A program made the position numbers and the translations under genes. Below the pieces are notes generated by a model, which ran no database searches, had not been told where the DNA came from, and was given only the letters and a program-made list of their open reading frames with translations. Positions 1-37,905 of a DNA stretch of 37,905 nucleotides are shown piece after piece; the first letter of the stretch is position 1, and each line of letters begins with the position of its first letter. The stretch is from Halonotius pteroides (GTDB taxonomy: Archaea > Halobacteriota > Halobacteria > Halobacteriales > Haloferacaceae), in the NCBI RefSeq assembly GCF_003605635.1, contig NZ_QMDW01000025.1, positions 1-37,905 of the forward strand. The letters are read 5' to 3'.

Positions 1-57
1 TATGCGGTCGAACTGAACCGCCTCGTTGAGCTTGAGATGGAGGGCTCGCTCGGATGA
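1..57 (+). CDS. sufB: SufB, C-terminal end (partial)
   Basis: The first 57 bases read as the last 18 residues of a protein, ending NRLVELEMEGSLG and a TGA stop. This matches the typical C-terminus of SufB, the scaffold subunit of the SufBCD iron-sulfur cluster assembly complex. Its stop overlaps the ATG of sufD in an ATGA arrangement, so the two are probably translationally coupled. The rest of the gene lies outside the window. Identity rests on the short tail plus the sufD neighbour. Confidence 0.8.
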   Translation, partial: YAVELNRLVELEMEGSLG

Positions 58-1262
58 GTGTTCAGGTTCCAACGACACTCTCCGAGGAGACGGTCGAAGA
101 GATCTCCGCGGCACGCGACGAGCCAGACTGGCTCCTCGAACAGCGACTCGCCGCGCTTGCGGCACTCGACGAGCTTGACCTCCCGGATGTCATCCAGACA
201 CCCGGCCGTCGCTGGACTGATCTCGAATCACTGGACTTCGAGTCGCTTGTTGATCCCGACAACCAGTCGGATGCAACCGAGCGGAGCGACGTTGATGGCG
301 CGACTGTCCTCTCGTTTGCGGATGCCCTTGCGGAACACGAGGAACTCGTCAAGGAGCACTTCGGATCAACCGTCGACCCCGAACGGAACTATCTCACCGC
401 GCTGTCGGCCGCGCTGTTCACGACCGGTACTGTCGTCTACGTACCGGAGGGTGTCGACGCTGCAGACGTGACGATCCGCGCGGAGATGAACTCCCGATCG
501 CTGTTCAGCCACACCTTAGTCATCACCGAGCAGTCGGCGTCGGCGACCATCCTCGAATCGATTGAGTCTGGTGATGAGACCGACGGCGACCGCTACTTCA
601 GCAACACCGTCGAGGTCGTTGCCGGCGAGAACAGCTACGTGCAGTACGGCTCACTCCAGAACCTCGACGAGGGTACCTACCACGTAACCCGTAAACACGC
701 CGAGACTGACACCTACGCCACCGCCGACTGGATCGAGGGCAACATCGGCTCACGACTCACCCGGTCGGATGTCGAAACTACCCTCGCTGGCGAGGCCTCC
801 GAGAGCAAGATCGTTGGTGCGTTCTTCGGCCACGAGGATCAGCACCTCGATGTCAACGCTCGTGTCTGGCACGAAAACGAGAACACGACCGCCGACCTCG
901 TCACCCGTGGCGTCCTCGACGACGTTGCGCGCTCGGTGTACGAGGGTGTACAGGATGTCGGCGACAGCGCGTGGAACACAAACTCCTATCAGCGGGAGAA
1001 CACGCTCATGCTGTCCGACGAGTCCGAGGCTGACGCCTCGCCGAAGCTGATCATCAACAACCACGACACCGAGGCCAGCCACTCGGCAACCGTGGGACAG
1101 GTCGATGCGGAGGACATGCTGTATATGACCTCTCGGTCGATCGATCCGAACACGGCCCGCAACATGCTTGTTGAGGGCTTTTTCGTGCCGGTGTTCGAGG
1201 AGATCGATGTCGAGGAGTTCCGCGATGACCTCTCAGAGCTGATCATCGAACGGCTCGACTAA
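54..1262 (+). CDS. sufD: Fe-S cluster assembly protein SufD
   Basis: A 402-residue protein of the SufB/SufD family, which forms the right-handed beta-helix scaffold of the SufBC2D complex that builds Fe-S clusters in the cytoplasm. The N-terminal half (about 1-150) is the variable helical region. The C-terminal half carries the conserved core, including VKNSY-like segments (VVAGENSYVQYGSLQNL), the stretch FGHEDQHLDVNARVWHENENTTADLVTRGVL (read in pieces), and the tail DPNTARNMLVEGFF. The length fits haloarchaeal SufD. The start is the ATG overlapping the sufB stop. A GC-rich hairpin followed by a T-run lies 23 bases after the stop, so the suf operon probably ends here. Confidence 0.95.
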   Translation: MSVQVPTTLSEETVEEISAARDEPDWLLEQRLAALAALDELDLPDVIQTPGRRWTDLESLDFESLVDPDNQSDATERSDVDGATVLSFADALAEHEELVKEHFGSTVDPERNYLTALSAALFTTGTVVYVPEGVDAADVTIRAEMNSRSLFSHTLVITEQSASATILESIESGDETDGDRYFSNTVEVVAGENSYVQYGSLQNLDEGTYHVTRKHAETDTYATADWIEGNIGSRLTRSDVETTLAGEASESKIVGAFFGHEDQHLDVNARVWHENENTTADLVTRGVLDDVARSVYEGVQDVGDSAWNTNSYQRENTLMLSDESEADASPKLIINNHDTEASHSATVGQVDAEDMLYMTSRSIDPNTARNMLVEGFFVPVFEEIDVEEFRDDLSELIIERLD

Positions 1263-1284
1263 CCATCACACCCAAGATTGCTGA

Positions 1285-1307
1285 CCGCGCATCGACAGCG
1301 CGGTTTT
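1285..1307 (+). terminator. Probable terminator after sufD
   Basis: CCGCGC (1285-1290) and GCGCGG (1298-1303) form a 6-bp GC stem with a 7-base loop, followed directly by TTTT. It sits just after the sufD stop and before an independently transcribed gene. Archaeal termination depends mainly on the T-run, so the role of the stem is inferred. Confidence 0.5.
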
Positions 1308-1424
1308 GGGTAGCGTCATAACGCCCGTTTTGCGTGGCTGTTGGCGCTGAAAAAGGGAAAACGGTAAGTTTGCCCACTGGCCAGTAGTAGGTATGCGATT
1401 ATCGGCTGTACGGGGCGACAATCA

Positions 1425-1910
1425 ATGAGCTTACGACAGCGTGTCGATTCCGATCAGCAACTCGCACGACTGCTGCAGATCGGCATCGTGCTTGAGGAAG
1501 TGACCGAATCCCGTGCCAACAATCACCGTGAGTCGTTACCGGAGCCAGATGCGGCGTTGGAGTCGTTGCTGGCCGAGGCCGCCGAGCGATCCGCGGCCCG
1601 CCGTGACAGACTTACCACGCTTATCTCCGGCCTTGCAGCCGACAGCATCCCCTTCGATGAGATCAACGCGCTTGTCGATGCCAGCTATGGGCAGACAAAA
1701 CCGGATGACTTCGATGGGGTGCTTTACGACCAACTCTGCAACGAAGAAACCGGCTACAAGTTCTACGAGGATATGATCGACGCGATCGAAGCCAGCGAGA
1801 CCACATTCACCGTCGACAAAGCGCATTTGCTGTCGGTGCTTCGAGAGCTTCGAGATGCCGAACGCGACGCCGTCGAAACAATCACTACGGTTATGGAGCA
1901 ACGCGAATGA
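1425..1910 (+). CDS. Ferritin-like / rubrerythrin-related protein
   Basis: A 161-residue acidic, almost entirely alpha-helical protein. It resembles the haloarchaeal ferritin-like family encoded beside metal regulators: an N-terminal MSLRQRVDSDQQLARLLQIGIVLEEV helix, the KPDDFDGVLYDQLCNEETGYKFYEDMIDAIEAS segment around 90-125 (described in pieces), and a C-terminal helix with acidic residues. No signal peptide or membrane segment is visible. A full set of ExxH iron ligands is not obvious, so iron binding is inferred from the family and from the DtxR-type regulator starting 49 bases downstream, probably in the same transcript. Confidence 0.6.
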   Translation: MSLRQRVDSDQQLARLLQIGIVLEEVTESRANNHRESLPEPDAALESLLAEAAERSAARRDRLTTLISGLAADSIPFDEINALVDASYGQTKPDDFDGVLYDQLCNEETGYKFYEDMIDAIEASETTFTVDKAHLLSVLRELRDAERDAVETITTVMEQRE

Positions 1911-1959
1911 GTCCCAAACAACTAGTTGTGACCGCCCCCACCGAACCGGAGCCCAACCG

Positions 1960-2400
1960 ATGAATACGGCTGACCAATACCTCAAGGCGATCTACCTCAT
2001 CCAACAGGAGGACAACAGCCCCGCCGCTACGGGTCGAGTCGCCGAGATGCTTGATGTCAGCCCCGCCAGTGCAAACGAGATGATCGGCAAACTCGAAGCG
2101 CGTGGCCTTGCCGAACACGAGAAGTACAAAGGCGTCTCCCTGACCGACGATGGGATCGTCCAAGCGCGTGACGCGCTGCAGACCTACTGCATCATCGAGC
2201 GGTTCCTGATCAACGTGCTTGATGTCGAGGATTTCCGTGAAGAGGCCCGCGAACTTGAACCGGTCATCGACGGCACCGTCGCCGAGCGACTGGACACGAT
2301 TATCGACCGTCGATCCGAGTGTCCCGACTGCTTCGATCCGGAACGTGACGCCTGCGGCTGTCTTGACGTTGAACCGCTCGAAGAGGCTGCAGCCGACTGA
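1960..2400 (+). CDS. DtxR/SirR-family metal-dependent transcriptional regulator
   Basis: A 146-residue regulator. The N-terminal 65 residues form a DtxR-type winged helix (MNTADQYLKAIYLIQ, then RVAEMLDVSPASANEMIGKLEARGL as helix-turn-helix, then a wing GVSLTDDG). The middle (70-120) is the helical dimerisation and metal-binding domain. The C-terminus carries a Cys cluster, CPDCFDPERDACGC, unusual enough to suggest an additional metal or redox site. No FeoA-like SH3 domain is present, so it is a short DtxR. An upstream in-frame start exists, but it lies inside the ferritin-like gene; the ATG giving MNTADQYLKAIY fits the family. By homology it represses iron or manganese uptake genes when metal is plentiful. 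Confidence 0.88.
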   Translation: MNTADQYLKAIYLIQQEDNSPAATGRVAEMLDVSPASANEMIGKLEARGLAEHEKYKGVSLTDDGIVQARDALQTYCIIERFLINVLDVEDFREEARELEPVIDGTVAERLDTIIDRRSECPDCFDPERDACGCLDVEPLEEAAAD

Positions 2401-2469
2401 CACGCCTGTGTTGATTGCGGTATTTTGTTGTGAGCCACTGTTTTCCGTCCTGGCGCACTCGCTGTGAGT

Positions 2470-2913
2470 ATGCCAACGATCGAAGAGACCTACATCGAGA
2501 ACCGCCACCGAATCCAACCCAACCACACCAACAACTACGAGACCGCCCACGGTGGCAACGTCATGAAGTGGATGGATCAGACCGGCGCGCTGTCGGCGAT
2601 GCGGTTTGCCGGTGAACCCTGTGTGACCGCCAGCATCAATCGGATGAACTTTGAGCGGCCGATCCCGCAGGGTGATACCGCCGTCATCGAGGCCTACGTG
2701 TTCGAGCATGGGAAGACGAGCGTGAAGGTTCGACTGCGGGCCTATCGGGAACAACCCCGTACCGGCGAGCGCGAACTGACGACCGCGAGCGTCTTTGTTT
2801 TTGTTGCAATCGATGAAAACGGGACACCGGCACCGGTGCCGGAGCTTCGGATCGAATCTGATCGTGATAAGGAGTTACAGGCGGCTGCCCACGAGTGGGC
2901 CAACAACAACTAA
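2470..2913 (+). CDS. Acyl-CoA thioesterase, hotdog fold (BACH/BFIT type)
   Basis: A 147-residue single hotdog domain. Family landmarks are HTNNYETAHGGNVMKWMDQTGALSAMRF near the N-terminus (described in pieces: NYETAHGG carries the active-site region and MKWMD starts the central helix) and CVTASINRMNFERPIPQGD, which is typical of BACH-like acyl-CoA hydrolases. It should hydrolyse acyl-CoA to free acid and CoA in the cytoplasm; the chain length is not readable from sequence. A GTG two codons upstream is an alternative start. The stop codon overlaps the stop of the convergent zinc-finger gene by two bases. Confidence 0.85.
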   Translation: MPTIEETYIENRHRIQPNHTNNYETAHGGNVMKWMDQTGALSAMRFAGEPCVTASINRMNFERPIPQGDTAVIEAYVFEHGKTSVKVRLRAYREQPRTGERELTTASVFVFVAIDENGTPAPVPELRIESDRDKELQAAAHEWANNN

Positions 2914-3092
2914 TCCATGCGATCTCTGACGGTGACGGTCTCTCGGCAGTGCGGACACTCATAGACTTCACAGCTGGCTTTCTCGTGGATGACCCAGGAA
3001 CCGGTTGTTGGGGCGTGATACTCACAACCCTGACAGAACAGGACAGTCTTCCGTAACACCGCTGACTGCTCCGTGGAGGGTGTTTGTTTCAT
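2910..3092 (-). CDS. Small CxxC zinc-finger protein
   Basis: A 60-residue haloarchaeal-type protein with two CxxC knuckles: FCQGCEYH in the middle and YECPHCRETV near the C-terminus. An HEKASC segment between them could supply further ligands. This is a single treble-clef or rubredoxin-like zinc finger with no other domain. Such small zinc-finger proteins are abundant in haloarchaea and mostly uncharacterised, so no specific function is claimed. The ATG at 3092 is chosen over a TTG two codons upstream; a TATA-like box lies 24-29 bases before it. Confidence 0.7.
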   Translation of the reverse strand: MKQTPSTEQSAVLRKTVLFCQGCEYHAPTTGSWVIHEKASCEVYECPHCRETVTVRDRMD

Positions 3093-3115
3093 ACTCAACT
3101 AGACGCGTTCCACGT

Positions 3116-3121
3116 CTATAA
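3116..3121 (-). promoter_or_regulatory. TATA-like box of the zinc-finger gene
   Basis: TTATAG on the minus strand, 24-29 bases before the ATG at 3092. This is the spacing expected for a leaderless haloarchaeal transcript. Confidence 0.5.
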
Positions 3122-3244
3122 CCCTGTTTGCGATGATTGTTCAGGCGGTATTACAGGCTGAAACGCCTCCGGCGGCCGTCGTGATCGGCGGGTGGTCACC
3201 CCCTCGCTGCCGGTGATGCGACGACGCTACACAGCCGAGGTAGG

Positions 3245-3254
3245 TATAATATTT
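3245..3254 (+). promoter_or_regulatory. TATA box of the glutaredoxin-like gene
   Basis: TATAATATTT, 21-30 bases before the ATG at 3275, in otherwise GC-rich sequence. It predicts a leaderless transcript. Confidence 0.55.
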
Positions 3255-3274
3255 GAGCAGTCAAATACAGAGTG

Positions 3275-3520
3275 ATGACAGAGTTCACCCTCTACGATCG
3301 ACCAGACTGTCCGTACTCGAAACGTGTTCGTCGTGTGCTTGACGTGTTGTCCGTCGACTACGAGGAGATCATCGTTCCGGATGAGAAAGACGAGCGTGAT
3401 GAGCTTGCATCCGTCACCGGACAACGCGGTATTCCCGCCCTTGTCGACGACGAGCTACCGGACGGCTACATCGCTGACAGCGGCGAGATCTCGGCGTATC
3501 TCAAAGACCACTACAACTGA
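3275..3520 (+). CDS. Glutaredoxin-like / GST N-terminal domain protein
   Basis: An 81-residue thioredoxin-fold protein. The redox site is C12-P-Y-S15, a monothiol-type CPYS motif after the first beta strand (TLYDRPDCPYSKRVRRVL). The cis-proline loop is QRGIPALVDD, and the end AYLKDHYN is typical of glutaredoxin or GST N-terminal domains. It probably handles thiol redox chemistry with a low-molecular-weight thiol (haloarchaea use gamma-glutamylcysteine rather than glutathione) or a partner protein. A GTG just upstream is a possible alternative start. Confidence 0.82.
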   Translation: MTEFTLYDRPDCPYSKRVRRVLDVLSVDYEEIIVPDEKDERDELASVTGQRGIPALVDDELPDGYIADSGEISAYLKDHYN

Positions 3521-3720
3521 TCCTCTCGTCGCCACGAGAACTGGCCACCAACCGAGCGGAACCGGTAACCGTCCACCGTTCTAAATATCGGTATGTCGTG
3601 TTCGTTGCGAGAGCCTCCCACCGATAGCCATGTGTGGCCACGCTGCTCGGCCCCGCCGGGAGCATCGCTTCTGTCGCCGCCGGCCAGCGTCGGCGTTGGG
3701 CCGACGCAGACGGGGGCCCG

Positions 3721-5232
3721 ATGAGTCAGTCGGGACGCGATCGGGCCGTCAATGTCACCGATGGCGCGCTGCTGAAGCCGTTGGTCATCCTTTCGGTGCC
3801 GATCGTGCTCACGAACCTCCTGCAGGTCGGCTACAATCTCGCGGATACCTTCTGGGTTGGCCGCCTCGGTCAGCCGGCGGTGTCGGCGCTGTCGTTCTCG
3901 TGGGCGATTGTCTTTCTCGTGATCAGCCTCTCGCTTGGTTTTTCGGTCGCGGGGACGGTGTTGGTCGCCCAAAACAAGGGTGCGGGTAACACCGATCGTG
4001 TTGGCCATGTCGCCGGCCAGACGATCTCGCTTGTTGTCGCCGTCTCGGTTCTCTTCTCGGTAGTTGGGTACGTTTTCGCACCCACGCTTCTGGGATTGGT
4101 CGGGGCGGTGGCGGGGACAACCGAGTACGTGATGGCCGTCGACTACACCCGGACGATGTTTCTCGGCATCCCGTTTGTCTTCAGCTTCTTCGTCTTCCAA
4201 TCGCTGCTGCAGGGGTGGGGCGATACCCGCACACCGCTGTATCTGATGGCTCTCGGCGTCGGGCTCAACGTCATCGCCGACCCGTTTTTCATCCTCGGCT
4301 TTCAGGACAACGTTCTGTTTTCGTGGGTTGGGCTTGAATCGCTGGAGGCGACACTGTTTGAGCTGACCGGCTTCACCGGTTTTGGCGTCCAAGGGGCGGC
4401 TATCGCCACGATCCTCACCCGCGGGATCGGCGCGGCTATCGGGATCTGGCTGTTGCTCTCTGGGCGGGTCGGCATCGAACTCGTCCGTACTGACTTCCTC
4501 CCGGAGCGTGAGACGATCAGGAAGCTGTTTCGGATCGGCGTTCCGGCCAGCCTTGAGGTCAGCACGAAGGCTCTCAGCGTAACGATTCTCACCGCGTTGG
4601 TGGCGATCACAAGCGTCGAGGCTGTCGCCGCCTACGGCATTGGGACACGGGTCACCTCGATGGTTGTCCTGCCTGCCCTCGGCTTAGCCCGCGGCGTCGA
4701 AACGGTCGTCGGCCAGAACCTTGGGGCGAATCAGCGTGATCGCGCGGTCGAGGGGGTTCGGGCCGCTCTTGGCCTCGTTGTCGCCGCCTTTGCGGTTCTG
4801 AGTGTGGTGGTCTACGTCTTCGCTGGTGCTGTCATCGATATCTTTGTGACCGGCACCGGCTCGGTAGCGGTGATCGCTGTCGGGGCTGAGTATCTTCGGG
4901 TTGTCGGTGCCACCTACGTTTTTCTCGGCGGTTTCTACGTTATTCAGGGTGGTTTCCGTGGCAGCGGTCGCACCCGGCTGGCACTCCTGTTTGCGTTTCT
5001 CGGCTACATCGTGCTCCGGTCGCTGATCGCCTACGTCTTGGCGGTGCCGCTTGACTGGGGGGCGAGCGGGATCTGGTACGGCGAGGCTGGCTCAAATGTT
5101 CTTATGGCGGCGGCGGTTGGCGCGTACTTCCTGCGTGGCACCTGGACAAGTCGAGTTGTTGACGACGATGGGGCGGATGCGTCCGCGACAGCGTCGATGT
5201 CGCCGTCAGAATCGGTTTCTGACACCGACTGA
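3721..5232 (+). CDS. MATE-family multidrug/cation efflux transporter
   Basis: A 503-residue integral membrane protein with about 12 hydrophobic segments in two repeated halves, as in the MATE (NorM/DinF) family. The first helix region LLKPLVILSVPIVLTNLLQ followed by GYNLADTFWVGRLGQPAVSALS is the classic MATE N-terminal signature. The second half restarts around IRKLFRIGVPASLEVSTKAL. It should export cationic drugs or metabolites in exchange for Na+ or H+. The C-terminal tail is an acidic, Ser-rich cytoplasmic stretch. A GTG 29 codons upstream could extend it, but the extension is basic and unlike the family; a TATA-like TCTAAATATC near 3580 leaves both starts possible. Confidence 0.88.
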   Translation: MSQSGRDRAVNVTDGALLKPLVILSVPIVLTNLLQVGYNLADTFWVGRLGQPAVSALSFSWAIVFLVISLSLGFSVAGTVLVAQNKGAGNTDRVGHVAGQTISLVVAVSVLFSVVGYVFAPTLLGLVGAVAGTTEYVMAVDYTRTMFLGIPFVFSFFVFQSLLQGWGDTRTPLYLMALGVGLNVIADPFFILGFQDNVLFSWVGLESLEATLFELTGFTGFGVQGAAIATILTRGIGAAIGIWLLLSGRVGIELVRTDFLPERETIRKLFRIGVPASLEVSTKALSVTILTALVAITSVEAVAAYGIGTRVTSMVVLPALGLARGVETVVGQNLGANQRDRAVEGVRAALGLVVAAFAVLSVVVYVFAGAVIDIFVTGTGSVAVIAVGAEYLRVVGATYVFLGGFYVIQGGFRGSGRTRLALLFAFLGYIVLRSLIAYVLAVPLDWGASGIWYGEAGSNVLMAAAVGAYFLRGTWTSRVVDDDGADASATASMSPSESVSDTD

Positions 5233-5270
5233 AACTGTGGTCGTCGGGTAATAGAAGATTGCGATGGCGA

Positions 5271-5942
5271 TCAGTAGATCAACTCATCGTTGTTGTCGAT
5301 CATATACAGCGCGCGGGCGGCGATGTTAACCGTGTGATCGCCGACGCGCTCGAGATCTCGGATCGTCAACAGGAGCCGCGAGACATCCTCCATAAACGTC
5401 TCAATCTCCTCGTCGGCCATCTCCTCGCCTTCGATCAGCTCGCGGACGACGGTGTCGCTGGCGATCTCACACTCCGTGTCGAGTTCGTCGTCACGGTCGT
5501 TGACCGCATAACAGAGCTCCCGATCATCGTCGGCGTAGGCGGCCATTGAGTCCGCCAACATCTCTAAGGTCATTTCGCCGAGGCCCTGAATGTCGACACT
5601 CGGGAAGACATCGTTATCGGCGGCTTCAGCGTACTCCCCAAGGTTGGTCGCGAGGTCGGCGATGCGCTCGAGGTCGGTGATAATCTTAAACGAGGCGGCA
5701 ATAAACCGAAGATCGCCAGCGACGGGCTGTTGGAGGGCGATCAGATCCGTACACTGCTGTTCGAGATCTAGGTACAGTTGGTTGATCTCGTCGTCGCCCT
5801 CGATCACGGTTCTGGCGAGCGCTTCGTCGTTTGTTTCCAGTGCGGTCAGCCCCATCTCCAGTCGCTCAGCGACGGTTTCGCTCATCGCGACCACATCCTC
5901 ACGAAGTTCCGCGAGTTGTGATTGATACTCGTTGCGTGGCAT
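5271..5942 (-). CDS. phoU: PhoU phosphate-uptake regulator (copy 1)
   Basis: A 223-residue all-helical protein made of two PhoU three-helix repeats. The metal-binding E/DxxxD signatures are DLERIADLATNLGEYAEAAD in the first half and DLERVGDHTVNIAARALYMID at the C-terminal end. PhoU proteins restrain the PstSCAB transporter and pass on phosphate status. This is the last gene of the pst operon, 44 bases after a paralogous phoU. The two share MxRNxY starts and LYMIDxNDELxY ends, so they are a tandem duplication. It meets the convergent MATE gene with only 38 bases between stops. Confidence 0.95.
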   Translation of the reverse strand: MPRNEYQSQLAELREDVVAMSETVAERLEMGLTALETNDEALARTVIEGDDEINQLYLDLEQQCTDLIALQQPVAGDLRFIAASFKIITDLERIADLATNLGEYAEAADNDVFPSVDIQGLGEMTLEMLADSMAAYADDDRELCYAVNDRDDELDTECEIASDTVVRELIEGEEMADEEIETFMEDVSRLLLTIRDLERVGDHTVNIAARALYMIDNNDELIY

Positions 5943-5986
5943 ACCAGCAAGGGTGGGTGCTGACGGGAAAGGATTTTCTCTCGGTT

Positions 5987-6667
5987 TCAGTACAGCAGCT
6001 CGTCGTTGCTGTCGATCATATACAGCGTCCTGGCGGCGATGTTGACCGCGTGGTCGCCGACGCGCTCGATATCGCGGACGGTGAGCAGTGCCCGTGTTGT
6101 CCTATCGACCGTGGCCGCCAGCTCTCGCTCGTCGTGGCTGTCAGCCGTCCGTTCGGCGATAAGCTCTCGAATGAGTCGTTTGTTCGCTGTCTCACAGTCC
6201 GCATCTAACCCGGTGTCGGTTTCGGCGACCGCCCGACAGGCGTCGCTGGTCTCGGTTTCGTATGCGTTGACGGCGTTTGCGACCATCTCCGCGGCGGTCA
6301 TCCCAAGCGTTCGGATATCGATCGCGTTGTGAAGTTCGGTGGTACCATACTCCGTTCGGCCAGCGAGATTCACCGCGAGGTCGGCGATGCGTTCGAGGTC
6401 AGTGAGGATCTTGAATGAGGCGGTCACCAATCGGAGCTCGCTGGCAACGGGTTGTCGACGGGCGATCAGCGTTGTGCACTCCTGTTCAAGTGCAAGATAC
6501 CGACTGTTGATCTCGTCGTCCTGTCGGATAATCTGGTCGGCTCGCCGGGTGTCGCCGGCTGTCATCGCGTCAACGGCGTCCTCGTATCGCTCCAGTACGG
6601 TTTCGGCCAGCAGGACAACGTCGGTGCGAAGGGTGGTGAGCCGTTCGTCGTACTGGTTCCGCGACAT
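5987..6667 (-). CDS. phoU: PhoU phosphate-uptake regulator (copy 2)
   Basis: A 226-residue paralogue of the next gene with the same two-repeat PhoU architecture. Signatures are DLERIADLAVNLAG in the first repeat and DIERVGDHAVNIAARTLYMID in the second. It starts 6 bases after pstB, so it is co-transcribed and probably co-translated with the transporter. Its N-terminal half is less acidic than copy 1 (more Arg and Thr), which suggests the copies are no longer equivalent. By family it should contact PstB at the membrane and modulate Pst activity. Confidence 0.95.
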   Translation of the reverse strand: MSRNQYDERLTTLRTDVVLLAETVLERYEDAVDAMTAGDTRRADQIIRQDDEINSRYLALEQECTTLIARRQPVASELRLVTASFKILTDLERIADLAVNLAGRTEYGTTELHNAIDIRTLGMTAAEMVANAVNAYETETSDACRAVAETDTGLDADCETANKRLIRELIAERTADSHDERELAATVDRTTRALLTVRDIERVGDHAVNIAARTLYMIDSNDELLY

Positions 6668-6673
6668 CGCGGG

Positions 6674-7576
6674 TTATCCAAACTTGCCGGTGATGTAGTC
6701 CTCGACGCGTTGGCTCTCTGGGTTTTCGAAGATCTTCTCGGTGTCGTCGTACTCGATGAGCTCCCCGCCGGTGAGGAAGACCGCGGTCTGATCGGAGATG
6801 CGGGCGGCCTGCTGCATGTTGTGGGTGACGATGACGACGGTGTACTCCTTGGCGAGTTCCTCGACGAGATCCTCGATCTTCGAGGTGGCGATCGGGTCAA
6901 GCGCGGAAGCCGGCTCGTCCATCAGGATCACGTCGGGGTCGACTGCCAGACAGCGGGCGATACAGAGCCGCTGTTGTTGCCCACCCGAGAGCCCGAGAGC
7001 GTTGTCATCGAGGCGGTCGTTGACCTCATCCCACAGGGCAGCCTGTTTGAGCGCGCGCTCGACAAGCTCGGCTTCGGCCTCGGTGTCGTCGCGGCCGAAC
7101 AGCCGGGCGAGCAGCCCCTTCTCGATCTCCCCGTGTTTTCGTGGCCCATAGGAGATGTTCTCACGAATCGACTTCGGGAACGGGTTTGGTGACTGAAACA
7201 CCATCCCGATCCGCTTGCGCAACTCAACGAGGTTGGCGTCCGGATGGTAGATCTCGGTGCCGCCGACCTCGACGGAGCCCTCGACGCGGGCGGCCTTGAT
7301 CCGGTCGTTCATCCGGTTCAGACAGCGGAGGAACGTTGATTTCCCACAGCCGGAGGGGCCGATCAACGCTGTCACCGACTCCTCGGGGATATCCATCGAT
7401 ACGTCCTTCAGCGCGTGATCATCGCCGTACCACACGTTGATATCCTCCACCGAGAGCTTTGTTTCACCAGCTGCGCGGTACTCTGTCCACGCATCACGGG
7501 CTTGCTCGTCGCTTTCGCCCGCTGTCGTTGTTGTTGCTGTGCTCCCAGTGTCCGGCGTTATGTCTGTTTCACTCAT
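6674..7576 (-). CDS. pstB: Phosphate ABC transporter ATP-binding protein PstB
   Basis: A 300-residue ABC ATPase that powers phosphate import. Walker A is GPSGCGKST at 73-81, the Q-loop is [12 protein letters not shown], the signature is [13 protein letters not shown], Walker B is [13 protein letters not shown], and the H-loop is [31 protein letters not shown] is diagnostic of PstB. A variable acidic N-terminal tail (about 40 residues) precedes the ATPase domain, as is common in haloarchaea. Its start overlaps the end of pstA by 8 bases and phoU copy 2 follows after 6 bases, so translation is probably coupled across the operon. Confidence 0.98.
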
Positions 7577-10220
7577 AGTTTAGCTTTCTCCTGAAGTACG
7601 TTCGTGCGGTAATACCGATGGCATAGAACGTCAGGACGACCGAAAGGAGGATCGCCGCCGAGGCCCAGCCCATCTGTGGTGAGCCTGACACCCCAGCGGC
7701 GATCACGGCCCACACCTGCGTCGGCAGCGAGGCCGAGGCGGCGAGCAACTGATCGTTGATAATAAACGGGGGTTCGGCCACAAACTGGAATCCTTGCAGC
7801 ACGTTCACCGATTCGGTAGCGTTCAGCGTCGAGCCCAACACGAGGATCAGCGGCGCGGTTTCGCCGGCGATCCGGCCGATCCCGAGGATCCCGCCGGTGA
7901 TCACCCCTGGCATCGCTGCTGGCAGAACGACGCTTTTGATTGTTTCCCATTGGGAGACACCGAGGGCCGCACTCGCATCACGATACTCGTCGGGTACAGC
8001 CTTGATTGATTCTCGGCTAGTGATCAACACCAACGGCAACAACATAAATCCTAACACCAACATCCCGGCCAGCAGCGACTCATTCCCGCCGAGACGGGGG
8101 ATGATGAACGCGGCTCCAAACAGCCCGAAGACAATACTCGGCGTGCTCCACAGCGCGTTCGTGGCGATCTCGACAACCGCGGTGAACCGACCCTGTTCGG
8201 CGTACTCCGTGAGGAACACCGCCGCGCCGATCCCCAGCGGGACGGCAAACAGCGTCGCGCCGATCACAAGCCAGACGGTGCCGACGACGGCCGGCATAAT
8301 CCCACCGGGTTCCGCCCCAAGCGGGATATACGGCTGGAGGATCATCGGCCACGAGAGCGTCCCCTCGGTTGTCACCGACACGCCAAGCACCGTGAACCCG
8401 GAGCCGGTGGCGAGGACATGCAGACCAAGCAGGGCGATAAAGCCTGCCGCCCCGGTGAGCCCGAGGATCGTTTCCTCGCCGAGTAGCCGATCTTGGAGTG
8501 TTTCGGTTGTGGTACGCCGTGCGTACGCACTCACACCGGCTGCAAGCCCACACGCGAGGGTCGCGAACAGCGCGCCGACCGCGACGAGATCAACCCCGGC
8601 GATACCGGGTGTGTGCCCGGTGACTGGCTGGAGGAGGAGTGCCGCTGTCAACACGGCAAGCCCGCCGAAGACACCCAGCGTAAACAGTGGCGCGCTGGCC
8701 TGCGTTCGGTCGGCGATCGACCCGTTGGTGGTTGCGACGCCAGCAACAGGCAACGCGGCGAGGCCAACTGCGGCAAGCGTGCCGGCCGCGACAACGCCGA
8801 CGCCGACGACCGATCCCAGCGGAACGCCAGCTGGCGTTGGCCCGACAAGGAGGACGCCCCCGATGAGTGCGGCCATCCCTGCGACAGCGACCGGAACGAG
8901 CTGTCGGACTGACTCGGCGCGGGGGAACGCAGCACCGACGTTGCGAAGCGACCCGTAGTTTCTGAACAGCGCGATCCACATGACCGACGCCACGACCGCG
9001 AGAATCACCGCACCGACCTCCGGGTTCGGGGTGATCGTGATCGCGGTCTCTCTCGGGATAAGATTCCGATTTTGGAGGATCTGGTAGTTGAAGCCGTATT
9101 CGATCGGATTGCCGGTGATGAGCACGGTGGTGATCACCGCCGCCACCGCTCCGAGGGTCGCAAGCGGGGCGATCTGGGTCACCAGCCGAACCGTCCGGTT
9201 CCACTCGCCGCCGCCGACCCGGCTGCGAGCAAACTCCGTAGCAAGCGCCAACAGCGGCACCAGCAGTACCAACAGGGTGAGCGCGCTCGTCGTTAAACCG
9301 CGTGTCGCGTAGGTGGCCCCGCGCGTTAGGACAAACAACACAATCGACACCATCGTTACGACCATCAGCAGGGCGTTGAGATTGATGATCAGAAACGCGC
9401 CGTACTCTCGGCCCGGCGCGCCAAACCCGGCTCGGCATTTGGCCGCTGCCCACGCGGAGATGAGTGCCCCAAATGCGGCAAACAGCGGGATGACCACGCC
9501 GCCGGTAAACCCGCCGTCGAGCGTTTCTGGGTTCCACTGCCAGCCGACCCCGATGGCCGCCGTTGCCACGACGACGCCGAGGGTGCCAACCACGAGCCCG
9601 ACCGGGATCGTTGAGCCAAGATCCTCACGCGGGACGATGGTGAGCACCGCCAGCCCGACACCGACGACAATCGGAAACACCAGCCACGCGATCGAGTCAA
9701 AGCCGATTACCGTCCCGCCGAGGGCACCGCCGATCGCGGCCCCGATAACGGCGAAGGCCCCACCGGCGAGTAAGCCAGCACTGGCGTCGGGCTCGGTGTC
9801 GATAATATCCAGTCGTGAGCTGATGCCAGCCCCGCCGATAATGAGTGCTTGGCCGATGAGTACGAATCCAAGGAGGGTTGCCAACGTGACCGTTGTCAGA
9901 TAGGCCACCGCTGTCAGGCCCCCGGTCGCGACGAGCAATCCGCCGGCGACGCCGCGGACGCGCTGTGAGGTGACTGAGACAACGTTTGCCCACGACGCGC
10001 CGGCTGTCAGACCGACGCCACCACTCACGGCCACAAAGAGTGTCAGAAAGTAGTTGCCGAGTGTCGCCCCGGCTGTGCCCAACGGGACGAGCTCGACGAG
10101 TGCCAGCAGGGTTGTCGCGAAGGCAACGATGCTGAGTGCGATCGCCCCGTCGACAAGGCGGTCGTAGCTGGTCGAGCCCTCGGTGACCAGTGCGGTGTCG
10201 TGTGCGTATGCCTCGCTCAT
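7569..10220 (-). CDS. pstA: Phosphate ABC transporter permease PstA with a very long N-terminal membrane extension
   Basis: An 883-residue protein. The last roughly 300 residues are a normal PstA permease: periplasmic-side motif [13 protein letters not shown], the EAA loop [37 protein letters not shown] (given here only as landmark), then [11 protein letters not shown] and a C-terminal FRRKLNYE. The first roughly 560 residues are an extra membrane domain with well over ten hydrophobic segments and no recognisable catalytic motif; bacterial PstA is about 280-300 residues. Its start overlaps the pstC stop in an ATGA. With PstC it forms the phosphate channel. The role of the extension is unknown. 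Confidence 0.93.
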
Positions 10221-11338
10221 GATTGCCCTTTGAGTTTCTGTTTCATCTGTCGTTCAATATACTGTGAGACGATGCTCATCCCGGCGACGATCACGAACAG
10301 CATCACGCCAGCGACGAACAAGACATCGAGTGTGCTCTCGGAGGCACTGCCGTAGTTGACCGCGATCAGACTCGTCAGCGTCGCGCTCGCATCGAAGACA
10401 TCGAACAACGGGTCCGCAAAACCGACCCCGGCGGCCATGATCGCCGCGACCGCCATCGTCTCACCGATCGCCCGGCCCAAGCCAAGAATGACCGCCGCAG
10501 AGATGCCCGAAAACGCCGCGGGGATCGAGATGCTCTTCATCTTTTGCCATTCGGTCGCGCCCATCGCAACCGCCCCATCACCCATGGCATCCGGCACCGA
10601 TGAAAGGGCATCCTCGCCGACCGAAACGATCGTCGGCAACGCCATAATCCCGACGACGATGCCGGCGATCAGGAAGCTCGCGCCGTCGTCGAGAAACGAC
10701 CCCTGAATAAAGCTGTTGAGCACCGCAAACCCGATGAAGCCGTAGACGATCGAGGGGATCCCGGCCAACACCTCAACGCCGGGTTTGATGATCTCTCTGA
10801 GCCGATCGTCGGCAACCTCAGCGATAAACAGCGCGCCAAAGAGCCCAAGCGGGATGGCGACCGCGCCGGCGATGAACGTGACGATCACCGTCGCCCATAT
10901 CGCGGGGATCAGCGAGTAGGCACCGCTGAGTGGGTTCCAGAACGTCTCAGCCGTCGGGAGCACGGCTTCGAGCCAGAAGAACCAGCGTGGTTCACCACTC
11001 TCAGCGGGGAGAAGTAGTAGGCCGCTTCCGTGCTCAGTGAACGCCGGCAGCGCGCTTACGAACAAGAAAACGGTGATAAGAAACACGGTGAGAACGGTCA
11101 GGACGGTCGCAAGCAGTGTCAGCAAGCGTGCGATCGCGCCTTGGTATGTGACCCACCCGATCGTGGTGATGATAACGAAGCCGGCTAACGCGGGGAGGGC
11201 AGCGGCTGGTGCAAACAGGAACGCACCGATCGTCGCCAGCAACATGCCTGCCGACGCACCAACCGCGAGCCGTGATCCTTCAGCTTCATCGGTTCCAAAC
11301 AGTGTGTGTTGTACGTCAACCCAAACTTGGTGTAACAT
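10217..11338 (-). CDS. pstC: Phosphate ABC transporter permease PstC
   Basis: A 373-residue permease with about eight hydrophobic segments. PstC landmarks are LAGIPSIVYGFIGFAVL, the EAA loop around VPDAMGDGAVAMGATEWQKM followed by IPAAFSGISAAVILGLGRAIGETMAV. Two or three additional N-terminal helices (residues 25-100) precede the canonical domain. It pairs with PstA to form the transmembrane pathway of the high-affinity phosphate importer. The gene begins 84 bases after pstS, where the RNA carries an A/T-rich stretch that may set a lower expression level than pstS, and overlaps pstA by 4 bases. Confidence 0.96.
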   Translation of the reverse strand: MLHQVWVDVQHTLFGTDEAEGSRLAVGASAGMLLATIGAFLFAPAAALPALAGFVIITTIGWVTYQGAIARLLTLLATVLTVLTVFLITVFLFVSALPAFTEHGSGLLLLPAESGEPRWFFWLEAVLPTAETFWNPLSGAYSLIPAIWATVIVTFIAGAVAIPLGLFGALFIAEVADDRLREIIKPGVEVLAGIPSIVYGFIGFAVLNSFIQGSFLDDGASFLIAGIVVGIMALPTIVSVGEDALSSVPDAMGDGAVAMGATEWQKMKSISIPAAFSGISAAVILGLGRAIGETMAVAAIMAAGVGFADPLFDVFDASATLTSLIAVNYGSASESTLDVLFVAGVMLFVIVAGMSIVSQYIERQMKQKLKGQS

Positions 11339-11422
11339 GCGGTTGGTAACGGAATAAACGGGTGTGGGGTGGTTTTTCCTTTTCGATTGTCTGAGGCGAA
11401 TCGACGCTTCGAGGTGGGGGAT

Positions 11423-12553
11423 TTATACCGGCGTCTGCTCCGGCAGCTTGTTGCGCTCTTCCTCACGCCGCGATTCGCTGAGTCGGAAGTAGTTGTTCGG
11501 CGCGACGAAGGTATCCTGCCCGAAGTCAGAGAGGATCATGTTGAGGACGGCAGCCTCTTTTTTCGAGGTGCCTTCCCATGTGTACATGTGGAGGTCGCGC
11601 GACAGTGGGTACTCGGTGGCATCCAGACCGTTTTCCGACGCCTGATACTCATAGGTCGTCCCTTGCCACTCTAAGGCGACCGGTGCAAGCCCGTCGGTGT
11701 CGATAAACGCCAACGCAAGGTAGCTGATCGCGTTGTCGGCTTCGGCGATCGCCGAGGCGAGGCGTTGGTTTTGGCCGTAGCGGTTGGCGACGGAGGTGTC
11801 CTCCTCGGGGTTGCCGAAGACGTTCGAGACGAAGGAGGTTCGGGTACCGGAGCCTTTCACGCGAGCGAGCACCTGTACCTCACGATCTGGAAGGTCGCTG
11901 TTGATCTCCTGCCAGTTGCTAATCTCGCCTTTGTAGAGATCCTTGAGCTGATCGCCGGTGATCTGTTCGAGCCCGGCGTCGGCGATCTCTTGGGAGACAA
12001 CAAGCGGCTGGCCGTCGACACCGACAACGTGGTCGGCGAAGCTCTCGTATGAGTCTCGATCCGGGAGCTCGTCCTCAACGTTGCCTGAGGAGTTGCCGAT
12101 GTCGTTTTTCCCGTCTCGAACCTTCTCGACACCGGTTCCGGAGTGTGAGAGGCCAACGGTAAACTGGAACGGGGAATCACCGTCGTCGCCCGCTTCGAAC
12201 CCATAGAGGCCAGCCCAGTAGTCAGCGAGGTTTTTGTCGGTGTCAATGTCGTACTCGCCGTGTGGCCAGTATTCAGAATCGGATGCTGGCCGGTTGGCGT
12301 TCCAGTAGGAGGCGGCCGAGTTGGCGATCGGGTACACCGTCGAGGAGCCACCGGATTCGAGTGGACTCGTTGCCGCGCTTTCGCTGCCGCCATCGCCGCT
12401 TTCGGTGTCGCCACCGCTTTCATCGCCGCCGCTACTGTCGCTGCTTGTACTGCTGGAACAGCCGGCAACAGCAACTGTCCCGGCACCAGCGATCCCCGCG
12501 AGTGTTGCTCTCCGTGTGATTCGCCGTTTTTCTCCCGTCTGGTCAGATGCCAT
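11423..12553 (-). CDS. pstS: Phosphate-binding lipoprotein PstS
   Basis: A 376-residue secreted solute-binding protein. The N-terminus has a twin-arginine signal with a lipobox (RRITRRATLAGIAGAGTVAVAGC), followed by a Ser/Gly/Asp linker, as in haloarchaeal Tat lipoproteins anchored outside the cell. Phosphate-binding landmarks of the PstS family are GSSTVYPIANSAA, GLSHSGTGVEKVRDGKNDIGNSS (in pieces) and ARVKGSGTRTSF. The ATG at 12553 is preferred over an upstream TTG because a TATA-like element sits at the right distance. It is the first gene of pstSCAB-phoU-phoU. Confidence 0.96.
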   Translation of the reverse strand: MASDQTGEKRRITRRATLAGIAGAGTVAVAGCSSSTSSDSSGGDESGGDTESGDGGSESAATSPLESGGSSTVYPIANSAASYWNANRPASDSEYWPHGEYDIDTDKNLADYWAGLYGFEAGDDGDSPFQFTVGLSHSGTGVEKVRDGKNDIGNSSGNVEDELPDRDSYESFADHVVGVDGQPLVVSQEIADAGLEQITGDQLKDLYKGEISNWQEINSDLPDREVQVLARVKGSGTRTSFVSNVFGNPEEDTSVANRYGQNQRLASAIAEADNAISYLALAFIDTDGLAPVALEWQGTTYEYQASENGLDATEYPLSRDLHMYTWEGTSKKEAAVLNMILSDFGQDTFVAPNNYFRLSESRREEERNKLPEQTPV

Positions 12554-12575
12554 CACATATCCGTGGTGCAACCGA

Positions 12576-12585
12576 CAATAAAAAG
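12576..12585 (-). promoter_or_regulatory. TATA box of pstS
   Basis: CTTTTTATTG on the minus strand, centred about 27 bases before the ATG at 12553. The palindrome ATAGATCTAT lies directly upstream, where an activator or repressor would touch the preinitiation complex. Confidence 0.5.
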
Positions 12586-12944
12586 CGTGCTAATAGATCT
12601 ATGCATTACTACTGTTTGGTATATAGTATATATACTTGTTCGCGTCCTACATATACGCACCCCCAATATCGGGTGTCAGCGGCAGGCTATCAACTAACTG
12701 TTGTTTATTTTACGTCAGTTTATCCCAAAATATAGCCGTTATATGCACTATTTTCATTACATACTGGAGATACCACTCGCGTGGCGCAGATATACTGGTT
12801 GCTTGATAGAAGTATATAATATATGTGTGTGGCTGTTTATCACTTGTATATATTACGTGTTGCAGAGACTATATCGGTGGTAACTGTGGTAGCAACGGTG
12901 ATTTCCGGGGTACGTTGTGTGACAGAGATATAAATATATGAATG

Positions 12945-12954
12945 GATTTATTAG
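12945..12954 (+). promoter_or_regulatory. TATA box of the AbrB-PhoU gene
   Basis: GATTTATTAG lies 21-30 bases before the ATG at 12975 and 27-36 before the ATG at 12981. A second AT-rich run, TATAAATATA, lies about 15 bases further upstream. Confidence 0.45.
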
Positions 12955-12980
12955 CCAGTTCTACACACCATGACATGAAT

Positions 12981-13979
12981 ATGGAGACGCGGAAAGTGCA
13001 GGTGACCGGCGGCTCGACATACACCGTCTCGATCCCAAAAACGTGGGCGAACGACAACGACGTGAGCGCGGGCAGCACCGTCGAGTTCTATCCCGAGGGT
13101 GACTCGCTGTTCATGACGCCGGTAGGTGGTGACGACCAAACAGAGGGAACATTGGACATCACTAATCTTGAAGACACCCAGTTGGTTCGGGCGGTGATGA
13201 CGATGTACGTCAGCGGCTTCGACGTGATCGTTCTCGAAAGCGGTCGGATCACCAACGACCAACGTGGACTGATCCGCGAGGCAACCCAGAGCCTCGTCGG
13301 CCTTGAGGTGTTAGAGGAGACGAAAGACGAGATCGTTATCCGCGATCTGCTTGACTCCTCGGAGCTATCGATCCACAACGCCGTCACCCGGATGCGGCTG
13401 ATCGCCGCCTCGATGCTGGAAGACGCGCTGCTCGCGCTCCGCGATCTTGATCGCGATCTCGCTCACGACGTGATCCAGCGCGACGACGACGTTGATCGCC
13501 TCTGGATGGTCGTCTCCCGCATCTTCCGGGCGACGCTCCGAACCCCCAAAGCCAGCGAGGAACTTGGCCTGCCGCGGGAGGTCTGTTTCGACTACCACTC
13601 AAGCGCCCGCCAACTCGAACGCATCGGCGACCACGCAACGAAGATCGCCCACCTCACCTTGGAGATCGACCAGGAGGTTCCCGAGGATGTCCTCGTTGCC
13701 ATCGAGGGGCTCCACGAGGAGGTTGTCTCGGTGATCGACGGCGGCATGGACGCGTTGTTTACCGACGACAGCGAGGAGGCGACCCGGCTGGCCAACGACG
13801 TGCGCGAGCAGGTGCGTGAGATCGACCAGACGGCCCGCGGGATCGACGAGTTGCTGCGGGAGCTTGATCCTGCCCACGCCCAGCTGGTCGGGCTCATCGT
13901 TGATTCGGTCTCCCGAACCGCCGACTACGGCGGCAACATCGCCGAAACCGCCCTCCAGAAGGCCGCCCCGTCGCCGTAA
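12981..13979 (+). CDS. AbrB-domain/PhoU-domain fusion regulator
   Basis: A 332-residue two-part protein. Residues 1-50 (METRKVQVTGGSTYTVSIPKTWA...) form a SpoVT/AbrB swapped-hairpin DNA-binding domain. The remainder is helical and contains PhoU signatures, notably ARQLERIGDHATKIAHLTLEID and a C-terminal RTADYGGNIAETAL. This architecture is common in archaea, and such proteins are thought to link phosphate status directly to DNA binding. It is divergent from pstS across a shared AT-rich region and is the best local candidate for controlling the pst operon. An ATG two codons upstream (12975) is equally possible. Confidence 0.9.
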   Translation: METRKVQVTGGSTYTVSIPKTWANDNDVSAGSTVEFYPEGDSLFMTPVGGDDQTEGTLDITNLEDTQLVRAVMTMYVSGFDVIVLESGRITNDQRGLIREATQSLVGLEVLEETKDEIVIRDLLDSSELSIHNAVTRMRLIAASMLEDALLALRDLDRDLAHDVIQRDDDVDRLWMVVSRIFRATLRTPKASEELGLPREVCFDYHSSARQLERIGDHATKIAHLTLEIDQEVPEDVLVAIEGLHEEVVSVIDGGMDALFTDDSEEATRLANDVREQVREIDQTARGIDELLRELDPAHAQLVGLIVDSVSRTADYGGNIAETALQKAAPSP

Positions 13980-13989
13980 CTACTGATTG

Positions 13990-14007
13990 CTATATAGCTC
14001 ACATACG
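13990..14007 (+). promoter_or_regulatory. Diverged copy of the CTATAGAG palindromic element, upstream of the ArsC-like gene
   Basis: CTATATAGCTCACATACG begins 51 bases before the ATG at 14041. A TATA-like CTTCATAC starts 21 bases after the element's first base. The copy before the 86-residue gene has matching geometry (52 bases to its ATG, TATA-like box after 21). The right half is weak, so membership in the motif family is tentative. Confidence 0.35.
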
Positions 14008-14040
14008 AATCTTCATACCAGTTGGCTCCGATACGCTGGT

Positions 14041-14475
14041 ATGTCTGAAACCGCCGCCGAGACATTGCAGTTCGGGTTTGTCTGTGTCCAAAACGCCGGC
14101 CGCAGTCAGATGTCAACCGCCTTCGCCGAGCGCGAAGTCGAGCGCCGTGGCCTCGATGACCGCATCGAGATCGTCACCGGTGGCACCCACCCGGCTGACC
14201 ATGTCCACGAGGAGGTCGTCACCGTGATGGACGAAGTTGGAATCGATCTTTCCGATCGGACGCCGCAAGCGGTTTCGACCGAGACACTGAATGCGTGTGA
14301 TGTTGTCGCCACAATGGGTTGTTCGACGCTCGAACTCGATGCCGACAGCGTCGAGGTGCGCGACTGGGCGCTTGACGACCCCGACGGGCAGGATCTCGAT
14401 ACTGTTCGGGAGATCCGCGACGACATCAAGAGGCGAGTAACCGCGCTGTTCGATGCGTTTGTCGGCGACGCGTAG
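14041..14475 (+). CDS. Low-molecular-weight phosphatase / arsenate reductase-like protein
   Basis: A 144-residue protein of the LMW-PTP/ArsC family. The phosphate-binding loop CX5RS is C15-V-Q-N-A-G-R21-S, followed by QMSTAF as in thioredoxin-coupled arsenate reductases (CxHNSGRSQMAEAF type). The acid loop is DWALDDPDG near 108-116. Two further cysteines, C86 and C94, might complete a redox relay, though their spacing differs from classical ArsC. It could reduce arsenate or dephosphorylate protein tyrosine. Its place beside the phosphate transporter favours arsenate handling or phosphate signalling, since arsenate enters through Pst. An 18-residue upstream extension is possible but unlike the family. 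Confidence 0.8.
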   Translation: MSETAAETLQFGFVCVQNAGRSQMSTAFAEREVERRGLDDRIEIVTGGTHPADHVHEEVVTVMDEVGIDLSDRTPQAVSTETLNACDVVATMGCSTLELDADSVEVRDWALDDPDGQDLDTVREIRDDIKRRVTALFDAFVGDA

Positions 14476-14481
14476 CGACGA

Positions 14482-15552
14482 TCAGTCGGCGTCGTCGGGC
14501 GGCGATTTTGGTGGGAGATAAAAGTACACCGAGTTGCCACTCTCGTTGGCTGGCTCAATCCGCAACTCGCCGCCAAGGGATTCCAGACACCATTTCATGA
14601 CGAACAGCCCACAGCCGGAGCCATGGCGGGTTGGCGTCGTTTCCTGGTGGTCGTCCAGCGCGTCGAGCTCCATCGGCGGGATCGGTGGCCCTTCGTCGTC
14701 GATCCGGATCTCAACCCGGCCGGTGTTGGGTGACGCATCGATCTCGACGGTGACCGTTGGCGCCTCACAGCCGGCATGTGCGACGGCATTCTCTACGGCG
14801 TGACGAAGCGCGTGATCAAAGCTCTCGTTGATATCGACCCACAGCGGCGTTGTTTCGGTCACATCAATGTTTGCCGCGGGATAGGCCGCCTGAACCTCAG
14901 CGGTGACATCGCGTACTGCCGCTCCTACCGATCGTCGTGTTCTGGCGGCGGCATCGCTCGTAATCGTCGCCTCGATCTGTTTCATCGATTCGGTGACCCG
15001 AGAGAGGGTTCGGGCTGCGGTGCTGATCTTGTCGGCACAGGTCGCCGCCGGCGTTGTCGCCGCCGGATCGGTCAGTTCGTCGGCAAAGCCGGCGATCACG
15101 CTGATCTCGTTGCGGAGATTGTGCCGAAACACACGCTGCAGCAAACTGATCCGCCGGTCGTTGTGTTTGTGGTCGGTGATATCGCTCACCTCCGCAAGGA
15201 CGTACTGCTGATCGTTCTGTGGATGTGCGGTGAGGGTCATCTCGACCCACCGAAGCTGTCCGGTCTTCCGTTTGATCCGCCATTCAAACGTCTGTGGTGA
15301 GCCGTTTGCGGCCGACCGGATCCGACGCACAACACCGTACCGGCTCTCACCGTATGTGTTAGCACTCAGCGCGTTGAGTTTCAGCTCTTGGAGTTCAGCC
15401 GTTGGATACCCATACAACTCCGTTGCCCGTTCGTTGGCGTCGACGATCCGGCCCGTGTTTGGGTCGTGTAATGCGACTGCACTCCGAAGATCGTTGAACG
15501 CTGACGGGAGCTGTGGCGTCGAGCTGTCAACCGGGGAACACCCCTTAGACAT
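14482..15552 (-). CDS. PAS-domain sensor histidine kinase
   Basis: A 356-residue soluble kinase. A PAS domain with PAC tail occupies about 15-128 (VALHDPNTGRIVDANERATELYGY and ending EVSDITDHKHND). The phosphoacceptor helix has H144 in FRHNLRNEI, the haloarchaeal form of the H-box. The ATPase domain follows, with an N-box at HAVENAVAHA, a G1 box at DDEGPPIPP and a G2 box at GSGCGLFVMK. No membrane segment is present, so the signal is cytoplasmic. No response regulator lies nearby. A palindromic element shared with phosphate-related neighbours precedes its TATA-like box, so it may answer to phosphate or energy state. Confidence 0.92.
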   Translation of the reverse strand: MSKGCSPVDSSTPQLPSAFNDLRSAVALHDPNTGRIVDANERATELYGYPTAELQELKLNALSANTYGESRYGVVRRIRSAANGSPQTFEWRIKRKTGQLRWVEMTLTAHPQNDQQYVLAEVSDITDHKHNDRRISLLQRVFRHNLRNEISVIAGFADELTDPAATTPAATCADKISTAARTLSRVTESMKQIEATITSDAAARTRRSVGAAVRDVTAEVQAAYPAANIDVTETTPLWVDINESFDHALRHAVENAVAHAGCEAPTVTVEIDASPNTGRVEIRIDDEGPPIPPMELDALDDHQETTPTRHGSGCGLFVMKWCLESLGGELRIEPANESGNSVYFYLPPKSPPDDAD

Positions 15553-15578
15553 GGCAGTGTACTATACACGACGCTGGC

Positions 15579-15586
15579 GCATAAGC
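15579..15586 (-). promoter_or_regulatory. TATA-like box of the PAS kinase gene
   Basis: GCTTATGC on the minus strand, 27-34 bases before the ATG at 15552. It begins 31 bases after the first base of the upstream palindromic element, the same spacing seen at the phosphoesterase gene. Confidence 0.45.
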
Positions 15587-15598
15587 GTAAGTATGGGG

Positions 15599-15617
15599 CC
15601 TATTGAGGCCTCTATAG
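15599..15617 (-). promoter_or_regulatory. CTATAGAG palindromic element upstream of the PAS kinase
   Basis: CTATAGAGGCCTCAATAGG on the minus strand. Its first 18 bases are a palindrome with a single mismatched pair (CTATAGAGG against CCTCAATAG). It lies 47-65 bases before the kinase ATG, upstream of the TATA-like box, as expected for a protein-binding operator. Related copies occur before three or four other genes in this block. Confidence 0.55.
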
Positions 15618-15739
15618 CCATGGTCGCCCAGGTGTGGCCGATACTCCGAATCAAGCGTCCAGAATGCTCTGCAGTATGTCACCAATAAGTGTGGGGCCGT
15701 CGTCGTATCAATGACAGCGCGGTTTGCGGCAATACACTC

Positions 15740-16000
15740 TCAGAGCGGCTCGGCCGGTGGCTCCGCTGCTCTGACAGCGACCGCCCGCCATGTGTTGCCG
15801 CGCCCAGGGGCCTGCCGAAGCGAGACGGCGGTTTCCTCGCCGACGGTCAATGCGGCGAGCTGCCGGGCGACACACCGGTTGGTGGCACCGACGACCTGGT
15901 AGGTTTTGCCACGCGAGGACTGCAGCGTCATCGCCCCGTATGCGTTGTACTCGGCGACAACCGTACACTGCTCGTGCCGCTCGGCGATCTGTGCGCTCAT
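15740..16000 (-). CDS. Small conserved haloarchaeal protein of unknown function
   Basis: An 86-residue protein, predicted mainly beta (EQCTVVAEYNAYGAMTLQSSRGKTYQVVGATNRCVARQLAALTVGEETAVSLRQAPGRGNTWRAVAVRAAEP, given in part). It resembles small single-domain haloarchaeal proteins with an alternating hydrophobic/polar pattern and a GNxWRAV motif near the end. No catalytic motif is evident. It has its own promoter with a TATA-like GTTTTACAC, and one of the best copies of the shared palindrome directly upstream. It sits between the PAS kinase and ppk1, so a role linked to phosphate or polyphosphate is possible but not shown. Confidence 0.65.
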   Translation of the reverse strand: MSAQIAERHEQCTVVAEYNAYGAMTLQSSRGKTYQVVGATNRCVARQLAALTVGEETAVSLRQAPGRGNTWRAVAVRAAEPPAEPL

Positions 16001-16023
16001 ACACCAGTCATTGCTGGACGACT

Positions 16024-16032
16024 GTGTAAAAC
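16024..16032 (-). promoter_or_regulatory. TATA-like box of the 86-residue protein gene
   Basis: GTTTTACAC on the minus strand, 24-32 bases before the ATG at 16000 and a few bases downstream of the palindromic element. Confidence 0.5.
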
Positions 16033-16035
16033 CGA

Positions 16036-16052
16036 CTATGAGGGCTCTATAG
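16036..16052 (-). promoter_or_regulatory. CTATAGAG palindromic element upstream of the 86-residue protein gene
   Basis: CTATAGAGCCCTCATAG on the minus strand, an imperfect palindrome one base shorter than the copy before the PAS kinase. It abuts the TATA-like box, starting 52 bases before the ATG. Confidence 0.55.
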
Positions 16053-16063
16053 GTCTCTCCGAA

Positions 16064-18631
16064 CTATTGACCCGAGTTGGTGCCGTGGGCTGTCTGATCG
16101 GCGGCAGCCTGCCAACAGTACGCACAGATCGCATCCGGTGGGTCGCCATCGAACAGCGCCCGATCAATCTCGTGGTCGGCAGCAAACTCCGAAAACGGCA
16201 CCCGCGTGTCGTGTTTTCGCCGATCCCCACGCGAACACAGCTTCGTGCCGGGCAATCCCGGCCGAACTGACCAGCGGGTGCTGGCGGCGTCGGTTGTCGG
16301 TCGCATATCGATGACGTGGCCGACGCGACCGGCCCCGTGTTCGATCATGAACCGCTCGGTGTCGGCGTCGGACTCGCCGTCTTGGGTTGCCGTCCGATAG
16401 GCCTGCTCCATCAGCAGCGACTGGGTATCCCGCACCGGTTCGCCCTCGTTCGGCGAGACCTGCTGGTAGCTGCCGTCGGCCTGCAGCAGCCATCGCCGCC
16501 GATTGTCCGACAACATCGTCTCAAGCATGAACCGGAGCTGCCCACGAAGCCGGTCGTCGGTCACCGGCGTGACCGCTTCGACCCGGTTGTCGAGGTTACG
16601 CGTCATCCAGTCGGCACTGCCGAGATACCATTCGGGGTCGCCACCGTTTTCGAAATAGAAGATCCGGGAGTGTTCAAGAAACCGTCCCACAACCGAGTGG
16701 ACGGTGATCGTTTCGCTGATCCCGTCGATCCCCGGTCGCAGCCGGCAGATATCGCGAACAATCAGGTCGATGTCGACGCCGGCCATCCCGGCCCGATACA
16801 GCTCGGCGACGATATCCGGATCCTCCAACCCGTTGACCTTGGCGACGATCTGACCGCCCTCGCCGGCCTCGGCCAACGCCCGCTCCCGACGAATCAGCTC
16901 GGTGAACTCCGTCCGCATCGTCACCGGCGCGACCAGCAGCTTTTTGAACTCCTCATCGAGTGTCGGCCCGGTAAAGAAGTTAAACAGCTTCACAAGGTCG
17001 TGGCCGATCTCCGGGTCGGCGGTCATCATCCCGAGATCGACATACCCCTTGGCGGTCTCGGAGTTGTAGTTGCCGGTGCCGATGTGTGAGTAGGTGCGGA
17101 CGCCGTCGGCTTCCTCGCGGACGACAAGGGCAGTTTTGGTGTGGGTTTTGAGCCCAAGGCTGCCGTAGGCGACGTGAATCCCCTCCTCTTCGAGACGGCG
17201 CACCCACTCTAAGTTGTTCTGCTCGTCGAATCTGGCTTTCAATTCAACCATGACCGCAACCTCCTTGCCGTTTTCGGCGGCTTCGATCAGGCTCTGGATC
17301 ACCTTCGAGTCACTGGCGGTTCGATAGATCGCGACCTTGATCGCCAGCACATCCGGGTCGCTGGCGGCCGTCTCAAGAAAGCGCTGAACGGTGTCCTCGA
17401 AGGAGTGATATGGGTGATGGACGAGGATATCGTCGTCTTTGATCGCCGAAAAGATCGCTGTTGCGTTGTCGGCCGTATTCATCGGCTCGTCGGTGCCAAG
17501 CCGTGGGTGGGGCTGTGGCGACCACGTCGGCAGCTTGAGATCCGGTCGGTCGATGTCGACAAGGGTAAAGAAATCCTCGTAATCGATCGGCCCGCTTCGG
17601 TAGTAGATCGCCTCGCGGTCGATATCCAGCTGCTCGGCCAGCAGCTCGAGGCTTCGTGCCGGGATATCGTCGGTCACCTCAAGCCGGACGACGTTCGCGA
17701 ACCGTCGTTTTTCGACAACGTCTTCGATCACCTCGATCAGATCCTCGGCGACCTCCTCGTTGCGGCCGACCTCGGCGTTGCGCGTCAGCCGGAACGTCGA
17801 CACATCGATGATCTCGACGTTCGGCAACAGGAGATCAAGGTTGGCCTCCATCACGTCCTCCAACAGCACATACTCGTGGGTGTCGTCCGGACTGTCGAGT
17901 TCGATCAACCGCGGGTGATTTTCCGGCACCTTGATCCGGGTGAACTGCGGGTCGGCCTCGTCGTCGCGCCGGGTCAACACCGCAAGCGACAACGAGAGAT
18001 TTGAGATGAACGGAAACGGATGGGCCGGATCGAACGTCAACGGCGTCAGCGTCGGCAACACTGTTTCACGGAACTCCTCGCGAAGCGATGCCTGTGTCTC
18101 CGCTGGCAAGCTCTCGTAGTCGCGAACCCGCACGCCCGCCTCGGCGAGTGCCGGTTCGATCTCGGTTTCCCACGCCCGCGTCTGGCGATCAAACAGCGGT
18201 CGGACAGTTTCAAGCACCTCGCTCCACTGCTCGGCTGGCGTTCGCCCGTCGACTGTTGGGTCGGTGACACCGGCCTCGATCTGCTGTTTCAGCCCGCCAA
18301 CACGTTTCATAAAGAACTCGTCGATATTTTTCGTAACGTAGGCGAGAAATCGGAGTCGCTCCAGCGGCGGGTTCCGGTCGTCTTCGGCCTCATGTAGCAC
18401 CCGCTCTTGGAAGGCGAGCTCCGAGAGCTCGCGGTTTAGATAGTACTCGTGTGCGGAGAGATCGACTTGTTCCTCCGGTGTGGGCAGCTCGTCGCCTGCT
18501 GGCACCGATGCCGTCGCTGCCTCCCCGCTTTGGCTCTCAGCGGCCGGTGTCGTCGGCTCGGCGGCCGGGGTGTCACCGTCCTGTGTCGATGACTCATCGG
18601 TCGGGGGCTCCGACCCGGACTCGTCGGTCAT
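16064..18631 (-). CDS. ppk1: Polyphosphate kinase 1
   Basis: An 855-residue Ppk1, which reversibly transfers the gamma phosphate of ATP to polyphosphate. The N-domain begins at LSAHEYYLNRELSELAFQERVL. The catalytic phospholipase-D-like halves follow, with the autophosphorylated histidine in YSHIGTGNYNSETA and the second conserved histidine in EHSRIFYFENGG followed by WYLGSADWMTRNLDNRVE. It is longer than the usual 690 residues: an acidic low-complexity N-terminus of about 60 residues, and a C-terminal extension containing LCSRGD and CAYC that may bind zinc. An ATG 19 codons upstream (18688) is an alternative start. Its neighbours suggest polyphosphate storage of imported phosphate. Confidence 0.95.
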   Translation of the reverse strand: MTDESGSEPPTDESSTQDGDTPAAEPTTPAAESQSGEAATASVPAGDELPTPEEQVDLSAHEYYLNRELSELAFQERVLHEAEDDRNPPLERLRFLAYVTKNIDEFFMKRVGGLKQQIEAGVTDPTVDGRTPAEQWSEVLETVRPLFDRQTRAWETEIEPALAEAGVRVRDYESLPAETQASLREEFRETVLPTLTPLTFDPAHPFPFISNLSLSLAVLTRRDDEADPQFTRIKVPENHPRLIELDSPDDTHEYVLLEDVMEANLDLLLPNVEIIDVSTFRLTRNAEVGRNEEVAEDLIEVIEDVVEKRRFANVVRLEVTDDIPARSLELLAEQLDIDREAIYYRSGPIDYEDFFTLVDIDRPDLKLPTWSPQPHPRLGTDEPMNTADNATAIFSAIKDDDILVHHPYHSFEDTVQRFLETAASDPDVLAIKVAIYRTASDSKVIQSLIEAAENGKEVAVMVELKARFDEQNNLEWVRRLEEEGIHVAYGSLGLKTHTKTALVVREEADGVRTYSHIGTGNYNSETAKGYVDLGMMTADPEIGHDLVKLFNFFTGPTLDEEFKKLLVAPVTMRTEFTELIRRERALAEAGEGGQIVAKVNGLEDPDIVAELYRAGMAGVDIDLIVRDICRLRPGIDGISETITVHSVVGRFLEHSRIFYFENGGDPEWYLGSADWMTRNLDNRVEAVTPVTDDRLRGQLRFMLETMLSDNRRRWLLQADGSYQQVSPNEGEPVRDTQSLLMEQAYRTATQDGESDADTERFMIEHGAGRVGHVIDMRPTTDAASTRWSVRPGLPGTKLCSRGDRRKHDTRVPFSEFAADHEIDRALFDGDPPDAICAYCWQAAADQTAHGTNSGQ

Positions 18632-18765
18632 CGGTGCCGCCCATCGGCGCGCTGTCGGCGTGATTGTCGGCCTATCGCTGACACACATTGAATTTAGAGT
18701 TTGGCGTTTTAACCCTTTGGAAGGGCTAAAAACAACAGCTTGAGTATTTATCGACTATATATTTT

Positions 18766-18779
18766 AGCGCTCTATATAG
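18766..18779 (-). promoter_or_regulatory. Possible CTATAGAG-type element upstream of ppk1
   Basis: CTATATAGAGCGCT on the minus strand, the left part of the shared motif and one arm of an inverted repeat. A TATA-like GATAAATA begins 28 bases after its first base, close to the spacing at the PAS kinase and phosphoesterase genes. The distance to the ppk1 start is longer, implying a leader RNA if this is the promoter used. Confidence 0.3.
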
Positions 18780-18909
18780 GTTTGTGTGGGTCTGTTCATC
18801 TGGAACGCTGCACACGCTGTCCCGCCGCCGACCGGAGGGTTGCACCCGAAACGTGCGGGTTCAACAGCGGCTTGTGGCCCGCCGTCTCGGCTGGCCGCCG
18901 TCACGAGTA

Positions 18910-18928
18910 CTATATAGGGCTGTAGAGG
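18910..18928 (+). promoter_or_regulatory. CTATAGAG-type element upstream of the phosphoesterase
   Basis: CTATATAGGGCTGTAGAGG, 45-63 bases before the ATG at 18973. The TATA-like GCTTACAT starts exactly 31 bases after the element's first base, matching the PAS kinase promoter. Confidence 0.5.
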
Positions 18929-18972
18929 ACTCTTACCAGTGCTTACATGTGTCTACGGCTTTCTGTTGGTAT

Positions 18973-19665
18973 ATGGCTCGCTCCGTGGCGTTCGATGTCC
19001 AACACAGACACGTCGATCCGGCTGCGTGGGACGATATCTACATTGTCGGCGACCCACACGGGTGCCGTGCGGCCGTCGAAACACTCTGCGATCGACTGTC
19101 GCTCACCGACTCGGATCTCCTCATCTTTGTTGGCGATCTGGTTCGCAAGGGCCCAGACACAAAGGGGGTCGTCGATCTCGTTCGATCGGCACCAAACATG
19201 CTGACGGTTCGCGGCAACAACGAGGAGAAACTCCTTCGCGGCGAGAAGACCGTCGATGCGCTCACCGAGGCTGACCTCGATTGGATCGCCGACCAACCGG
19301 CGGTCATCTCGCTGCCGGAGACGCTGATCACCCACGCCGGGGTTGACCCGCGCAAGCCACGAGCCGATCACACAGTCGACGACCTCCAGAACGTCCGATC
19401 GATGGTACCCGACGCCAGCTACCAGCCGCCGTTTTGGTTCGACCGATACGGTGGCCCCGAACGCGTTTTCTTCGGCCACACGGTGCTTTCGGCACCGATC
19501 GTCCGCGAGTACGCGGTCGGCCTTGATACCGGATGTGTGTACGGCAATGAGTTGACAGCCTACGATTGGCGGGCTGACGAACTCAGTACTGTCGCCGCCG
19601 ATGAGACCCACGAAGCCCGACCAGCCGAGAAGTTCATCAGCCCCTCGGTTAATCCACCACAGTAA
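18973..19665 (+). CDS. PPP-family phosphoesterase (ApaH/PrpE-like)
   Basis: A 230-residue metallophosphoesterase of the PPP superfamily, which includes Ser/Thr phosphatases and diadenosine tetraphosphatases. Ordered motifs are GDPHG (26-30), GDLVRKGPDT (54-63), RGNNEEKL (80-87), THAGVDP (120-126), GHTVLSAP and LDTGCVYGNELTAY; the last is typical of ApaH/PrpE. The usual GNHE is GNNE, so the catalytic histidine is replaced by Asn83, while metal ligands D27, H29, D55, N82 and H121 are kept. Substrate could be phosphoprotein, Ap4A or another phosphate ester. An upstream in-frame extension runs through the promoter region and is rejected. Confidence 0.85.
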   Translation: MARSVAFDVQHRHVDPAAWDDIYIVGDPHGCRAAVETLCDRLSLTDSDLLIFVGDLVRKGPDTKGVVDLVRSAPNMLTVRGNNEEKLLRGEKTVDALTEADLDWIADQPAVISLPETLITHAGVDPRKPRADHTVDDLQNVRSMVPDASYQPPFWFDRYGGPERVFFGHTVLSAPIVREYAVGLDTGCVYGNELTAYDWRADELSTVAADETHEARPAEKFISPSVNPPQ

Positions 19666-19722
19666 CAACAGTACCTCTGGGCTCTCACCGCACTCGTTTT
19701 TCAATTAACCGCAAGGTGGAGT

Positions 19723-19750
19723 CCCCTTCCTCAAGGAGCGACCGAAGGGG
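19723..19750 (+). repeat. Left-end hairpin of the TnpB element
   Basis: CCCCTTC and GAAGGGG form a 7-bp stem with an inner CTC/GAG pairing. Similar GC-rich imperfect palindromes at the ends of IS200/IS605 elements are recognised as single-stranded DNA by TnpA. Confidence 0.5.
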
Positions 19751-19817
19751 AGCGAGTAGGGAGGGGAGGAGCCGACTAACCGTAAAATATAAATACTGTT
19801 TGTGCTTTATTGAATAT

Positions 19818-21011
19818 ATGGCGTCGGACGACGAGTACCACCGTCGCACGCTCATTACTCGACTTGAGCTTCGGTCAGCCGAGGATGAGCAACTGCTCCT
19901 CGATACCATTGACGAGTGGCGCGACGGCTGCAATACCGGCAGCGACCTCGCATGGGAAACCTGCCACACTAAGTCCGATGTCAGAAATCACGCCAAAGAC
20001 ACGATCAAACAACAAACCGAGCTGGGCGACCAACACGCCACGCTCGCCTGCCATGAAGTCGCAGGTGCGATTAAATCCTGTATTGAACGTCGAAAACAGG
20101 ATAAGAAGGCCACACGACCGCAGTTCACCAGCCGGTCGATGGTCTTCGACCGGCGAACACTCACCGTCTTTCCCGACCAAGAGAAGATCACGCTCACGAC
20201 GCTAGGCGACCACTCCAGAGTCCACGCGAATCTCGAACTTCCGGAGAACCCGGATGGCTACCAGTACGACTACCTCACCGATGATGAGTGGGAGTACACT
20301 GAGTCCACGCTGCATTATCGGGATGGCGAGTGGTACATCCACCTCGGGTATCGAATGCCAAAACAAGACGCTGATGAGTCAACGACGCAGTACGGAGCGG
20401 TACTGGGTGTTGACTTCGGCGTTAACCAGATCGCCGTCACTAGCACGGCGCGGTTCTTCGATGCCGGGGAACTGAACCACTATCGCCGGGAGTGTGAGCG
20501 TATCCGTGGTGAACTCCAAGAGACAGGCACGCAGTCAGCCCACCGGACAATTGAGCAACTGTCAGGACGTGAAGATCGGTACGTGAAGCACGTCCTGCAT
20601 AGTGTAGCGAACGGGATCGTGGACGAAGCTCTTGAGCATGACTGCGCTGGGATCATCTTGGAAGACTTGAGCGACATCCGTGAGGACTTACCGTTCGCCC
20701 AATGGCACTCGGAGTGGGCGTTCCGAAATCTCAAAGATTTCGTTGAGTACAAAGCCGAGTACGAGGGGTTGTTTGTGGATACACTCGACCCACGAAACAC
20801 ATCGAAACGGTGTAATGAGTGCGGGTTCGTCCATGACAACAATCGTCACAGCGGCGATTTCGAGTGCCGCCGCTGCGGAAAGCAGAATCACGCAGATTAC
20901 AACGCGGCGAAGAACGTGGCTGAATTGTATCTCCTCCGGGGTCATCAGCCGCCTCGTGGGAGGAGCGTCAGTCAATACGCTCTGAAGTCAGGATCGCGGA
21001 CGCCGAGTTGA
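19818..21011 (+). CDS. tnpB: TnpB RNA-guided nuclease / OrfB transposon protein
   Basis: A 397-residue TnpB. The RuvC catalytic triad is intact: D199 in GVDFGVNQIAV, E282 in IILEDLSDI and D360 in NHADYNAAKN. The zinc ribbon is C332/C335 and C350/C353 (CNECG...CRRCG). An N-terminal region of about 190 residues holds the REC/WED-like part. Family members are ancestral relatives of Cas12 and use an RNA made from the element's right end to cut the empty site. A TATA-like AAATATAAATAC lies about 28 bases before the ATG. The triad and zinc ribbon make this copy look functional. Confidence 0.92.
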   Translation: MASDDEYHRRTLITRLELRSAEDEQLLLDTIDEWRDGCNTGSDLAWETCHTKSDVRNHAKDTIKQQTELGDQHATLACHEVAGAIKSCIERRKQDKKATRPQFTSRSMVFDRRTLTVFPDQEKITLTTLGDHSRVHANLELPENPDGYQYDYLTDDEWEYTESTLHYRDGEWYIHLGYRMPKQDADESTTQYGAVLGVDFGVNQIAVTSTARFFDAGELNHYRRECERIRGELQETGTQSAHRTIEQLSGREDRYVKHVLHSVANGIVDEALEHDCAGIILEDLSDIREDLPFAQWHSEWAFRNLKDFVEYKAEYEGLFVDTLDPRNTSKRCNECGFVHDNNRHSGDFECRRCGKQNHADYNAAKNVAELYLLRGHQPPRGRSVSQYALKSGSRTPS

Positions 21012-21121
21012 GGATACACCTCACACCAGCTTGTCGCTGGGTAGAGGCCGAGATCACTGACAAGCCCCACCCTCAACGAGCGAACCCTACTGGGTGAGCG
21101 AAGTAGGGTGGGGTCGTTGAC
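21012..21121 (+). ncRNA. Candidate omegaRNA scaffold at the right end of the TnpB element
   Basis: In IS200/IS605-type elements the guide RNA scaffold overlaps the 3' end of tnpB and the right end, and the guide is the flanking chromosomal sequence. Here the 110 bases after the tnpB stop contain strong pairing potential, chiefly CCCCACCCT (21065-21073) with AGGGTGGGG (21105-21113) and the competing ACCCTAC/GTAGGGT. The guide would then start near 21122. Boundaries and expression are inferred. Confidence 0.4.
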
Positions 21122-21251
21122 ATCGACAACACGGTTCTAGCCGCAATCCTCGCGTATCATACCGACCACCGCAGGTCTCCGTGCTGTTCTTGTATCGACC
21201 CATGTGCTATAGTCTCATCCGAAACCCAAACGGGAGGCTTTCGGGTGGAGA
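21122..21251. other. Intergenic stretch after the TnpB element
   Basis: No supported gene. A frame open for about 45 codons on the plus strand begins inside the element end, has no good start and matches nothing I recognise. If the element is guide-producing, its first 15-20 bases would be the guide. Confidence 0.4.
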
Positions 21252-21380
21252 TCACTCAACAGGGATGACGCCACGCCGCCACAACAGATAGGCGACCACA
21301 CCAGCAACTGCGGTCACGGTTACAAGAAAGACCGCGATCTCAAGTAGCCCTGCACCGCCGAGCGTCCCTCTCGGTAACAT
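21252..21380 (-). CDS. Small single-pass membrane peptide (42 residues)
   Basis: ATG at 21380 opens a 42-codon frame: a short N-terminus MLPRGTLGGAG, a hydrophobic helix LLEIAVFLVTVTAVAGVVAYLLW, then positively charged RRGVIPVE. The hydrophobic stretch is about 22 residues with flanking charges that predict the C-terminus inside. A weak TATA-like CTTTTGC lies about 28 bases upstream. It lies next to speB but on its own transcript. Function unknown; it could be a membrane-stabilising subunit or a spurious frame. Confidence 0.45.
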   Translation of the reverse strand: MLPRGTLGGAGLLEIAVFLVTVTAVAGVVAYLLWRRGVIPVE

Positions 21381-21503
21381 TGTGTGTCGGCGTTGTGTTC
21401 CCCACAGCAAAAGCGGTCGGATTCTCCGAGCCTCGCCTACAGACGGCCGACCGCTATTGACACATACTATCGCCGGTGCTGAACCGTTCGTCTATGATCG
21501 TTC

Positions 21504-22322
21504 TCACGGTGTCGTATTCGCCGCGTGGTGATACACAAACGTCCGGAGTAGTTTGCCAGCCAGTGCGGCGGCCTGCCCATCATCGCGGTCGTTGACCTCA
21601 ACGACATCGAAGCCCGCAGCGGCCGGCGCGACCGCGCTGACAAGCCGCTGTAGCTGTTGGGGCGTCAGCCCGCCGGGCTCCATCGTCCCTGTTCCCGGGG
21701 CGAAGCCCGGATCGGCGGCGTCGATGTCAACGCTCAGATACACCACCTCGTCGTCGAACGCCGGTGGGTCTGCCAGCCAGTCGTCGACAGCGCCGGGTTC
21801 GACGACGGTGACATCGGCCTCGGCGGCGCGTTCCCACTCGGCTTCCGACCCGGTGCGTGCACCGATGATGATCGCTTTCTCTGCTGTGTCCAGCGTGTGG
21901 TTCGTCACACACGCGTGGCTCCATTCGGTGCCATCGTACGCTTCCCGGAGATCGAGATGAGCGTCAAGACAGACGAAGACATCTGGATCGACCGCCTCGA
22001 CAGCTGGGACGGTCACCGTGTGTTCGCCGCCGAGAACGAGCGGGATGGCGTCGTCCCAAACGATATCGCGGAGCTGGCCGCCAAGGTAGTCGATATATTC
22101 CGCTACATCATCCCATGCACGCACGTCACCGGCGTCGTGGACGCCGAGCTCAGTGAAATGCTGTGCTGTCTGATAATCGTAATCGTCGAAGGAACGAGCG
22201 AATCGCCGGATTTCATCGGGCCCGAATCGGGTGCCCGGTTGGAACGTGGTCGTCGCATCCAGCGGCGCGCCGACGACCACATAGGAAGCAGCTTCGCGGT
22301 CGGCGGTCGCGCCCGGGAACAT
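21504..22322 (-). CDS. speB: Agmatinase (ureohydrolase family)
   Basis: A 272-residue binuclear manganese ureohydrolase. Metal-binding motifs are GGEHT (98-102), DAHLD (120-124) and SVDIDAADP (197-205). It should convert agmatine to putrescine and urea; arginase activity cannot be excluded by sequence. Its ATG overlaps the stop of the aIF5A gene (TGATG), so translation is coupled. The pairing makes sense because archaeal aIF5A carries (deoxy)hypusine, and in haloarchaea the aminobutyl group is thought to come through agmatine, with agmatinase completing the pathway. Confidence 0.92.
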   Translation of the reverse strand: MFPGATADREAASYVVVGAPLDATTTFQPGTRFGPDEIRRFARSFDDYDYQTAQHFTELGVHDAGDVRAWDDVAEYIDYLGGQLRDIVWDDAIPLVLGGEHTVTVPAVEAVDPDVFVCLDAHLDLREAYDGTEWSHACVTNHTLDTAEKAIIIGARTGSEAEWERAAEADVTVVEPGAVDDWLADPPAFDDEVVYLSVDIDAADPGFAPGTGTMEPGGLTPQQLQRLVSAVAPAAAGFDVVEVNDRDDGQAAALAGKLLRTFVYHHAANTTP

Positions 22323-22696
22323 CACACGACCTTTCGCTGGCCCTCGTATTCGAGGTACTCGATGTCTTGGTCGCTTTCGAAGGATTCGCCTTCGGGAATC
22401 CGCATGGTAAACGTCTCGTAGGTGTCGAGATCCATCACTTGGGCGTCATCGCCGGTCACCGAGACGACCTGACCCTGTTTTCGCTCGATGATCGGCACCC
22501 AGACCTTCGCGTCGACCGGCTGGCTGAAGCTCCGTTTTCGCTCGTCGAAGACGCCTTTCCCTTCGACGCGGGCCTTCGCACTCCCGTGTTTGCCCGGTTT
22601 GGCCGTGCTGTAGTGGTTGATCGTACACGGCGCGTCATCCATCATCACGTAGCTGCCCTCTTGGAGATCACGAACCTGCTTCTGCTCTCGTGGCAT
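22322..22696 (-). CDS. eif5A: Translation initiation/elongation factor aIF5A
   Basis: A 124-residue archaeal IF5A. The N-terminal SH3-like barrel carries the hypusination loop [17 protein letters not shown], with K36 as the modified lysine. The C-terminal OB fold runs through [14 protein letters not shown] to the end. It binds the ribosome and helps peptide-bond formation at difficult sequences. A TATA-like TTTATA lies 25-30 bases before the ATG, predicting a leaderless mRNA. It is co-transcribed with speB, whose start overlaps its stop. Confidence 0.97.
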
Positions 22697-22720
22697 GTCC
22701 TGTTGTTTTCGAGGAGCCAG

Positions 22721-22726
22721 TATAAA
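22721..22726 (-). promoter_or_regulatory. TATA box of the aIF5A-speB operon
   Basis: TTTATA on the minus strand, 25-30 bases before the ATG at 22696. Confidence 0.6.
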
Positions 22727-22762
22727 CGGTTTGGAACGCGCCGGTTGGGTCGATCAGCACCC

Positions 22763-22770
22763 TTTTTTCA
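22763..22770 (+). promoter_or_regulatory. TATA-like box of the Sua5 gene
   Basis: TTTTTTCA, 22-29 bases before the ATG at 22792. It forms a compact divergent promoter with aIF5A. Confidence 0.45.
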
Positions 22771-22791
22771 CCCGCCCGGCGACCCTACAGC

Positions 22792-23433
22792 ATGCCCCCT
22801 GCTGATCGCTCCGATCCAGCCCCCGAGACCGACACGTTCCCCTCTGCTGTCGATGACGCGCTTGCTGCGGCCGCCGCGGCGATTGCACAGTGCGAGGCGG
22901 TTGTCTATCCAACTGAAACCGTCTACGGACTGGGAGCCGACGCAACCGATGCCGACGCAGTCAGGCAGGTTTTTGAGATCAAGGGCCGGCCCCGCTCGAA
23001 GCCACTGTCGGTCGGCTTTGCTGACCGCGAGATGCTCACGCAGTATCTCACGCTGACCGACCGCGAGGCGGCGTTTTGCGACCGCTTTCTGCCGGGGCCG
23101 GTGACTCTGCTTGTCGCTCGCGACGGTGTGTTTCCCGACAGCTTAGTCGACGGCGGCGATACCGTCGGCGTTCGGCTCTCTGACAACGCTGTTGCCCGCG
23201 AGTTGGCCCGTCGTGCTGGCCCGATTACCGCCACCAGCGCGAACGAAAGCGGCTCGCCGAGCGTTCGCCGTGTCGACGCCCTCGACGCGACGATCATCGA
23301 CGCTGTCGGTGCCGTCGTCGACACCGGCGAGACGCCGGGCGGCGAGAGTACCGTTGTCGACGTCGCAACCGGCGAGATCCATCGTCGCGGCCCGCTTGCC
23401 GGAGAGATCGAGGCATGGCTCGCCGACCACTAA
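22792..23433 (+). CDS. sua5: Threonylcarbamoyl-AMP synthase (Sua5/YciO/YrdC family)
   Basis: A 213-residue YrdC-domain protein that makes threonylcarbamoyl-AMP from threonine, bicarbonate and ATP, the first step of t6A tRNA modification. Landmarks are VVYPTETVYGLGADATD, the KGRPRSKPLSV nucleotide/RNA-binding segment, LPGPVTLLV and ITATSANESGSPS. It lacks the C-terminal Sua5 domain, so it is the short YrdC form. An Ala-rich, acidic N-terminal tail of about 25 residues precedes the fold. Its end touches the end of the convergent Cas4-like gene (4-base overlap). Confidence 0.93.
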   Translation: MPPADRSDPAPETDTFPSAVDDALAAAAAAIAQCEAVVYPTETVYGLGADATDADAVRQVFEIKGRPRSKPLSVGFADREMLTQYLTLTDREAAFCDRFLPGPVTLLVARDGVFPDSLVDGGDTVGVRLSDNAVARELARRAGPITATSANESGSPSVRRVDALDATIIDAVGAVVDTGETPGGESTVVDVATGEIHRRGPLAGEIEAWLADH

Positions 23434-24092
23434 TCACCTTCCAACCCGAGCAGCGATTTTAGCGACCGGGTCGATACGCCACACTCCGTTCGGTACTCAC
23501 AGGATTCACATCTGCTGTCGTTGACGCGTGGCGGCGGCCCATCCATCGCCTGAACCGTTCGCAACACCTGCCGGTAGGTCGCTGTGCGCCGCGTCGTCAG
23601 CGGCACGTCTCGGACAACGCCGACAGCCGGATACTCGATAAGCGTCCGTGGGATCTCCTCGTTTCGTTCCCAGGCGAGGGCTTTGGCGGCGGCGACCGCC
23701 CGAACGGTCTGGGGGTTCCAGACGCCGTTATCGGGCGGTTCACCCGGCGAGATCAGTGTCGGCGTCGGTGGCTCGCCGGGAATGATCTTGTGGAGTATCC
23801 CAGCACAGTCCTTCCCCTCGACATAGTAGTCGGTCTCGGCAGGTTCACAGAGCCCTTCCCATATCGGTCGCGTCGACAGCGACGCAAGCGCCTCGCGGTA
23901 GGCCGCCGGCGACCGCTTGATCGGCACCGCCGCCAATGTCTCGTCGTCGGCTTCTCGGAGCTCACGGTAGCGAAAGGCGAGCTGTTGTGTGTTTTCGACC
24001 GACGCTGGCGGCCCCTCGTCGTCGTGTTTGCGGGCGTAGTAGAGCTGGCGGGGACAGTACGCCGCCCGGCTTAGCTCGCTGAACGTCGGCAT
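23430..24092 (-). CDS. Cas4-like protein (PD-D/ExK superfamily), probably without nuclease activity
   Basis: A 220-residue protein with the Cas4/Dna2 Fe-S cysteine arrangement: C13 in the RAAYCPRQLYYAR motif and C195, C198 and C204 in CESCEYRTEC. Between them, the family's helix with QxxxY-like residues is visible near RTATYRQVL. The central nuclease motif normally has D followed by ExK; here the equivalent segment reads GILHKIIPGEPPTPTLISPG, with no clear ExK. No other cas gene or repeat array is nearby. It could be a DNA-binding or repair protein with an Fe-S cluster. The ATG giving MPTFSELSRAAYCPR is chosen; longer starts invade the next gene. Confidence 0.72.
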   Translation of the reverse strand: MPTFSELSRAAYCPRQLYYARKHDDEGPPASVENTQQLAFRYRELREADDETLAAVPIKRSPAAYREALASLSTRPIWEGLCEPAETDYYVEGKDCAGILHKIIPGEPPTPTLISPGEPPDNGVWNPQTVRAVAAAKALAWERNEEIPRTLIEYPAVGVVRDVPLTTRRTATYRQVLRTVQAMDGPPPRVNDSRCESCEYRTECGVSTRSLKSLLGLEGD

Positions 24093-24113
24093 AGCTCCGG
24101 ATGGCCGCGGCTT

Positions 24114-24123
24114 GGTATTTGAA
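24114..24123 (-). promoter_or_regulatory. TATA-like box of the Cas4-like gene
   Basis: TTCAAATACC on the minus strand, 22-31 bases before the ATG at 24092. It supports that start and separate transcription from the upstream gene. Confidence 0.4.
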
Positions 24124-24162
24124 CCCTCGGGGCGCAACCGCCGTTCCGACGAACGGTGCAGC

Positions 24163-24762
24163 TCAGAACGAGACGTCAGTTTCCATGTCCTCAGTTGCCT
24201 CCTGAAGCCCGTCTTCGTGAGCATCGGCGGCGAGACGATTCGTGAGATCGGCGTCGGTCAGCAGCTCGGCAAACTCATCGCGGAAGCGGCTGTTGGCTCG
24301 TGTCGATCGCTGGTCGGCAGCTGCCACCTCGCTATACTGCTGTGCGGTCTCGACGGAGACAGCAAGCTGTTCAGCGCGGTCTTCCAGCGACATGTCCTCC
24401 GCCAGCAGCTGACGCAGTCGGTTGAACTCGAAGGGGGCCTCTCGCTCGGCATCCCGAACAAGATGGAGATCGAGCCGGGCCTGTCGCACGCTCGCCGGCT
24501 CACAGTCCAGTGTCGCCGCGATCGACTCGTCGTCTTCGTCGTTGTGGAAGCCACGCAGCACCGCAATCAGGTCGTCGGCCTCCAGCGATGTCTGAAAGTC
24601 GTACTGGTCGCGCATTCGATCGATGAGCGTCCGGAGTCGATCGCCGACATCCGTCTCGTCGTCGGTTAGCGACCCCGGCGACTCCGATTGGGTTTCGGTG
24701 ACGGTCTCCGAGTCGGTTGTCTCCATGAAGATGTCTCGGAGCTCTTCGGTCTTTTCGTCCAT
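24163..24762 (-). CDS. cmi4: Conditioned-medium-induced protein 4 family
   Basis: A 199-residue, very acidic soluble protein. It matches the haloarchaeal family annotated as conditioned-medium-induced protein 4: a start of MDEKTEELRDIF, a Ser/Thr/Glu-rich linker, LRTLIDRMRDQYDFQT, then a helix-turn-helix-like region DDESIAATLDCEPASVRQARLDLHLV, and a short TDVSF tail. The family name comes from induction by spent medium in a haloalkaliphile. The HTH-like segment suggests a DNA-binding or regulatory role, which is inference. A clear TATA-like GGTTTTATATCC lies 22-31 bases upstream. Confidence 0.75.
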   Translation of the reverse strand: MDEKTEELRDIFMETTDSETVTETQSESPGSLTDDETDVGDRLRTLIDRMRDQYDFQTSLEADDLIAVLRGFHNDEDDESIAATLDCEPASVRQARLDLHLVRDAEREAPFEFNRLRQLLAEDMSLEDRAEQLAVSVETAQQYSEVAAADQRSTRANSRFRDEFAELLTDADLTNRLAADAHEDGLQEATEDMETDVSF

Positions 24763-24783
24763 GGATCGAACCCCAGCGGGTGC

Positions 24784-24793
24784 GGATATAAAA
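24784..24793 (-). promoter_or_regulatory. TATA box of the cmi4 gene
   Basis: TTTTATATCC on the minus strand, 22-31 bases before the ATG at 24762. Confidence 0.55.
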
Positions 24794-24832
24794 CCCTGTC
24801 TCCGTGATGTGGCCGTGCTTCGTAAACCAACA

Positions 24833-24840
24833 GATTAAAT
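24833..24840 (+). promoter_or_regulatory. TATA box of the bioYMN operon
   Basis: GATTAAAT, 25-32 bases before the bioY ATG. No obvious BirA-type palindrome was seen around it. Confidence 0.5.
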
Positions 24841-24864
24841 CAGGTTGACAACGGCGGATCCAGT

Positions 24865-25452
24865 ATGGCACGTGAAGAGACGGCGTCGATCGATCTTGTT
24901 GACGCCGAGACGGTCAGGCAATTAAGCGCGGCCGTCATGCTCGCCGCCCTGACGGCGGTACTCGCACAGTTTTCGATCGATCTTCCGGGTGGCGTTCCCT
25001 TTTCCTTTCAGCCGTTTGGGGTCTTCGTTGCCGGACTCCTGTTGGGCCCGGTGTGGGGGGGCTTCTCGATCAGCCTCTATGTTATCGTCGGGCTGGCTGG
25101 CGCGCCGGTGTACTCGAATGCGGCCGCCGGCCTTGGCTATGTGCTCGGCCCGACCGGTGGGTTCCTCGCCGGCTTTGTGGTCGCCGTTGTTGTCATCGGT
25201 GCTGTCGCCCACCGGTCGCTGACGCCGACCCCGATCAGTTCACTCTCGGTGATCCCGACGGCGATCGCGTTGCTTGCCGGCCTCGTCGTCATCTACCTGA
25301 TCGGGTTGCCGTGGCTTGCGACCGTTAACGGGTGGACGCTCACCCGGGCGGCGTCGTTCATGGCGCCTTTTGTTGTCGGCGATCTGCTCAAAACGGCGAT
25401 GACGACCGGGGTCGTTGCTGGCGGCACCGGGCTCCTGGCCGACCGACGATGA
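24865..25452 (+). CDS. bioY: Biotin transporter substrate-binding subunit BioY
   Basis: A 195-residue membrane protein with about six helices, the S-component that gives an ECF transporter its biotin specificity. Family landmarks are FSFQPFGVFVAGLLLGPVWG in the first third, then GLAGAPVYSNAAAGLGYVLGPTGGFL, the classic BioY GxPVF...GP.GGY region. It starts the operon and its stop overlaps the start of the ATPase gene (ATGA). The organism therefore imports biotin. Confidence 0.94.
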   Translation: MAREETASIDLVDAETVRQLSAAVMLAALTAVLAQFSIDLPGGVPFSFQPFGVFVAGLLLGPVWGGFSISLYVIVGLAGAPVYSNAAAGLGYVLGPTGGFLAGFVVAVVVIGAVAHRSLTPTPISSLSVIPTAIALLAGLVVIYLIGLPWLATVNGWTLTRAASFMAPFVVGDLLKTAMTTGVVAGGTGLLADRR

Positions 25453-26150
25453 TCACCGTCGACGGCCTCACACACGCATTCGGCGCGACGACCGCCGTCG
25501 ACGACGTGTCGTTGATGATCGATGACGGCGAGTGGGTCGTCCTCGCCGGCCCAAACGGCAGCGGCAAAACGACGCTTGTCCGGCATTTTACCGCCCTGCT
25601 TGAACCCGATGCCGGGATGGTTCGGGTCAACGGAACACCTGCGGCCAACGACCCGGTGGCTGCCCGCACCAGCGTCGGTATGGTGTTTCAGTCGCCGCGA
25701 GAGGGGTTTGTTGGCGCAACCGTCGGCGCGGACGTGGCCTTCGGCCCTGAAAATCTTGGGCTCGATCACGACGAGATCGACCGCCGTGTCGATGACGCGC
25801 TTGCGGCCGTTAATCTGGACGGCCGTCGCGACGAGCGGATCGACGCGCTGTCAGGTGGCGAGCAGGCCCGGGTCGCCATCGCTGCCGCGGTGGCGATGGA
25901 GCCGGATCATCTCGTGCTCGATGAGCCGTTTACCGGCCTCGATTGGCCGGCCCAGCGGTCGGTGTTGGAACACCTCGACGACCGGTACGCGGCGGGCATG
26001 AGCATCATCGTCGTCAGCCACGATCTCCGCGATCTCTTTGACCGGGCTGATCGCGTGATCGGGCTGGAGGCTGGCTCGGTTCGCTTTGATTTATCGCCGG
26101 ATGCGGCCCGCGACCGCCTTCCAGAGATCGACGTGCGACCGCCGAGTTAG
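25449..26150 (+). CDS. bioM: ECF transporter ATPase, biotin type (BioM/EcfA)
   Basis: A 233-residue ABC ATPase. Walker A is GPNGSGKTT near 34-42, the Q-loop is MVFQSPREGFVGATV (the energy-coupling-factor form), the signature is LSGGEQARVAIAAA, Walker B is HLVLDEPFTGLD, and the H-loop is IIVVSHDL. It drives BioN-BioY. The ATG overlapping the bioY stop is chosen; a longer frame would run inside bioY. Only one ATPase gene is present, so it probably acts as a homodimer as in BioMNY. Confidence 0.93.
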   Translation: MITVDGLTHAFGATTAVDDVSLMIDDGEWVVLAGPNGSGKTTLVRHFTALLEPDAGMVRVNGTPAANDPVAARTSVGMVFQSPREGFVGATVGADVAFGPENLGLDHDEIDRRVDDALAAVNLDGRRDERIDALSGGEQARVAIAAAVAMEPDHLVLDEPFTGLDWPAQRSVLEHLDDRYAAGMSIIVVSHDLRDLFDRADRVIGLEAGSVRFDLSPDAARDRLPEIDVRPPS

Positions 26151-26152
26151 CG

Positions 26153-26872
26153 ATGCTCACCTACACGCCCGGCTCGACGCTTGCCCACCGGCTTGATCCA
26201 CGGACGAAACTGGCTTTTCAGTTTGCGTTCGCGCTTGTGGCGTTCACAGCGTCGACCGCGCCACAACTGTTCGGCGTGCTCGTCGTCGGGCTTGGCTCCC
26301 TCCGACTTGCTTCGGTGTCGATTCGGGCGGTGTTGCGTGCGTACCGGGTTGTTATCCTCATCTTGGTACTTGGGCCGGTGGTTGCTGCGGTGACACCCGG
26401 CCCGCCGTGGCTCCGGCTTGCGCCCGCACTCATCTCGTTGCGTTCGGTCGCGCGGATTATCCCGATCCTGTTTGTGAGCGCGGCCTTCATTCACTCCACG
26501 CCGATCCGCGAGACGCGGGCGGCGATCCAGCGGACGATCCCCGGCCGGCCGGGCCAACTGCTCGGCGTTGGTGTTGGGCTCACCTTCCGCTATGTGCCGG
26601 TGTTGCGTGCGGATCTCCGGACGGTGCGGGATGCGATCCGGGCCCGCAACGGCGACACCCGCTCGCTGTGGGAACGCAGCCAGCGACTCACGGTGCTGCT
26701 GGTTGATCGCGCGCTTCGCCGCTCCGATCAGCTGGCTGTCGCCCTGCAGGCGCACTGTTTCGCGTGGAATCCGACGCTGCCACGACTCCAGTTCAGCCGA
26801 CTCGATATCCCGGTGTGGCTCCTGTCGGTCGGCTTCGTCGCGGTTGCTGTTGTCGATCTGCTCGGTCTCTAA
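26153..26872 (+). CDS. bioN: ECF transporter transmembrane subunit (BioN/EcfT)
   Basis: A 239-residue EcfT-type membrane protein. It opens with LAHRLDPRTKLAFQF, the usual EcfT start, has about five hydrophobic helices, and contains two coupling Ala-Arg-x type motifs, RARNGD and the ALQAHCF region, that contact the ATPase. The gene follows bioM after 2 bases. With BioY and BioM it completes a dedicated biotin ECF importer. Confidence 0.92.
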   Translation: MLTYTPGSTLAHRLDPRTKLAFQFAFALVAFTASTAPQLFGVLVVGLGSLRLASVSIRAVLRAYRVVILILVLGPVVAAVTPGPPWLRLAPALISLRSVARIIPILFVSAAFIHSTPIRETRAAIQRTIPGRPGQLLGVGVGLTFRYVPVLRADLRTVRDAIRARNGDTRSLWERSQRLTVLLVDRALRRSDQLAVALQAHCFAWNPTLPRLQFSRLDIPVWLLSVGFVAVAVVDLLGL

Positions 26873-26901
26873 CGCAAAAACGGGGGACAGGGATCGATCG
26901 A

Positions 26902-27243
<342 letters not shown>

Positions 27244-27259
27244 TCACTTAAGCCCGCCG

Positions 27260-27976
27260 TCAGGCCGTGGCCTCAGCGTGGCGGCTCTCGGTTGTGACCG
27301 CACGAACGTACTGCGTAAAGTTCTCAAAGAGCCCTTTGGCCTCGCAGGCCGCCTCGTAGTTGTCGGAGGTAATCGACTCCAAAACGGCGTCGACCTGGGC
27401 GTCGCCGACCCGCTCGCGTTTGTCCTCGGCGATCTCGTGGGCGGTCTGCATGTCATACTCGGGGTGGAACTGCACGCCCCACGCGTGGCCCTTTCGGAAG
27501 GCATGGACACCGTGGTCGTTGCGTGCCAGCAGCTCCGCCCCCGGTGGGAGATCGACGACGGTGTCGCCGTGGCTGGTAAAGACGGTAAATCGCTCGCCGA
27601 TCCCTGCAAACAGTTCGTCATCGCCGACGCGTTCGATCTCGTTGTACCCCAACTCGAAGTCGTCCATGCCGGCGACCCGGCCGCCCAACGCCTCCGCAAG
27701 TGCTTGGTGGCCGTAACAGACGCCCAATGCTGGCAGACCACCATCGACCGCTGTCGCAATGAACTCGATCAGCGGATCGATCCACGTCTCATCCCAGTAG
27801 ACCGAGGCCCGTGAGCCGGTGATGACGATCGCATCGTAGCCGGCTGTCGAAGCCGGGAGCTCGCCGCTGGCGGCGTCGAACTCGACGAGATCGGCGTCGA
27901 GCTCCCGACGGAAGTTGCGGATATTGTTGTCGTCGTTGTTGGCTGCCTCCAGCAGCGCGATCCGGGGCCTTCTCAT
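27260..27976 (-). CDS. Class I glutamine amidotransferase-like protein
   Basis: A 238-residue stand-alone GATase1 domain. The catalytic triad is visible: C87 in GVCYGHQALAEALGG, with H171 and E173 in VQFHPEYD. ITGSRASVYWDETW resembles the GMP-synthase-like stand-alone amidotransferases. No synthase domain is fused. It would release ammonia from glutamine for an unknown acceptor, or be a gamma-glutamyl peptide hydrolase; the neighbours do not decide. Confidence 0.85.
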   Translation of the reverse strand: MRRPRIALLEAANNDDNNIRNFRRELDADLVEFDAASGELPASTAGYDAIVITGSRASVYWDETWIDPLIEFIATAVDGGLPALGVCYGHQALAEALGGRVAGMDDFELGYNEIERVGDDELFAGIGERFTVFTSHGDTVVDLPPGAELLARNDHGVHAFRKGHAWGVQFHPEYDMQTAHEIAEDKRERVGDAQVDAVLESITSDNYEAACEAKGLFENFTQYVRAVTTESRHAEATA

Positions 27977-28102
27977 TGCCAGCCCTTCGGTCGCCCGACA
28001 ACAAGTGCCTTGCGTCGCCCGCGAGGGCTGCCGCTCCCTCGGAGCCGGTCAAGCGCGCTCGATCACGCGGCTCCACCGACGTGCAGCCGTGAACCGCCAA
28101 GA

Positions 28103-28888
28103 TCAGCGATCGGCGACTGACTCGATAAACCCAAGCAGGAGATCGTTGAGCGCGGCCGACCGCTCGATCGTCACGAGGTGGCTCGCCTCCGGATACGAGG
28201 TGAACTCTCCGTTTGGTAACTCCTCGGCCAGCCGCCGGCTCGCCTCGGGGTCGACAACCGGATCAGCGCCGCCGAAAACGACCCGAACTGGGAGTGTCAG
28301 CTCATACAGCGGCTCGGGATCGAATCCGTCCAGTGCGGCCAGTTGCGCCTCTCTGGCGGCCGGTGTTGCGTCCTCCTCGCCGCGCCACTCGACGATCCGT
28401 TCGACCGGCGCGTCCTCGCGCTCACAAAACGCCGCCGACAGCAGGCTCGTCGTCGACGCCCGCAGGGCCGACTTGTCGGTCGGATCGGGACTGAGCGGCT
28501 CAGGATCGAATGTTTCACCGCTTGGTGGCGTTCCAATCACCGTGAGGCTCTCCGCGCGATTTGTCCGCCGGGCGGCCGCTAATGCGACCGCGCCGCCCAG
28601 CCCACAGCCGACGAGATGGGCTGTTCGGATATTGCAGTCGGCCAAGACGGCTTCGAGATCACCAACGAGGTCGGCCATCGCGTAAGGGCCATCGGGGGCG
28701 TCCGAGCGGCTTGCCCCGCGGGTGTCGATGACGACGACCCGGCAGGGGCCGGCGAGCGCGCCGTACTGCCAGCTCCACCCCCAGGCGCCGAAGCCGAGGT
28801 CGCCGAGGAAGACAACCGCTGGCGCGTCGGGGTTCTCGCCGGCTTGTGTGTAGTGGATCGCACCGTCGTCGCCCTCAGCGTATGGCAT
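28103..28888 (-). CDS. Alpha/beta-hydrolase-fold protein lacking the usual nucleophile serine
   Basis: A 261-residue alpha/beta hydrolase fold. The oxyanion region is VVFLGDLGFGAWGWSWQ, the nucleophile elbow reads LVGCGLGGAVAL (95 is Cys, 96 is Gly where Ser is expected), the acid is in VFGGADPVVDP and the histidine in EASHLVTIE. The canonical GxSxG is thus G-C-G-L-G. It may use another mechanism, bind ligands without hydrolysis, or use Cys95. It is divergent from the J-domain ferredoxin gene, and a TATA-like CTTTTCATA lies 23-32 bases upstream. Confidence 0.82.
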   Translation of the reverse strand: MPYAEGDDGAIHYTQAGENPDAPAVVFLGDLGFGAWGWSWQYGALAGPCRVVVIDTRGASRSDAPDGPYAMADLVGDLEAVLADCNIRTAHLVGCGLGGAVALAAARRTNRAESLTVIGTPPSGETFDPEPLSPDPTDKSALRASTTSLLSAAFCEREDAPVERIVEWRGEEDATPAAREAQLAALDGFDPEPLYELTLPVRVVFGGADPVVDPEASRRLAEELPNGEFTSYPEASHLVTIERSAALNDLLLGFIESVADR

Positions 28889-28910
28889 ATCCGGAGGCTG
28901 GTCGGCCAGC

Positions 28911-28920
28911 TATGAAAAGG
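28911..28920 (-). promoter_or_regulatory. TATA-like box of the alpha/beta-hydrolase gene
   Basis: CCTTTTCATA on the minus strand, 23-32 bases before the ATG at 28888. Confidence 0.45.
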
Positions 28921-29012
28921 GCGCGACTCCCGAGTTGGGCGTGGGACTCCCCGGCACCGATCGGCTGTGAGCGAACGTTTAATCCCCGTCTGTCGCCTAC
29001 CAGTTGACAGTA

Positions 29013-29693
29013 ATGGATCCGTTTGCGGTGCTCGGTGTTGACCGCGATGCTGACGACGAGACAATCAAGCGGGCCTACCGCCGTCGGGCAAAGGAAACCC
29101 ACCCCGACCGCGGCGGCAGCGATGCTGAGTTCAAACGGGTCAAAGACGCCTACGAGGCGATTCAGGCTGGCGAAGTCGATGACGACACCGAGGCCTTCGT
29201 CGACGATCTCGGCGCGGACGCCGGCGACCCAGCGACCGGTGACCCGGTGACACAGCCCGAACCGGATCCCGATACCGAGGTCACCTATCTCAACTACGCG
29301 GTACTCGCCGACCACGGCTGGTCGCTCGATGACGACGATCTCTTCGAGAAAGCTGCGGCCGCCGATCTCGACGAGGTCGATTACGGTCAGTTCACCGTCG
29401 AAGACGAGCAGAGCCTGCTCGACGCCGCTGAGGCCAGCGGTCACGCCTGGCCGTTTGCCTGCCGCGGCGGTGCCTGTGCAAACTGCGCGGTCGCTGTTAC
29501 TGATGGCGAACTCTCCCAGCTCGTCGATCACATTCTGCCCGACGAGCTCACCGATGAGGGAATCCGGCTCTCCTGTAACGGCAAACCCGAAAGCGACTCC
29601 TTGGAGGTCGTCTACAACCTCGAACAGCGGGATGATCTCGCCGATCTCAAACTCCCGGCCGATCGGTTCAACAAGGCCCGCGCCGACGACTAA
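29013..29693 (+). CDS. J-domain / 2Fe-2S ferredoxin fusion
   Basis: A 226-residue fusion. The N-terminal 50 residues are a J domain with HPD at 30-32 (AYRRRAKETHPDRGG). After an acidic linker (55-90) comes a halophilic plant-type ferredoxin with cluster ligands C150, C155, C158 (CRGGACANC) and C188 (LSCNGKP). The J domain would recruit DnaK/Hsp70, and the ferredoxin carries electrons; the fusion is known in haloarchaea but its use is unclear. A TTG three codons upstream is rejected in favour of ATG. The TATA-like GTTTAATC starts 36 bases upstream. Confidence 0.92.
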   Translation: MDPFAVLGVDRDADDETIKRAYRRRAKETHPDRGGSDAEFKRVKDAYEAIQAGEVDDDTEAFVDDLGADAGDPATGDPVTQPEPDPDTEVTYLNYAVLADHGWSLDDDDLFEKAAAADLDEVDYGQFTVEDEQSLLDAAEASGHAWPFACRGGACANCAVAVTDGELSQLVDHILPDELTDEGIRLSCNGKPESDSLEVVYNLEQRDDLADLKLPADRFNKARADD

Positions 29694-29739
29694 ATTCGCT
29701 TCTTGCTGCGTTGGTAAAGCTTCCTGAGCTGTCAGCTGA

Positions 29740-32115
29740 TCAGACGGCCTTGTAGGTGTTTGTCCACCGTGCCAGTAGGAGTGCTGTTGCAGGCAGGAAC
29801 ACGAACGCGGTTACAAGCGCGAACGTCATCGCGAGGGCAACGGCGATCCCGAAGTTGGCGAGCACCGGGAACTGTGAGATGCCGAGCGCGCCGAAGCCAA
29901 ACAGCGTGGTCGCACCCGAGCCGATAACCGGCCGTGATTTCTGTACCATCGCCTCCCACATCGCCTCTGCCGGGGTGGAATCATGGACGTATAGCTCCTC
30001 TTTGAACCGTTGGTGAACGTGGATCCCGTATGTGATCCCGGCTCCCAGCGCGATCGACCCTGTCGCCACGGTCAAGGGGTTCCATGGGATGCCAAGCGCG
30101 TACATTGCCATCGAGATCAACATCACCGCACTGACCGCGACACTCACGATGAGCAACACCGCCTCACGAGCCGACCGGAGTGCCATCATCAGAAACAGCG
30201 TTGCTATCCCGAAGCTCAACACCGTCATCGGGTCGCGCCCGGAGGTGACGTTCTCGATGACGTTTCGGTTGACAACTGGCTTCCCGGTTACGGCTGTCCG
30301 TTCGGTTGAGAGATGACGATCCGCGATCGCCTCCGTATCGTCGATCAGATACCGAACCTCCTTGCCCTCGATATCAGCGACGAACAACTGAATCAAAACC
30401 CGGTTCGGCGTCGCTGCCCGCGAGCCGATCGGCATCAGCGCTGATTCGGCCTGCCTGTCGACGATCGTCTGCAGGGTCTCACGATCACGTGGGATACTCC
30501 CGTGTGTCATCTCGACGGCCGTGGCGGGGCTCATCGCGGCGTTGACATCCTCATGGTCTTCGATCGCGGACTCAAACTCTGCGGCCCGTTGGAACGTGGT
30601 TGGTGAGTAGGTGTCCTGTCCCTCGACAACGAGATACATGACGTTCGGGCTTTCAGCGGTCTCTTCGAGGGAGGTCAGATCATCACGCTCCTCGATATCC
30701 GGCCAGTAGTCAAGCATCTCCTGGGTCGTTGAAACATCGTGGTACACCGTTGCCCCACCGCCGATCGACGCAACCAACAGCAACACCACGAGCACCGGTG
30801 AGGCGGCGATCCCGTCGGCGAGATAGCCCACCACCCGCTCAAACAGCGGCTGCTCGGCGGTGGACTGCGATCCGCCGTCAGTCGCTGTCGATGCTCCGCT
30901 GTTCGACTGGTCTGTCGCCTGCTTTTCAGCCGGATACTCGTCGGTATCGAAGTGGACAAGCAAGGCGATAAGCAGTGTCAACGAGAGGCCCGTCGCCGCA
31001 ATGACACCGAACGCCGCAGTCGCGCCCAACTGTCGGGTTGGTGGCACCGCAGAGACAAGCAACGCGCCGAGCCCGATCGAGGTTGTTGCCATGGCCAACA
31101 GCAGCGTGTTGCCTGTTACCCGCGCGGCGGCAGCAGCGGCCTCAACAGGCTGGCGGCCTGCCTCTCGTTCCTCGATGTATCGCGTCTGCAACTGGAGACT
31201 GAAGTCGATCCCAAGCCCCAGTGCGATCGGCAACACACCGAGCATGATCGCATTGAAGTTGAAGCCGACAACTCCCATCATGCCCAACATATAGACGAGT
31301 GCGACAAGGGCCGTTCCAACCGGCAGGAACACCTTCCAGGTATGTCGTAACCGACCGCGCATCACGAGGAAAACGACGGTAAAGATAATCCCAAAGGCGA
31401 CCGCAAACAGTTGGATCATCTCCGGCAACATTAGCCCGAACGCCGCGTTCTCGAAGACCGGCGCGCCGGTGACAGTGACATCCACGTGTGGCGGAATCTG
31501 CACATCGTCCGTCTTATCGTTCACCGTGTCGGTGAGGAATCCCGCTGCTGTCCCCGGGAGGAAGCCGAAGTACTGATTATTTGCGTCAGGGACATCAGCC
31601 TCACCGTACGTCGCAACCAACAGTGCCGTTTCATCATCGGGGTTGACGTTGTTGACCAACGCTTCAGCACTCGTCCCCATCGATTCGACGCGGTCGATTG
31701 ATCGCCGAACCCCCGTTTCTGTGTTTGGAATGGTGCCGCCATTCCCCCGTCGCACCACATCTGCGAGACTGGTAACGCTCGAGAACCTTCCGGAGTCGGC
31801 ATAGCTCTGATCGAGTCGATTGATCGTGCGTATGGTCTCTGGACTGTACAGGTGATCCGTTTCGACCATGACAAAGACGTTGTTGCCAACGTCGAAGCTG
31901 TCATCGGCTTTCACCTCCTGCCAGTTTTGATTCGTCTGTGAGTCGTCATCGATGTACAGCTCCATTCCCAGGCTCATCTGGACGGACGCCCCGGCCACAA
32001 CGAGCGACAGCAGTGCGACGACAGCAACAGCACTAAATACTGTTCGGCGGTTCGTTGCGGCAAACCGGCCGAGTCGTTCGAGCCCGTCACGAAGTGGCTG
32101 CGATGGATCGCTCAT
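29740..32115 (-). CDS. RND-superfamily exporter (MMPL/HpnN-like)
   Basis: A 791-residue membrane protein with two homologous halves, each with one N-terminal helix, a large extracytoplasmic loop (about 45-240 and 470-620) and five clustered helices. RND landmarks are GVLPIALGLGIDFSLQLQTRYIEE and, in the second half, GSIALGAGITYGIHVHQRFKEEL. Aspartate in the first GLGIDF motif fits proton coupling. The two halves are joined by an acidic Ser/Thr linker. Substrates of this archaeal branch are unknown; lipids or surface molecules are possible. It follows an exported surface-domain gene by 71 bases, and the two are probably one transcript. Confidence 0.9.
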   Translation of the reverse strand: MSDPSQPLRDGLERLGRFAATNRRTVFSAVAVVALLSLVVAGASVQMSLGMELYIDDDSQTNQNWQEVKADDSFDVGNNVFVMVETDHLYSPETIRTINRLDQSYADSGRFSSVTSLADVVRRGNGGTIPNTETGVRRSIDRVESMGTSAEALVNNVNPDDETALLVATYGEADVPDANNQYFGFLPGTAAGFLTDTVNDKTDDVQIPPHVDVTVTGAPVFENAAFGLMLPEMIQLFAVAFGIIFTVVFLVMRGRLRHTWKVFLPVGTALVALVYMLGMMGVVGFNFNAIMLGVLPIALGLGIDFSLQLQTRYIEEREAGRQPVEAAAAAARVTGNTLLLAMATTSIGLGALLVSAVPPTRQLGATAAFGVIAATGLSLTLLIALLVHFDTDEYPAEKQATDQSNSGASTATDGGSQSTAEQPLFERVVGYLADGIAASPVLVVLLLVASIGGGATVYHDVSTTQEMLDYWPDIEERDDLTSLEETAESPNVMYLVVEGQDTYSPTTFQRAAEFESAIEDHEDVNAAMSPATAVEMTHGSIPRDRETLQTIVDRQAESALMPIGSRAATPNRVLIQLFVADIEGKEVRYLIDDTEAIADRHLSTERTAVTGKPVVNRNVIENVTSGRDPMTVLSFGIATLFLMMALRSAREAVLLIVSVAVSAVMLISMAMYALGIPWNPLTVATGSIALGAGITYGIHVHQRFKEELYVHDSTPAEAMWEAMVQKSRPVIGSGATTLFGFGALGISQFPVLANFGIAVALAMTFALVTAFVFLPATALLLARWTNTYKAV

Positions 32116-32186
32116 AGATTACCGATCGCGTATGGCTGGGGGTGAGTCACCAGTATCGACTATTTCGACAGCGTGGGACACAGTGG

Positions 32187-33479
32187 TTAGCTCCATGGGA
32201 GGATCTCCGGTCGCTGCCGGGCGTACACTGCTGTTCCTGCGAGTAGTAGTCCACCCCCCGCAAAGGGAATGATCGAGAGCAGTTGGACGCCATCGTCGGC
32301 TGTCACATCAACCGGCAGCTGATATGTTTCGGACATCCGCGAGATGCCCCGTTCGTCCTCGTAGCTGAAGTCGAGATCTGCGGCGTACGTTTTCGGGTTG
32401 GCATCGGTCGTTGCGGACAGCCCAAACGTTACCGTCGCAGATTCACCGGGGTCAAGTGACTCGATATAGCCATCGTCATCATCGCTATCGAGCGGGGCAC
32501 TCGTGCCCAAACTCGCTTGGATATCGGTGAGTCGCTGGTCGCGGTTGTTGGTTACTGTGACTGCCACCAGCCGAGCGGAACCGACTGCGACTGTGGAATT
32601 TTTGACACCGACGTTGAAATCGTTACGCTGTGAGCCAACTCTGGCTCCGACTGAGAGATCCTCATCTCGGCCATCGATCCCCTGTTTGTCGGTATATGTG
32701 GCATGCCCGTTGAGGTTGTATAATCTCGCTGGAGCACCCGATCCAACCCTAACCTCGTAGGTAACCTCTGTCGTCTCACCCGGTTTGAGTGAATCGATGC
32801 GTGAAACAGCCCCTGTCCCACTCCCGAATCTAATTTCCGGGCTCTGTGAGGAGAGTGACACAGCGACATCCTCCGCGGCTTTACCTCCCGTATTCTCCAC
32901 AGTTACCGGGAAGAGACCTGTTTCGTCGGCTCGCAGCTGCGTATCATCAGCCCGTGTTAGTTCAAACTGCGGGTCGTCGCTGATCTCAAAGGTGACTGTT
33001 TCAGTTCGTGTCTCAGTCGCCTCCTGTTCGGTGAACTCTCCCATCGTGCTTGTATAGGAGAATTCCATGTCAACAGTGGCTTTATACCGTCCTGGTTCTG
33101 CATTTTCAGGCACGTCGATCTCAAATCGTGCCGACCCAGGCCTGGCTTCACTCACCGATCCGATAGAGTGCTCGGGTGTTTCAACTGTCACTGGTGTGCC
33201 GCCAGCATCAAGTTCGACAACAACATTTCGAGCTGTGGTAACCCGCTCACGGTTCGCCGGCGCACCAGTGTTTATTTGTGCATTATTAGCAACTTGTACC
33301 GAGAGCGTCGTCGTTGTTCCGGGTTCTAACGTTGGTTCCGGCACGTATGCGTTTACATCTGGATCGCCGCTCGGAACAAGCGCGGTGCCGACTCCGGCGG
33401 TACTTCCGATGATAAGCAGCATTGATAGTATCGTGATTGCAACAATTCGGCCGACTCGTGATCGGTTGTGGTATTCCAT
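32187..33479 (-). CDS. Exported protein with repeated Ig-like (NEW3/CARDB-type) domains
   Basis: A 430-residue exported protein: a signal peptide (IVAITILSMLLIIGSTAGVGTAL), several beta-rich domains with PGxTxTLxVxVxNN patterns (at about 45, 170, 285) typical of NEW3/CARDB and COG1361 S-layer-type proteins, a C-terminal transmembrane helix (LLSIIPFAGGGLLLAGTAVYA), and a short RQRPEILPWS cytoplasmic tail. It is encoded directly before the RND exporter and may act as its extracytoplasmic partner. The ATG giving MEYHNRSR is chosen over an upstream extension because a TATA-like GATAGTATT precedes it. Confidence 0.82.
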   Translation of the reverse strand: MEYHNRSRVGRIVAITILSMLLIIGSTAGVGTALVPSGDPDVNAYVPEPTLEPGTTTTLSVQVANNAQINTGAPANRERVTTARNVVVELDAGGTPVTVETPEHSIGSVSEARPGSARFEIDVPENAEPGRYKATVDMEFSYTSTMGEFTEQEATETRTETVTFEISDDPQFELTRADDTQLRADETGLFPVTVENTGGKAAEDVAVSLSSQSPEIRFGSGTGAVSRIDSLKPGETTEVTYEVRVGSGAPARLYNLNGHATYTDKQGIDGRDEDLSVGARVGSQRNDFNVGVKNSTVAVGSARLVAVTVTNNRDQRLTDIQASLGTSAPLDSDDDDGYIESLDPGESATVTFGLSATTDANPKTYAADLDFSYEDERGISRMSETYQLPVDVTADDGVQLLSIIPFAGGGLLLAGTAVYARQRPEILPWS

Positions 33480-33819
33480 AGTATAGGAACTTGCACACAA
33501 TACTATCCGCACAGTATTAAATCTGCCGCACTGCGTAATCGAAGAGACCATATGCACTCTATGGACATATCAACCGTTTGAGCACGTGAGAATACCCCAT
33601 ACAACAGCTCATGACTCACACCGAACAAATGCAACCCGTGCTCTTCACACCTGTATCGAATGTATAGTATTGTTCAGTACAAACATATTGGACTCACCTA
33701 CCAGTAAATGTGGTCGCCTTGCGGTCGACTGGACGGTGAGCGCTGTCAAGACAGCCTGCTGTCCGCTACGGCATCCGGCTCCATCTTGGATCACTGTGTC
33801 AGTTCGACTCCGCGACCAC
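33480..33819. other. Intergenic region upstream of the surface-protein gene
   Basis: About 340 bases, AT-rich in the first two thirds. It holds a TATA-like GATAGTATT (33499-33507, minus strand) for the surface-protein gene, and a perfect short hairpin GCTGTC-AA-GACAGC (33742-33755) between this region and the end of alaS. A plus-strand frame crosses it but runs antisense into alaS and is not credited. Confidence 0.45.
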
Positions 33820-36588
33820 TCAAACGTTCAATACGCCGCGCAGGATTTCGGGCGCGTCCTCAAGTGCGTCCTCAAGCGCCTCAACATCCGGGCCGCCACC
33901 CTGGGCGAAATCCGGCGGGCCGCCACCACCGCCGCCGACCCGGCCCGCGAGTTCGCCGACGATCTCGCCGGCGTTGATACCGGCGTCGTCAGGGACGCCA
34001 ACGACGAACTGCGCGCTGTCGCCCGCACCGCTGCCGAGGACGGCGACAGAGCCCTCCTCAACGAGGGCGTTGGCGGTCGCCCGGAGCTCATCGATATCGC
34101 TGTCGAGTCGCTGGACGACAACGGACTGGCCGTCGATCTCAACCTCGTCGGCTCCGGCGGTTGCCCGTACCTCCGCGAGTTCGTCTTTGAGCCGGTCGAG
34201 TTCCTTGCCGCGCTGCTTCCACTCGGTAAAAAACCGCTCTGCGGTCTCGGGGACATCATCAGGGTTGACATCCAACACGTCGGCCGCCTCGTAAAGGGCG
34301 TCCTCGGTGGCCTGGGTTGCCTCGATGGCGGCCTCACCGGCGGCGAAGGTGATCCGCTCGATCCCATCCTGTACCGGCTCCGTCGAGAGAATCTTGATCG
34401 CGCCGATCTCGCCGGTGCGGCTAACGTGGGTGCCACCGCAGGCCTGTGTGTCGTCGCCGACGTGGATGAGCCGGATGTTGGTTCCCGGCGGGATCCCACC
34501 CTGATAGAGGTCGAAGCCGTACTCGGCCTCGGCGTCGTTACGATGGGGCCACTCCTGGCTGACCGAGTGGTTTGCCCGCACCATCTCGTTGGCAACGCGT
34601 TCGATCTGCTTGATCTCTTCGCGGGCTAACCGATCGTAGTGTCGCACATCAAGACGGGCGGAGTCAGTGCGTTTCTGGGCTCCGGCCTGCCGGATGTGGT
34701 CGCCGACGACCTGTCGGGTTGCGTGGCCGATAATATGAGTTGCGGTGTGGTGGGCCATGAGCTGCCGGCGGCGGTCGGCGTCGATCTGTCCGCGGACGAA
34801 CTCGCCTTTGCCGGGGTCGCTGTCGGTGCGATGGAGCACCACGTCGTCGACGAGCTGGACATCGGTGACCTCCGCGATCGTCTCATCGCTGGCAAGCGTC
34901 CCGTGGTCGGCGGGCTGGCCACCGCCCTCGGGGTAGAACATCGTCTGATCGAGGACGACATCGTACCCCTCCCCGGCCTCAAAGACGTCGATGACGACGG
35001 CCTCGAACTCGGTGCGCTCCTGGTTGTCGTAGTAGAGCTTCTCTGTTTCGGGGAGGTCGGCAAACCGCTCGTCGCGGTCGGCGTCGTCGCCCTCGTCGCC
35101 GGCGTCGTCGTGGCGGGCGGCCACAAGCGAGTAGAAGTCGTCGGGCACCTCGACGGTGGCGTCGGTGTCGGCGGCGATCTCGGCGACCATATCCGGCTGA
35201 ATCCCGTGGGAGTCATACAGCTCAAGCAGCTGTTCAGTCGGGATCGGCTCGTCGCTGTCGGCGTACTCGGTGGCGAGCTGTTCGACCTTGCGACCGCCGC
35301 GCTCCAGCGTTTCGCGGTATTTCGCCTCCTCGGTGCGGACGATCTCCCGGATCGTATCTCGGTTTTCATAGCCCAGTCGCTCGGCCTGCATGTCGACGAG
35401 TTCGTCGAGCGGGGCGTCGATCCCGACGTTGTCGACGAGGCGTTTGGTGCGGCGCAACACCATCCGTGCGAGGTAGCCGGTGCCGACGTTCGAGGGAACG
35501 ATCTCGTCGCCGAACATATACGCGAGGGCCCGACAGTGGTCGGCGATGGCGTAGATATCCTCCAGTGGCTCCATCAGCGCGGTGAGTCGGTCGACATCGA
35601 CATCAAGACGGTCGGCGATCTCCCGGCGGGCGGTCGCCATATCCTCGGCCTCGTCGATATCCATCCGGCCGGCGAGCTTGGCGGTGCGGCCGATCAGTTC
35701 GCTTTCCTCGTCGGTGTGGTCGATCCCGGCGTGCTCCTTGAGCACCGAGATCATCTCGGGGTAGACCGCCTCGTAGACGGTTGGCGTTCCCTGGCTCATC
35801 CACGTCCAGCGTTCGAGCCCGTAGCCGGTGTCGACGACGTAGGTGTCCATGAAGGAGTAGGTGTTGCCGTCCTTCATCTCGTAGTCGCCGTCGGGATCCT
35901 GCTCCATACACATGAAGACCAGCGTCGCCAGCTCCGCGCCTTTGTAGATGACCTCGATGGCCGGGCCGGCGTTGCCGCCACCGACCCACGGATCCTCAAT
36001 GTAGGTGATTTCGTCAAGATCGGCACCAAGCGACTCAAAGAGGCCGTCACAGAATTCGACGGTTTCGTCCTTCCAGTAAACTTCGCCCTCGTAGGCGTAC
36101 TCCTCGTCGGCGTCCTCTCGGACGTTGAACGCATGGTGGCCCATCATCTCGAAGGCCATTGTGTGCCGCCCAGTCTTGCCGACGTTGTCGATATCCTGCA
36201 TTCGGATACAGGGCTGGCTGATGCAGAGCGGGTTGGCCGGCGGCGGCGTCTGCCCGCTGGTGACCAGCGGCTGGAAATCGTAGATCGACGCCTGCGTTAG
36301 CAGCACGTCGTCGCGCCAGCGGTTGGCGGCGACCGGGTAGGGTGCGATGCGCTCGTGGCCGTTGTCCTCGAAATACGAGAGGAAGGCCTCTCGCATCTCC
36401 TCAAGACTGTGTGGCTCTGCGAAGCTTTCCTCGCCGATAAATCGGTAATCCTCACACGGTGGCTCCCCGCAGCGTTCTCGATCGTGGTCGCGTGTCCAGA
36501 AGAACGCCCCACAGGAGGGACACTCCTTCCGGACGAAATCTTCCGCCGCAAAATAATCGAGACGGTACTCCGCTTCGAGATCACTCAT
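33820..36588 (-). CDS. alaS: Alanyl-tRNA synthetase
   Basis: A 922-residue archaeal AlaRS that charges tRNA-Ala. The N-terminus has an archaeal-specific zinc-like segment ([23 protein letters not shown]). The class II catalytic core follows ([18 protein letters not shown], then [12 protein letters not shown] and [11 protein letters not shown]). The editing domain has HHTATHI and the CGGTH zinc motif. The C-terminal domain ends in a Gly-rich [18 protein letters not shown] segment, the usual C-Ala signature. Length and order match archaeal AlaRS. A short possible antitoxin gene lies 67 bases upstream on the same strand. Confidence 0.98.
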
Positions 36589-36655
36589 TACGCCTGTGTT
36601 GGCCTACGATTCGCTAAAAGCATTCCGACGACGGCTGAGAAATGGCGGTTATCAG

Positions 36656-36832
36656 TTAGCTGTCTGGCAGGTCTACAACCCGATCTGCTGCCTCGGCGTC
36701 TCGCTGTCTTCGGTCTTGAATCGCTGCGCGCATCGCTTCGGCTTCCTCGTCTGTGAGTATCCCTGCCAGTTCGCACAGCGACCGCTTCGTGTCAACTTGC
36801 TGTGTCGGCTCAGCGTTCGGTTCGTCGCTCAT
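36656..36832 (-). CDS. Small acidic protein, possible orphan VapB-type antitoxin
   Basis: A 58-residue protein, MSDEPNAEPTQQ then KRSLCELAGILTDEEAEAMRAAIQDRRQRDAEAADRVV. The SLxELAGxLTDEEAExM helix followed by an R/D-rich helix recalls haloarchaeal VapB-like antitoxin tails. No adjacent toxin gene fits: alaS follows after 67 bases and the upstream gene is unrelated. A TATA-like ATTAAT lies 25-30 bases before the ATG. Antitoxin identity is tentative. Confidence 0.5.
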   Translation of the reverse strand: MSDEPNAEPTQQVDTKRSLCELAGILTDEEAEAMRAAIQDRRQRDAEAADRVVDLPDS

Positions 36833-36856
36833 TGTTTTGACTACTGTCCTCGATTG

Positions 36857-36862
36857 ATTAAT
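36857..36862 (-). promoter_or_regulatory. TATA-like box of the possible antitoxin gene
   Basis: ATTAAT, 25-30 bases before the ATG at 36832. Confidence 0.4.
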
Positions 36863-36937
36863 TCGTATTGGCTCTACTGAAGTATTCAAATAAGAGACAT
36901 ATTTTAGTGGCTGTGCTGAATATAATGTGTTTACCTG

Positions 36938-37905
36938 TCACTTGTTAACTGAAAGATCCAACTCAACCTCAAACTTGACCGGAGAACTACTGATATCTCC
37001 TACACTTGGATTCACACTAAATTCGATTGGATTCGATGCTACTGGATCGGGCACCGATTCGAGTCCAGTTATGCTGACAATATTAACACTGTTGACCTCA
37101 ACGTTGTTCGGCATCGCTATATCAAACTCATCTCTCCCACCGTCGGCACTGAGATTTTTCACAGCAAACGTGAGTGTGTGTTCACCCCCACTCGGATGAG
37201 GGATGTCTCCTGGTTCGATATTTACACTGTTGTTTGGAAGAGTAACTGTGCTACTCTCGGTTGTTTCTATTTGGCCAACCATACTGGAGTGGACAGTGCA
37301 GATGTATGAATTGATTCTATCTGCTAACTCATCAGTGAGAGTAAATGAAAGGGTATTACCAGAGTCGTTCCAGTTGACATCGCCGTCATTCTCAAATTCA
37401 CCAGTCTGATTTCTTCCTTGCGATAACAATTTGTTCTGGTCTCCGTCACGAAATGCCAGTGGATGGATATTCCACCCCTCATTGCTGATAGTGTACCGAA
37501 CGCCTGTTTCGAGGGTAATTGTTGGATTATCTCCTCCTGATGTCTCTACGTATTCCTCATTTGTAGAGAGGACTTCCCAAGCGTTGGCTCCAACATTATT
37601 CATCGTAAACGTGGATTGTTCAGAACTGGTGGAACCGTCAGCGGTTACACTCACAGTGTCAGTGAGGTCATACGCCCTGTGATTAGCATCACCAGCTTGT
37701 AGACGAACAGTGTGCTTCCCGGGATCAAGATCCAATTCGGCTGTCGTCTGCCCCCCACCATAGTGGTAGTATCCGTTTTCTTCGTTATTTGGAATTACTT
37801 CTCCGGCCGGTAGCGGTTGCTGATCCACGAGAATGTGGAAATGCCCTGCCCCGTCACTCACGCCACTACTTGCGGGTTCTATTGTAAAGTCAGTCGCCTC
37901 CATTT
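36938..37905 (-). CDS. Partial secreted protein: DUF4399-like domain plus cupredoxin domain
   Basis: The frame runs off the window; an ATG near the edge is probably internal because it begins mid-domain. Residues from about 1-95 resemble DUF4399 (GAGHFHILVDQQPLPAGEVI and HTVRLQAGDANHRAY). Next is a cupredoxin: YTISNEGWNIHPLAF supplies the first His ligand and YICTVHSSMVG supplies Cys, His and Met in a C-x2-H-x2-M loop like amicyanin's. A beta-rich domain follows to the end. It should bind one copper and act outside the cell. The DNA is clearly AT-richer than the rest of the window, which may indicate horizontal transfer. The signal peptide, if any, lies beyond the edge. Confidence 0.78.
   Translation of the reverse strand, partial: MEATDFTIEPASSGVSDGAGHFHILVDQQPLPAGEVIPNNEENGYYHYGGGQTTAELDLDPGKHTVRLQAGDANHRAYDLTDTVSVTADGSTSSEQSTFTMNNVGANAWEVLSTNEEYVETSGGDNPTITLETGVRYTISNEGWNIHPLAFRDGDQNKLLSQGRNQTGEFENDGDVNWNDSGNTLSFTLTDELADRINSYICTVHSSMVGQIETTESSTVTLPNNSVNIEPGDIPHPSGGEHTLTFAVKNLSADGGRDEFDIAMPNNVEVNSVNIVSITGLESVPDPVASNPIEFSVNPSVGDISSSPVKFEVELDLSVNK

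What the first reader, a model, noticed from the sequence alone, without database searches (positions are those of the whole stretch)
19705..21140. Catalytically intact TnpB with hairpin ends and a readable candidate guide
D199, E282, D360 and the zinc ribbon are present, and the right end carries strong stems that could form an omegaRNA. If so, the roughly 16-20 bases after 21121 would be the guide, and the sequence just left of about 19705 would contain the target-adjacent motif. No TnpA is present.
Basis: partly seen in the sequence, partly recalled or inferred. Interest (0 to 1): 0.55.

Follow-up and report, generated by a model that had tools for sequence, protein, structure and literature searches.

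The report
Haloarchaeal solo TnpB insertion element, intact
A small jumping element in a salt-loving archaeon carries an apparently intact RNA-guided DNA cutter and the RNA that would aim it back at the spot where the element sits; this is a well-preserved example of a known kind, with its ends now pinned down by comparison with empty sites.

Summary
The finding holds and most of its details are right. The 397-aa TnpB (19818-21011) has D199, E282, D360 and a four-cysteine zinc ribbon, invariant in the 20 sequences aligned (window included), and is under purifying selection (dN/dS 0.07 against the Halonotius aquaticus copy). Relatives place the right end at 21121 (GTTGAC) and the target-adjacent motif TTCAA at 19700-19704, so the element is 19705-21121 (1417 bp). 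H. aquaticus carries the uninterrupted site, and a second family member inserted in an aldo/keto reductase gene shows the same rule. The right end (about 20931-21121) is a covarying RNA scaffold: 19 of 66 pairs show changes on both sides, and the terminal GUUGAC can pair with a hairpin loop inside tnpB. The predicted guide is 21122-21141. No TnpA was found in the window or within the flanks fetched of 36 related loci. Best reading: a solo IS200/IS605-type (IS1341-like) element whose TnpB-omegaRNA cuts empty copies of its own site and so keeps the element. Haloarchaeal omegaRNAs are published; this one does not match the two Rfam sotRNA models. Expression and cleavage are untested. New member of a known kind.

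The parts
19700..19704 (+). Target-adjacent motif TTCAA (part of the target, not of the element)
   Evidence: 18 of 24 left ends read TTCAA and 23 of 24 TCAA; the script took the last TCA[AG] upstream, so T-C-A is 24 of 24 by construction; 2 of 26 left rows were dropped as another type; the window's own row is among the 24. TCAA stands at the uninterrupted L060-type site in 9 of 12 fetched loci.
19705..21121 (+). Whole element, 1417 bp, no target duplication seen
   Evidence: Flanks lie side by side, without the element, in H. aquaticus (L073); joined flanks align across the junction with a one-base gap in the motif; ends shared with relatives and with 9 of the 20 listed plasmid hits, whose matches end at window 21121-21124.
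19720..19768 (+). Left-end subterminal hairpin, similar in sequence and layout to the right-end hairpin
   Evidence: Left/right alignment score 55 against a shuffled mean of 12.6, 0 of 2000 as high; 19718-19772 is 98% identical in L043, whose protein is 51% identical. As a lone fold not significant.
19788..19795 (+). TATA-like box TATAAATA, 23-30 bases before the ATG; suggests the gene's own promoter and a nearly leaderless mRNA
   Evidence: Sequence; a TATA-like stretch is clear in L043, L045 and L059, less clear in the other 8 of 11 relatives compared. Inference.
19818..21011 (+). tnpB, 397 aa, RNA-guided endonuclease TnpB
   Evidence: NF040570 guided_TnpB 154.7 bits, cut-off 100; PF07282 and PF01385 over cut-off; catalytic and zinc residues invariant in 20 of 20 sequences, window included; dN 0.042, dS 0.587 against L034.
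20931..21121 (+). Predicted omegaRNA scaffold: hairpin 1 (20931-20962), hairpin 2 (20963-20982), central stem, right-end hairpin (21064-21114), pseudoknot
   Evidence: 23-sequence alignment: 89.1% of cells paired, 19 of 66 pairs with changes on both sides, 63 such cells against 18.8 shuffled and 4-13 when slid. The 5' end is a guess.
20971..20976 (+). Pseudoknot arm 1, GTCAAT, in the loop of hairpin 2, inside the tnpB reading frame
   Evidence: Complementary to 21116-21121; 99.3% of cells paired, no double changes; also chosen by RNAalifold.
21116..21121 (+). Terminal GTTGAC: pseudoknot arm 2 and right end of the element
21122..21141 (+). Predicted guide ATCGACAACACGGTTCTAGC (length assumed 16-20)
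   Evidence: First flank bases after the conserved end; no base conserved there across 23 rows. 12 of 20 bases match the orthologous empty site of H. aquaticus.

Best explanation
This is a solo tnpB insertion element of the IS200/IS605 superfamily (IS1341-like, no transposase of its own) in a Halonotius-like haloarchaeon. A Y1 transposase acting in trans, recognising the alike subterminal hairpins, would have put it 3' of TTCAA without duplicating the target. The tnpB transcript would run through the right end; its 3' part would fold into a pseudoknotted omegaRNA whose last scaffold bases GUUGAC lie at the element's edge, with the next 16-20 bases of flank as guide. TnpB with this RNA would cut DNA bearing TTCAA followed by the guide sequence, that is, the uninterrupted site, which lets homologous repair copy the element back or into the cell's other chromosome copies. 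It would spare its own locus, where GTTGAC stands in place of TTCAA. Shown here by computation: the intact protein, purifying selection, the ends, the motif in empty sites, covarying RNA structure. Inferred: transcription, processing, cleavage, trans mobilisation, the retention/drive role.
For: Family assignment; catalytic and zinc residues; dN/dS 0.07; ends and motif; empty sites; a 92% identical copy at another site with another flank in H. aquaticus, so the element moves; scaffold covariation and pseudoknot; alike hairpins; the only match to TCAA plus 18 guide bases with up to 3 mismatches in the own genome is the element's own right junction. [quoted passage not shown] TnpB makes omegaRNA from its own mRNA and has TAMs of at most 5 nt (PMC10278001: abstract and TAM section read); TnpB drives its element through plasmid copies (PMC11870625: abstract read).
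Against: No transcript or cleavage data. No TnpA found in the window or in the fetched flanks of 36 related loci, and the ends of the two TnpA-bearing elements that I read by eye look different, so the mobilising enzyme is unidentified. The H. aquaticus site reads TCCAA where the motif should be and matches 12 of 20 guide bases, so it is an orthologous empty site, not a proven cleavable target; blastn there resumed only at 21147, 25 bases into the right flank. At the second site 3 of 12 uninterrupted loci lack TCAA. A search of the own genome with the left flank of the H. aquaticus insertion found nothing, so the reciprocal empty site is untested. The pseudoknot shows no double changes and one arm is coding sequence, so its conservation is partly explained by the protein. 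Parts of the central region (helices 6 and 7, and the two pairs of columns 91-92 of helix 4) are not supported by the alignment. Many rows come from one genus (g14), so counts over rows are not independent events.
Confidence: 0.85

Rival explanations
1. The element is an immobile remnant: the protein is maintained for a host function such as RNA-guided regulation or defence, in the manner of domesticated TnpB relatives.
For: No TnpA nearby; strong purifying selection.
Against: The orthologous locus in H. aquaticus is empty and its closest copy sits elsewhere with another flank; printed flanks differ among relatives except L043/L044; intact catalytic triad, unlike nuclease-dead TldR (TldR recalled). 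The neighbour genes of the relatives were not compared.
Confidence: 0.07
2. The protein is a type V CRISPR effector (Cas12f-like), not an element protein.
For: Best solved-structure matches by sequence and fold are AsCas12f; PADLOC Cas12u3 and Cas12f models hit; NCBIfam Cas12f2 119 bits, but cut-off 450.
Against: No direct-repeat family of 21 or more bases with copies within 150 bases in the window; element ends and motif like a transposon; NF040570 guided_TnpB passes its cut-off. CRISPR arrays elsewhere in the genome were not sought.
Confidence: 0.02
3. The right-end structure serves only as a DNA hairpin for a transposase, and there is no functional omegaRNA.
For: Left and right hairpins are alike, as Y1 recognition at both ends would need; no expression data.
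Against: Covarying stems continue upstream into the coding sequence, and hairpin 2's loop can pair with the terminal GTTGAC; sotRNA/omegaRNA transcripts are known from haloarchaeal tnpB genes (PMC12558985).
Confidence: 0.06

Closest known systems
Haloarchaeal IS200/IS605 tnpB with sotRNA/omegaRNA (Halobacterium salinarum; Rfam RF02656 sot0042, RF02657 sot2652)
   Same: tnpB with a structured RNA overlapping its 3' end; [quoted passage not shown]
   Different: Neither Rfam model matches this locus (no Rfam match at E up to 1 on 19300-21600; no match on contig C34). In the same genome sot0042 gives 10 matches, 1 over its gathering score, and sot2652 gives 2, none over it; at least 6 of the 10 lie just downstream of tnpB matches. 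So a distinct omegaRNA subfamily, by those models.
ISDra2 TnpB (Deinococcus radiodurans)
   Same: RuvC triad, zinc ribbon, guide at the right end, 5-nt motif (partly recalled).
   Different: Low sequence similarity (8bf8 E 2.6e-5); motif here TTCAA against TTGAT (PMC10278001); no TnpA here.
Sulfolobus islandicus TnpB7
   Same: Archaeal TnpB active in its natural host (PMC11043419, abstract and passages seen).
   Different: TTTAA motif and conserved UUCAC in its RNA (passages); TTCAA and GUUGAC here. A nested element elsewhere in this genome (C104) seems to have TTTAA with TTCAC.
AsCas12f1
   Same: Closest solved structure by sequence (8j3r, E 5.8e-28) and by fold (8j12).
   Different: CRISPR effector with array-derived guides (recalled); TM-scores here 0.45 and 0.43, on a model of pTM 0.47.

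Membership tests
TnpB RNA-guided endonuclease | RuvC D-E-D triad and C4 zinc ribbon | tested here: met
   D199, E282, D360, C332, C335, C350, C353 invariant in 20 of 20 sequences, window included
TnpB RNA-guided endonuclease | Curated family score | tested here: met
   NF040570 154.7 bits, cut-off 100
TnpB RNA-guided endonuclease | RNA-guided DNA cleavage | not testable with these tools
   No experiment
IS200/IS605-type element | Defined ends 3' of a fixed motif, no target duplication, shown by empty site | tested here: met
   caveats: one-base difference in the motif of the H. aquaticus site, 9 of 12 at the second site
IS200/IS605-type element | Subterminal hairpins alike at both ends | tested here: met
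   the left hairpin alone is not significant as a fold
IS200/IS605-type element | Own Y1 transposase TnpA | tested here: not met
   None on the contig nor in the fetched flanks of 36 related loci; hence only 'solo tnpB, IS1341-like'
OMEGA omegaRNA | Conserved covarying scaffold at the tnpB 3' end reaching the element edge | tested here: met
OMEGA omegaRNA | Transcribed and processed | not testable with these tools
   No RNA data
Rfam sot0042 / sot2652 | Match to the covariance model | tested here: not met
Type V-F CRISPR (Cas12f) | CRISPR array nearby | tested here: not met
   No repeat family in the 37.9-kb window; rest of the genome not examined
TldR (nuclease-dead TnpB) | Lost RuvC residues | tested here: not met
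   Triad intact; definition of TldR recalled

The most novel reading that the evidence does not exclude
A tnpB lineage without its own transposase, with matches at E up to 1e-120 in 31 of 148 genomes searched and 12 of 28 genera of the family (own genome included), may persist mainly by TnpB-driven conversion of empty chromosome copies: in polyploid haloarchaea (polyploidy recalled) a single insertion could be copied into all genome copies of a cell, a chromosomal analogue of the gene drive reported for plasmids (PMC11870625, abstract).
Probability: 0.2. Interest if true: 0.6.

Novelty: new member of a known kind. Interest (0 to 1): 0.3.

Why it matters
It gives a small (397 aa) haloarchaeal TnpB with a complete, testable parts list: motif TTCAA, scaffold, pseudoknot and guide. 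It also points to an omegaRNA subfamily that the two Rfam sotRNA models do not detect, and it is a clean case for asking how tnpB elements without a transposase persist in archaea that carry many chromosome copies.

Tried and rejected
Rfam at E up to 1 on 19300-21600: nothing. Viral contigs with the TnpB protein (close relatives only): no match; phage records with the element DNA: no match. Reciprocal empty site, own genome searched with the left flank of the H. aquaticus insertion: no match, which the tool itself calls uninformative. Targets of the guide in viruses: the first 16 guide bases occur exactly in 25 IMG/VR stretches, several sharing one context; none of the 25 is preceded by TCAA, so no case for antiviral targeting. 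Other targets in the own genome: none with up to 3 mismatches in TCAA plus 18 guide bases. Candidate trans TnpA: the ends of the TnpA-bearing elements on C20 and C104, read by eye, differ from this one; on C28 I drew no conclusion and the other three were not looked at. Copies of the right end without tnpB: of the 5 other matches in the own genome, 4 lie beside tnpB matches and the fifth is a weak 18-base match, so none was found; the left end was not searched. Cas12f membership was considered because and rejected. The predicted structure is moderate (pLDDT 74, pTM 0.47), so fold matches add little beyond sequence. My first count of right ends used a query cut at the presumed end; I repeated it with an open query.

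Full report
What was checked. The ORF at 19818-21011 translates to 397 aa and carries D199, E282, D360 and two CxxC pairs at 332/335 and 350/353. It passes the curated cut-offs of NCBIfam guided_TnpB and of Pfam Cas12f1-like_TNB and OrfB_IS605. All seven residues are invariant in an alignment of 20 sequences, the window and 19 homologues 35-92% identical to it. Against the 92% identical H. aquaticus copy, dN is 0.042 and dS 0.587: the protein is being kept.

Where it lives. The window is one contig (C34) of a 3.0-Mb genome in 115 contigs. The genus mate G001 has a contig (81,899 bases) with the match at the same place as Halonotius aquaticus F13-13 contig 12, so I take G001 to be that strain and G000 to be a Halonotius-like haloarchaeon. 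The element lies between a metallophosphoesterase gene (about 18979-19665) and an agmatinase/arginase-family gene (21504-22325, minus). The genome has 34 TnpB matches and 6 Y1 transposase matches, none on C34. Related DNA is also found in 69 plasmid records.

Boundaries. H. aquaticus has both flanks of this element side by side (G001:C18, about 89% identity) and no element there, while its own close copy is on contig C3 with other flanks. The window's flanks joined at 19704/21122 align across that site with a one-base gap in the motif; there are two more one-base gaps some 50 or more bases into the right flank, and the first 20 bases of the right flank match at only 12 positions. With a query open to 21220, 33 of 37 relatives gave a right-end match: 19 end at 21121, 28 at 21120-21127, 5 earlier. 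In a query cut at 21121, 23 of 27 rows (window included) reach that base and all 23 read GTTGAC; two more stop one base earlier and read GTTGAT, two stop earlier still. Of 26 left-end rows two were dropped as another type; of the 24 kept, 18 read TTCAA and 23 TCAA, but the script located the motif by its TCA, so only the outer letters are independent. The base after the right end is unconserved (c 9, a 7, t 4, g 3 of 23), which puts the end of the motif at TTCAA. A second member (L060) sits in an aldo/keto reductase gene; the joined 274-base query matched all 52 genomes searched (paralogues included), and the 12 best loci fetched are uninterrupted, 9 of 12 with TCAA at the junction and 3 with TTAA or TCGA. 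G134 is interrupted at that same place by about 1.4 kb (content not read).

RNA. The right-end strand folds well beyond shuffles. Of 25 right ends reaching 21120 or further, 24 were distinct; L061 was left out for its insert, and 23 were aligned. The structure derived from the window keeps 89.1% of cells paired, with 19 of 66 pairs changed on both sides and 63 such cells against 18.8 in shuffles and 4-13 in slid versions. Hairpins 1 and 2 lie inside tnpB and are 98.6 and 100% paired; helices 6 and 7 of the central region are not supported (62.9 and 54.5%). RNAalifold on its own paired the loop of hairpin 2 with the terminal GUUGAC, which resembles the pseudoknot described for H. salinarum omegaRNAs (PMC12558985, section 3.3.3 read). 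That pseudoknot has no double changes, so it rests on conservation and complementarity. The structure came from one of the rows, so counts lean towards it.

Known or new. Rfam's two haloarchaeal sotRNA families do not match here. In the same genome sot0042 gives 10 matches at E up to 1 (1 over the gathering score) and sot2652 gives 2 (none over it), several directly after tnpB matches. Text searches found haloarchaeal omegaRNA work and no paper holding both 'TnpB' and 'TTCAA', in an open-licence library only. So the element is a new member of a known kind, with an omegaRNA subfamily that those models miss.

Mechanism. By analogy with studied TnpBs, the complex should cut the empty site and spare the filled one, because the filled site has GTTGAC, not TTCAA, before the guide sequence; the own genome holds no other site within 3 mismatches of TCAA plus 18 guide bases. 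That would explain both retention and spread among chromosome copies. The transposase is unidentified: tblastn with the genome's six TnpA sequences found none in the window or in 36 related loci (four places appear twice among them; flanks of about 1.5-3 kb where available), while both control loci were found.

Noticed in passing
G000:C104:128579-131305 (L020, L005, L026): One tnpB gene of the same genome is interrupted by another TnpB element (about 129096-130649, minus, ends read by eye). The join at these ends is in frame (as every third position would be), and the nested element seems to have motif TTTAA with right end TTCAC, unlike TTCAA with GTTGAC here: two motif/end pairings in one genome.
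   Followed up: partly
window 23430-24224 (-): Possible stand-alone Cas4-like gene: Pfam Cas_Cas4 below its cut-off and PADLOC Cas4 models, best E 6.3e-9; no CRISPR-like repeats in the window.
   Followed up: no
G134:C1:123087-124494 and G118:C10:108862-110268: Two genomes of one genus have about 1.4-kb interruptions at the same point of an aldo/keto reductase gene: shared descent or repeated use of the same target. The content of the G134 one was not read.
   Followed up: no
window 19809-19814: ATTGAA ending 3-4 bases before the start codon recurs upstream of tnpB in 8 of 11 relatives compared, including the 51% identical ones; L035-L037 lack it. It is the complement of TTCAAT. Start signal or end-recognition sequence is unclear.
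   Followed up: no
window 12942-13979 (+): PhoU-domain protein with an N-terminal MazE-type domain, on the same contig as two transporter membrane genes at 7569-11338.
   Followed up: no
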